Origin: a virus
Virus record (IMG/VR): IMGVR_UViG_3300029990_000324
Location: 1 to 42,214 of that record
Reading direction: 5' to 3' (one strand)
Length of the DNA stretch: 42,214 bases
Positions 1-42,214 of the stretch are shown one piece after another. Numbering within the stretch: the first letter of the stretch is position 1; every line of letters begins with the position of its first letter. The notes beneath the pieces are model-generated. The model searched no databases. It was not told the origin of the DNA and was given only the letters and a program-made list of their open reading frames with translations. The position numbers and the translations under genes were made by a program.

Positions 1-2559
1 ATAGAGCATTTCGAGCGCACGGCGCGGCGTCATGTCATCCAGATTGAGCTTGGTCAATTCATCCAGCACCGGGTGCGGCAGGCTGGCGAACATGTCGCTT
101 TGCTGCGGCGCGGCCGGTTTGCCCTTGGCAGGTGCAGGAATTTCATGGGGCAGGGCGGTGGCTTCCAGGCGACCCAAGTGCTCGCGAGCACGCACAATCA
201 CTTCGCTCGGCACGCCGGCCAGTTGCGCCACGGCCAGGCCGTAACTCTGGCTGGCAGGCCCGGGCAACACGTGGTGGAGGAACACGATGCGTTCGTTGTG
301 CTCGGTGGCATTGAGGTGAACGTTGGCCACCAGCGGTTGCGCCTCCGGTAGCACCGTCAACTCAAAATAGTGGGTGGCAAACAGGGTGTAAGCGCGCAGA
401 TGGGCCAGCCGCTCGGCAGCCGCCCAAGCCAGGGACAAGCCGTCGAAGGTGCTGGTGCCGCGACCGACTTCGTCCATCAGCACCAGGCTACGTTCGGTGG
501 CGTTGTGCAAAATGTTCGCGGTTTCGCTCATTTCAACCATGAAGGTCGAGCGGCCGCCCGCGAGGTCATCGCTGGAACCGATCCGGGTGAAAATCCGGTC
601 CACCAAGGACAGTTCGCAACTGGCCGCCGGCACGAAGCTGCCGATGTGCGCGAGCAACACGATCAACGCGGTCTGACGCATGTAGGTGGATTTACCGCCC
701 ATGTTCGGACCGGTGATTACCAGCATACGCGTGTTGTCGTCGAGGCTCAGGTCGTTGGCCACGAACGGCGTGCTCAGCACTTGCTCGACCACTGGGTGAC
801 GACCCTGGGTGATGCGCATGCAGGGCTCGTCGACGAAACGCGGGCAGTTCAGGTCGAGGTTCAGCGCGCGTTCGGCGAGGTTGCTCAGCACGTCCAGTTC
901 GGCCAGCGCAGCGGCGGTGTCCTGCAGTGGCGGCAACTGGGCGATCAGGTCTTCGAGCAGCGCTTCGTAAAGCATTTTCTCGCGGGCCAGGGCACGGCTC
1001 TTGGCCGACAGGGCCTTGTCCTCGAACGCCTTGAGTTCCGGGGTAATGAAACGCTCGGCACCTTTCAACGTCTGGCGGCGGATGTAGTCGGCCGGCGCGG
1101 ACTCGGCCTGTTTGCTCGGCAACTCAATGAAGTAGCCGTGAATGCGGTTGTAACCGACTTTCAGGTGCGACAGACCGGTGCGGGCTTTCTCGCGTGCTTC
1201 CAGATCGATCAGGAACTGCCCGGCGTTTTCGCTGAGCGATTGCAGATCGTCGAGTTCGCTGTCGTAACCGGTCTTCAACACGCCACCGTCACGGATCACC
1301 GCTGGCGGGTTGTCGATAATGGCTTTTTCCAGCAGCGCCGCCAGTTCTGGATAGGTGCTGGTGGTCTTGGCCAGTTGAATGATGTGCGGCGCTTCCAGCT
1401 CGGTCATCGCCACTTGCAACTGGGGCAGCGCGCCCAGTGCATCGCGCAGACGAGCGAGGTCGCGAGGGCGGGCATTACGCAGGCCGATCCGTGCCAGAAT
1501 CCGCTCGATGTCGCCGATTTCCTTGAGCTGTGGTTGCAGTTTCTCGAAGCGGTAGCCGTCGAGCAGGCACGTGATCGACGTCTGACGCGCCAGCAACACG
1601 GTCAGGTCCCGCAACGGACGGTTCAACCAACGGGTGAGCAAGCGGCTGCCCATGGCGGTCTGGCAGCGATCGACCACCGATTGCAGGGTGTTGTCGCGAC
1701 CACCGGCCAGGTTGGTGTCCAGTTCCAGGTTGCGACGGCTCGCGCCGTCCAGCACCACGGTGTCATCCAGGCGTTCATGGCGCAGGCTGCGTAAATGCGG
1801 CAGAGCGGTGCGCTGGGTTTCCTTGGCGTAGCTGAGCAGGCAACCGGCAGCGCCGATGGCCAGGGTCAGGTTCTCGCAACCAAAACCTTTAAGGTCCTGA
1901 GTAGAGAATTGCTGGCACAGACTTTTCAGCGCCGAGTCGCGCTCGAAATCCCACGGCGCACGGCGACGAACCCCACGACGTTTTTCCGCCGGCAGGTCTT
2001 TTGGCCAATCGTCCGGGATCATCAGCTCGACCGGATTGACCCGCTCCAGCTCCGCCAGCAGGTTTTCCCAACCCTTGATTTCCAGCACCGTGAAATTGCC
2101 GCTGGTGATGTCCAGCACGGCCAGGCCGAACAGGCGCTCGTCACCCAGCACCGCCGCGATCAGGTTGTCCCGACGCTCATCCAGCAGCGCTTCATCACTG
2201 ACCGTACCCGGCGTGATGATCCGCACCACCTGACGATCCACCGGCCCTTTGCTGGTCGCCGGATCACCGACCTGCTCGCAAATCACCACCGATTCGCCGA
2301 GCTTGACCAGTTTCGCCAGGTAACCTTCCGCGGCGTGGTAAGGAATCCCACACATTGGAATCGCCTGACCCGCCGACTGCCCACGGGCGGTCAGGGTGAT
2401 GTCCAGCAACTTGGCGGCCTTCTTCGCGTCTTCGTAGAAGATCTCGTAGAAGTCGCCCATGCGGTAGAACATCAACTGGTCAGGGTGCTGGTTCTTCAGG
2501 CGCCAGTACTGCTGCATCATTGGCGTGTGACTGGATAAATCTGAAATTGCTTTATTCAT
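1..2559 (-). CDS. mutS: DNA mismatch repair protein MutS (3' end outside window)
   Basis: MutS recognises base mismatches and small loops and starts methyl-independent mismatch repair with MutL. The reading frame is open for 853 codons and runs off the left edge near the usual C-terminus. The mismatch-reading F-Y-E motif is at residues 37-39, and the Walker A motif (GPNMGGKST) near residue 618 is followed by the [12 protein letters not shown] Walker B/signature region. The ATG at 2557-2559 is chosen because the N-terminus [19 protein letters not shown] matches Pseudomonas MutS as I know it. Codons 1-13 use AT-rich synonyms (GCA, ATT, TCA, TTA, AGT) unlike the rest of the gene and unlike the duplicate start at 38876-38932, so I infer they come from the prophage. 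The start lies only 13 nt after the integrase stop codon, with no convincing Shine-Dalgarno, so expression probably depends on phage-side transcription. Confidence 0.97.
2519..2529. other. attL core candidate (ATTGGCGTGTG) inside mutS codons 11-14
   Basis: The 11-bp sequence is repeated exactly at 38892-38902. Left of it the sequence is ordinary mutS. Right of it the mutS codons switch to a different synonymous set. At the other copy the situation is mirrored: the native-looking mutS start lies on its right and unrelated phage DNA on its left. This places the strand exchange in or next to these bases. A second shared block, GCTTTATTCATC (2549-2560 and 38922-38933), spans the start codon and could widen the core. 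The assignment is inferred from sequence comparison only. Confidence 0.7.
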
Positions 2560-2572
2560 CAGTGGCTTAGCG

Positions 2573-3850
2573 TTATTCGTTCAAAAGTGTGGGGCAAAAA
2601 TGGGGCTTTTTGGTTTGCTTTTGAATGCCTGACCAGATGTGTAGAAGCTCGGTCGGCGACTCGTCGTCCATCCACTTGGCGTACACCTCGACGAGCATGG
2701 TGAAGTCCTTGTGGCCCATTTGCTTTGCAATGAACGCAAGGTTACCACGGGCAGTCAGGCACCAGCAGGCGTAGGTGTGCCGAGTCTGGTACGGCCGGCG
2801 TGGGCGAATCCCTGAACGCTTTTGAATGGCAGCCCACTTTGTGTTCCATGACGTGGGGATAAACCAGTGGTTGATGATTTTCTTTCGGGCTTGTGTGGTT
2901 GGAGAAAGCAGCGGGGTGACTGTTTCCAGGCGGCTTTCGTGACGGTTCATGTAGACCTCAATCTCGCGTGGTGCGTGGTCGGCCACTAAACTCATGAGAG
3001 TTTTACAGGCCTCGACGGCTGGCGGCATCAAGAGTACTGCCCGAGGCTTTCCAGTCTTCGGGACTTTGAATGTGCCGTCCGCGGTGATTGCCCTGGTGAT
3101 GTTGAGCTGACCAGCGGCCAGGTCGATATCTTCTACGGCCAGCGCGCACATCTCGCCCGGGCGAAGGCCAGTGTAAACCGCGAGGGTGATCGCCGCTGAG
3201 TCCTGCGGGTGGAGGCATCCCTTGGTGAGCAACTGTTCGAACTCGCCCTTTGTCAGCGGATCCGGTTCGCGTCCGATCATCGCGAATCGGATGCAGGCGG
3301 TGGATAGGCCTTTGCGGCAGTAGCTGTTGTTTTCGCACCAGGCCAGGAAGCCGGCGAACGTGGCCAGGTAATGGTTCGCAGTCGAAGGTGCCCGGGTGGC
3401 GATCAATTGGGTCCTGAGCAGTTGGATGTCTTCGGGTAAAAGAATGCCTGCCAATCGGTCTGGCCCCAATAGTTCGGTGCAGATATCCAGTGCATAACCG
3501 TATTTCTCTTCGGTCATCGGGGTGATGTCGACGGCCTTCAGCGGTTTGTAACGGGCCAGCAGTGCGGCCAGGCGTTCGTCCTTTACGTTGCTGTAGTTGG
3601 TCGAGTTCTTCGAATTGGGAAAGTGGCGGGTGTAGTCGAAGTGCCCTGTTTTGATCTCATGAATGATTGCCGCCCTAAGAAGGGCGGCATGTTTGATGTT
3701 GGCTTTGGTGACTGGAAGACCGAGGGATTCGCGGCAGCGGATCCGCCGCCACATGAACACGACGCGTATGTTGCCGCCGTGTACCTCAATCCCTTTGTGT
3801 TTGGCCAGCTCGGCTTCTAGGCCGCTTCCTGCGGTGCGCTCTCGGCCCAC
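2573..3850 (-). CDS. int: Tyrosine site-specific integrase (DUF3596 type)
   Basis: This enzyme catalyses integration and excision of the prophage. The 425-residue protein has an N-terminal arm-binding (DUF3596-like) region with [19 protein letters not shown], a SAM-like core-binding domain, and a C-terminal catalytic domain. Catalytic residues visible are Arg in YTGLRPGEM (about residue 228), the box II stretch YQTRHTYA (about 355) and the nucleophile Tyr in EVYAKW (about 389). The usual first box II His is Tyr, which is common in this subfamily. The GTG start at 3848-3850 is preceded by GGAG at 8 nt and overlaps the excisionase gene; a longer upstream frame exists but has no family resemblance. 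The gene is last in the leftward operon and directly upstream of mutS. Confidence 0.93.
2589..2606. repeat. 18-bp direct repeat near attL, possible integrase arm site
   Basis: The sequence GTGGGGCAAAAATGGGGC occurs here, in the 3' end of the integrase gene, and again exactly and in the same direction at 38752-38769, near attR. Repeats on both sides of the att core are typical of arm-type integrase binding sites; that role is inferred. A diverged relative lies at about 38962-38980 on the bacterial side of attR. Confidence 0.5.
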
Positions 3851-4014
3851 TTGTCGTACTCCGTCATGTTGATTGCGATGCGGCCGTCTGGCGTTTTGCG
3901 CCAGATCCGACCCTGTGCCCAGGTGCCGTTCTTCACTTTGTGGCGTATGGCGTCTTCGCTGTAGCCAGTGAGTTCGGATGCGCGGTTGATCATTACCCAG
4001 CGTGGAAGGCTCAT
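3817..4014 (-). CDS. Excisionase-like small DNA-binding protein
   Basis: This 65-residue protein looks like a phage excisionase, a directionality factor that bends att DNA to favour excision. The N-terminus (RWVMINRASELTGYSEDAIRHKVKNG) resembles a winged-helix MerR/AlpA fold, with the wing region [19 protein letters not shown]. The ATG at 4012-4014 follows GGGAG at 8 nt. Its 3' end overlaps the integrase start by 34 nt and its start overlaps the upstream stop in an ATGA junction, which fits xis-int coupling. The family call rests on fold pattern and position. Confidence 0.75.
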   Translation of the reverse strand: MSLPRWVMINRASELTGYSEDAIRHKVKNGTWAQGRIWRKTPDGRIAINMTEYDKWAESAPQEAA

Positions 4015-4184
4015 TGCTGTTGCTCCCGTGCACGGCGCGCGATGCCTTCGGCCTGGCGCAGCTTGCTGCATTGTTCGTGGTTGCCGTGTGCCCTCGACTT
4101 GTCGCATCTGTCGCAGATGGTTTGCAGGTCGAGGGGCGGCATTTGCCCGCGGCGTATGCGGACTGTTCGGCGAAGGGCTGTCAT
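4011..4184 (-). CDS. Small Cys/His-containing phage protein, unknown function
   Basis: The protein has 57 residues and is very basic, with an N-terminal RTVRIRRGQ stretch and a CDRCDKSRAHGNHEQC arrangement (C-x2-C, His residues, then Cys) that could bind zinc. A strong AAGGAGG stands before the ATG at 4182-4184. The gene overlaps the methyltransferase stop and the excisionase start by 4 nt each, so translation is probably coupled. A role as a small nucleic-acid-binding accessory protein is only a guess. Confidence 0.65.
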   Translation of the reverse strand: MTALRRTVRIRRGQMPPLDLQTICDRCDKSRAHGNHEQCSKLRQAEGIARRAREQQQ

Positions 4185-5104
4185 GCGGCCTCCTTGAGGG
4201 CTTGGATAATCCGCTTCCCTGCCAGAGGTGGAACCGCGTTCCCCGCCATATGCACGGTCAGTCGATGGCTGTCCGGCCGGAGAGTGCTGCCCGGAAACGT
4301 CTGAGCGGCCAGGACTTCGTCTGCGGTGATCATCCGCATCTTGTCCCCATCGACTACCGCCCACCGATCGCGGGTTGTGATTGTGCCGATCGGTCGGTCA
4401 AGACTGCGGCCGGTAAGTCCAGATCCGGAGCCGTAGTAGGGCATCAGGAACCGCTCTCCAAATTTTTCGCGGCCGTTTTTTACCCGAGTCAACGTTGATT
4501 CAGCTCGGCCAGGCTTTTCAATTGGCGACCACTTACCAGCGGCGAAGTTGATAAACGATCTGGCCGGCACGTGCTCAATGCGTGGAAGCTGAAGGTGCAG
4601 AGGCGCTTTGCTTCTGGTGGCGATCATGAACAGCCGGACGCGGTGCTGGGGTACGCCCAGATCTGCGCAGTCAACGATGTGCGGTGCAAGTTGGTAACCC
4701 AAGGCTTTCATTGCCTGAGCCCAGGCTGGGTAAAGTGTCCAGCTCATAAACTCTGGGACGTTCTCGATCACCCATGCGTCTTGGCGGCGACTTTCGGCGC
4801 AGTCCACCACTGCCCAGGCGGTTGAGCGCGAGTCGTCATGCTCGGGGTTGTCCGCTCCTTTTCCTCTCGCGCGGGTATGGCCCTGGCAGCAAGGGGCAGC
4901 GAGGCCCAGATCATGGCTCGGCATGTCAGCCCATCGTGCCTGCCTCAAGTCCTGGCATGCGTGGATGGCGTTGGGATGATTTGCGCTGTGCCAGTGAACA
5001 GCCTCAGGCCAATGGTTGGCTGCGTACACAACACTTACGTCCGCATCAGTGGCGCCTTGTGTCAAACCGCCTAGGCCAGCAAACAGGTCAATGGCCTTGA
5101 TCAT
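4181..5104 (-). CDS. DNA (cytosine-5-)-methyltransferase
   Basis: The enzyme transfers a methyl group from S-adenosylmethionine to carbon 5 of cytosine in a specific DNA sequence. In the 307-residue protein, motif I is DLFAGLGG (residues 6-13), motif IV is APCCQGH with the catalytic Cys around 72, motif VI is ENV (114-116), motif VIII is PQHRVRLF, and motif X is GNAVPPLAGKRI near the C-terminus. The motif IV region departs from the usual GGPPCQGFS but keeps Pro-Cys. The target-recognition region is short. No partner restriction enzyme is encoded nearby, so this is an orphan methylase; protection against host restriction or control of phage promoters is the usual inference. It overlaps its neighbours by 4 nt each in the leftward operon. 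Confidence 0.92.
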   Translation of the reverse strand: MIKAIDLFAGLGGLTQGATDADVSVVYAANHWPEAVHWHSANHPNAIHACQDLRQARWADMPSHDLGLAAPCCQGHTRARGKGADNPEHDDSRSTAWAVVDCAESRRQDAWVIENVPEFMSWTLYPAWAQAMKALGYQLAPHIVDCADLGVPQHRVRLFMIATRSKAPLHLQLPRIEHVPARSFINFAAGKWSPIEKPGRAESTLTRVKNGREKFGERFLMPYYGSGSGLTGRSLDRPIGTITTRDRWAVVDGDKMRMITADEVLAAQTFPGSTLRPDSHRLTVHMAGNAVPPLAGKRIIQALKEAA

Positions 5105-6312
5105 GCTGCGGCTCCTGGCTTAAACAGTGGGTCAGCGCCAATGAACACTTCTTCCGGAGCGTCAGGCCACTGCTCCCGGATAGTGTCGAAGTCGCCTTCG
5201 TTCCAGAGGCGTAGGAACTCCATGCCGTCGTGATCGCTGAATGTGTTTCCCAGCGCGAAAGTAATCGCAGCAGTGGAGGGGTCTGGTGGTGGAAGCGGGA
5301 GGGCGTTCAGTGCGGCTTCAGATTCGACAAACCAGTCGGCAGCTTGTGGGTTCTGTTCCTTTAAGATCAGCACGCCTTCGGCTAGTAGCCATGCGAGGTT
5401 GTCCAGCTGCTGCAGGGTTGCTTCGTTCTCGGGCTGGGCTGTGGGATATGCCAGAGCATGATCGAGAGCCACCCGAAAGCCTGCGGCATTGCGGTGTCCG
5501 CCACCGTCGTACAATTTGGCTATCTCGGACACGTCCATGCCGGCATCTGTGCTGCGCAGGCTGAAGGTTCGACCATCAGGAGTATCGAAGTAAGAGCCGG
5601 CGAAGAGCTCGCCTTCAGACATAAGATGCCCCGCATCGCTCGCAAACATGTATGGCAGGTTTGCGACAGGCACATCATGGCCACCGATGAGCATGCGGCG
5701 TTTGGTAGTGCGCACCAGGTCGGCCACAGTCTTTTGGTGCTGACGATTGATGGCCGCGCCGTCGAGGCGCAATGCGTTGATGTCATCGGCGAAGAGCAGG
5801 TCCCAAGTCGCGAAGTCCTGCGGGTAACTGAACAGGTCCGCCATGATCTCGCGGGTGCCGGGCAGTTTGAATTGCCATAGATCGCGGTCTGCGATGTGGT
5901 TGATCAGGTCTGGGCGCTGGTGCCGGGGGAAAAAGAAGTCCCAGGTGAGGCTCGCACCGGATTGATTCATGTCGAAAGCCGCATGAAGTTTTCCAGTGCT
6001 ATTTTTTTTGTGTGCCTCGTAGTGCAGTTCTGCCGCCGGTACATCACCCAGGTCGTCCATGGCTGTCTTGTGATGATCGATCACAAGCACCGACGCAGCT
6101 TCATCTGCCAGGGCTACGAGTACGTCGTATTTGTAGGAGAAGTCGACAATGATGACGTTCTTGCCCGTGACGTCAGGAGCCGGCTCGCCGTAGTGCGCGG
6201 GATGGAATTCGACATCGGATCCCAGAGCTTTTCGGACAACCCAGGCGGCGCCGAAACCGTCAGCACAGTTGCCGTGATAGATGCAGAGAGTGGCGGTAGT
6301 TTGGTTTTTCAT
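5101..6312 (-). CDS. DHH-family phosphoesterase with extra C-terminal region
   Basis: The N-terminal two thirds match the DHH/DHHA1 superfamily (RecJ, NrnA, oligoribonuclease-like and exopolyphosphatase-like enzymes), metal-dependent phosphoesterases. Visible motifs are HGNCADGFGAAW (residues about 14-25), VDFSY, DHHK, and the DHHA1 substrate motif GGGHRNAAGF. A further segment of about 110 residues (Pro-rich LPLPPPDPS, then an acidic LWNEGDFDTIREQWPDAPEE region) is not part of the family core and may be a fused domain. The substrate cannot be told from sequence: short oligonucleotides, cyclic dinucleotide products or phosphoanhydrides are all possible. It lies between the methyltransferase and a small membrane protein gene, with 4-nt overlaps on both sides. 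Confidence 0.82.
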   Translation of the reverse strand: MKNQTTATLCIYHGNCADGFGAAWVVRKALGSDVEFHPAHYGEPAPDVTGKNVIIVDFSYKYDVLVALADEAASVLVIDHHKTAMDDLGDVPAAELHYEAHKKNSTGKLHAAFDMNQSGASLTWDFFFPRHQRPDLINHIADRDLWQFKLPGTREIMADLFSYPQDFATWDLLFADDINALRLDGAAINRQHQKTVADLVRTTKRRMLIGGHDVPVANLPYMFASDAGHLMSEGELFAGSYFDTPDGRTFSLRSTDAGMDVSEIAKLYDGGGHRNAAGFRVALDHALAYPTAQPENEATLQQLDNLAWLLAEGVLILKEQNPQAADWFVESEAALNALPLPPPDPSTAAITFALGNTFSDHDGMEFLRLWNEGDFDTIREQWPDAPEEVFIGADPLFKPGAAA

Positions 6313-6728
6313 GCTGCATTCTCCAGCGCTACCGGTTCCAGACGGGTTGCCATGGCGAGCGCTTGATCGCGGAGCGTCAGGGTGTCTCGTTCGAGTTTTT
6401 TACCTGTGCGAAATGCGCTGAATGTCTCCGCTGCGATTCGCAGTTGTTCTGCGATGGCCAGCAGGGTCTGGCGTTCTGGTTCGCCTAGTTTTGATGCGGC
6501 CAATGCGCGCTCGTAGTGGGAGTACAGTTGCTTGTGGTGGTCCTGCGCTTGATCAAGCGATCGCTTCAGGTCCTGGATCGTCCCTGAGTTATCTGATTGC
6601 TGAATAGCCTTGCCTTCGTCAATGCCTTCAATACGGCCATCGATCAGGCCGCCGCGATAGCCTGCCCAATAAGTGAGACCAACAAGTACGATCAGAACGA
6701 TCAATGCGCAAACTTGAATTGTGGTCAT
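6309..6728 (-). CDS. Small membrane-anchored coiled-coil protein, unknown function
   Basis: The 139-residue protein has an N-terminal hydrophobic helix (VCALIVLIVLVGLTYWAGY, about residues 6-24), then a Gly/Asp-rich linker and a long helical, heptad-like region rich in Gln, Leu and Glu (about 50-139). This suggests an inner-membrane anchor with a cytoplasmic coiled coil. I recognise no family. The ATG at 6726-6728 follows GAGG at 10 nt; the segment GAGGTACACAGCACATG closely resembles the start of the gene ending at 8023. The gene follows RNA hairpin L3 and overlaps the DHH gene by 4 nt. Confidence 0.65.
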   Translation of the reverse strand: MTTIQVCALIVLIVLVGLTYWAGYRGGLIDGRIEGIDEGKAIQQSDNSGTIQDLKRSLDQAQDHHKQLYSHYERALAASKLGEPERQTLLAIAEQLRIAAETFSAFRTGKKLERDTLTLRDQALAMATRLEPVALENAA

Positions 6729-6749
6729 GTGCTGTGTACCTCGGTAGAG

Positions 6750-6787
6750 CCCGCCGCCGGGATTCTTGGTGAGAGGCCGGCGGCGGG
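6750..6787 (-). ncRNA. RNA hairpin L3 with conserved CCTCTCACCA loop
   Basis: On the transcribed minus strand an 11-bp G/C stem (6777-6787 with 6750-6760) closes a 16-nt loop reading CCTCTCACCAAGAATC. The hairpin fills the gap between the DUF2303 gene and the membrane-protein gene. The loop matches five other hairpins in the early transcripts while the stem is unrelated in sequence. There is no U-run, so it is not an ordinary terminator. Confidence 0.75.
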
Positions 6788-6806
6788 GTGTTGCTTAATG
6801 GGGTGA

Positions 6807-7628
6807 TTACCAGGTGGCTTCGTACAGTGGTACGTCACCGATAGCGCTGTGGATCTTCTGGCGAACGGCGTTGTAGGCCTCTTCGAGCACCTTGTCAGGG
6901 CGCACCAACTCAAACCACATTTGCAGGCGACCTTCCAGAATGCGGTAGCGGAATCGAGCTGGGACGCAGAAGGCGTCGCCGCCGAGGAACGGTTTCACGG
7001 CAATGAAAAACTGTTCGGGGATGCGCAATTGCCCGGCTTCGCCGGCACGACCGTCGATTTCTTCGTTGTAGGTCAGTTGAACCTGGCCGTTATCGAGACG
7101 GGTGCCTTGGCGGAAAGTGATGTTTTTCTTGGCTTCCAGGGTGCGGCTGATTTCCAGCATGTCGGCAGCGCTTGGGTCTGTCGCTTCGTTTTCGCGCTGG
7201 GTGATATCCCTGACGTTCTCCTCGATGAACTCGGCGAACTCGGCTTGATTCATGCGCTTGCGGTCATTCGCCTTCCAGCGGCCCCACTCGATGGTGGTTG
7301 GGCATTTGTAGGTAGCGATGTGGTCGCCCCAGGCGGGGGTAGTAGGTTGGTGATAGTCGATGACTGCCGTGAAAGTTCGGCCTTCGGGGCCGTTGCAGAA
7401 CACTGCGGTGGCGTTATCGGCGAAACGGTTCACGTAATCAATGAAGGATTCGGCATCCAGCACGGTGAGTTTCTGGCGTGTGCGGGTAGGGTTAGGTAAC
7501 AGGTGTTCAAGGTCGTGGACGCTCACGCTGTCAGGAACCAGGGCGATGGGTGTTGCCAGCCCTGGATGATCGATAGGACGGCCTAACGCTTGTGCGAGGG
7601 TGACCAGTTGCTGAATGGCTTGTTGCAT
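6807..7628 (-). CDS. DUF2303-family phage protein
   Basis: The 273-residue protein resembles DUF2303, a family of unknown function common in early regions of Pseudomonas and other temperate phages. Characteristic stretches are HDLEHLLPNPTRTRQ near the N-terminus, a central FTAVIDYH region and the C-terminal PARFRYRILEGRLQMWFELVRPDKVLEEAY. No catalytic motif or membrane segment is seen. The start at 7626-7628 is supported by GGAG at 8 nt, but that Shine-Dalgarno lies in the 3' arm of hairpin L2, so translation may be structure-controlled. Confidence 0.8.
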   Translation of the reverse strand: MQQAIQQLVTLAQALGRPIDHPGLATPIALVPDSVSVHDLEHLLPNPTRTRQKLTVLDAESFIDYVNRFADNATAVFCNGPEGRTFTAVIDYHQPTTPAWGDHIATYKCPTTIEWGRWKANDRKRMNQAEFAEFIEENVRDITQRENEATDPSAADMLEISRTLEAKKNITFRQGTRLDNGQVQLTYNEEIDGRAGEAGQLRIPEQFFIAVKPFLGGDAFCVPARFRYRILEGRLQMWFELVRPDKVLEEAYNAVRQKIHSAIGDVPLYEATW

Positions 7629-7635
7629 TGGATGT

Positions 7636-7673
7636 ACTCCATTGGGTGATGCTGTGGTGAGAGGTTTTGGAGT
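7636..7673 (-). ncRNA. RNA hairpin L2 with conserved loop; Shine-Dalgarno in stem
   Basis: On the minus strand a 6-bp stem ACTCCA/TGGAGT (7668-7673 with 7636-7641) encloses a 26-nt loop starting AAACCTCTCACCA. The 3' arm contains the GGAG Shine-Dalgarno of the DUF2303 gene, whose ATG is 7 nt further on. The stem is the weakest of the six related hairpins, which suits a switchable ribosome-site cover. This role is inferred. Confidence 0.65.
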
Positions 7674-7678
7674 CAGGA

Positions 7679-8023
7679 TTACTGACTGACGTGGCGCAAT
7701 TTGTCGGGCGCGTGCTCTTCGCCGACGGTGCGCAGCGGCAAGTCTTGTTGCCGTGGGTCGCGGCGGGTCAGATTGCCTTCAGGCGTCAGGAAGAACAGCG
7801 ATGTGCCGCGAGACAGGATCGGTTCTTTCGCTTTGACGTCGGCCTTGATGGTCATCTGGCCGCTGCCGTCAGGCTTATAAATCAGCTTGATGTTCAGCTC
7901 TCCGCCCTTGCCGGTCTGGCGGATAGCATCGATCAGGCTGTGTTGGGTTTCGCTGAGTTCATCGAGCAGCCCTCCGGCTTCGATGTCCCGTAGCGTGTCG
8001 ATGAAGGGACGAGCTTTGCTCAT
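7679..8023 (-). CDS. Phage early protein, unknown function
   Basis: The 114-residue soluble protein is not one I recognise. It has a helical N-terminal third (SKARPFIDTLRDIEAGGLLDELSETQHSLIDAIRQTGKGG) and then a beta-rich region (ELNIKLIYKPDGSGQMTIKADVKAKEP), ending in a charged tail. The ATG at 8021-8023 follows GAGG at 8 nt within GAGGCACAGCACATG, nearly the same initiation segment as the membrane-protein gene starting at 6728. It sits between hairpin L2 and a plain hairpin at 8054-8072 in the leftward operon. Confidence 0.6.
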   Translation of the reverse strand: MSKARPFIDTLRDIEAGGLLDELSETQHSLIDAIRQTGKGGELNIKLIYKPDGSGQMTIKADVKAKEPILSRGTSLFFLTPEGNLTRRDPRQQDLPLRTVGEEHAPDKLRHVSQ

Positions 8024-8053
8024 GTGCTGTGCCTCATTGAGTGGATGTTGTTT

Positions 8054-8072
8054 GCCCCTGGGCGGCAGGGGT
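8054..8072 (-). other. G/C hairpin between early genes
   Basis: A CCCCTG/CAGGGG stem with a short loop lies in the 59-nt gap between the genes ending at 8083 and starting at 8023. It lacks both a U-run and the conserved CCTCTCACCA loop of the other early hairpins, so it may be a processing or stability element. Confidence 0.35.
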
Positions 8073-8082
8073 CACCGGTGAA

Positions 8083-8325
8083 TCAGGCCGCTTGCTTCGC
8101 CGCTTGGGCGTCGAGGAAGGCGGCTAGGTCGTGCAGGTACACCACCCGTTGAGCGCGTGCCGAACCGTGCAGGCGCTTCACGACCAGTGCAATGCGGCCG
8201 GCCTTGATCTCGGCCAGCAGGTACCGGTCGGTGCGGATATGTGCGAAGTACTGTTCGCGTACCGCCGACAAGGTCGGACAGGGCGTTGCGAACTGGCGGC
8301 GCAGTTGTTCGAGTGTGTTGCTCAC
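8083..8325 (-). CDS. Pyocin activator PrtN-family protein
   Basis: PrtN proteins activate tailocin (pyocin) promoters after the PrtR repressor is cleaved in the SOS response. This 80-residue protein shows the family pattern: PTLSAVREQYFAHI near the N-terminus, then LLAEIKAGRIALVVKRLHGS, and the C-terminal VVYLHDLAAFLDAQAAKQAA (compare the family's DLAxxID..R..A ending). The GTG start at 8323-8325 has AGGA at 7 nt and overlaps the upstream stop as GTGA. A PrtN-like gene inside a prophage's leftward operon, with a PrtR-controlled relic at 39125 onward, is notable. Family membership is a pattern match from memory. Confidence 0.75.
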   Translation of the reverse strand: MSNTLEQLRRQFATPCPTLSAVREQYFAHIRTDRYLLAEIKAGRIALVVKRLHGSARAQRVVYLHDLAAFLDAQAAKQAA

Positions 8326-8705
8326 GCCGCGTCCTCCCCGAGCCCCTCCGAACGGGGCACCAACTTGAGGCGGATCAATTCGGCGAGGCCTTCTTTGCTC
8401 TTACCCTTGGCGGCGGCACAGATCTGGCCTTTTGCATCGGCGACGACCGCGCCGAATGGATACTCGGGTGAATTGGTGGGGGTGACGTAGGCCACCTGGC
8501 CTTCTTGAATCACGTCGTTGACGCAGCGAAAGACTTCGGCCAGTTCCACTGTGCGGCAAGGCATGCTGTCCAGCAGGTCAATGGCTTCGCTGGCGGCCCC
8601 GATGAGCGTGGCGCGGCTGACCACGCCCGGGCTGTCCAGATAGATTGGAATCAGCCGAAGGGCGCCGAGGGCTTGGGTGTACGCATTGAAGTAATTGGTT
8701 TTCAT
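8322..8705 (-). CDS. Phage early protein, unknown function
   Basis: The 127-residue protein is not one I recognise. The N-terminal half is helical (YFNAYTQALGALRLIPIYLDSPGVVSRATLIG), followed by ASEAIDLLDSMP and a VAYVTPTNSPEYPFGAVVADAKGQICAAAKGKSKEGLAELI region that could form a small beta-sheet plus helix. ATG at 8703-8705 overlaps the stop of the KilAC-like gene (ATGA), and its own stop overlaps the PrtN-like gene start, so the three are probably translationally coupled. Confidence 0.65.
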   Translation of the reverse strand: MKTNYFNAYTQALGALRLIPIYLDSPGVVSRATLIGAASEAIDLLDSMPCRTVELAEVFRCVNDVIQEGQVAYVTPTNSPEYPFGAVVADAKGQICAAAKGKSKEGLAELIRLKLVPRSEGLGEDAA

Positions 8706-8977
8706 GCTGCGGCGTCCTTGTGTGTGATGGCGATGCCAAGCTTCTTTGCCAGCCATTGCACGCCGGCCTCGGTGACCATCACCACGGCGTAGTGCTTGTA
8801 ACGGTTGGTGGTCCCGATCTGGACGCTGCGCGGGTCTGAAAACAGATTGCCGCCGCCACGGTGGTGGCTGGCCAGGTCGCCGCTTTGCGTCAGCACGCGG
8901 AGCGCACGCAGTTGCTCACGGAACTTCCGAGGTTTGAGGCCGAGCACGGCGGCCGTTTCGTCCAGGGTGCGGTTCAT
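8702..8977 (-). CDS. KilAC-like (antirepressor C-terminal domain) protein
   Basis: The 91 residues fit the KilAC domain found at the C-terminus of phage antirepressors: a helix-turn-helix-like start (TLDETAAVLGLKPRKFREQLRALRVLTQ), a middle FSDPRSVQIGTTNRYKHYAVVM strand region, and the ending VTEAGVQWLAKKLGI. The usual N-terminal Bro/AntA domain is absent, so it is a stand-alone domain. The ATG at 8975-8977 with AGGAC upstream is preferred over a longer frame that only shadows the kinase gene. A DNA-binding regulatory role is likely by family; the target is unknown. Confidence 0.65.
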   Translation of the reverse strand: MNRTLDETAAVLGLKPRKFREQLRALRVLTQSGDLASHHRGGGNLFSDPRSVQIGTTNRYKHYAVVMVTEAGVQWLAKKLGIAITHKDAAA

Positions 8978-8987
8978 GGCGCGGTCC

Positions 8988-9554
8988 TCAAGCGGATGCT
9001 GCGCGGTTGCGCAGAATGTCCAGAATGGAATCGAGGTTCTCGCGAAGCGTGTCCAAGCTGCCGTAGTTCGCCAGCAGCATGTCCTGCTCAAGCCAGCGGA
9101 TGCCGTGTTCGCTAACATGTGCATTCACCATTGGCGCCGATGGCCGAACCAGGTGAATCACGATGCCGCCACGGTTGCGGATGAACTGTGCTTCGTTCTC
9201 GAAACGCAGGTCCCTGACCACAAAACCGGATGCGGTGTCGTGGGTACGGGCCAACAGGTCGAGATTCTGCGCCGCCAACAGTAGCCACAGCTCCGGGTGC
9301 ACCTTGTCGCGGCCCCACTCGGTGCCTAGGGATTGCATCAGTTCGCGCGGAGAGCGACCCAGCCAGGGGAGCGGCTGTTCTTTCTGGTCGCCTTCGAAGT
9401 CACACGGGCTCAGGTTGAGGATGTGCATCAGGCCGTCACGCAGCGGATCGGCGAACGCATAGGACTGGAATCCGTGATGGTTCACCAGGTGTTGCGCTGC
9501 AGTGTCTTTGCCCGAGCGAGCCCGGCCAGCAATGCCGATTAGAAGTTTCGTCAT
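8988..9554 (-). CDS. Deoxynucleoside monophosphate kinase
   Basis: The enzyme phosphorylates dNMPs to dNDPs, raising the nucleotide supply for phage DNA synthesis (phage T4 gp1-like fold). The 188-residue protein begins with a P-loop, GIAGRARSGKDT (residues 7-18), then SYAFADPLRDGL, the ELMQSLGTEWGRD stretch typical of phage dNMP kinases, and VRDLRFENEAQFI in the C-terminal half. The ATG at 9552-9554 overlaps the upstream stop as ATGA. Length and motif order are normal for the family. Confidence 0.88.
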   Translation of the reverse strand: MTKLLIGIAGRARSGKDTAAQHLVNHHGFQSYAFADPLRDGLMHILNLSPCDFEGDQKEQPLPWLGRSPRELMQSLGTEWGRDKVHPELWLLLAAQNLDLLARTHDTASGFVVRDLRFENEAQFIRNRGGIVIHLVRPSAPMVNAHVSEHGIRWLEQDMLLANYGSLDTLRENLDSILDILRNRAASA

Positions 9555-9757
9555 GCGGCGTCACCTCCAAACGGCCAGGAGCTGTCATCGGCTGCGGCAG
9601 TGTTGAAAGGCTTGATGGCCTCGGTGCGACCTTTGGGATTGGTGATCACCAGCAGTCCGGTGCGGCGCTGGATAGCCTTTACGGCGGCGCGGCTGCTGCA
9701 CGCAGATGGGTGCAGGTAGACCGGGCAGCGGGTGTTGCTGTGCTGTGGGGTTTGCAT
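9551..9757 (-). CDS. First protein of the leftward operon, unknown function
   Basis: The 68-residue protein is not one I recognise. It has a Cys/His-containing N-terminus, a basic middle (SSRAAVKAIQRRTGLLVITNPKGRTEAIK) and a polar C-terminus. It occupies the position of gene N in lambda, first after PL, but has no clear arginine-rich RNA-binding motif, so I do not call it an antiterminator. Its ATG at 9755-9757 stands 2 nt after hairpin L1 and has only a weak, stem-buried GAG as ribosome signal. It overlaps the kinase by 4 nt. Confidence 0.6.
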   Translation of the reverse strand: MQTPQHSNTRCPVYLHPSACSSRAAVKAIQRRTGLLVITNPKGRTEAIKPFNTAAADDSSWPFGGDAA

Positions 9758-9759
9758 GT

Positions 9760-9788
9760 CTCGTACTCTTTGGTGAGAGGGGTACGAG
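9760..9788 (-). ncRNA. RNA hairpin L1 with conserved loop at the 5' end of the PL transcript
   Basis: On the minus strand CTCGTAC (9782-9788) pairs with GTACGAG (9760-9766) around a 15-nt loop CCCTCTCACCAAAGA. From the inferred PL -10 at 9793-9798, transcription should begin around 9786-9788, so the hairpin forms the very 5' end of the leftward mRNA. It ends 2 nt before the first start codon. It shares its loop with five other hairpins. Confidence 0.75.
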
Positions 9789-9792
9789 GCAA

Positions 9793-9820
9793 ATATTAAC
9801 CGTAGAGGTTAATTGGTCAA
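9793..9820 (-). promoter_or_regulatory. PL, leftward early promoter
   Basis: Read on the minus strand, TTGACC (9815-9820) and TAATAT (9793-9798) are 16 nt apart and fit -35 and -10 boxes. The 17-bp operator at 9796-9812 overlaps the spacer and -10, so repressor binding would block polymerase. It drives the operon from the gene at 9757 down to int and possibly mutS. Confidence 0.65.
9796..9812. promoter_or_regulatory. Operator OL1 (TTAACC-GTAGA-GGTTAA)
   Basis: This is a perfect 6-5-6 inverted repeat with the same half-sites as the operator at 10640-10656. It lies inside PL. It is probably bound by CI and Cro. Confidence 0.75.
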
Positions 9821-9828
9821 GTTAAAAA

Positions 9829-9846
9829 TTAACCTTGCTTGGTTGG
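9829..9846. promoter_or_regulatory. Operator OL2, imperfect
   Basis: TTAACC is followed after 6 nt by GGTTGG, a degenerate copy of the operator half-sites just upstream of PL. The spacing differs by one base, so it is a weaker candidate. Confidence 0.4.
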
Positions 9847-9876
9847 TATGTGGCCGTTTCGGTTATTGATGGTCAT

Positions 9877-9899
9877 AAAAAAACCCGCATCTGGCGGGT
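9877..9899 (-). terminator. Rho-independent terminator of cI
   Basis: On the minus strand, CCCGCC-AGAT-GCGGG followed by seven T forms a classic terminator 34 nt after the cI stop. It should keep cI transcription from running into the PL operon. Confidence 0.85.
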
Positions 9900-9932
9900 T
9901 GGGTAGTGCTGGGTGGTAAATTTTTCGAGGTG

Positions 9933-10580
9933 TTAGAGGTCTTCAATCCGCCAGCGAGCCCTGCCGCAAATGTGCCACTCTTCGGTCATGCGAATTATGC
10001 GTTCAGGCCAGTTTGGGTTGAGTGCATATAGATAGTACTCATTGTCTTCACGCCTCAGCTGCTTGAGGGTTACACCTTGGTCACGCTCGCGCTTAGCTGC
10101 GATGAAGTGGCCAGGGAGAGCCTCAAGAGCAGGATCAATAACGACTTTGTCATTGTCGAAAAATTTTGGCTCCATGCTGATGCCTTCAACCCGCAAGATA
10201 AAAGCATTAGGTCCGACGGGGCCTGGAGCTTCGATCCATTCTTCTGCGACGTCAGGGTCGAAGGTTTCAACCGCCTCGCACCAGGCGCCGGCAGCGATGG
10301 AGCCCATTACAGGAAGCTTTCTGCCGGTGCTGCTGATGAATACGGCGTTGCCGGACTGATCTAGTCCGACGGGCATGTCGAGATATCCCATTGGCAAGCC
10401 GAGCGAGAGTTCAATTTCGCGAGCAATTTGATCGCCAATACCCTTAGTGGGGCTCTTGCCAGCAAAAGAGCTGACCTGTGCAGGAGCCTTGCCGAGCGTG
10501 TTGGCTAGATCGGTTGGCCGCAACGAGCGGTCAGCCATTATTCGGCGCAGATTCTTGAGGCGGGTGTCAGTAATTTTCAT
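9933..10580 (-). CDS. cI: CI-type prophage repressor (LexA/S24 self-cleaving)
   Basis: This is the master repressor of lysogeny. The 215-residue protein has an N-terminal helix-turn-helix domain (about 10-65, LRPTDLANTLGKAPAQVSSFAG) and a C-terminal S24 peptidase domain with the cleavage site Ala97-Gly98 (SIAAGAW), catalytic Ser135 (GISMEP) and Lys163 (FIAAKRE). RecA filaments should therefore stimulate self-cleavage on DNA damage. It is divergent from the Cro-like gene, with operators TTAACC-N5-GGTTAA between them, and has its own terminator. The ATG at 10578-10580 gives the full family length. Confidence 0.93.
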   Translation of the reverse strand: MKITDTRLKNLRRIMADRSLRPTDLANTLGKAPAQVSSFAGKSPTKGIGDQIAREIELSLGLPMGYLDMPVGLDQSGNAVFISSTGRKLPVMGSIAAGAWCEAVETFDPDVAEEWIEAPGPVGPNAFILRVEGISMEPKFFDNDKVVIDPALEALPGHFIAAKRERDQGVTLKQLRREDNEYYLYALNPNWPERIIRMTEEWHICGRARWRIEDL

Positions 10581-10599
10581 CCATTGAGTATCGCCTCGG

Positions 10600-10616
10600 T
10601 TAACCTTCGAGGGTAA
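10600..10616. promoter_or_regulatory. Operator OR2 (TTAACC-TTCGA-GGGTAA)
   Basis: This is a 6-5-6 inverted repeat with one mismatch to the consensus, between the cI start and PR and close to the expected cI promoter. It is probably the autoregulatory site. Confidence 0.65.
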
Positions 10617-10630
10617 TATCCTTGTAGGTA

Positions 10631-10659
10631 TTGATAAAATTAACCTGTGCGGTTAAATT
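10631..10659 (+). promoter_or_regulatory. PR, rightward early promoter
   Basis: TTGATA (10631-10636) and TAAATT (10654-10659) are 17 nt apart, and the perfect operator at 10640-10656 fills the spacer. The arrangement mirrors PL. It drives the Cro-like gene, the structured leader and the replication genes. Confidence 0.6.
10640..10656. promoter_or_regulatory. Operator OR1 (TTAACC-TGTGC-GGTTAA)
   Basis: This is a perfect 6-5-6 inverted repeat inside PR, identical in half-sites to OL1. Repressor bound here should shut off the rightward early operon. Confidence 0.75.
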
Positions 10660-10679
10660 GGTTCGCAGAGGTGCAGCCA

Positions 10680-10904
10680 ATGAAACTGCGTGAATACATC
10701 GACCAGCTAGATACGCCGGGTCTTGAAGCATATGCGGCGCGATGCGGCATTTCGTTGAACTACCTGCGCCTGCACGTGAAGTACGCCAGCAAGGACCCTA
10801 GCGTTTCCTTGATTAAGGCGCTAGCCAATAAAAGCGAGGGGAAGGTTTCACTTGCTGATGTTCTAGAGCATTTCGGGGTAACCGATGACGCTCCAGAGCA
10901 GTAA
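10680..10904 (+). CDS. Cro-like repressor (YdaS/Cro family)
   Basis: The 74-residue protein is the probable Cro counterpart of CI, favouring lytic growth by repressing cI and tuning early transcription. It contains a helix-turn-helix-like LEAYAARCGISLNYLRLHVKYASKDPSVSLIKALANKSEGKVSLADVL-type pattern close to YdaS antitoxin/Cro proteins. The ATG at 10680-10682 is preferred over an upstream in-frame codon because GAGG lies 8 nt before it. It is the first gene after PR and is followed by a 322-nt leader with hairpins. Confidence 0.85.
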   Translation: MKLREYIDQLDTPGLEAYAARCGISLNYLRLHVKYASKDPSVSLIKALANKSEGKVSLADVLEHFGVTDDAPEQ

Positions 10905-10910
10905 AAGGGT

Positions 10911-10953
10911 GCTGGGCTGGGGCCTCTCACCATAAGAATCTCCCCAGCCCAGC
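10911..10953 (+). ncRNA. RNA hairpin R1 with conserved CCTCTCACCA loop
   Basis: A perfect 12-bp stem, GCTGGGCTGGGG (10911-10922) with its complement at 10942-10953, closes a 19-nt loop, CCTCTCACCATAAGAATCT. It begins 6 nt after the Cro-like stop codon. It has no U-run and so is not a simple terminator. The loop recurs in R2, R3 and L1-L3. Confidence 0.8.
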
Positions 10954-10994
10954 GGTGGCGATACGCAGCACACACCATAACGCCACATGAAACA

Positions 10995-11032
10995 CCGGCC
11001 TGAAACCTCTCACCAAAGAAACACCAGGCCGG
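10995..11032 (+). ncRNA. RNA hairpin R2 with conserved loop
   Basis: An 8-bp stem CCGGCCTG/CAGGCCGG (10995-11002, 11025-11032) closes a 22-nt loop beginning AAACCTCTCACCAAAGAA. Stem sequence and length differ from R1 and R3 while the loop is kept. Confidence 0.8.
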
Positions 11033-11073
11033 AAGTAACGAGCTACACGTACATGCAAGTCGCTACATAGCGC

Positions 11074-11115
11074 GTCGGCCCAGGACCTCTCACCATAAGA
11101 ATCCCCTGGGCCGAC
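11074..11115 (+). ncRNA. RNA hairpin R3 with conserved loop
   Basis: An 11-bp stem GTCGGCCCAGG with its complement (11074-11084, 11105-11115) closes a 20-nt loop containing CCTCTCACCATAAGAATC, almost the same as R1. Spacing from R1 to R2 to R3 is 80-85 nt, so the three form a regular array. Confidence 0.8.
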
Positions 11116-11202
11116 TGGAACGATGAACCGTGCTGCACAGCACGATTCGCACAGCACATCGGTCGTGGTCGTAGAATAGAGCGTGTTTGACTCTACGGCC
11201 AC

Positions 11203-11225
11203 ACCGTAAACAGGGGATTTACGGT
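11203..11225 (+). promoter_or_regulatory. Hairpin presenting the Shine-Dalgarno of the CII-like gene in its loop
   Basis: ACCGTAAA (11203-11210) pairs with TTTACGGT (11218-11225) around the 7-nt loop CAGGGGA, which is the ribosome site for the ATG at 11227. The start codon lies 1 nt after the stem. Translation is therefore likely to depend on opening this hairpin. The rest of the leader (11116-11202) holds further short palindromes such as CGTGCTG-CA-CAGCACG near 11128-11143 and TAGAG/CTCTA. Confidence 0.6.
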
Positions 11226-11226
11226 T

Positions 11227-11715
11227 ATGAGTCGCACAGATCTTTTGCCGGGTGCAGGCCCGGTCCTTTCGCTGCGAAAAGCCCTTTACCGGGCAGGCCA
11301 TGATTATCGGGGCGGTGTGACTGCTCTGGCGCTGGACATGGTCATTGATTACGACACCCTCCAGAAGAAACTAAAGCACGACGAAGAGCGTCGGTGGCTT
11401 GATCCTGATGAACTGGAAGAGGTGATACGCCTGACGGCAAATCCCTTGTTGCTGGATGCCCTGATGCGGCCCGCTGGCATGGTCTGGTACAAGCCGGAAG
11501 CTGCGGCACCGACCAAGGAAGCTTTGTTGGCCGTCAGCAAGGTGCTGCACCAGACCGGCCTGTTTGTTTCCAGCATGCACGAAGGTGCCGCCGACAACGT
11601 CTGGGAGCTGCGCGAAGTTGAATGCCTGGAGAAGCACGGCAACGACGTAATCCGCGCGGTGTTGGGCATCATGGCCGGGGCCAGGGAAGCGATGGAGGGC
11701 CGCCAAGATGACTGA
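11227..11715 (+). CDS. CII-like phage regulatory protein (CP76 type)
   Basis: The 162-residue protein resembles the phage regulatory CII (CP76) family of P2-like and Pseudomonas phages, DNA-binding proteins of the lysogeny decision. Supporting stretches are SLRKALYRAGHDYRGGVTALALDMVIDYDTLQKKLKHDEE near the N-terminus, LDPDELEEVIRLTANPLLLDAL, and a C-terminal helical region. The start is set by AGGGGA at 9 nt, displayed in a hairpin loop. Its stop overlaps the TraR-like gene by 8 nt. Its position after the leader array suggests that this RNA region controls it. Confidence 0.75.
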   Translation: MSRTDLLPGAGPVLSLRKALYRAGHDYRGGVTALALDMVIDYDTLQKKLKHDEERRWLDPDELEEVIRLTANPLLLDALMRPAGMVWYKPEAAAPTKEALLAVSKVLHQTGLFVSSMHEGAADNVWELREVECLEKHGNDVIRAVLGIMAGAREAMEGRQDD

Positions 11716-11911
11716 CGTTATCGATATCGCCAACGACCAGGCCGAGTACTTCCTACAAGTGGCGTTGGATCGCCGTCCGCGCCCAGCGTGCGCCGTCAGC
11801 GCGCAATTCTGTGAGGATTGCGACGAACCTATCCCGTTACTTCGTCAACAGACGATCCAGGGTTGTGCGACCTGCGTCAGTTGCCAGGGGTTGCGGGAGC
11901 GGCGCAAGTGA
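11708..11911 (+). CDS. TraR/DksA-type zinc-finger protein
   Basis: The 67-residue protein ends in a four-cysteine zinc finger (CEDC, then CATCVSC) as in short phage TraR/DksA proteins, which bind the RNA polymerase secondary channel and alter promoter choice without ppGpp. The N-terminal half (IDIANDQAEYFLQVALD) is the short helix that enters the channel, with Asp residues near its start. It overlaps the CII-like gene by 8 nt and the primase GTG start by 4 nt. Confidence 0.85.
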   Translation: MTDVIDIANDQAEYFLQVALDRRPRPACAVSAQFCEDCDEPIPLLRQQTIQGCATCVSCQGLRERRK

Positions 11912-14607
11912 CTGATCACAACGACCAATTGCCTACTTCTGATTGGGCTCAGTTCTATATCGACACATTTGGTTTGGCACTCGTCCCGATAGAGCCCGGT
12001 GAAAAGGGGCCGAAAGGAAAGGGCTGGAACAAGCCGGGTGGCTACTTCACGGAGTCGGTGAAAGCTGCTCAGTTCTGGGAAAAGAAGCCCCGGCACAACC
12101 TCGGCGTCGTTTTGGGGCCGAGCCGCATCTGTTCTCTGGATGTCGATGATGTCCAGTGGACCCGGCGCGTGCTGTATGACCTGCTGGAAATTGACCTTGA
12201 TGCAATGGCGCTGGTGTTTCCGACCGTAGTTGGCAACCCGGCGCGCTTCCGCATTATGTTCCGCGTTCCTGATGGGGTTGAGTTGAGCCGGGTTGCACTT
12301 GCGTGGCCCAATGAAAAAGACCCTGATGGTTCGATCCACAAGGCTCTGACCGCAAAGGCCAAGGCAGCAAAGGACGCTGGTGATGCAGTAGGTGAGGCCG
12401 AGGCGCGTGCCGAGGCCGACGAGTATCAGCGCATAACTGTGTTCGAATTGCGTGGTGGGCTGGTGCAAGACGTATTGCCACCATCTATTCACCCAGGTAC
12501 TGGCAAGCCCTACACCTGGCGCACGCCTCCGAGCTCTGTTGATGGCTTGCCGGTGCTTGCACCTGAGTTGCTGAAGATCTGGAATAACTGGGACATCTTC
12601 AAACGCGATGCCGAGGCCGCGTGCCCGTGGGCACCCAAACCGAAGACACCTCCGGCGAAAGTCATCAAACGTCCACCGCCCGCCGAAGGCAAGCCGTCAG
12701 TTATTGATGAATTCAATCGTAGCCACGACGTTGAAGAGCTGTTGCGCGCACACGACTACATCAAGCGCGGCAGTAAGTGGCTGTATCCGCACAGCAGCAC
12801 CGGTATGCCGGGTGTAACGGTCAGCGACGACGGCAAGGTGTATTCGCACCACGGTGCTGATCCACTCGCGAACGGGCATCAGAACGATGCGTTCGAGGTG
12901 TTCTGTTTGTTGCAGCATGGTGGTGATCAGTCGCGAGCGGTAAAGGACGCGGCGCGATTGCTGGGTATGCAGCATTCTTCGCGCCCGGATCCGCGTGATC
13001 TTCCCCCGTCCCCATCTTGTGACCCGAGCGAGCCGGGCTCTGTACCCGACGCCACCAGCGAGGCCGCTTCGGCTCCTGATGGGGGTGCGGGGGACGCATT
13101 AACTTTTGAACACATCCTTCGGCGATTTGCACTGGTGGAGGGCACCACGCATGTGTGGGACTTTGACCAGTCGCGGGTGATGAAGAAGTCGGCATTTGAG
13201 GCGCGTGTCGGTAAGCCCCTGGCAAAGCAGTGGCTGGACGACACCGAGCGCCGCAAGCTGATTTCCGATGACCATGTACGCGACATCGAGCAGTCGCGGC
13301 GGATGGCGGGCAAAAAGGGTGGTGCCTTCGGGATGCCGCCGACTGAGCGTTACGTCTACATCGATGGCACTAAAGACGTATGGGATCGCGAGAAGAAGCG
13401 GCGTGTTGCCGAGGGTGCCGTGAAAATGGCCTTGGGTGACGCTTACGCGCTGTGGTTGAACAGCAGCGAGCGGCGCACTGTGGATGTGGACCATATTGTC
13501 TTTGATCCGACTATGACCAAGGATCCTGCGGTGTACATCAATACCTTTGATGGTCTGCCGTTAGAGCCAGTCAGAGACGATGCGGCTTGTGCGAACCTAC
13601 GGTGGCTAATTTCGTTCTTGTGCAACCATGATGAAAATGCGGCTATCTGGTTGACTCGCTGGTTAGCCTATCCGTTACAGCACCTGGGCGCCAAGATGGA
13701 TACCGCGGTGCTGATGCATTCCAGCATGGAGGGATCGGGTAAGAGTCTGTTTTTCGCCGATACCTTGGGCAAGCTTTATGGTCAGTACGCAGCGACAGTC
13801 GGCCAGACGCAGCTGGAAAGCAATTTCAACGCCTGGCAAAGCCGCAAATTGTGGGCAGTGTTCGAAGAGGTTGTCAGTCGAGATCAGCGCTACAACCAGG
13901 TGGGCAAGATCAAGCACCTTGTCACCGGCAAAACGGTGCGGATGGAATCCAAGTTCATCAATGGCTGGGAGGAATCCAACCATATGAACGCGGTTTTCCT
14001 AAGTAACGAGATCATGCCTTGGCCGATCAGTGACAGCGACCGCCGAATGCTGGTGGTTTGGCCGCTGGAGACGTTGCCGGTCGATCGCCAGAAAGCCATC
14101 GGTCGGGAGTTGGAGCAGGGTGGGGTCGCGGCCCTGTATGGCTGGCTACTATCGGTTGATTTGGGTGACTTCAATCAGCGTACGCGCCCGCCATCAACTG
14201 ACGCCCGTGAACGCCTGGTGGCCTTAAGTCGGGCCGGTTGGCAGACGTTCCTGCACTTGTGGAAATACAGCGAGCTGGGTCATGGGCTCTGGGGGCCGTG
14301 TCTTTCCACCGATCTTTACTCGCTGTTCCTTGAGTGGTGTCAGCGCAACAAAGAACACGTGATGAGTCAGACGAAGTTCTCGCTATTCATCAATTCCGAA
14401 GTGGAAAAGACGCGTTCGATACCTTGGACAGATGGCAGTAATCGCAAGTTTGGTGCGTTCTTCTTTCCTGTTGATCAGGATGCTTCCCCGCCCCCATCAC
14501 TGAAATCGGCCGAGCTGGGCGCGATGGTCGTCGCCTGGCGGGCAAGGGCGAAACTGGCGGGCTGGAATGTGGATAACTGGGACCACATCAAGGCAGCTGC
14601 CGCATGA
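11908..14607 (+). CDS. Replication protein: primase-polymerase plus helicase (DUF5906)
   Basis: The 899-residue protein probably starts and unwinds phage DNA at its origin. The N-terminal part looks like a bifunctional primase/polymerase domain (LALVPIEPGEKGPKGKGWNKPGG; the acidic metal motif LDVDD near residue 76). The C-terminal part is a superfamily-3-like helicase (DUF5906): Walker A GSGKS near 609, then WAVFEEVV and VFLSNEIMPWPISDSDRRMLVVWP. A Pro-rich linker lies around 250-275 and 385-420. GTG at 11908-11910 is chosen because it overlaps the zinc-finger stop (GTGA); a frame extends further upstream but overlaps that gene. The iteron cluster directly after the gene is the likely binding site. 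Confidence 0.88.
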   Translation: MTDHNDQLPTSDWAQFYIDTFGLALVPIEPGEKGPKGKGWNKPGGYFTESVKAAQFWEKKPRHNLGVVLGPSRICSLDVDDVQWTRRVLYDLLEIDLDAMALVFPTVVGNPARFRIMFRVPDGVELSRVALAWPNEKDPDGSIHKALTAKAKAAKDAGDAVGEAEARAEADEYQRITVFELRGGLVQDVLPPSIHPGTGKPYTWRTPPSSVDGLPVLAPELLKIWNNWDIFKRDAEAACPWAPKPKTPPAKVIKRPPPAEGKPSVIDEFNRSHDVEELLRAHDYIKRGSKWLYPHSSTGMPGVTVSDDGKVYSHHGADPLANGHQNDAFEVFCLLQHGGDQSRAVKDAARLLGMQHSSRPDPRDLPPSPSCDPSEPGSVPDATSEAASAPDGGAGDALTFEHILRRFALVEGTTHVWDFDQSRVMKKSAFEARVGKPLAKQWLDDTERRKLISDDHVRDIEQSRRMAGKKGGAFGMPPTERYVYIDGTKDVWDREKKRRVAEGAVKMALGDAYALWLNSSERRTVDVDHIVFDPTMTKDPAVYINTFDGLPLEPVRDDAACANLRWLISFLCNHDENAAIWLTRWLAYPLQHLGAKMDTAVLMHSSMEGSGKSLFFADTLGKLYGQYAATVGQTQLESNFNAWQSRKLWAVFEEVVSRDQRYNQVGKIKHLVTGKTVRMESKFINGWEESNHMNAVFLSNEIMPWPISDSDRRMLVVWPLETLPVDRQKAIGRELEQGGVAALYGWLLSVDLGDFNQRTRPPSTDARERLVALSRAGWQTFLHLWKYSELGHGLWGPCLSTDLYSLFLEWCQRNKEHVMSQTKFSLFINSEVEKTRSIPWTDGSNRKFGAFFFPVDQDASPPPSLKSAELGAMVVAWRARAKLAGWNVDNWDHIKAAAA

Positions 14608-14939
14608 CTACGCCTAAAAGTGTGTTGGGTGTGTCGGGTGTGTGTCGGGTTGGTTTTTGCTACCCAGCACAGTTTCAGGCCTTTATTTATGCGGGTTTCC
14701 GGCTGTTGTGTTGGGTGTGTTGGGTTTGGCGTCGCGTGCGCGCATGCGTGACGTTATTTGCATTGAAGGCGATGGGTAGTTTTTTTTCTTATGCGAGGAC
14801 AGAAAAACCCAACAAACCCAACACACTCAACTCAAAGTTATTAAAGCTATTGATTTTAAAGAGATTTATTTGTGTTGGGTTTGTGTTGGGTTGCTGGTTT
14901 TCTGTGTCGGGTTCGGTTTTTCGGGGGGAAGGGCGATGA
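14604..14939 (+). CDS. Doubtful ORF across the iteron region
   Basis: An open frame of 111 codons begins in an ATGA overlap with the primase stop and ends in an ATGA overlap with the next start, which is what real coupled genes look like. Yet the product is odd (many Val, Cys, Phe and Trp produced by TGTGTTGGGT repeats, no recognisable domain) and the DNA reads as an origin. It may be an accidental frame through the iterons or a small membrane protein; I lean to the first. Confidence 0.3.
   Translation: MTTPKSVLGVSGVCRVGFCYPAQFQAFIYAGFRLLCWVCWVWRRVRACVTLFALKAMGSFFSYARTEKPNKPNTLNSKLLKLLILKRFICVGFVLGCWFSVSGSVFRGEGR
14621..14912. repeat. Iteron cluster, probable origin of replication
   Basis: Ten copies of TGTGTYGGGT occur in 292 bp: forward at 14621, 14630, 14641, 14707, 14716, 14871, 14882 and 14903, and reversed at 14807 (one mismatch) and 14816. 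Several pairs are spaced 9-11 bp, about one helical turn. An AT-rich stretch at 14829-14870 lies between the inverted and forward groups and could be the unwinding element. Location directly behind the primase/helicase gene matches iteron origins recognised by phage replication proteins. Function is inferred. Confidence 0.7.
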
Positions 14940-15424
14940 TCGAGGAAATTGAAGAGCTGATGCAGCATTGGGCGCGCCAGCACTGCCAGGTTGGCGACGG
15001 CGCAGGGTTGGGCAGCCCAATGGCGACAATCATGCAGTGGGGTGGCAGCGCGCCACGTAGTACGCCTGGATCACGGGATTTGTTGATGGCGGCAGGTGGT
15101 GGGATGGATCATGTTGCAACAGAGGTCGCAGCGGCCCTTGCGCAACTTGAGCGGCAATCGGAAAAAGGGGCTCAGCTCGCGACGTTGGCTCGCAATCGAT
15201 ACTTGCCACAACCTGCGTATTCGGTTCGGTCTCAGCTGCAATTGCTCGGTCTACCTGAGGACCGTGATCGCACCTATCGGAACTGGGTGCATCGGCTGCA
15301 TCAGCAAGTGCAGCTGATCCTAACTGTTCGCAGCGCGACGACGCGGGGGCAGGGACGACGCAGTGGTAGTGTTGAAACGAACCTGACGCGTGTGGCGACT
15401 GCAAAGCGCCCGCAAGCATGTTGA
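14936..15424 (+). CDS. Possible Q-like late antitermination protein
   Basis: The 162-residue protein lies where lambdoid phages carry Q, between replication genes and the late promoter/holin. The pattern EELMQHWARQHC near the start, a central helical VAAALAQLERQSEKGAQLATLARNRYL, and a helix-turn-helix-like SVRSQLQLLGLPEDRDRTYRNWVHRLHQQVQLIL resemble one family of phage antitermination Q proteins. The tail is basic (RGQGRRSG). The ATG at 14936 overlaps the doubtful upstream ORF and is preceded by GGGGGGAAGGG. The call is position plus weak similarity. Confidence 0.5.
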   Translation: MIEEIEELMQHWARQHCQVGDGAGLGSPMATIMQWGGSAPRSTPGSRDLLMAAGGGMDHVATEVAAALAQLERQSEKGAQLATLARNRYLPQPAYSVRSQLQLLGLPEDRDRTYRNWVHRLHQQVQLILTVRSATTRGQGRRSGSVETNLTRVATAKRPQAC

Positions 15425-15496
15425 GCATTTGAGCGATCTGAAGGTTGCGAATCGCGGAAAGTTCGGTTGATGATGGATGAGGACTTCGGAGTGCTA

Positions 15497-15778
15497 ATGA
15501 TGAGTAATTCTTTAACCAACAATGTTGTTGGCAATGCTGCTGACATTGAACGCCGAGTGCGGGCAATCCAAAGCCTCCGGCCTGATCTCGGAGTTGATCA
15601 GTTGCTTACTTGGGCCAAGGAACGTAGTCAGGCAAGCATCACTCACTGTGTGATGGATTATCTGGACACGCTAGAGAGGGCCGCAGCGGCAGGCCAGGCG
15701 ATGCCGTGGGAATCCCCGGTTGTTAAGGACCAATACCGTTTGTCGGAGTGGATCGCCTCAAACCTGCGTCAAAGTTGA
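15497..15778 (+). CDS. Small phage protein before the late promoter, unknown function
   Basis: The product has about 93 residues and is mostly helical (AADIERRVRAIQSLRPDLGVDQLLTWAKERSQASITHCVMDYLDTLERAAAAGQ), soluble, with no recognised family. ATG at 15497 (or 15500) is supported by GGAG at 15488-15491; ATGs at 15470 and 15473 have poorer signals. It is the last gene before the early terminator at 15802. Confidence 0.6.
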   Translation: MMSNSLTNNVVGNAADIERRVRAIQSLRPDLGVDQLLTWAKERSQASITHCVMDYLDTLERAAAAGQAMPWESPVVKDQYRLSEWIASNLRQS

Positions 15779-15801
15779 GTCAAAGTTGCTTCGAGTCAGA
15801 C

Positions 15802-15830
15802 AACCGAAAATTGCCCCTTTTCGGTTTTTC
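15802..15830 (+). terminator. Terminator at the end of the rightward early operon
   Basis: AACCGAAAA (15802-15810) pairs with TTTTCGGTT (15818-15826) around TTGCCCC and is followed by T residues. It ends early transcription just before the presumed late promoter region. Confidence 0.7.
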
Positions 15831-15957
15831 CGGAGACAGGTAAAAAGTCCCCACGATATGGAATTTGCGCCTTGGCGCTGACCTCGCACGTGCTGTGCAG
15901 CTTCACCCGGCCTTCCCTGAGCCGGTCACCTAACCCCGCTTCGGCGGGGTTTTTATT
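15831..15957 (+). promoter_or_regulatory. Presumed late leader with terminator (tR'-like)
   Basis: This stretch has no gene. It contains a 12-bp palindrome GCGCC-TT-GGCGC (15867-15878), a CCGGC/GCCGG hairpin, and a strong intrinsic terminator ACCCCGC-TTC-GGCGGGGTTTTT at 15932-15955, all before the holin. A promoter, structured leader and terminator ahead of lysis and late genes is the usual substrate for Q-type antitermination. The promoter boxes themselves are not clear. Confidence 0.55.
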
Positions 15958-15990
15958 TTCGGCGTATGGCGCAACCCATAAGGACAGAAC

Positions 15991-16335
15991 ATGACGAATG
16001 AACAGCAGGCGCTGGCTGAAATGCCGATCTGGTTGGTGATCCTCTTGGCCTTGGTTGGTGGTGTTTCGGGTGAAATGTGGCGGGCCGATAAAGACGGCGC
16101 GCGCGGTTGGGCATTGTTGCGGCGCTTGGCTCTGCGGTCTGGTGCCTGCATCGTCTGCGGTGTGTCGGCAATGATGCTGATGATTGGAGCAGGCATGTCG
16201 GTCTGGACGGCAGGTGCGATTGGTTGCCTGACCGCGATGGCCGGCGCTGATGTGGCGATTGGGCTGTATGAGCGCTGGGTCGCGAAGCGGCTCGGTGTCA
16301 GCGAGGCTCCTGCCGATGTCCAGTCCGAACGATGA
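15991..16335 (+). CDS. Holin
   Basis: The 114-residue membrane protein would form lesions in the inner membrane that start lysis. Three hydrophobic helices are visible (about 12-27, 50-66, 70-90) with a charged loop GEMWRADKDGARGWALLRR between the first two. It is strikingly similar to the tailocin-relic holin at 40368-40715, including this loop. AAGGA precedes the ATG at a good distance. The gene stands upstream of terminase rather than beside the hydrolase and Rz genes at the end of the late operon, so the lysis genes are split. Confidence 0.85.
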   Translation: MTNEQQALAEMPIWLVILLALVGGVSGEMWRADKDGARGWALLRRLALRSGACIVCGVSAMMLMIGAGMSVWTAGAIGCLTAMAGADVAIGLYERWVAKRLGVSEAPADVQSER

Positions 16336-16684
16336 TCGACGAGGCAGCAGCACTGAGCGTGGTTATGGGTACAAGTGGCAGAAGTCTCGTGATGGGCATC
16401 TTCGTCAGCATCCCTACTGCACCATGTGTTCGACCGATCAACGACCGATAGCTGCCACTGTCGTTGACCACAAGATTGCGCCGAAGCTGAAGGACGCCAA
16501 GGACAGTGGTGATCCTGCTCGCATCAAGGCTGCATGGAAGTTGTTCTGGAACCCCAAGAACTGGGCGAGCCTGTGCAAGTTCTGTCATGACTCGACCAAG
16601 CAACGGATGGAGAAGAGCGGTCGGCTCCCTGGCTGTCAGGCCGACGGCCGGCCAGTCGATCCGGGGCACCACTGGAACCGATGA
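16316..16684 (+). CDS. HNH endonuclease
   Basis: The 122-residue protein has the HNH fold pattern: YCTMCSTDQ (C-x2-C), TVVDHKIAPK with the catalytic His, the Asn-containing FWNPKNWASLCKFCHDSTKQRM, and a closing GHHWNR. HNH proteins beside terminase assist the large subunit in cutting cohesive ends in HK97-like phages, so this supports cos packaging. The ATG at 16316 overlaps the holin 3' end; GAGG lies upstream. Confidence 0.85.
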   Translation: MSSPNDDRRGSSTERGYGYKWQKSRDGHLRQHPYCTMCSTDQRPIAATVVDHKIAPKLKDAKDSGDPARIKAAWKLFWNPKNWASLCKFCHDSTKQRMEKSGRLPGCQADGRPVDPGHHWNR

Positions 16685-16839
16685 TCAGCCGCCTCCGGCG
16701 CACCAAAAAATGGCACCACCCCGAGGGTAGGGGGGGTGAAAAACTTCGTTCGGATTCTCTTCTAGACCGCTCGCCCCCCTCGCTTCGCAAAGTCGGGAAA
16801 AATGAGGGAGGGGGGGTATCACCAGGCAGGGGGTTATTT
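16685..16839. other. Possible cos region between HNH and terminase genes
   Basis: This 155-bp gap contains G-runs and C-runs (AGGGGGGGTG at about 16730, CGCCCCCCTCG at about 16770, GAGGGAGGGGGGGTATC at about 16805). The place, directly between an HNH gene and the small terminase gene, is where cos sites of HK97-type phages lie. The exact nick site cannot be read from sequence. Confidence 0.4.
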
Positions 16840-17373
16840 ATGGCCGGAAATGGAAACTCGGGTCGCCCCGGAATGCCGGCGGCGCTCAAACTTTTGCAAG
16901 GAAACAAGGGCCGGGAAAATCGTGATGATCTTCTCGCAGAGGTAGCGAGGCCGGCCGTACCGGTGGGCGCGCCGCCACGGCCCGATGTCTTATCCGCTGA
17001 AGCGATCGCCGAGTGGGACGAATTGGTCCCGGCGCTGATCTCCCTTGGCATCGTTTCACAGTTGGATTCGATGGCGCTGGCCACCTACTGCCAGGCCGTA
17101 GCCGATTGGCGGCGCTACCAGCGGCTGATCACCAAGCGCAATGCAGCATCCGATGACGAATTGGGTGGCGATATCCAGACCTTCAAGACCGGTGCGCAAC
17201 AGATGCACGTCCTTCGGCAACTCGCGAACGACGCGGAGAAGCGTGCCAACGCTGCCGGCGCCCAGTTCGGCATGTCGCCAATGTCCAGGCGCAACCTGAA
17301 AACTGCCCCGGCACCGCAAGGTGATCTATTCCCAAATGACCAACGAGACGCCGCAGACAAGTACTTCAGCTGA
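16840..17373 (+). CDS. terS: Terminase small subunit (P27 family)
   Basis: The small terminase binds the packaging site and loads the large subunit. The 177-residue protein begins MAGNGNSGRPGMPAALKLLQGNKG, typical of P27-family small subunits, continues with APPRPDVLSAEAIAEWDELVPAL and a long helix, and ends near GDLFPND. The ATG at 16840-16842 is chosen because AGGGGG lies upstream and the family N-terminus starts here; an upstream extension is G-rich non-coding DNA. It overlaps the large-subunit start by 38 nt. Confidence 0.88.
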   Translation: MAGNGNSGRPGMPAALKLLQGNKGRENRDDLLAEVARPAVPVGAPPRPDVLSAEAIAEWDELVPALISLGIVSQLDSMALATYCQAVADWRRYQRLITKRNAASDDELGGDIQTFKTGAQQMHVLRQLANDAEKRANAAGAQFGMSPMSRRNLKTAPAPQGDLFPNDQRDAADKYFS

Positions 17374-19150
17374 CGACCGAGTTACCAGCTTTGCCAATGC
17401 CGTCCTGGCAGGCGAAATCATCGCTGGCCCCAATGTTCGTAACGCTTGTAAACGCCACCTTCGGGATCTTGAGCACGGCCCGTCTCGTGGTTTGATCTGG
17501 GATCTTGAGCGCGTCGACCGCGCCATTGGCTTCTTCGAAGATGTCCTTTGCCTCAACGGGGGCGACTACGAAGGCATGCCCTTCATGCTCGCGCCATGGC
17601 AAGCCTTTGTAGTTGGTAGTTTGTTCGGCTGGATGACAGTTGACGGTTATCGCCGATTCCGACTCGGCTATATCGAGACAGGAAAAGGCTCGGGCAAAAG
17701 TCCCCTGGTCGCCGGCATTGGCCTTTATGGGTTGGTGGCGGACGGCGAACAGCGCGCCGAAATCTACGCGGCTGCTACCAAGCGCGACCAGGCCATGATC
17801 CTATTCCGTGACGCCGTATCGATGGTCGACATGTCGAGGAAACTTTGCTCGCGACTTGTGCAGTCTGGTCGCGATGAAAAAGTCTGGAACCTGTTCTACC
17901 CGAACACAAACTCCTTTTTCCGGCCCATCAGCGCCGACGAAGGCAAGTCCGGTCCAAGGCCGCATATTGGTTTGCTCGACGAGCTGCACGAGCATAAGAG
18001 CGCTTCCACCGTAAACATGATGCGCGCTGGTACCAAGAACCGCCGCAAAGCCATGGTCGTGATGATCACCAACAGCGGCTCCGACAAGAAGACTGTCTGC
18101 GGTCAGTACCACGATCTTGGCGTTCGGATCTGCGCAGCCATCGAAGATGATGACAGCTTCTTCGCGTTCATCTGCTCGTTGGATGAAGGCGATGACCCGT
18201 TCAAAGACGAGGCCTGCTGGCCCAAGGTCAACCCCTCGCTGGACTACATCGCCGAAGGGCAGAGCGACGGCATCCCCGGTCGCAAGTACTTGCGTGAGCA
18301 GGTCCAGTCGGCCCGAGGGTTGCCGGCTCAAGAGTCGGTGGTGCGCCGTCTCAACTTCTGCGAGTGGACACAAGCCGATGCCCCGTGGATTTCTTGGGGC
18401 GTTTGGAAGCAAGCCGAAGAGCGCGTGCCAATGCGGCTACTGCGCAACCGCCGATGCGTCGGCGGGCTCGATCTCGCCAGCACCACGGACTTGACCGCAT
18501 TCGTCCTGATCTTCTGGCCCGCCCCGCACGATCCGCACTGGCGTCTGCTGCCGTACTTCTGGATCCCGGACGACGACCTTCAAGGGCGCGAGGATCGCGA
18601 CAAGGTGCCCTACGCCATGTGGTTTAAAGATGGGCACCTTGAAACGACCCCGGGCCGGGCCATCAGCAAGCTGCATGTGTTGCGTCGCCTGGTCACGATC
18701 TGTGCGTACTTCGACGTCGAGCGCATCGCTTATGACCGGTGGCGCATTGAAGACCTGCTGCAGCTGATGTCCGAATACGACATCTCGCTGCCGGAAATGG
18801 TGGGCTTCGGCCAGGGCTACAAGGACATGGGGCCGGCAGTCGATGAGTTCGAGCGCCGTCTGCTGGGGCTGGCCCCTGAGCAGGACGTGATCGATCTCGA
18901 TCCTGCTGACTGGGAGGTCGTCGAAAGCGAGACAGTTGAAACCCTGCGTCACGACGGCAACCCGGTAATGACCTGGTGCGCCGGCAACGCGGTGATTGTT
19001 TCCGATCCAGCCAACAACCGTAAGGCCGACAAGGCCAAGGCGACGGGCCGGATCGACGGCATCGTCGCATCCATAATGGCCGTCGGCATCAGCAGCAAGG
19101 CAGCTGGGCCGAGCGGTAAATCCATCTACGACGAAGGGGCGGGTATATGA
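17336..19150 (+). CDS. terL: Terminase large subunit
   Basis: This is the ATP-driven motor and nuclease that packages DNA into proheads. The 604-residue protein has the Terminase_1 features: LAPWQAFVVGSLFGW (adenine-binding), a Walker A-like ETGKGSGKSPLVAG near residue 120, Walker B LLDELHEH, and the nuclease domain GGLDLASTTDLTAF with later acidic residues. The start at 17336 (MTNETPQ) is preferred over an upstream GTG. It ends in an ATGA overlap with a small membrane-protein gene. Confidence 0.95.
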   Translation: MTNETPQTSTSADDRVTSFANAVLAGEIIAGPNVRNACKRHLRDLEHGPSRGLIWDLERVDRAIGFFEDVLCLNGGDYEGMPFMLAPWQAFVVGSLFGWMTVDGYRRFRLGYIETGKGSGKSPLVAGIGLYGLVADGEQRAEIYAAATKRDQAMILFRDAVSMVDMSRKLCSRLVQSGRDEKVWNLFYPNTNSFFRPISADEGKSGPRPHIGLLDELHEHKSASTVNMMRAGTKNRRKAMVVMITNSGSDKKTVCGQYHDLGVRICAAIEDDDSFFAFICSLDEGDDPFKDEACWPKVNPSLDYIAEGQSDGIPGRKYLREQVQSARGLPAQESVVRRLNFCEWTQADAPWISWGVWKQAEERVPMRLLRNRRCVGGLDLASTTDLTAFVLIFWPAPHDPHWRLLPYFWIPDDDLQGREDRDKVPYAMWFKDGHLETTPGRAISKLHVLRRLVTICAYFDVERIAYDRWRIEDLLQLMSEYDISLPEMVGFGQGYKDMGPAVDEFERRLLGLAPEQDVIDLDPADWEVVESETVETLRHDGNPVMTWCAGNAVIVSDPANNRKADKAKATGRIDGIVASIMAVGISSKAAGPSGKSIYDEGAGI

Positions 19151-19332
19151 AATTGGTCATCCTTTCATGGTTGGCCGGTCTGCTGGGCTTTGGGCTGGCG
19201 GTGTGCGGCGTGGCAATGATCAGCCCGCCGACCGCCTGCATCTTCGCTGGGCTCGGCTTGATGGCCTGGTCATTCCTCGCCGATCGCGCATCTGCTGCAC
19301 TGAAAGCCAAATCCAAACCCCAAGGAGGTTGA
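19147..19332 (+). CDS. Small two-helix membrane protein
   Basis: The 61-residue protein consists of two hydrophobic segments (VILSWLAGLLGFGLAVCGVAMI; ACIFAGLGLMAWSFLA) and a basic tail. Small membrane proteins at this place between terL and portal are common in Pseudomonas HK97-type prophages, but the function is unknown. It is coupled to terL by an ATGA overlap and ends 2 nt before the portal start. Confidence 0.65.
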   Translation: MKLVILSWLAGLLGFGLAVCGVAMISPPTACIFAGLGLMAWSFLADRASAALKAKSKPQGG

Positions 19333-19334
19333 GC

Positions 19335-20543
19335 ATGTTCTTTTCAAGCGTGCTCGGCGAAGGGCGCGGCAACCTGACCGAGACGGGTAGCGGGTTCTGG
19401 CGTGGTCTGATTGGAAGCGGTCGTAACAGCTCGGGCGTGAAGGTCACGCCCGAATCAGCATTAGGCCTCCCCATCCTGCAGAACTGCGTCACGCTTTTGG
19501 CCGAGACCATCGGGCAACTGCCTTGCGAGATGTACAAGCGCATGGATAACGGCCAGCGAGAAGCGGCCATCAATCACCCGGCCTATGACGTTCTGCGGTA
19601 TCAGCCTAACGGCTTTCAAACGCCTTACGAATACCGTGAGTGCACCCAGGGCGCTGCGGGTTTGCGAGGCAACGCTTACAGCTTTATCGACCGCCGAGAC
19701 GACGGCAACATCAGCGCACTATGGCCGCTGTGTAACGACAAGGTCCAGGTGTTGAAGGGCGGCGACATGTTGCCGTACTACCGGATCGGCGGCGGTGAAG
19801 CGCTGCCGATGCGCATGATCCATCACGTTCGATGGTTCAGCACCAACCACTATGTTGGGCTGTCGCCGATTGAGGTGCATGCCGAGTCGATAGGGTTGGC
19901 GCAAGCCGTGCGGCAGTACACCGGCAAAAGCTTCGCCAATGGCGTGACCGTCTCCGGTGTGATCGAGCGACCACGCGAAGCTCCGGCGATCAAGGATCAG
20001 GGCAGCATCGACAAAATCGTTGATCAGTGGGGGCAGAAGTTCGGCGGCATGGACAACGCCAAGAAGGTCGCTCTGTTGCAAGAGGGCATGACCTTCAAGC
20101 CCGTGTCGATGAACAACGTCGACGCCGAGGTACTGGGCATCCTCAAAACCAGCGGCACTGATATCGCCCGGATCTACAAAATCCCGCTGCCCATGGTCAA
20201 CGACCTGGAGAAGTCCAACTACAACACCCTTGAACAATTGATGATCCAGTTCGTGGTGTTCGCCTTGTTGCCCTGGGTCAAGCGTCACGAACAATCAATG
20301 ATGCGCGACTTCCTGTTGCCTGCTGACCGGCGTAACTACTTCATTGAGTTCAACCTGTCCGGCCTGCTGCGCGGTGACCAGAAGAGTCGGTACGAAGCGT
20401 ATGCCATCGGCCGGCAATGGGGTTGGCTCAGCGTCAACGACATCCGTCGGTTGGAAAACATGCCTCCCGTTCAGGGTGGCGATGTCTACCTGCAACCCTT
20501 GAATATGGTGGGTGCTGGTAAAGGCGCCCCTGACCTGACCTGA
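19335..20543 (+). CDS. Portal protein (HK97 family)
   Basis: The portal forms the dodecameric ring through which DNA enters the head. The 402-residue protein shows the HK97 portal pattern: ESALGLPILQNCVTLLAETIGQLPCEMYKR, a central RMIHHVRWFSTNHYVGLSPI, FGGMDNAKKVALLQEGM, and EQLMIQFVVFALLPWVKRHE near the C-terminus. The ATG at 19335 is supported by a perfect AAGGAGG. The next 64 bp before the protease gene hold nothing recognisable. Confidence 0.93.
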   Translation: MFFSSVLGEGRGNLTETGSGFWRGLIGSGRNSSGVKVTPESALGLPILQNCVTLLAETIGQLPCEMYKRMDNGQREAAINHPAYDVLRYQPNGFQTPYEYRECTQGAAGLRGNAYSFIDRRDDGNISALWPLCNDKVQVLKGGDMLPYYRIGGGEALPMRMIHHVRWFSTNHYVGLSPIEVHAESIGLAQAVRQYTGKSFANGVTVSGVIERPREAPAIKDQGSIDKIVDQWGQKFGGMDNAKKVALLQEGMTFKPVSMNNVDAEVLGILKTSGTDIARIYKIPLPMVNDLEKSNYNTLEQLMIQFVVFALLPWVKRHEQSMMRDFLLPADRRNYFIEFNLSGLLRGDQKSRYEAYAIGRQWGWLSVNDIRRLENMPPVQGGDVYLQPLNMVGAGKGAPDLT

Positions 20544-20607
20544 CCAACCCAACCGTGCGAGCCAACCTAGAGCTTCAGCACGCTGAAATCGAGAGGATGC
20601 TGGCGCA

Positions 20608-21552
20608 ATGAAAAACTACCTGCGAGCCTCCAGCCTGCTGTTTAATCAGCCGCTGCTGGTGACGCCTGACATGTTGGACCTCGGCGTTCGCTGGGCCAAT
20701 CAGGCAATGAGCTTAAACATCGTCAACATCGGCGCTCTGGACGGCGCCAAGCTGTGGTCTGATGACGGCATGGACCGTATCGCCCAGCGTGAAGAAGAAC
20801 GCCGTACGGCGATCGCACGCACCGGTATCGAGGTGATTCCGGTCAGCGGCGTGCTGGTCAGTCGCGGCAGTCACGTCAGCATGTGCGAGACGATGACCAG
20901 TTATGAGTCGTTGCGGGTCCAGATTCGCAACGCGGTCGCGGATCCGATGGTCGAGCGGATCGTGCTGGACATCGACAGCCCCGGTGGCTCTGCCGTCGGC
21001 GCGTTCGAACTGGCCGCCGATATCCGCGCCATGGCTCAGCAGAAGCCCATCACCGGCATCGTCAACTTCATGGCCTACAGCGGCGGCTACCTGATCGGCG
21101 CAGCCTGTAGCGAGCTGGTGGTGAGCCAGACGAGTGGCGTCGGCTCAATCGGCGTCATCGCCAGCCACATGGACCGCTCCAAGATGGAGGAGGGTATGGG
21201 CGTGAAGGTCACTACCGTCTATGCCGGTGCGCACAAAAACGACATGAGCCCTCATGAACCTTTGAGCGAGCAGTCGCTGAAGTACTTGAACGATGTTGTC
21301 CAGGAGAGCTATCAGCTTTTCACCAGCGCCGTGGCCGAGTATCGCGGGTTGTCGGTCCAGCAGGTTATGGCCACCGAGGCCGGTTTGTTTCGAGGCCAAC
21401 AAGGTATCAACGCCGGCCTCGCTGATCGTCTGCAAAGCCCGCAACAAGCCGTAGATGACCTGTCTCATTCGGTTGCACTGAGCCGATCCAACAGGCAGCC
21501 CGGCCGCTTGGCGGTCCGTGCAGCAGCCCTGAATTTTCAAACACTGATCTGA
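20608..21552 (+). CDS. Head maturation protease (S49/ClpP-like)
   Basis: This serine protease probably cleaves the scaffold part of the capsid protein during head maturation. The 314-residue protein belongs to the SppA/S49 fold: LDIDSPGGSAVG (residues about 120-131), the catalytic Ser158 in AYSGGYLIG, and the GSIGVIASHMDRSKMEEG region that supplies the Lys. Position between portal and major capsid genes is the HK97 order. The ATG at 20608 has a rather distant GAGAGG. Confidence 0.92.
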   Translation: MKNYLRASSLLFNQPLLVTPDMLDLGVRWANQAMSLNIVNIGALDGAKLWSDDGMDRIAQREEERRTAIARTGIEVIPVSGVLVSRGSHVSMCETMTSYESLRVQIRNAVADPMVERIVLDIDSPGGSAVGAFELAADIRAMAQQKPITGIVNFMAYSGGYLIGAACSELVVSQTSGVGSIGVIASHMDRSKMEEGMGVKVTTVYAGAHKNDMSPHEPLSEQSLKYLNDVVQESYQLFTSAVAEYRGLSVQQVMATEAGLFRGQQGINAGLADRLQSPQQAVDDLSHSVALSRSNRQPGRLAVRAAALNFQTLI

Positions 21553-21576
21553 CCGCGTTCGCGGCAGTCGTCGAAG

Positions 21577-21597
21577 CCCGCCCTGTGCGGGTTTTTT
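21577..21597 (+). terminator. Terminator-like hairpin between protease and capsid genes
   Basis: CCCGC-CCTGT-GCGGG is followed by six T. In an operon that must be read through, it implies antitermination or partial dampening of downstream expression. Confidence 0.7.
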
Positions 21598-21614
21598 AAT
21601 GCCCAGGAGGCACC

Positions 21615-22925
21615 ATGTCCCTTGTACTTCAAATGCGTAGCGAACGCGCCCAGCTGGTGACTCAGGTCCAGGCGTTGGCCCAGATCGAGGCCGGCGGTGC
21701 TAGCCTCACGGTCGAGCAGCTCTCGCAGTTCGCGCAGCTGGAAACTCAGATCAACGAAATGACCGCGAAGATTACTCGCGCCGAAAGCGCCGAGCGTATC
21801 GCGGCAGCAGCAGCGGTGCCTGTAGAGGAAAGTGCGCAGGGCAACAAAGGCTCACCCACCCATATCAGCACTCACAGCGAACCAACTAAGCCAGGTGTGG
21901 CGATGGCGCAGATGGTGCGCCTTATGGTCCAGGCTGGCGGTAATCAGCAAGTCGCTGCTGAAATGGCCAAGACGGGCGGTTACGGTGCCGACGTTCACAT
22001 GGCGCTGTCTACTGTTACCCCGGGTTCGGGTGGTGTGCTGGTACCGGAAAATTTCAGTACCAGCGTCATCGAATCGCTGCGGCCAAAATCCGTGGTGCGC
22101 AAGATGGGCGCAATCAGTCTGCCGTTGAATAACGGCAACCTGACCATGCCCCGTGTGCTGGGCAATACTCAGGTGACCTACCTGGGCACCGAGGAAGACA
22201 TTGCGATCACCGATATGCAGTTCGGTGACCTTAAGCTTTCTGCGAAGAAGGCCGCTGCGATAGTGCCAATCTCCAATGACCTGTTGGCGTATGCAGGCGT
22301 CAACCCGCGCATCGACTCCCAGGTCAGCAGTGATCTGGCGGTCAGCATGGGCTTATCGGAAGATCTTCACTTCATCCGCGGTGCTGGCACTGGGTCACTT
22401 CCGAAGGGCCTGCGCTACTGGGCCCTGCCTGGGAACGTGATGGGGGCGCCTGCCGGCGCAACGCTCGCCATTGTTGACCTGTACCTGGGCGGAATGATGC
22501 TGCGTCTGGAGGGGGCCAACGTGGACCTGGCGGGCTGTGGCTGGATCATGGCGCCTCGCACCATCCGCTGGCTGCAATCGCTGCGCGACGGCAACGGCAA
22601 CAAGGCTTATCCGGAAATCGACGCTGGCATGTTGAAGGGCTACCCAGTGGCTCTGACCACCCAGGTGCCTGTCAACCTGGGCGTCGGCGGTAACGAGTCT
22701 GAGATCTACTTCGTGAACTTCGCTGACTGCTACATCGGCGAAGACACCACGTTGGCAATTGCGATCAGTACTGAGGCGTCCTACAAGGACGGCGCCGGTA
22801 ACACGGTGAGCGCGTTCCAGCGCGACCAGACCCTTGTCCGCGTGATCAGCAAGCACGACTTCGGCCCGCGTCACGTCGAGTCGATCTCCGTGGGTACCGG
22901 CATCACTTGGGGCGCCGGTATGTAA
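21615..22925 (+). CDS. Major capsid protein (HK97 gp5 fold)
   Basis: The protein builds the icosahedral shell. The 436 residues include an N-terminal coiled-coil delta/scaffold domain (about 1-65, Gln/Glu/Ala-rich), a variable linker (about 70-95), and the HK97 capsid domain from about 110: STVTPGSGGVLVPENFSTSVIESLRPKSVVRKMGA is characteristic, as is the C-terminal QTLVRVISKHDFGPRHVESISV. The linker is where the upstream protease probably cuts. GGAGG lies just before the ATG. Confidence 0.94.
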   Translation: MSLVLQMRSERAQLVTQVQALAQIEAGGASLTVEQLSQFAQLETQINEMTAKITRAESAERIAAAAAVPVEESAQGNKGSPTHISTHSEPTKPGVAMAQMVRLMVQAGGNQQVAAEMAKTGGYGADVHMALSTVTPGSGGVLVPENFSTSVIESLRPKSVVRKMGAISLPLNNGNLTMPRVLGNTQVTYLGTEEDIAITDMQFGDLKLSAKKAAAIVPISNDLLAYAGVNPRIDSQVSSDLAVSMGLSEDLHFIRGAGTGSLPKGLRYWALPGNVMGAPAGATLAIVDLYLGGMMLRLEGANVDLAGCGWIMAPRTIRWLQSLRDGNGNKAYPEIDAGMLKGYPVALTTQVPVNLGVGGNESEIYFVNFADCYIGEDTTLAIAISTEASYKDGAGNTVSAFQRDQTLVRVISKHDFGPRHVESISVGTGITWGAGM

Positions 22926-22976
22926 TCCCCCTGGCCCTGCTCAAATGCGGGGCCAACTACATGGGCAGGCAATATT

Positions 22977-23291
22977 ATGGCTTCTATGTTAATCGTCACC
23001 TTCAAGAAAGAATGGCGCGGCTACGCAGTCGGCGAAACCGCTGGGTTTGATTCTGATGCCGCCACTGCCCTGATTGAGTCGGGCCGTGCGAAGCTTTACG
23101 TTGAAAAGCCCTCCGCTGAAAAAGCGGTCAAGCCGCCGGCTGGCAAGACGGCTGCGGTCAAAGCACCTGCTGCGGTCAAAGCACCTGCTGCGAAACAGCC
23201 GCCGGCGCAGCAACAAGAAGAACAGCAGCAGGAGCAAGAGAAAGAGCAGCAGGAACAGCAGGAAAACGAAGAACTCGACGAGAAGCCGTAA
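22977..23291 (+). CDS. Small capsid-associated protein with low-complexity tail
   Basis: The 104-residue protein has a short folded N-terminus (LIVTFKKEWRGYAVGETAGFDSDAATALIESGRAKLYV) seen in many phage proteins next to the major capsid gene, followed by a Lys/Pro/Ala repeat (AAVKAP twice, encoded by an 18-bp tandem repeat at 23151-23186) and a very acidic Gln/Glu tail. A head-decoration or head-completion role is a guess. It ends 3 nt before the connector gene start. Confidence 0.7.
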   Translation: MASMLIVTFKKEWRGYAVGETAGFDSDAATALIESGRAKLYVEKPSAEKAVKPPAGKTAAVKAPAAVKAPAAKQPPAQQQEEQQQEQEKEQQEQQENEELDEKP

Positions 23292-23294
23292 GTC

Positions 23295-23846
23295 ATGGCC
23301 CGTCGAATGGAGTACTTCGGTGATCCGGTCCTGACGCTCGACCAGGTGGCGTTTCAGTGCCGTGTTGAGCCGGAGGACATGGCGCCAGAGTTGATCGAGC
23401 AAATCATCATCCCTGGCGTCACCACTCAATGCGAGTCGAAAACGGGTGCTGCGATCCGGGGAGCCGTCTACGAAGAAGAGTGGCCCGCAGACCGGCAGAG
23501 TGGACATGCGCTCGATGTTGGCCAAGCGAGCGAGATTGTCTCGGTGTTCTCCCAGCAGGGAGACGGCAGTTGGGTCGAGCAACTCGGCCCCTTCGACCTG
23601 CGACAGGATCAGCGGGAAAGTTTCCTGCACTTCCCCGCAGTTCGGCCAGGCGGCCGTCTCCGAATCCGATACAAGGCTGGGCTCGATCTTGACCTCAACC
23701 CCGGTGTACGCAACTGGCTGTTGATGGCCGCGGCGACAATCTACCGACACCCGGAAATGTTCCTGGTGGGCCAGACGTTGGCGGAGCTACCTTCGGCGTT
23801 TCTTGACCACCTGGTGGCAGATATCACCGTTCCGCCGAGGTTCTGA
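23295..23846 (+). CDS. Head-tail connector (gp6-like adaptor)
   Basis: The 183-residue protein fits the phage head-tail connector family that binds beneath the portal. It has the helical start LTLDQVAFQCRVEPEDMAPELIEQIIIPGVTTQCESKTG, a middle beta insertion, and the helical end NWLLMAAATIYRHPEMFLVG. Order after the capsid gene supports this. It is followed 2 nt later by the head-closure gene. Confidence 0.85.
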   Translation: MARRMEYFGDPVLTLDQVAFQCRVEPEDMAPELIEQIIIPGVTTQCESKTGAAIRGAVYEEEWPADRQSGHALDVGQASEIVSVFSQQGDGSWVEQLGPFDLRQDQRESFLHFPAVRPGGRLRIRYKAGLDLDLNPGVRNWLLMAAATIYRHPEMFLVGQTLAELPSAFLDHLVADITVPPRF

Positions 23847-23848
23847 CT

Positions 23849-24211
23849 ATGGCGATGCGCGAACCGAGCGCTGGGGAGCTGACCCGGCGTATCACCCTGA
23901 GGTTGAGGGCGGACATCCCGGCTTCGGACCAAGGGCTTGAATCGTTGTTCACCGATCAGAAAAGACGGTGGGCAAAGATAGAGCCTGTCGGCACTGCTGT
24001 TTATGCGAATGGAGTTCAGACCGATGTGAAGATTACCCACCGGGTGATCCTCTATTACCTGAAAGGAATGAGCGAATCCCACGAAGTTGTTCATGGCGAC
24101 ACGATCTACCGGGTGAGTAGGGTCGCGGACATGAACGGTAACAGCCGGTTTACCCTGCTCGAAGTAGAAGAGTTGGGGCCGCAACTTGCGGGGGGAGGGA
24201 TCTATGTCTAA
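23849..24211 (+). CDS. Head closure (head-tail adaptor) protein
   Basis: The 120-residue mostly beta protein resembles the SPP1 gp16/HK97 gp7-type stopper family: GELTRRITLRLRADIP at the start, RRWAKIEPVGTAVYANGVQ, THRVILYYLKGMSESHEVVHGDTIYRVSRVADMNG. The stopper prevents DNA leakage and joins the tail. GAGG lies 8 nt before the ATG. It overlaps the next start by 8 nt. Confidence 0.85.
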   Translation: MAMREPSAGELTRRITLRLRADIPASDQGLESLFTDQKRRWAKIEPVGTAVYANGVQTDVKITHRVILYYLKGMSESHEVVHGDTIYRVSRVADMNGNSRFTLLEVEELGPQLAGGGIYV

Positions 24212-24725
24212 CTCAGCGTCGATTGATGGTTACCTGCACGTCGAAGGCTTCGACGAGTTCGAGCGTGATGTCTTCGACAAACGCAAGATCCGCGCCGGGA
24301 TGCGCAAGGTCGGGCTACTGATTACACAAAAAGCCCAGATGAATCTCGCGCTTGGCGGTGGCCAGGATGGTTACCCGACCACCCGCACCGGTGCCACGGT
24401 GGAGTCGATCGGGTTCAAGGTGTCCCGCTCTGGCTTTCTTGTTCGCATCTCTCCCTCCAAAACCTCGGCCATGGAGGACTTCTACCCGGCTTACCTGCAT
24501 TACGGGGTGAAGCGCGGTAAGAAGCTCGGAAAGCTCGCACCCGGGATGGGCAAAGGCAAATCCAACCGCCGAGCCAATGGGGCGCGGGCTGCGGCGCTGG
24601 CGGAGCGAGCTTCCGGCGAATGGCGGATCAAACCCCGTGACAACTACATGGCCGACGCCCTGCAGGACTCATCTTCGCAGGTTCAGTCACTTTTGAAGGC
24701 TGCGTTCGCGGCGGCGTTGACGTGA
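24204..24725 (+). CDS. HK97 gp10-like tail-connector protein
   Basis: The 173-residue protein matches the HK97 gp10 family at the head-tail joint: VEGFDEFERDVFDKRKIRAGMRKVGLLITQKAQMN, YPTTRTGATVESIGFKVS, AYLHYGVKRGKK and a C-terminal helix. The ATG at 24204 has GGAGGGA directly upstream and is better than a GTG 18 nt earlier. It is the last gene of the head module; an inserted gene follows. Confidence 0.85.
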   Translation: MSNSASIDGYLHVEGFDEFERDVFDKRKIRAGMRKVGLLITQKAQMNLALGGGQDGYPTTRTGATVESIGFKVSRSGFLVRISPSKTSAMEDFYPAYLHYGVKRGKKLGKLAPGMGKGKSNRRANGARAAALAERASGEWRIKPRDNYMADALQDSSSQVQSLLKAAFAAALT

Positions 24726-24778
24726 CTCACGAAACTGGTTTGGGATAGGCTTGCTGCTCTTTTAACAGGGAGTTACCT

Positions 24779-25378
24779 ATGAAAGCGTTGATTTTGTTGG
24801 TCCCCATTGTCGTGGTGGCTCTGGTGTGGTCACTGGTAGTTCGTTACCGTGGAAAACTGCCAAAACCTGCTGCTCATACGATTGGTGCCATTGGTGGTTT
24901 AGTTGTGGGCGTGTTGGTGTTGTCGTCGATTCTGCCCGAGCCTACGCCTGCTGAGAAAGCAAAGATGGAAAGTGATAGGGCCGCGCAGCAGGTAGTTGAA
25001 AATGCAAAAAAAATTGATCAGGAACGAGATCGCGCAATAGCAGCTGACATTGCCAGCCGACAGGTTTCGCAACCAGTACTGGATCGGATTACGCTGATTT
25101 ATATAAACCACAAAGTTTTTTCAGATAACCCGGTGGATTGCACCTCAAAAGTCTTTGGGCAGCGTTCTATGGTTGGTTGCAGTGCCAGTATGATTGGTGG
25201 CAAAAGCGCCCCCCATATTTGGCTTCTTGATGCAGGGAAATTTAAATCAATTAACGGCACTGCTCGGGGGCTGGCTGAAACTCAGTTTTCCAATGAGCCT
25301 GACATCGCTGTAATGAATCTTCCACTCCCCACTGATATAGACGTCGGTGCCATTGTGGAAAGTTTTAAAAAGGGCTGA
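24779..25378 (+). CDS. Membrane-anchored moron protein, unknown function
   Basis: The 199-residue protein has two N-terminal membrane helices (ALILLVPIVVVALVWSLVV; IGAIGGLVVGVLVLSSIL), a helical linker rich in Glu and Lys (about 58-95), and a soluble C-terminal domain with two cysteines (VDCTSKVF, VGCSASM). Base composition is more AT-rich than its neighbours, it has its own Shine-Dalgarno (GGGAG) and its own terminator, and it sits exactly between the HK97-type head genes and the Mu-type tail genes. These are signs of a moron, possibly expressed in the lysogen (for example surface exclusion). No family is recognised. Confidence 0.75.
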   Translation: MKALILLVPIVVVALVWSLVVRYRGKLPKPAAHTIGAIGGLVVGVLVLSSILPEPTPAEKAKMESDRAAQQVVENAKKIDQERDRAIAADIASRQVSQPVLDRITLIYINHKVFSDNPVDCTSKVFGQRSMVGCSASMIGGKSAPHIWLLDAGKFKSINGTARGLAETQFSNEPDIAVMNLPLPTDIDVGAIVESFKKG

Positions 25379-25390
25379 ATGTTCTGTTCA

Positions 25391-25419
25391 AAAAAACCTC
25401 GCTGATGCGGGGTTTTTTT
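25391..25419 (+). terminator. Terminator after the moron gene
   Basis: AACCTCGC-TGAT-GCGGGGTT is flanked by A6 and T7, a strong intrinsic terminator 13 nt after the moron stop codon. It would limit moron transcription to its own unit when the late operon is silent. Confidence 0.85.
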
Positions 25420-25437
25420 ATACCTGGGATTTGATCA

Positions 25438-26028
25438 ATGAAACTGAATCCGATTGTTGCTCACCTTCGAGCGACATGCCCCACCTTTGCTGGCCGAGTC
25501 ACCGGCGGCATCGATTGGGATGCTGTTGTAGAAACTGCAAAGCTGGCTTTGCCGGCGGCTTACGTCATTGCTTCGGCGGATGCGGCAGGCCCGAACAAAT
25601 CGCAAAACGCAGTCATTCAGGACATCACGGATCAATTCGCTGTGGTGATTGTTCTCGATGCTGGTGACGAGCGTGGGCAGGAAGCCAATGACCTGTTGCA
25701 TGACCTGCGTGCCGAACTCTGGCGATCGCTTATTGGTTGGCGTCCGGCAGCGGAATACGACCCAATCGAATACGGCAAAGGGGTGATGCTTCACACCAGT
25801 CGCGCGCGAGTGGTGTACCAGTTTTTGTTCACTGCCGAGTTCCAGCTTGGGCGCAGCAAGCAAGATGATGCTGCCGAAACTTGGCACGAGCTGGAGCTCG
25901 ATGGCTTGCCGGCTTTTACCGGCGCGACCTTCAACATGGACTGCATCGATCCCGCAGATCCCAACCTGCAACGACCTGGCCCGGATGGGCGCATTGAAGC
26001 GAAATTCTCAGGAGACGTAACACCATGA
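25438..26028 (+). CDS. Tail terminator-like protein (Mu gp37 family)
   Basis: The 196-residue protein starts MKLNPIVAHLRATCPTFAGRVTGGIDWD and contains AAYVIASADAAGPNKSQNAVIQDITDQFAVVIVLD, a pattern seen in Mu gp37/gp37-like proteins (phage tail terminator or minor tail family) of contractile-tailed phages. It is the first gene of the Mu/SfV-type tail module and overlaps the DUF2635 gene by 4 nt. The exact role is inferred from position. Confidence 0.75.
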   Translation: MKLNPIVAHLRATCPTFAGRVTGGIDWDAVVETAKLALPAAYVIASADAAGPNKSQNAVIQDITDQFAVVIVLDAGDERGQEANDLLHDLRAELWRSLIGWRPAAEYDPIEYGKGVMLHTSRARVVYQFLFTAEFQLGRSKQDDAAETWHELELDGLPAFTGATFNMDCIDPADPNLQRPGPDGRIEAKFSGDVTP

Positions 26029-26231
26029 CCAAACGCATCGCTGTGGTGCCGGCCTCTGGCCGCTCTGTGCCCGATCCGGAGGCTGGCGATCTGTTGCCCG
26101 CCGATGGTCGGGAAGTCCCCGATAATGCCTGGTGGCGCCGCCGCAAGGCAGACGGTGACGTCACCCTCAAGGCTGATAAGGCCCCATCCACCAAGGGCGT
26201 TACCACGCCGAAAGCTGAGGAAGCGCAATAA
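26025..26231 (+). CDS. DUF2635-family small tail-module protein
   Basis: The 68-residue protein with VVPASGRSVPDPEAGDLLPADGREVPDNAWWRRRKADGDV matches DUF2635 (Mu gp38-like), always found directly before the sheath gene in Mu-type tails. Its biochemical role is not known. Overlaps by 4 nt and 1 nt with its neighbours indicate tight translational coupling. Confidence 0.85.
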   Translation: MTKRIAVVPASGRSVPDPEAGDLLPADGREVPDNAWWRRRKADGDVTLKADKAPSTKGVTTPKAEEAQ

Positions 26232-27727
26232 TGGCTATCGGATTCAGCAACATCCCCGCCGATGTCCGTGTGCCGCTGTTCTATGCGGAGATGGATAACT
26301 CGGCGGCCAACAGTGCATCGTCGGCGATGCGACGGCTGATTGTCGCTCAGGTCAACGGTGATTCCACCAGCGATAGCATTGGCAAGTTGGTATTGGTCTC
26401 GAGTCTGGGACTGGCCAAAGACATTGGCGGGCAAGGCTCGATGTTGGCGGCGATGTATGAAACGTGGCGCAAAGCCGACCCGATCGGCGAGATCTGGTGT
26501 CTGCCGCTTCAGAGCGATACCGGTGCCGCTGCAACGGCGACCGTCACTATCACTGGCGCTGCGACCGAGCCGGGTTTGTTGAACCTGTACGTTGGCGGTG
26601 TTCGCGTGCAATCGGTAGTCGTCTCGGCAGCCACCCCGGCTATTGCGGCTGCGGCCCTGGCCGTGAAGATCAATGCCACCCCAGACCTGCCGGTCACCGC
26701 CTTGGCCGGTGCTGGTGTTGTCACGCTCACTTGTAAGTGGAAGGGCGAGAGCGGCAACGACATTGGGCTGATGCTGAATCGCCTGGGCAAGTCCAACGGC
26801 GAAGCGACCCCGGCGGGCTTGGCCGTTGTCGCGACGCCGATGACGGGCGGTGTCGGTGCTCCGGATCAGATCGACGCTGTCGCCGCGTTGGGCGACGAAC
26901 CTTTCGAATTCATCTGTGTACCCTGGTCGGACACCACCACGCTGAACACGTGGCGAGATGCGATGGACGACAACACGGGACGTTGGAGCTGGGCCAAGCA
27001 ATTGTTTGGCCACGTCTACAGCGCGAAGCGCGGCACATTGGGAACGTTGGTGGCCGTCGGTCAGGCGCGCAATGATCAGCACATGACTATTCAGGCGATG
27101 GAGCAGAGTGTGCCTCAGCCGGTCTGGGTGCAGGCTGCGGCGCTGGCAGCACGCACTTCGGTGTTCATCTCGGCGGACGCCAGCCGGCCAACGCAAAGCG
27201 GCTCGCTGCCGGGGCTTGATCCGGCGCCGGCCAGTGAGCGGTTCACACTGACCGAACGGCAGTCACTGTTGACCTACGGTCTGGCCACGGCTTACTACGA
27301 AGGTGGTTACGTACGCATTCAGCGCTCGATTACCACCTATCAAAAGAACGCCTATGGCCAGGCAGACAACTCGTACCTGGACAGCGAGACCATGCATCAG
27401 TCGGCGTTCATCATCCGGCGCATGCAGAGCGTCATCACTAGCAAATACGGCCGCCACAAGCTGGCCAACGACGGTACGCAATTCGGCGCCGGTCAGCCCA
27501 TTGTCACGCCGAGTACGATCCGCGGCGAGCTGATTGCGCAGTACGGGAAGCTTGAGCGGGAGGGTCACGTGGAAAACGCCGATCTGTTCGCCGAACACCT
27601 GGTGGTGGAGCGTGACAGCAACGACCCAAGTCGCATTAACGTGTTGTTCCCGCCGGACTACATCAACGGTCTGCGTATCTTCGCGCTGCTCAACCAGTTC
27701 CGCCTCCAGTACGACGCTGCCGCGTAA
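26231..27727 (+). CDS. Contractile tail sheath protein (Mu gpL family)
   Basis: This protein forms the outer contractile sheath. The 498 residues match Mu/SfV-type sheath proteins: IGFSNIPADVRVPLFYAEMDNSAAN at the start, a central Ig-like insertion (GAATEPGLLNLYVGGVRVQS), and the conserved C-terminal half with RSITTYQKNAYGQADNSYLDSETMHQSAFIIRRMQSVITSKYGRHKLANDG. Its presence shows that this phage has a myovirus-type tail although the head is HK97-like. Confidence 0.94.
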   Translation: MAIGFSNIPADVRVPLFYAEMDNSAANSASSAMRRLIVAQVNGDSTSDSIGKLVLVSSLGLAKDIGGQGSMLAAMYETWRKADPIGEIWCLPLQSDTGAAATATVTITGAATEPGLLNLYVGGVRVQSVVVSAATPAIAAAALAVKINATPDLPVTALAGAGVVTLTCKWKGESGNDIGLMLNRLGKSNGEATPAGLAVVATPMTGGVGAPDQIDAVAALGDEPFEFICVPWSDTTTLNTWRDAMDDNTGRWSWAKQLFGHVYSAKRGTLGTLVAVGQARNDQHMTIQAMEQSVPQPVWVQAAALAARTSVFISADASRPTQSGSLPGLDPAPASERFTLTERQSLLTYGLATAYYEGGYVRIQRSITTYQKNAYGQADNSYLDSETMHQSAFIIRRMQSVITSKYGRHKLANDGTQFGAGQPIVTPSTIRGELIAQYGKLEREGHVENADLFAEHLVVERDSNDPSRINVLFPPDYINGLRIFALLNQFRLQYDAAA

Positions 27728-27745
27728 CGCTGATCACGATCACCA

Positions 27746-27768
27746 AGCCCGCCCCGAGCGGGCTTTTT
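27746..27768 (+). terminator. Terminator-like hairpin between sheath and tube genes
   Basis: AGCCCGC-CCCGA-GCGGGCT is followed by TTTTT, another intrinsic terminator inside the late operon, right after the highly expressed sheath gene. Confidence 0.7.
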
Positions 27769-27787
27769 CCTTCTGGAGATACAACCC

Positions 27788-28135
27788 ATGGGCAAAAAAG
27801 TAGCGGGCACGGCCTACATCAAAGTGGACGGCACACAATTGACCGTCACTGGTGGCGCCGAGGCGCCGTTGATGGATGTAAAACGCGAGACGATTTACCC
27901 CGGTTATTACAAGGAAGAAAAGCTGGCGCCTCATCTGAAGATGACCGTGATCCATGATCCGGATCTTCCGATCAAAACGTTGACCGAAGGCAAAGACATG
28001 ACGGTCACCTGTGAATTCAGCAACGGCAAGGTCTACGTGCTTTCGGGTGCTTACCTCGTCGATGAGCCTGCGTCGAAAGGCGATGACGGCACTATCGAAT
28101 TTCAGTTCGACGGCATCAAAGGAGTATGGCAATGA
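27788..28135 (+). CDS. Tail tube protein (Mu gpM family)
   Basis: The 115-residue protein forms the inner tail tube. Typical stretches are AGTAYIKVDGTQLTVTGGAEAPLMDVKRETIYPGYYKEE and VTCEFSNGKVYVLSGAYLVDEPASKGDDGTIEFQFDGIKG. It is in the usual place between sheath and assembly-chaperone genes, with GGAG before its ATG and a 4-nt overlap with the next gene. Confidence 0.92.
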   Translation: MGKKVAGTAYIKVDGTQLTVTGGAEAPLMDVKRETIYPGYYKEEKLAPHLKMTVIHDPDLPIKTLTEGKDMTVTCEFSNGKVYVLSGAYLVDEPASKGDDGTIEFQFDGIKGVWQ

Positions 28136-28428
28136 CTGGCGTAGTAACACTTCAGGTGCCCATCGAGGCACAGGGCGAACAGCTGACTGTTCTCAACTTG
28201 CGTCGCCCAACCGTACAGGAAGTGCGAGCCATCAAGGCGCTGCCGTACAAGATCGACAAAAACGAGGAAGTCAGCCTCGACATGGATGTCACCGCGAAAT
28301 ACATCGCCGTCTGCGCCGGCATCCCGCCGTCCTCCGTCAACCAGCTGGATTTGTCCGACCTAAATACCCTGAGTTGGGCGATCGCCGGTTTTTTCATGAC
28401 TGCGGCGTCGGCTCCGTCACCGACCTGA
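28132..28428 (+). CDS. Tail assembly chaperone, short form (Mu gp41 / E family)
   Basis: The 98-residue protein helps the tape measure and tube assemble. It has VVTLQVPIEAQGEQLTVLNLRRPTVQEVRAIKALPY, as in the phage tail assembly chaperone family, and ends shortly after a slippery site. The start at 28132 has GGAG at 8 nt; an ATG two codons earlier is too close to it. It is made as a short form and, by frameshift, a long form. Confidence 0.85.
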   Translation: MTGVVTLQVPIEAQGEQLTVLNLRRPTVQEVRAIKALPYKIDKNEEVSLDMDVTAKYIAVCAGIPPSSVNQLDLSDLNTLSWAIAGFFMTAASAPSPT

Positions 28429-28556
28429 TTTCAGTCGCCTACGACCTGGCTTGGTTCTGGAAGGTTGACCCCGAACAGATGATGGCCAGGCCATTGGATG
28501 TGCTCAGCGAAAGCCTTGTACATGCCCAACGCATCAACGAACTTCAGCAGGTGTAG
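28132..28556 (+). CDS. Tail assembly chaperone, -1 frameshift long form
   Basis: At 28389-28395 the in-frame heptamer T TTT TTC is an ideal X XXY YYZ slippery site. A -1 shift there joins 88 codons of the short form to a second frame reading HDCGVGSVTDLISVAYDLAWFWKVDPEQMM and ending at 28556 (141 residues in all). The second frame has no start of its own and its product is conserved-looking (tail chaperone C-terminal extension). Such G/GT-type frameshifts are a rule in long-tailed phages, including Mu. Confidence 0.85.
28389..28395 (+). other. Programmed -1 frameshift site TTTTTTC
   Basis: The codons GGT TTT TTC are read so that the heptamer is T TTT TTC; both tRNAs can re-pair after slipping back by one. 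Downstream GC-rich sequence (GCGGCGTCGGCTCCG) may form a stimulating structure. Confidence 0.85.
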
Positions 28557-28558
28557 TG

Positions 28559-30622
28559 ATGGGGGACAAATTCCAGCTCAAGGCGTTGATCACCGGCGTC
28601 GACAAGCTATCGCCGAAGCTATCCGGCATTCGCAAGAACATCGCGGGCTTCAAGAAAGGCCTCGACAAAACGGGGCTCGGTAAGATCAGTTTCGGAGACG
28701 TGATGACTGGGGGCGCGCTTGCTGCGCCGTTTATTGCCGGTGCGATGGCCGCCATCGACTTTGAGTCTCAAATGGCGGACGTTCGCAAAGTCGTCAACTT
28801 CGACAAGCCCGAACAGTTCAAACAGATGGGTGACGATATCGGACGAATGTCTGAGCGCTTGCCCATGGCCGCAGGTGACATCGCCAAGATTGTCGCCGCC
28901 GGGGGGCAGTCAGGTATTGCCCGGGAAGAATTGCTGGGCTTTGCCGAAGCGGCTGTGAAGATGGGCATCGCCTTTGACCAGAGCGCCGAACAAAGCGGCG
29001 ACATGATGGCCAAATGGCGGACGTCGTTCAAAATGACACAGGACCATGTCGTTGGGCTTGCGGACAAGATCAACTACCTCGGCAACACTGGGCCGGCGAA
29101 CACGAAGCAGATTTCAGACATTGTTACGCGCATCGGTCCACTGGGTGCTATTGCGGGCCTTGCATCGGGCCAAATCGCGGCACTTGGCGCGACTATGGCC
29201 GGGGTGGGCATCGAGCAGGAAGTTGCTGCAACCGGTATCAAAAACTTCATGCTTGCACTCACCAAGGGCAAGGCTGCCACAAAGGGGCAGCAGCAGGCCT
29301 TCAAGGCGCTCAGGCTGGATTCAAAGGCCGTAGCGGTGGGCATGCAGAAAGATGCTCAGGGCACTATGCTCGATCTGCTCACAAGGATCAGTAAGGTTAA
29401 ACCAGAGTCGCAGGCGGGCTTGCTAACAACAATGTTTGGTAGCGAGTCTGTGGGTGCCATTGCTCCCTTGCTGACGAACCTTGATCTGCTCAAGAGTAAC
29501 CTGCAGAAAGTCACCGACCAGAAGAAGTACGGCGGCTCGATGGATCAGGAGTATCAATCCAGGGCTGCCACTACCGCAAACAACCTTCAACTGCTGCGCA
29601 ACACAGCTGCGAGTGTTGCCCGCGCTATCGGCGACGCGTTGCTGCCAGCCATCAATATGGTGTCCAAGTCTCTCCAGCCGATGGTGGCGAAGGTGGCCCA
29701 AGTCATCGAGGCGAACCCCGCTTTGGTCCGAGGGCTGGGAATGGCAGGGATTGCCTTCACCGCGATTCGAGTCGGCGTATTGGCGGCCACCGTCGCCGTG
29801 CGTCTGCTCGGTGTTGCCTTTGCTGCAACGCCGATCGGCATTGCGGCGATAGCCATTGCCGCAGCGGCAGGGCTGATCGTAGCCAACTGGTCGACATTGG
29901 CGCCTTACTTCGAGGCTTTGTGGGCGAAGATCCAAGGCCCGGCCATGGCCCTCTGGGGCTGGTTCAAACAAGCCTTCGCGTTCTCGCCGATCGGCTTGGT
30001 GATCGAAAACTGGGGTCCATTGACTGAGTTGTTCTCGGCGCTCTGGGATGTGCTGGTCGCCGTATCAGGTCCGGTTATCGAGTTCCTGAGTCACATGTTC
30101 GACTGGTCTCCGTTGGGGATTATCGTCAAGAACTGGGAACCGATCACCGCGTGGTTCCAGGATCTGTGGGCCACGCTGAAGCCGATCATTGAGCCGATGA
30201 TGAAGTACTTCGGTGGGGGCGAGGGTGGTGAAGGCATCATCAAGACCGCGACCAACAAGGCCAACCAGTTTGCTGAAGAGCAGCGCGTGCGCAATGCGGG
30301 GCCGGGTGGTGGTGATGGTTCATTTGTGGAGGCTGGCGCTGTCGAGGGGGCGCAGCGTTATCAGCGGATGATGAAAAACGCTGCCGGTATCCCGAGCACC
30401 GAGAAGCTGTTGAGTCGGCCCAATCTGGCCAATCAGTCCAGCGGTCTGCTTCAGCAGGCTTCGGCCAATCAGGCATCGAAGCTCAACGGTGAGCTCAACA
30501 TCAACCTCAACGGCGCCCCGCCGGGCACGACGGTCGATCAAGCGAAAACCAATCAGCCCGGCCTGAGTATCAAGCCCAGCGTCGGTACCCGAACCCTTGG
30601 TGTGATGAGGTCTGGCACATGA
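28559..30622 (+). CDS. Tail tape measure protein
   Basis: The length of this protein sets the tail length. The 687 residues show a TP901-type tape-measure core (SQMADVRKVVNFDKPEQFKQMGDDIGRMSERLPMAAGDIAKIVAAGGQSGIAREEL), long Ala/Gly-rich helices, hydrophobic segments near residues 395-445 (GIAFTAIRVGVLAATVAVRLLGVAFAATPIGIAAIAIAAAAGLIV) and tryptophan-rich repeats NWGPLTELFSALWDVL/NWEPITAWFQDLWATL. The ATG at 28559 is preferred over the GTG at 28556. It overlaps the next gene by 4 nt. Confidence 0.93.
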   Translation: MGDKFQLKALITGVDKLSPKLSGIRKNIAGFKKGLDKTGLGKISFGDVMTGGALAAPFIAGAMAAIDFESQMADVRKVVNFDKPEQFKQMGDDIGRMSERLPMAAGDIAKIVAAGGQSGIAREELLGFAEAAVKMGIAFDQSAEQSGDMMAKWRTSFKMTQDHVVGLADKINYLGNTGPANTKQISDIVTRIGPLGAIAGLASGQIAALGATMAGVGIEQEVAATGIKNFMLALTKGKAATKGQQQAFKALRLDSKAVAVGMQKDAQGTMLDLLTRISKVKPESQAGLLTTMFGSESVGAIAPLLTNLDLLKSNLQKVTDQKKYGGSMDQEYQSRAATTANNLQLLRNTAASVARAIGDALLPAINMVSKSLQPMVAKVAQVIEANPALVRGLGMAGIAFTAIRVGVLAATVAVRLLGVAFAATPIGIAAIAIAAAAGLIVANWSTLAPYFEALWAKIQGPAMALWGWFKQAFAFSPIGLVIENWGPLTELFSALWDVLVAVSGPVIEFLSHMFDWSPLGIIVKNWEPITAWFQDLWATLKPIIEPMMKYFGGGEGGEGIIKTATNKANQFAEEQRVRNAGPGGGDGSFVEAGAVEGAQRYQRMMKNAAGIPSTEKLLSRPNLANQSSGLLQQASANQASKLNGELNINLNGAPPGTTVDQAKTNQPGLSIKPSVGTRTLGVMRSGT

Positions 30623-31905
30623 CAGAGACATGGCGTGACAAGCTGTTGCCGGCCTCGTTCCGGGGAATCAGCTTCCTGATTCCTCAGACGTCAGTGCCGG
30701 TGGGCATGAAGGGGCAGTTGCACGAGTTTCCGCAGCGGGACACCCCATTTTTTGAGCAACTGGGCAAACAATCCCAGGTGCACAAGATGACAGGGTGGGT
30801 CATCGGTGATGACTGTTTCGAGCGCCGAGACAAGTTGATTGAGGCGCTGAGTACACCAGAGGCCGGGGAGTTGGTGCACCCCTGGCTCGGTCGGATGCAG
30901 GTCAAGGCTGGTGAGTGCGAAATGTCTCACGACCTGATGGGCGGGGGCATGATCAGTTTTGATCTGACGTTCTATCCGGACGTCCCGCTCAAGACGCCGG
31001 CCGCCAAGGTCAACACCCAGGCACAGGTTGTGAACTCCTCCGAAAGCCTGTTGACCTCCTCGCTCAATCGCTATGAGTCGTCCATGGCCACGGTGAATCA
31101 GGCTCGGCTCGGCTTGCTGCAAATGCGCAATAGCATGTCGAATGTGTTCTCTGTGATCCAGCAGCAGTTCACACCGTTCACCAGCGTGTTCACCGACCTC
31201 ACGGGGTTCGCGCAGTCAATGATCAATTCGCCGGGCTCGCTGTCGTCGTTGTTCTCCAGCTACTTCAGCAGCTTTTCTGGCTTCAATTTCTTCAGTTCCA
31301 GTTCAGGCGGACGGTCCAGTTCAGGCAGTGGCTCGGATGCTGGATATCGGGGCGCGGTGGCGCAAGCCACGCAACAAACCGAAGCGGCAAGCAGTATCAA
31401 CACTGTTAGCTCGATTGGCGGGACTGATGCGGTCACTGCCTCGCAAGCGACCGCGAACCTGGTACAGGACTCGACGCTGGTCCAGATCGGTTTGATAGTC
31501 AGCGAAATGCCGGTGGCATCACAGCCGGAGTCTATTCAGTCGCCGCCGGCGGTAGACCAGCAGGCGCTTCAACCCATCGTCCGCCCGGATGTGCCGGTTG
31601 CTGATGACGTGATCGAGCTGCGTGACAATCTCAACGAGGTGATTCACGAAGCCTCGCTGAAGGCGGATCCCGAGCATTACCTGGTGCTGAACCACTTTCG
31701 CCAGACGGTGGTGAAGCACCTGACGGCCGTCGCTCAATCTGGGGTCAGGCTGGTGGATATCACGCCGCCTGAAACCTTGTCGGCGCTGGTGCTGGCCTAC
31801 CGCCGCTTTGGTGATGCGTCCCGTGCTCCCGAGCTTGTGCAGCGCAATCGCATCCACCATCCCGGGTTTGTGCCGGCGGTGCCCATAAAAATCGCCCAGA
31901 GGTAA
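30619..31905 (+). CDS. DNA circularisation/tail protein (Mu gpN family)
   Basis: The 428-residue protein begins with the DNA-circularisation N-terminal domain (WRDKLLPASFRGISFLIPQTSVPVGMKGQLHEFPQRDTPFFEQLGKQSQVHKMTGWVIGDD), shared by Mu gpN and SfV proteins; in Mu it is a tail/baseplate protein. The middle is Ser-rich (SSSSGGRSSSGSGSDAG). ATGA overlap with the tape-measure stop indicates coupling. Confidence 0.88.
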   Translation: MTETWRDKLLPASFRGISFLIPQTSVPVGMKGQLHEFPQRDTPFFEQLGKQSQVHKMTGWVIGDDCFERRDKLIEALSTPEAGELVHPWLGRMQVKAGECEMSHDLMGGGMISFDLTFYPDVPLKTPAAKVNTQAQVVNSSESLLTSSLNRYESSMATVNQARLGLLQMRNSMSNVFSVIQQQFTPFTSVFTDLTGFAQSMINSPGSLSSLFSSYFSSFSGFNFFSSSSGGRSSSGSGSDAGYRGAVAQATQQTEAASSINTVSSIGGTDAVTASQATANLVQDSTLVQIGLIVSEMPVASQPESIQSPPAVDQQALQPIVRPDVPVADDVIELRDNLNEVIHEASLKADPEHYLVLNHFRQTVVKHLTAVAQSGVRLVDITPPETLSALVLAYRRFGDASRAPELVQRNRIHHPGFVPAVPIKIAQR

Positions 31906-31907
31906 CC

Positions 31908-33023
31908 ATGTCTGATGATCAAAATGCGGTCAGCCTCACGGTTGATGGCCTGGATTACTTCGGCTGGAAATCGGTGGAAATCACCGCCGGGCTTGAGGAC
32001 CAAGCCCGTTCCTTCAACGTGTCGCTGACATGGACGTGGCCGGGGCAGATCCAGAACATTCCGATCAGGCAGGGCGACAAGTGCCAGGTGCGCATCGGCG
32101 ATGACCTGGTGCTGACCGCCTGGGTCTTCGCCACACCGGTCAGCTACGACGACAAACAGATTACCAAGTCGATTATAGGGCGCTCATTGACGGCGGACTT
32201 GGTGGACTGCTCGGCGGTGAACAAGCCTGGCCAGTGGAGCAATCAGGCGGTGCTCTCCATCGTCAAGGCGCTGGCCGAGCCCTACGGCGTGAAGGTCCAT
32301 AGCGAGATCCCTGAAGGCGGCAAGCTTTCTGACCACACCATCGAGCCCGGCGAAACGGCGTTCGCCTCCACGGATCGATTGCTGACGTTGTTCCGGGTGT
32401 TCTCTACCGACGACGCCCGTGGCGCTGCGGTGCTTGCCAGTCCCGGCAGTGGAGGCCGCACCTTCGACGCAATTGAGGTAGGTAAGAACGTCAAGACAGG
32501 GGATGCGCCGTTGGATTTCTCCGGGGTGTTTTCTGAGTACCAGGTGCTGGGCCAGAAGAGCGGTACGGACCTTGAGTTCGGTCCCGAGGCGGCGGAGGTT
32601 TCCGCCAAGGTTACCGACGATCGCACCACCCGGAGACGGGTTCTGATCATTCAAGAGACGGGTCAGGTGACCAACGAGCTGGCTCAGGCCCGGGCGAATT
32701 GGGAACGGAGCAGCCGCATGGGCAAAGCCATGACCGTTACCTACACCGTGCAGGGATGGCGCCAGTCCAACGGTCAGCTGTGGCGGCACAACATGATCAC
32801 GCGGGTGATCGATCCGATCATCGGCATGGATCGGGACATGTTGATCTCGCGCATTACTTACACCCTGAGTGAACAGGGGATGGTCACGAAACTGGAGGTG
32901 GGGCCGCCTGAAAGTTTTGAGCCCGAGCCGAAGGATCCGCACAGCAAACGGAAAGTGAAGAAGGGTGGCAAAGGCGACAACTTTGAATACCTCCTACCCG
33001 CTGACTACGAGCCAAAAAAATGA
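31908..33023 (+). CDS. Baseplate hub protein (Mu gp44/gpP, gpD-like)
   Basis: The 371-residue protein matches the Mu gpP/P2 gpD hub family: VSLTVDGLDYFGWKSVEITAGLEDQARSFNVSLTW, DKCQVRIGDDLVLTAWV, SIIGRSLTADLVDCSAV, and a C-terminal basic tail SKRKVKKGGKG. It forms the trimeric hub around the tail tip. It overlaps the spike gene by 4 nt. Confidence 0.9.
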   Translation: MSDDQNAVSLTVDGLDYFGWKSVEITAGLEDQARSFNVSLTWTWPGQIQNIPIRQGDKCQVRIGDDLVLTAWVFATPVSYDDKQITKSIIGRSLTADLVDCSAVNKPGQWSNQAVLSIVKALAEPYGVKVHSEIPEGGKLSDHTIEPGETAFASTDRLLTLFRVFSTDDARGAAVLASPGSGGRTFDAIEVGKNVKTGDAPLDFSGVFSEYQVLGQKSGTDLEFGPEAAEVSAKVTDDRTTRRRVLIIQETGQVTNELAQARANWERSSRMGKAMTVTYTVQGWRQSNGQLWRHNMITRVIDPIIGMDRDMLISRITYTLSEQGMVTKLEVGPPESFEPEPKDPHSKRKVKKGGKGDNFEYLLPADYEPKK

Positions 33024-33526
33024 ACCTAAAAAATATGTTGGCACGCGGCACGGTGGTTATTGTCGACGCCGCCAAAAAGCTTCAGGGCCTACAGGTGCGA
33101 CTCACGGCGGGAGAGATCAAGGACGGAGCAGAACACTTCGAGCCCTACGGTTTTACCAGCAACCCTTTGGCCGGGGCCGAGGTGCTGACGGCGTTCATCG
33201 GTGGAGACCGCTCCCATGCCGTGGTGCTGGTGGCCACTGATCGCCGGTACCGCATTCAATCAATGGCACCAGGTGAGGTGGCCATCTACACCGACGAGGG
33301 TGACAGGATCCACTTCAAGCGCGGCCGGATAATCGATATCGAAACCCAGACGCTGAATATCAAAGCGACGAATTCCGTCAACTTCGACACCCCGATCATC
33401 ACCCAGACAGGGCAGGTCGTGTCGCAGGGTGATCAGGTGGCCGGGGGTGTCAGCCAAATCGAACACCTACACGGCGGCGTGCTGGTCGGCAGCGACCAAA
33501 GTGGGCCGCCCATTCCGGAGGCGTGA
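33020..33526 (+). CDS. Baseplate assembly protein V / spike (Mu gp45 family)
   Basis: The 168-residue protein has the gp45 OB-fold region (ARGTVVIVDAAKKLQGLQVRLTAGEIKDGAEHFEPYGFTSNPLAGAEVL) followed by beta-helix-like repeats (IETQTLNIKATNSVNFDTPIITQTGQVV) and a C-terminal His-containing tip (IEHLHGGVLVGSDQSGPPIPEA). In Mu this trimer is the membrane-piercing spike. Confidence 0.9.
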   Translation: MNLKNMLARGTVVIVDAAKKLQGLQVRLTAGEIKDGAEHFEPYGFTSNPLAGAEVLTAFIGGDRSHAVVLVATDRRYRIQSMAPGEVAIYTDEGDRIHFKRGRIIDIETQTLNIKATNSVNFDTPIITQTGQVVSQGDQVAGGVSQIEHLHGGVLVGSDQSGPPIPEA

Positions 33527-33924
33527 TGATTATTCCCAGCTCGGTAGAGGCAAGCCTGATTCGCGCCGTGACCATCAGCCTGTACACCTGGCGCCGTGCC
33601 GAAACCGATGATCCTGTCGATGACGAAGAGCGCTTTGGATGGTGGGGCGACAGTTACCCGGCCATCGCCGATGACCGTATCGGCTCGCGCCTTTGGTTGT
33701 TACGGCGCGTAAAGCTGACCCCGCAAACCCAGCGTGACGCGGAGGTGTACGCGCGTGAGGCGCTGCAATGGCTGCTGGATGACGGTGAAGTCACCGCTAT
33801 CGAAATCGCCAGCGAGAAAGTCGATGTCAATCGTTTAAACCTGATACCGACCTTGACCATCGCCAGCGGCGCACAGCTTGAAATCAAACAACCTTCTTCA
33901 TGGCAGGTGATCTATGCCGTTTGA
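33526..33924 (+). CDS. Baseplate protein gp46 (lysozyme-like wedge, Mu gp46 family)
   Basis: The 132-residue protein has RAVTISLYTWRRAETDDPVDDEERFGWWGDSYP and GSRLWLLRRVKLTPQTQRDAEVYAREALQWLLDDG, typical of the GP46 family of baseplate proteins (the counterpart of P2 gpW). GGAGG lies 5 nt before the ATG; a GTG one codon earlier overlaps the upstream stop. It overlaps the gpJ-like gene by 11 nt. Confidence 0.87.
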   Translation: MIIPSSVEASLIRAVTISLYTWRRAETDDPVDDEERFGWWGDSYPAIADDRIGSRLWLLRRVKLTPQTQRDAEVYAREALQWLLDDGEVTAIEIASEKVDVNRLNLIPTLTIASGAQLEIKQPSSWQVIYAV

Positions 33925-34957
33925 AACACCTTCGTTACCTGTCCTGATTAGTCGCACCCAGGCCGACTTGGCCGGCGATTCGCTGCGTCGATCTGATGCA
34001 CAGATCTTGTCGAGAACGCTGGGCGGCACGGCCTACGGCTTATACGGATACCTCGATTGGATCGTTGATCAAATCCTGCCCGACCGGGCGGACGAGGAAA
34101 CCTTGGAGCGGATCGCGCTGCTGCGCTTGAATCAGCCTCGCAATCCTGCGCAACCAGCCACCGGCCCGGTCAGCTTCAGCGCCGCCGTGGGTGCCGTGCT
34201 TGACGTCGACGTGGTGCTACAAGCTGGCGATGGGCGCAGCTATAAAGTGAAGGCCAGCGTCACTACGGTGGCGGGCCTCAACACTACAACCATCGAAGCC
34301 GTCGACGCCGGGACGCTTGGCAACGCTGATGCAGGTCTGACCTTGACCCTGGTCCAGCCAGTCGAAGGTGTCATCAACTCCTTCACCGTGCTGGCCCCGG
34401 GATTGACGGGCGGCATTGCGAAGGAAAGTGTCGAGTCGTTGCGAGCGAGGGTGGTTCGCTCATATCGAATTATTCCTCAGGGCGGATCGCCAGATGACTA
34501 CGAGACCTGGGCGTTAGAAGTCCCGGGGGTGACGCGTGCTTGGTGCCGTGGCAATTACATGGGGCCAGGTACTGTGGCTGTGTTCGTGATGCGAGACAAC
34601 GATCCAGACCCTCTACCCAACCCGGCGCAGTTGGCCGAGGTTGAAGCTTACATCGAGGCGCCATTCAGGCGGCCCGTAACGGCAGAGTTATACGTACTGG
34701 CACCGCTCAAGGTGCCGGTGCATTACACCATCCACGCTGTGCCGGATACCTCTGCCGTGCGCAGCGCAATCACGGCGCAGCTTCAGGATCTGCATAGCCG
34801 CGAGGCGGGTCTGGGCGACAAACTGTTGATCTCTCATATCCGCGAGGCGGTCAGCGGTTCGCCGGGGGAAACCGATCACCAACTGATTGCGCCGGTGGCT
34901 GACGTGGTAGCCGCCACCAACCAGCTGTTGACGTTCGGGGGTATCACATGGCTGTAG
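33914..34957 (+). CDS. Baseplate J-like protein (Mu gp47)
   Basis: The 347-residue wedge protein shows the baseplate J pattern: LSRTLGGTAYGLYGYLDWIVDQILPDRADEETLERIA, a Ig-like middle with ATGPVSFSAAVGAVLDVDVVLQAGDGRSYKV, and GGIAKESVESLRARVVRSYRIIPQGGSPDDYETWALEVPGVTRAWC. Length and order are those of Mu/SfV tails. Confidence 0.92.
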   Translation: MPFETPSLPVLISRTQADLAGDSLRRSDAQILSRTLGGTAYGLYGYLDWIVDQILPDRADEETLERIALLRLNQPRNPAQPATGPVSFSAAVGAVLDVDVVLQAGDGRSYKVKASVTTVAGLNTTTIEAVDAGTLGNADAGLTLTLVQPVEGVINSFTVLAPGLTGGIAKESVESLRARVVRSYRIIPQGGSPDDYETWALEVPGVTRAWCRGNYMGPGTVAVFVMRDNDPDPLPNPAQLAEVEAYIEAPFRRPVTAELYVLAPLKVPVHYTIHAVPDTSAVRSAITAQLQDLHSREAGLGDKLLISHIREAVSGSPGETDHQLIAPVADVVAATNQLLTFGGITWL

Positions 34958-35547
34958 CTCGCACACCTGAGCAGTACCGGCAGCAGCTCCGTGGGCTTCT
35001 GCCGGCTGGCCCGGCTTGGGATCCGGATCTAGTCCCCGAGATTGATCTGGTCCTGACTGGTGTCGCTGTCGAGTTTTCGCGGCTCGATGCCCGCGCCGTG
35101 GATCTGCTGAATGAGATGGACCCTTCGGGCGTAAGCGAGTTGGTGGCCGACTGGGAGTCCGTTATGGGGTTGCCAGATGCTTGTCTTGGACCCAACCCAG
35201 CATTTGAAGACCGGCGCCTTTCGGTCCGTCGCAGGCTCGTGGAAGTGGGAGGCCAGAGCCCGGCCTACTTCCTTGAGATAGCAGTCAGTCAGGGTTATCC
35301 GACCCCAACCATTACCGAACACCGAGCGCCCCGTATGGGGCGTTCTCGGTTCGGGGCGGCGCATTTCGGCACCTGGAGCGCGCAGTTCATGTGGACGCTG
35401 AATACCGGAAGCCGCCATCGGCAGGGCCGGTGCTTTGGGGTCAGCTACTGGGGCGAGCGCTTCGGCGCAAACCCGGGGAATGCGCTGGAGTGCTTGATCC
35501 ACCGTCCGGCGCCGGCACACACCGTTGTGCACATCAATTATGACTAA
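34948..35547 (+). CDS. Baseplate protein gp48 (DUF2313, YmfQ-like)
   Basis: The 199-residue protein has YRQQLRGLLPAGPAWDPDLVPEIDLVLTGVAVEFSRLDARAVDLLNEMDPSGVSELVADWESVMGLPDACLG, characteristic of DUF2313. It connects baseplate and fibres in the Mu family. It overlaps the gpJ-like gene by 10 nt and is followed by the fibre gene after 11 nt. Confidence 0.9.
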   Translation: MAVARTPEQYRQQLRGLLPAGPAWDPDLVPEIDLVLTGVAVEFSRLDARAVDLLNEMDPSGVSELVADWESVMGLPDACLGPNPAFEDRRLSVRRRLVEVGGQSPAYFLEIAVSQGYPTPTITEHRAPRMGRSRFGAAHFGTWSAQFMWTLNTGSRHRQGRCFGVSYWGERFGANPGNALECLIHRPAPAHTVVHINYD

Positions 35548-35558
35548 GGGGTAAGAAC

Positions 35559-36761
35559 GTGGATTTTCCTAAAAGTGTGCCCAGTGTTGGGCTGGTCGAC
35601 GGCAAGTTTGCAGATGAAAACCCTCTTCTGGGAACGCCGGGTTCTTTGATCCCCGCGCAGTGGGGGAATGCCGTCACGAACGAGATGCTGGCCGTGATAG
35701 GGGCGGCCGGGCTCGATCCTGATGAGGATGACAACACCCAGTTGTTACAGGCCATCAGCGAGTTGCTTTCCACTGCGACGCCCGAGGCGACGGATACCGT
35801 CCTTGGCCTGGTGAAGCAAGCGAGCAAGCAAGAAGCAGAGGACGGGATAGACGACAAAAAATCTATGTCGGCGCTACGTGTGCATCAGGCGATTGCGAAG
35901 AAAACGGCGACCGTGGTGATTTCTACTGCAGCCTCTAAAGTGCTGGTCGCTAATGATCTTGGATTGGTATTGGTGGATAGCACCGCCGCTGCTACGAACA
36001 TCACGCTTCCCGCGTCGAATGCCGCGCTTGGTATTCGTGACGTAATTGTTCGCCGCATCGATAACGGCGGTAACCGCTTAACCGTCACGGCGGCGGGGGC
36101 CGACAAGATCAAGTTTCACACCCACCTGAGGGCTGCGGGTTATGCGTTTTTTGTGCTGATGGGTGCCGGCGATTGGTGGCATTTGCGCAGTGATGGCGCC
36201 GGCAGTTGGTGGCCTATTGGCCGTTACGACAGCACTCCGTTGGGCCGACCAGTTCCTGAGACAACTACTGCGATATCGCCAGGCGGTTGGGGTCTCTATC
36301 ACGGTTTGATCTACAACCGTGCGGATTGGCCGTGGGTGTGGGACCACGCGCAAGCCTCGGGAATGCTGACCACCGAGGCGGCGCGAGTAGGCAAAGAGGG
36401 GTGTTGGACTGAGGGCGATGGTGTGAACACCTTCCGCAGTCCTGAAGGCCGCGCCGAGTTTATCCGCCTGCTTGATGAGTCCCGCGGGATTGATGTCGGG
36501 CGTACGGCGGGCAGTTCGCAAGGGGATGCCATTCGTAACATCACCGGTGCGGCGTCCTCGGTGTACCGGGCCGGCAGCCTGGTGGTATCCGGCGCGATGA
36601 CCATGACGGTCTACGGTTCCTCACCGGCCAAGATTGGTGTGGTCGGTGCTGATCCAGGGGATAACTCCACGATCAGTTTTAACGCATCGCTCGTCGTGCC
36701 GACCGCCAGTGAAAACCGTCCCCGCAACATCGCCAATCCCGGCCGCATCAAACTGATCTGA
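35559..36761 (+). CDS. Tail fibre protein
   Basis: The 400-residue fibre starts (GTG) with the baseplate-attachment motif DFPKSVPSVGLVDGKFADENPLLGTPGSLIPAQWGNAVTNEML common to Pseudomonas phage fibres, has a beta-rich middle, and ends with the receptor-tip module ENRPRNIANPGRIKLI, similar to collar-type fibre tips. It should determine host range by binding lipopolysaccharide or another surface structure. The C-terminal part is the most likely region to vary between strains. Confidence 0.88.
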   Translation: MDFPKSVPSVGLVDGKFADENPLLGTPGSLIPAQWGNAVTNEMLAVIGAAGLDPDEDDNTQLLQAISELLSTATPEATDTVLGLVKQASKQEAEDGIDDKKSMSALRVHQAIAKKTATVVISTAASKVLVANDLGLVLVDSTAAATNITLPASNAALGIRDVIVRRIDNGGNRLTVTAAGADKIKFHTHLRAAGYAFFVLMGAGDWWHLRSDGAGSWWPIGRYDSTPLGRPVPETTTAISPGGWGLYHGLIYNRADWPWVWDHAQASGMLTTEAARVGKEGCWTEGDGVNTFRSPEGRAEFIRLLDESRGIDVGRTAGSSQGDAIRNITGAASSVYRAGSLVVSGAMTMTVYGSSPAKIGVVGADPGDNSTISFNASLVVPTASENRPRNIANPGRIKLI

Positions 36762-36768
36762 GGTGTCT

Positions 36769-37317
36769 ATGAGTGTGATTTACATAATTGGCCTGGGTGG
36801 CGAGCTGTTCGGTCCTGTCGAGCTACCGGTGGTACCCGGTATCGGCGTGCAGAAACCAGGCGACGCCCTCGAACTGCCGCAAGAGCTGAGCGCTCCGGCA
36901 GATGGTTGTGTATGGGCGCTGGTGGAAGAAGAGGTTGTTCAGCTTCCGGACCATCGCGGCACGGTCTACAGCATCATCGATGGCTCGCCGCAACAGCATT
37001 TCGATCTGGGTAACCTTCCTGCAGGCTTCACGACCCATGAGAGACCCGGCCTCTTTTACGTTTGGGGCGGGGATGGGTGGGTGCTGGACGAGTCTGCTCA
37101 GTTGGAAGCAACGAAGGCCGCTGAGCGGGGATGGCGTAATGCCCGGATCTGGGCCACTGACTTTCTCGTGTTTCCCGATTATCCAATCAGCGCAGAGCAG
37201 CGAATTGAACTGTACGCCTATCGCCAAGCGTTACGAGATTGGCCGGCGGCCGGCGAGTTTCCCGGTCAGCAGAACCGACCAGTGCCTCCTGATTGGATTG
37301 CCCAACTGCCCGAGTAA
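36769..37317 (+). CDS. Tail fibre assembly chaperone
   Basis: The 182-residue protein follows the fibre gene and fits phage fibre assembly proteins, with the short C-terminal signature YRQALRDWPAAGEFPGQQNRPVPPDWIAQLPE (compare the 'YRQALRD(I/W)...NP..V.WP..P' pattern). It is needed for fibre trimerisation. GAGG stands 5 nt before the ATG at 36769, so I prefer it to the GTG two codons upstream. Confidence 0.82.
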   Translation: MSVIYIIGLGGELFGPVELPVVPGIGVQKPGDALELPQELSAPADGCVWALVEEEVVQLPDHRGTVYSIIDGSPQQHFDLGNLPAGFTTHERPGLFYVWGGDGWVLDESAQLEATKAAERGWRNARIWATDFLVFPDYPISAEQRIELYAYRQALRDWPAAGEFPGQQNRPVPPDWIAQLPE

Positions 37318-37324
37318 AGCCCCG

Positions 37325-37344
37325 CCCCGTCGGGGTATTTTTTT
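37325..37344 (+). terminator. Short terminator-like hairpin after fibre genes
   Basis: CCCC-GTC-GGGG is followed by TATTTTTTT. The stem is short but GC-only with a clear T-run. It lies between the fibre assembly and hydrolase genes. Confidence 0.55.
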
Positions 37345-37359
37345 GCCTGGAGATTAGTG

Positions 37360-37785
37360 ATGAGTGTGACCGACAAAGACCGCGACATCCTCGCTCGCAC
37401 GCTGTGGGGTGAGGCTCGCGGTGAATCCCTGGCCGGCCAGATCGCCGTGGCCTGGACCATTCGCAACCGCGTGAACGACGGCAAGGACAGGTCGTGGTGG
37501 GGGGAGGGGTACGCTGGTGTGTGCCAGAAACCCTACCAGTTCAGCTGCTGGAACAAGAACGATCCCAACTTCGCGTACTTGAGTGGAGCGGAGCCAATCC
37601 CGTTTCGTGAGTTTGCTCAAGCGCAGATCGCTGCTGACCAGGTGATGACCGGCAAAGTGCCAGATCCTACCGGCGGTGCCACGCACTATTACGCGACGAC
37701 TATGCCGAGGCCGCCTGTCTGGGTAAAAGGGGCCAAGCAAACGCTGCTGTTGGGTCGTCACATCTTCTTCAAGGATGTGCCGTGA
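37360..37785 (+). CDS. Cell-wall hydrolase (SleB/CwlJ-like endolysin)
   Basis: The 141-residue enzyme degrades peptidoglycan at lysis. It has the Hydrolase_2 pattern: DILARTLWGEARGESLAGQIAVAWTIRNRV with the catalytic Glu, YQFSCWNKNDPN, and ATHYYATTMPRPPVWVKGA near the end. No signal peptide is visible, so it needs the holin. The start at 37360 has GGAG at 7 nt. It overlaps the Rz gene by 4 nt. Confidence 0.92.
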   Translation: MSVTDKDRDILARTLWGEARGESLAGQIAVAWTIRNRVNDGKDRSWWGEGYAGVCQKPYQFSCWNKNDPNFAYLSGAEPIPFREFAQAQIAADQVMTGKVPDPTGGATHYYATTMPRPPVWVKGAKQTLLLGRHIFFKDVP

Positions 37786-38297
37786 GCCCGGCCGCGCTGA
37801 AGCTGGCAGTGGCCGCTGGGCTGACGCTCCTGCTGATTACTGCCGGCGGCGTGTGGAAGGTGCAGGACTGGCGCTATGGCAAGCAACTTGCCGAACAGTC
37901 TGGGTTGCACAAGGGCGATCTCGCTGCCATCAGCAACGCGGCGGCCGCCCAGGTGCGCAGCGACCAGGATAAGCGTCTAGCACTCGAGCAACGCCTGTCG
38001 ACCAGCGAGCAATCCCACTATAAGGAACTGAGCGATGCTCAAACCAATCAAGCTCGCCTGCGCGATCGCCTTGCCACTGCTGATTTGCGGTTGTCAGTTC
38101 TTCTCGACGCCGCGGATTCAGCCGGTGGCTGCTCGGTGCCAGCCAGTACCGCCGGCGGCGGCGTGGTTCATGGAGGAGCGCGCGCCAGACTTGACCCAGC
38201 GCATGCTCAACGAATTGTCGCCATCACCGGAGACGGCGACCAAGGACTGATCGCGCTGGCGGCGTGCCAAGCGTATGTCAGGGCGATCGCGCACTGA
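37782..38297 (+). CDS. Rz-like inner-membrane spanin
   Basis: The 171-residue protein is anchored by an N-terminal helix (LAVAAGLTLLLITAGGVW, about 7-24) and has a periplasmic coiled-coil (QVRSDQDKRLALEQRLSTSEQSHYKELSDAQTNQARLRDRLATADLRLSVLL), typical of Rz. With Rz1 it fuses inner and outer membranes at the end of lysis. The GTG start overlaps the hydrolase stop as GTGA. Its 3' end is homologous to the broken copy at 41428-41550. Confidence 0.88.
   Translation: MSPAALKLAVAAGLTLLLITAGGVWKVQDWRYGKQLAEQSGLHKGDLAAISNAAAAQVRSDQDKRLALEQRLSTSEQSHYKELSDAQTNQARLRDRLATADLRLSVLLDAADSAGGCSVPASTAGGGVVHGGARARLDPAHAQRIVAITGDGDQGLIALAACQAYVRAIAH
38035..38250 (+). CDS. Rz1-like outer-membrane spanin lipoprotein, nested in Rz
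   Basis: In another frame inside the Rz gene, a 71-residue protein has a signal peptide and lipobox (LLICGC, acylated Cys20), followed by a Pro-rich segment (PRIQPVAARCQPVPPAAA) as in Rz1 proteins. Complete nesting of Rz1 in Rz is the lambda arrangement. Confidence 0.87.
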   Translation: MLKPIKLACAIALPLLICGCQFFSTPRIQPVAARCQPVPPAAAWFMEERAPDLTQRMLNELSPSPETATKD

Positions 38298-38316
38298 CAT
38301 ACGTCAATCGCCCTGA

Positions 38317-38607
38317 TCAGAAATCAGGCAAGTTGCCCAGGTTGTCCCGCTTAGTGCTGTTTCGGTCTGTTGAAAGGTAAATCTCTTCCACCACGTGCAC
38401 GTCTGCACCGCGAGAAAACTTCCCTTCCTTGTTCTCAACCCAGGTTGCAAATGTGGCTTTTTCCATGCGAATCAAATCCGCCACGAAAGCCCTTGGCACC
38501 GTGCGTTTTGTACCGAAGGCCTTTGGGAGATCCTCGCTTACCTGGACATAGTTGATATGTTTACGATCGGTGTCGTATCGAACGGCTGTGATGCAAAAGT
38601 CAGTCAT
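38317..38607 (-). CDS. DUF3892-family accessory protein
   Basis: The 96-residue protein matches DUF3892: TDFCITAVRYDTDRKHINYVQV at the start, FATWVENKEGKFSRGADVHVVEEIYLSTD, and the typical end DRNSTKRDNLGNLPDF. The function is unknown. It is transcribed against the late operon, next to attR, a usual place for genes expressed in the lysogen. The start at 38607 is set by AAGGA at 6 nt; an ATG two codons earlier abuts that site. Confidence 0.82.
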   Translation of the reverse strand: MTDFCITAVRYDTDRKHINYVQVSEDLPKAFGTKRTVPRAFVADLIRMEKATFATWVENKEGKFSRGADVHVVEEIYLSTDRNSTKRDNLGNLPDF

Positions 38608-38830
38608 GGTCATTCCTTGATGTCATGGCGAAGCGCCTCCATTGAGGTGGGGAGCCGACTGAGGTTTTGCAAGTGACTGCTCAGGAAATAGCAGGAAGCG
38701 AGGCGTGCTCGGAGAGTGGGGGGAATGACGAATTGCTGTGCGGAAAAATCCGTGGGGCAAAAATGGGGCAAACCGTACGCCAATCAATGCCATTTAATGC
38801 CAAATGAACAAAAACACCGAGGTGTCAATT
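38608..38830. other. Gene-free stretch between DUF3892 gene and attR
   Basis: No convincing gene is seen. It must hold the DUF3892 promoter, and it includes the 18-bp repeat at 38752-38769 that matches the left end. A stretch of AT-rich sequence with repeated CAATGCCATTTAATGCCAAATG (about 38787-38808) could be an accessory binding site. Confidence 0.4.
38752..38769. repeat. 18-bp direct repeat near attR, possible integrase arm site
   Basis: It is identical to 2589-2606 and in the same orientation, 122 bp from the attR core. See the left copy for interpretation. Confidence 0.5.
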
Positions 38831-38873
38831 AAGCCCTACAGCCCTTTATTTACAGGGCTGTAGGGCTTTTTAG
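38831..38873 (+). terminator. Strong terminator just inside attR
   Basis: A perfect 15-bp stem (AAGCCCTACAGCCCT with its complement at 38854-38868) has an 8-nt loop and is followed by TTTT. It would stop phage late transcription before it enters host DNA. Confidence 0.88.
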
Positions 38874-38875
38874 CG

Positions 38876-38932
38876 TTAGTACTCCAACACAATTGGCGTG
38901 TGGGAAGACAGATCGGAGATGGCTTTATTCAT
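38876..38932 (-). pseudogene. mutS': Displaced native mutS 5' end (18 codons)
   Basis: The minus strand reads [18 protein letters not shown] and stops. The first 13 residues equal MutS, encoded with GC-ending Pseudomonas-style codons (GCC, ATC, TCC, CTG). After the att core the frame enters phage DNA. This is the original mutS start, cut off by integration together with its promoter region to the right. The peptide is presumably without function. Confidence 0.85.
38892..38902. other. attR core candidate (ATTGGCGTGTG)
   Basis: This is the exact copy of the left core at 2519-2529. Phage DNA lies on its left, and bacterial mutS start and upstream DNA on its right. Confidence 0.7.
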
Positions 38933-39124
38933 CGGAAATTCAGGAAAACTCGTTGAAAGGTGTAGGGCAAAAGGAGGGGCATTGGCCCGGCTTTTCCGCG
39001 ATGGGCGCAAGATTACCATGGGCGGTCCGCCCGACGCAGGCATGAAAGCCCCACGGCACATTTACACTGAATATGCACGATTTATGCAAAACAGCATTTG
39101 TCTTCGGCGAAAAGAACAAGCACT
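38933..39124. promoter_or_regulatory. Original mutS upstream region / prtR promoter region
   Basis: This gene-free stretch should hold the old mutS promoter (leftward) and the prtR promoter (rightward). Near prtR it has ATGCA-containing elements (TATGCA at 39072, ATGC-AAAACA-GCAT at 39084-39097) resembling the palindromes at 39986-40025, so PrtR may autoregulate here. On the minus strand the bases before mutS' read as a peptide end FCPTPFNEFS-stop, reminiscent of the end of the phage integrase (FCPTLLNE). Confidence 0.45.
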
Positions 39125-39868
39125 ATGCGCGTTATGCAAAAACGCAACGTTTCTACTGTCTTAAGAGCACTGCTCGATCAGCACGGGATCTCCCCCACGG
39201 AGCTGCACCGTCGCACCGGCGTGCCTCAATCCACACTCTCGCGGATTCTCAGCGGGAAGATCGTCGACCCTTCGGATAAACACATCTCGAAGATCGCCGA
39301 GTACTTCGCCGTGAGCACCGATCAGTTGCGTGGCCGCGCCGATGTCGCGCCCGCCGCCCATGCCGCGCGCAATGAAGTGCATTCCGAACTCAAGGACATA
39401 AGTCTGTGGGACGACGATACGCCCGTCGATGACGACGAGGTGTCGGTTCCCTTTCTTCGCGAGGTTGAATTGGCTGCTGGATCAGGAAGATTCGTCATCG
39501 AAGAGAGCGAGCGCTCTAGCCTGCGCTTCGGCAAACGCAGCTTGCGTCACAACGGGGTGCAGTTCGACCAGGCAAAATGCGTGACGGTGCGCGGCAACAG
39601 CATGTTGCCGGTGCTGCGCGATGGCGCCACCGTTGGCGTGAACGCCGGCAAGTGCGGGATTGGCGACATCGTTGATGGCGACCTTTATGCGATCAACCAT
39701 AACGGCCAGTTGCGGGTAAAACAGCTGTATCGCCTGCCGACCGGCATTCGCCTGCGCAGCTTCAATCGTGATGAGCACCCGGACGAGGACTACACCTTCC
39801 AGGAAATCCAGGAAGAGCAGATTGTCATCCTCGGTCACGTCTTCTGGTGGGGCATGTACGCCCGTTAA
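39125..39868 (+). CDS. prtR: PrtR-like tailocin repressor (S24, self-cleaving)
   Basis: The 247-residue repressor has an N-terminal helix-turn-helix (TVLRALLDQHGISPTELHRRTGVPQSTLSRILSGK) and a LexA-like peptidase domain with cleavage site Ala118-Gly119 (LAAGSG), Ser159 (RGNSMLP) and Lys199 (LRVKQLY). In Pseudomonas PrtR keeps tailocin genes silent until RecA-stimulated cleavage. Start choice is uncertain among ATGs at 39125 and 39134 because no strong Shine-Dalgarno is seen. It is the regulator left over from a tailocin locus. Confidence 0.9.
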   Translation: MRVMQKRNVSTVLRALLDQHGISPTELHRRTGVPQSTLSRILSGKIVDPSDKHISKIAEYFAVSTDQLRGRADVAPAAHAARNEVHSELKDISLWDDDTPVDDDEVSVPFLREVELAAGSGRFVIEESERSSLRFGKRSLRHNGVQFDQAKCVTVRGNSMLPVLRDGATVGVNAGKCGIGDIVDGDLYAINHNGQLRVKQLYRLPTGIRLRSFNRDEHPDEDYTFQEIQEEQIVILGHVFWWGMYAR

Positions 39869-39885
39869 CCTCGTCACCTTCAGAT

Positions 39886-39913
39886 AAAACCCGCCATCGA
39901 GCGGGTTTTTTTT
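39886..39913 (+). terminator. Terminator of prtR
   Basis: AAAACCCGC-CATCGA-GCGGGTTTT with a long T-run stands 17 nt after the prtR stop. Confidence 0.88.
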
Positions 39914-40367
39914 CGCCTGTCGAAACCGGCTGAGCCTTTGTCCGTGGGGCTTCAATGCGGTGGTGCATTTTTAAATACGCAAATAAATGCATTGGTGCAT
40001 TGACTGTATATGCATCCATGCATATTCTTTGTCTCAAGCCGCTCAACAAAGCAGCTCGAAACGAAGTTCTTTAGTTCCACCACAAAGGCAGCGATGAACC
40101 GGCCTCAACGGTTCAGAGGGTTGGCAACTGACCCGGGTGTGCAGCGTAAAGCACCAGAAGCAGTTATCCGGCGGGCAGCGACCGCGGTCGGCGACACAAT
40201 ATGAATGGACTCGTACCGCGCCAGTAGCGCCGAAAGGTCAATGCAGGACCGCATTACTGAAAAGCCCGGAACGATGCCGGGCTTTTTGGAATGCCTACCT
40301 TCCATCAGGCACCTCAAGAAAACACTGTTTTAAAGAACCACTCATCAATCACTCCCGGAGGCGTGAC
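39914..40367 (+). promoter_or_regulatory. Control region ahead of the relic lysis genes
   Basis: There is no gene in about 450 bp. It holds two palindromes: AATGCA-TTGG-TGCATT (39986-40001) and ATATGCAT-CC-ATGCATAT (40008-40025), likely PrtR (or PrtN) binding sites. Later comes a strong intrinsic terminator AAAGCCCGG-AACGATG-CCGGGCTTTTT at 40261-40286 before the holin. Promoter, leader and terminator ahead of holin repeat the plan of the prophage late start at 15831-15957. No prtN gene is found here. Confidence 0.6.
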
Positions 40368-40715
40368 ATGACAAACGAGCAACTAGCGTTGCTGGACATG
40401 CCGATATGGCTCGTCATCGTCCTTGCCCTGGTGGGCGGGGTGTCCGGCGAAATGTGGCGCGCCGACAAGGACGGCGCTCGCGGCTGGTCACTGCTGCGAC
40501 GCCTGGCCTTGCGGTCCGGGGCCTGCATGGTCTGTGGGGTCTCGGCCATCATGCTGCTGTACGCCGCCGGTGTGTCGATCTGGGCGGCCTGCGCCTTTGG
40601 CTGCCTGACAGCAATGGCTGGGGCCGACGTGTCCATCGGGCTTTATGAGCGTTGGGCTGCGAAGCGCATGGACGTGTGCGATGTGCCCCCGCGTGACACC
40701 CATCAGGATCGTTGA
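40368..40715 (+). CDS. Tailocin holin
   Basis: The 115-residue holin has three membrane helices and the same GEMWRADKDGARGW loop as the prophage holin at 15991; the two are alike along nearly their full length. CGGAGG precedes the ATG at a good distance. In tailocin loci this holin is followed by tail genes; here an endolysin gene follows after 128 nt. Confidence 0.87.
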   Translation: MTNEQLALLDMPIWLVIVLALVGGVSGEMWRADKDGARGWSLLRRLALRSGACMVCGVSAIMLLYAAGVSIWAACAFGCLTAMAGADVSIGLYERWAAKRMDVCDVPPRDTHQDR

Positions 40716-40843
40716 AACTCAAGACCAATGGATTGGCGAGCAGTGGTGCCGACCGGCATCCGGCCTGCAAGGACGCAGGTCTCCCACGGCCAGTGCCGTT
40801 CATTCAAACCCACCATAAACGGTTTATTGACCGAGGACCTTTT

Positions 40844-41407
40844 ATGCCGCTAACCGATGGGCAACTGCTAAAAATCATGCCCAACGCCCGCGTCCAAGCG
40901 GGCGTTTTCATTTCTGCGCTCAATGCCGCCATGGCTCGTTTCAACATCAATACCCCGAAACGTATCGCCGTCTTTCTCGCTCAAGTCGGCCATGAGTCCG
41001 GGCAGTTGCAATACGTACGTGAACTCGGCAGTGAACAATATCTGAGCAAATACGACACCGGTGCCTTGGCTACTCGCTTGGGTAACACTCCTGCACAGGA
41101 TGGTGATGGTCAAAAGTACTGCGGCCGAGGCTTGATCCAGATCACTGGCCGCGATAACTATCGCCAATGCAGTCTTGGATTGTTCGGTGATGATCGCTTG
41201 CTGTTTATTCCGCAACTGTTGGAAAAACCTCAATGGGCCGCTGAATCCGCGGCCTGGTACTGGGCGCAGAACGGCCTTAACGAACTCGCCGATCACGACC
41301 AGTTCAACAGCATTACTCGTCGCATCAATGGTGGGCTGAACGGCCTGGAGGATCGTCTGCAACTCTGGGCGCGGGCGAGGGCGGTGCTATGCCAGTCTTC
41401 GGTCTGA
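40844..41407 (+). CDS. Tailocin endolysin (GH19 chitinase-like)
   Basis: The 187-residue enzyme belongs to glycoside hydrolase family 19 (lysozyme-type): FLAQVGHESGQLQYVRELGSEQYL contains the catalytic Glu residues, followed by KYCGRGLIQITGRDNYRQCS and WAAESAAWYWAQNGLNELAD. It cleaves peptidoglycan to release tailocin particles. GAGGA lies before the ATG at 40844; the longer frame to 40712 overlaps the holin stop and lacks support. It looks intact. Confidence 0.9.
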   Translation: MPLTDGQLLKIMPNARVQAGVFISALNAAMARFNINTPKRIAVFLAQVGHESGQLQYVRELGSEQYLSKYDTGALATRLGNTPAQDGDGQKYCGRGLIQITGRDNYRQCSLGLFGDDRLLFIPQLLEKPQWAAESAAWYWAQNGLNELADHDQFNSITRRINGGLNGLEDRLQLWARARAVLCQSSV

Positions 41408-41427
41408 TCTCTTGGCGGGTTATTGGC

Positions 41428-41550
41428 GGGACTTGACCCGGCGCATGCTCAACGATGGTCGCCATCACCGACACCGGGGACCGTGGACTGATTGCCTTGC
41501 AAGCTTGTCAGGCCTATATCAGAGCCCTTGCGCCCTCACATTTTGATTGA
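41428..41550 (+). pseudogene. Broken Rz/Rz1 remnant
   Basis: The DNA from GACTTGACCCGGCGCATGCTCAAC onward aligns with the end of the prophage Rz gene (38198-38297). In the Rz frame it reads MVAITDTGDRGLIALQACQAYIRAL, close to the functional IVAITGDGDQGLIALAACQAYVRAI, but an in-frame stop and loss of the 5' part leave no membrane anchor or coiled coil; the nested Rz1 frame is also shifted. It is the last trace of the tailocin lysis cassette. Confidence 0.8.
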
Positions 41551-41624
41551 TCCTGCGCCTTGCAAGCGCGATACGCTCGTGTACGGTAGTTCTCATTCCG
41601 CTTCCGTTCGCTCAGGAGATGACC

Positions 41625-42125
41625 GTGAAAGAAATCACCCAACTGGCCGCTGAACTGGGCAGGCGCTTGCAGGTGCTCAATGCCCATGTCACGGCCGCCG
41701 AATCTTGCACGGGCGGGGGGATCAGCGAGGCGATCACCCGTATTCCGGGAAGTTCGGCGTGGTTCGAGGCTGGCTATGTCACTTACTCCAATCGACAGAA
41801 AACCCAGCAATTGAACGTGCCGGTCGAGTTGTTTTCGACGGTGGGGGCGGTCAGTCGCGAGGTGGTCGAGGCAATGGTTCGCGGTGCCCAGGAAAAGAGC
41901 CGGGCGCATTTTGCCGTGGCAGTCAGCGGTGTGGCGGGGCCGGATGGCGGCTCTGCGAGCAAGCCGGTGGGCACGGTCTGGCTGGCCTGGGGCGTCGGTG
42001 AGCAGGTGTTCAGCGAGGTGCAGCACTTCCCTGGCAACCGCGACGAAGTCCGCCGACAAACGGTGAAGGCCGCGCTAGAGGGGCTGCTGCGCCATGCCGC
42101 CACAGAAATCTCAAATCAGGGGTAG
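41625..42125 (+). CDS. cinA: Nicotinamide-nucleotide amidase (CinA C-terminal, PncC)
   Basis: The enzyme deamidates NMN to nicotinic acid mononucleotide in the pyridine nucleotide cycle. The 166-residue protein has VTAAESCTGGGISEAITRIPGSSAWFEAGYVTYSN, SGVAGPDGGSASKPVGTVWLAW and FPGNRDEVRRQTVKAAL. The GTG at 41625 is chosen because AGGAG lies 6 nt before it, while the ATG at 41619 abuts that site. In Pseudomonas the gene stands directly before recA. Confidence 0.93.
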   Translation: MKEITQLAAELGRRLQVLNAHVTAAESCTGGGISEAITRIPGSSAWFEAGYVTYSNRQKTQQLNVPVELFSTVGAVSREVVEAMVRGAQEKSRAHFAVAVSGVAGPDGGSASKPVGTVWLAWGVGEQVFSEVQHFPGNRDEVRRQTVKAALEGLLRHAATEISNQG

Positions 42126-42152
42126 GCGATCCTGAATCGCTGTGGAATAATA

Positions 42153-42168
42153 CTGGCTACTTATACAG
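42153..42168. promoter_or_regulatory. LexA box of recA
   Basis: CTGGCTACTTATACAG fits CTG-N10-CAG and lies 41 bp before the recA start. It shows SOS control of recA. Confidence 0.9.
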
Positions 42169-42208
42169 GTGTTGGCCGTCAGGCCTTATTGATTACGTGA
42201 GGACTTTA

Positions 42209-42214
42209 ATGGAC
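42209..42214 (+). CDS. recA: RecA, first two codons only
   Basis: ATGGAC (Met-Asp) follows GAGGA at 5 nt, a LexA box upstream and cinA, exactly as in Pseudomonas recA. The rest lies outside the window. The identity is based on context. Confidence 0.85.

Follow-up and report, generated by a model that had tools for sequence, protein, structure and literature searches.

Recurrent reduction of the mutS-cinA tailocin locus of Pseudomonas to a putative SOS-controlled lysis cassette with a conserved leader RNA

In the Pseudomonas fluorescens group, the interval between mutS and cinA is an established tailocin hotspot, whose loci are built of conserved blocks, prtR-hol forming one end and lys the opposite end (Mavrodi 2009 PMC2647930; Vacheron 2021 PMC7815802). 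The holin and endolysin of the homologous loci of Pf-5 killed or lysed Escherichia coli (PMC2647930). A reduction to prtR and holin was noticed previously in four phyllosphere Pseudomonas strains, in one sentence that gives no recurrence, selection or mechanism (De Vrieze 2020 PMC7204214).

Lysis by such genes is best known in Pseudomonas aeruginosa. Explosive lysis and the release of extracellular DNA in this species need the pyocin Lys, but not the pyocin structural genes (PMC4834629), and Hol contributes as well (PMC8131026). The holin and GH19 lysin involved belong to the pyocin locus, are under SOS control and lyse a sub-population of cells (PMC4834629, PMC8131026). The nearest analogue in logic to the locus described here is the Alp system of the same species (AlpR/AlpA/AlpBCDE), in which a repressor cleaved upon DNA damage controls holin-like lysis genes, and an intrinsic terminator between promoter and lysis genes has to be bypassed (PMC7969949).

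We analyzed a window of 42,214 nucleotides (the whole stretch of DNA), which is an IMG/VR record of a prophage together with flanking host DNA. It carries, from left to right, mutS (complement), a prophage, prtR, a control region, a holin gene, a GH19 lysin gene, an Rz stub and cinA. The features of the cassette are as follows.

39072..39088, no strand assigned: candidate operator for PrtR, TATGCACGATTTATGCA, located upstream of its gene; in all related loci shown, prtR is likewise preceded by similar TATGCA repeats
39125..39868, + strand: prtR, autocleaving repressor of 247 aa with HTH and S24 domains (Pfam PF00717/PF01381; Peptidase_S24 E=1.4e-17, plus HTH_3), with AAG and Ser motifs
39886..39913, + strand: intrinsic terminator of prtR, AAAACCCGCCATCGAGCGGGTTTTTTTT
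39985..40028, + strand: PrtR-type operators and late promoter TTGACT-17-TATTCT, with spacer ATATGCAT-CC-ATGCATAT
40078..40205, + strand: conserved structured leader RNA of about 128 nt with four stem-loops, supported by covariation (covariance model, 146 bits)
40260..40287, + strand: intrinsic terminator between leader and holin, AAAAGCCCGGAACGATGCCGGGCTTTTT (fold z=-3.8 for 40200-40300)
40368..40715, + strand: holin of 115 aa (PF16085, E=1.9e-53)
40716..40843, + strand: deletion scar where the tail operon is absent and 128 bp are left; P. mucoides, 38D7 and P. arsenicoxydans E3 share this junction
40844..41407, + strand: GH19 endolysin of 187 aa (PF00182, E=3.5e-6; PHROG 181, E=6e-70), with solved relatives 9ms7 and 9eoi in the PDB
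41408..41541, + strand: Rz remnant, 3' end only, seen as repeats D1/D3 against the prophage Rz; only residues 131-170 in L004
41622..42125, + strand: cinA (PF02464), right border of the locus

The site, PrtR, the promoter, the leader, the holin in first place and the GH19 lysin in last place are those of the R- and F-type mutS-cinA tailocins of the P. fluorescens group (PMC2647930; PMC7815802), but the window lacks any tail operon and its Rz is cut down to a stretch that corresponds to residues ~131-170 of the intact protein. A PrtR-type regulator and lysis genes stand at mutS-cinA as in a tailocin, whereas no tail tube, sheath or baseplate genes, by which R- and F-type tailocins are recognized, were found in the 128-bp gap between the holin and the lysin of the window. 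The reduction is of the same kind, and at the same site, as that of the phyllosphere loci, but the window also keeps the lysin and the leader RNA (De Vrieze 2020 PMC7204214). Unlike the P. aeruginosa lysis genes, which are still within the pyocin cluster, those of the window stand alone. The Alp system also differs: it is not derived from a tailocin at mutS-cinA, and it uses a protein antiterminator, AlpA, under AlpR, whereas in the window the corresponding element is a candidate cis RNA and PrtR would act on the lysis promoter itself. Neither an alpA antiterminator gene nor alpBCDE was found between prtR and cinA in the window.

An identical arrangement occurs in P. mucoides P154a, with 99.7% identity over 3.3 kb, so that neither chance nor an assembly artefact can account for it. 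Together with the Pfam and PHROG matches, this copy bears out the contents that a preliminary description of the window had listed: PrtR, a control region, a holin, a GH19 endolysin, a broken Rz and no tail genes. In P. mucoides P154a the prophage site is empty and the cassette is present, so the cassette is independent of the prophage; it is also the older of the two. The prophage is a separate element that sits in the 5' end of mutS, flanked by ATTGGCGTGTG att cores (2519-2529 and 38892-38902). It was previously called intact, which we could check in part: integrase, repressor, holin, contractile tail genes, endolysin and Rz are present. The insertion lies within the first codons of mutS, and the phage-borne mutS start (13 protein letters) has silent differences; since the prophage brings this start of its own, mutS stays open and its upstream region is now phage DNA.

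It had been suggested that the cassette may speed phage lysis. Retention for the sake of the adjacent prophage, or of prophages generally, would fit with the fact that the prophage adjoins the cassette and also has an S24 repressor, and with the 75% DNA identity of the two holins. However, the cassette is present in P. mucoides, where the prophage site is empty, and the prophage itself encodes a holin, an endolysin and Rz. We therefore discard this role as the reason for the existence of the cassette and consider it very unlikely that the cassette is kept as a prophage accessory. The prophage holin (15991-16335) and the cassette holin belong to one family, the identity extending over 301 bp, and its gene lies well upstream of the prophage endolysin (37357), in an order resembling that of tailocins.

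To place the window among its relatives, we used a main set of 80 genome loci with the closest PrtR, of which 23 are reduced, a share that is therefore biased. Eight of these have the order prtR-hol-lys, two prtR-hol-remnant-lys and 13 prtR-hol only; in 55 loci no cinA is within reach. When 6-10 kb were read after the holin, tail proteins were present in 49 of these 55 loci and in none of the 23 reduced ones. Most related loci with a close PrtR thus still carry tail genes, and the comparison with related strains upholds the earlier proposal that the tail genes were deleted from a tailocin locus. What that proposal did not contain is the recurrence of the event. When the states are mapped on a tree of the mutS region, the tail-bearing one comes out as ancestral; parsimony requires 10 changes, and the reduced loci fall into 12 separate groups. 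Related strains have arrived at this stripped-down form about ten times. A second sample, an even draw of 59 genomes across the genus, included 35 with PrtR, holin and cinA on one contig, six of which are reduced (one being the centre genome), and its reduced loci include distant lineages.

Several observations were made on individual reduced loci and genomes. Two of the loci (L032:11481-12038 and L014, from ~11434) encode a secreted DUF642-type protein between prtR and the holin, after a Com-like gene. In a distant Pseudomonas (G065 contig C47, L104) with a prtR-hol-lys arrangement, the holin and the lysin are only 68% identical, the leader has diverged, and a second lysin copy is located ~4-5 kb away. 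PADLOC gave no defence-system-specific match. We also considered whether the cassette is kept for a contractile tailocin elsewhere in the genome, and rejected this, as 10 of 21 reduced genomes, which are drafts and were searched for the contractile type, have no sheath gene.

The window, L005 (P. mucoides P154a), L004 and L029 share a common holin-lysin junction, which indicates one deletion predating the split of these species. Because this scar is common to the clade, most of the selection recorded in the window's clade postdates the tail loss. By codon likelihood on window, L004 and L029, the holin has a dN/dS of 0.031 (p=1.6e-14 against 1), the lysin one of 0.153 (2.5e-12) and PrtR one of 0.074 (1.1e-18); strong purifying selection acts on all three in the reduced clade. 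For the holin, tail-bearing loci give an equal value (0.040), and the prtR-hol clade gives 0.26, which is higher, but still far from neutral (p=1.7e-9). No disabling mutation, which would speak against a lysis cassette, was evident in gene length: the holin is full length in 23 of 23 reduced loci and the lysin in 10 of 10. The intactness of PrtR was excluded from the evidence because the loci were selected by PrtR.

These values bear on the possibility, raised in the preliminary description, that the cassette is a decaying remnant on its way out. The truncation of Rz, the loss of lysin and leader in prtR-hol loci and the weaker holin constraint there are what decay would produce. Against it stand the dN/dS of 0.03-0.15 in the window clade, the difference from 1 even in the prtR-hol clade, the full-length holins and lysins, and the conservation of promoter and leader. 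Decay is thus rejected for the holin, lysin and PrtR, only Rz having decayed, and as an account of the whole cassette it is very unlikely. The truncated Rz serves as an internal control for the appearance of decay at the cassette. Loss of this spanin could slow lysis. In principle, gene conversion from tail-bearing loci could refresh the holin or lysin; in L004, however, the locus appears evenly diverged over its length.

The control elements are also preserved. When PrtR is aligned with other S24 repressors, its AAG cleavage motif and S24 serine fall in invariant columns, and the protein has the S24 features on which RecA-assisted cleavage depends. The promoter TTGACT-17-TATTCT is the sole sigma70-type match in the region, and its spacer carries the palindrome ATATGCATccATGCATAT, to which PrtR probably binds, judging from position and symmetry. 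The operator-promoter occurs within 1 mismatch in 54 of the 55 loci without nearby cinA and in 20 of the 23 reduced loci, and at <=3 mismatches it is a single site per genome in 12 of 14 reduced genomes, including P. mucoides. An autocleaving S24 repressor with its AG site and Ser, and an intact holin and endolysin under an operator-bearing promoter, are the components of an SOS lysis cassette; the SOS-type control proposed earlier is supported by the repressor and this promoter.

Purifying selection does not reveal the purpose of lysis, which may be public goods or the release of soluble bacteriocins. If the cassette were a shared release module for bacteriocins such as S-type pyocins or LlpA-like lectins, encoded in or outside the locus, its payload would be a toxin against competitors and not public goods. 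Pyocin_S domains are present in 19 of 21 reduced genomes (reduced genomes being those surveyed), LlpA-like B_lectin genes lie inside two tail-less mutS-cinA cassettes (L027:11433-12299 and L102:9701-10549, the latter, in G026, retaining a tail-terminator remnant), and the Q8r1-96 locus has a colicin M gene. However, two reduced genomes (G012 and G021) show no Pyocin_S and hol is still intact in them, G021 being also without sheath and GH19 lysin. Control by PrtR of other loci in P. mucoides was examined and rejected: the full operator-promoter occurs once in the genome at <=3 mismatches, and the four S-pyocin regions have no ATGCAT or convincing LexA box nearby, so shared PrtR control is unseen. 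We consider dedicated bacteriocin release unlikely.

The newest part of the finding is the leader RNA, which the preliminary description had missed. It lies between promoter and holin and is very conserved. In 20 sequences, including phages, its covariation is 0.303, compared with 0.172+-0.011 for shuffled alignments and at most 0.071 when slid; 12 of 27 pairs show compensatory double changes and 98.8% of cells are paired. The single-sequence fold is no more stable than shuffles (z=0.71), so the case for structure rests on covariation. A short peptide was considered instead, but all codon positions are conserved and the stems have compensatory changes, so an RNA is preferred. The leader had no match above gathering scores in Rfam, and no report of such an RNA in Pseudomonas was found in the literature searched; it is apparently unreported.

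The distribution of the leader follows that of the terminator at 40260-40287. In the main set, the leader is present in 68 of 68 sequences that have the lysin or lack nearby cinA (window included) and absent from 13 of 13 prtR-hol loci. The terminator occurs in 54 of 55 loci without nearby cinA, seven of nine prtR-hol-lys loci (window included), both remnant loci and none of the 13 prtR-hol loci. Leader and terminator are thus lost together in the holin-only loci and kept with lysin or tails; Fisher values for this distribution ignore shared ancestry and are indicative only. One locus (L029) has kept the leader and lost the terminator. In the even draw, every distant-cinA locus matched the leader, two prtR-hol loci (G017 and G071) are without it, and the divergent prtR-hol-lys locus of G065 gave a weak match in the right place. 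A further prtR-hol locus (G050) retains leader, terminator and Rz traces, a pattern expected for recent reduction.

The leader is also found in the lambdoid phages Orimi01, Aurca01, Medea1 and PseuP_224, adjoining the cI or repressor region, just after an operator-like promoter and before an early-left (pL-like) operon. It is unannotated in most records (L147-L150, L152-L155); a hypothetical ORF overlaps it in PseuP_224, as does a Com call in EU982300. Outside Pseudomonas, no copy was found with strict filters in 142 other genomes of the class. The put RNA of phage HK022 is a cis-acting antitermination RNA, and put and nut occur on both early operons. A structured leader near the promoter of a lambdoid operon is what is expected of a put-type RNA, and the short multi-stem form at the start of an early-left operon is shared with HK022 put, to which we liken it by position and structure, not sequence. 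However, it is single copy per phage: no second copy was found in any phage record with model R1, by which a diverged copy could be missed, so the presence on both early operons is not reproduced.

The simplest account of the leader, to which its position and co-distribution with the terminator point, would be cis-acting antitermination. Alternatively, it may act in trans as a small RNA whose 3' end is set by the 40260 terminator, or it may be a signal-sensing attenuator. Its ending in a strong intrinsic terminator, like a discrete small RNA, and the single copy per phage favor this possibility. By eye, however, the phage copies are not followed by such a terminator, and four prtR-hol-lys loci have a second terminator between hol and lys, which a simple small RNA would not help to pass. 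We regard this alternative as possible, but rather doubtful.

Under the antitermination account, DNA damage would activate RecA and lead to self-cleavage of PrtR, upon which the promoter at 40000-40028 would fire. The leader RNA would fold on the nascent transcript and allow RNA polymerase to pass the 40260-40287 terminator in the fashion of HK022 put RNA. The holin would then open the inner membrane, the GH19 lysin would degrade the wall, and a fraction of cells would burst. The benefit to kin would be the released contents, i.e., extracellular DNA, vesicles and soluble bacteriocins without an exporter.

The data provide evidence for a real, recurrent and selected reduction of the tailocin locus to a lysis switch. 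With sensor and lysis genes intact under selection and the same state reached about ten times, the cassette appears to be a functional self-lysis switch rather than junk; the altruistic lysis switch, one of the options first put forward, is the leading reading of the sequence. On balance, we think it probable that the window carries a selected, SOS-controlled, stand-alone lysis cassette derived from a tailocin locus, with lysis as its likely output and a put-like antitermination leader as its likely gate. The broader proposal, that Pseudomonas repeatedly made tailocin loci into selected SOS self-lysis switches whose read-through is under a new put-like antitermination RNA shared with lambdoid pL operons, is offered more tentatively, as a serious possibility.

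The reduced loci represent a natural separation of the lysis half of a tailocin from its weapon half. If tails are lost repeatedly and selection continues to maintain the sensor, holin and lysin, controlled self-lysis must be of benefit in its own right. This is relevant to the question why bacteria keep SOS suicide programs, and the reduced strains are clean natural lysis-only genotypes for measuring this payoff. If the leader is an antitermination element, it would be a new class of regulatory RNA in Pseudomonas phages and tailocins, and it would account for the transcription of long tailocin operons past their internal terminators.
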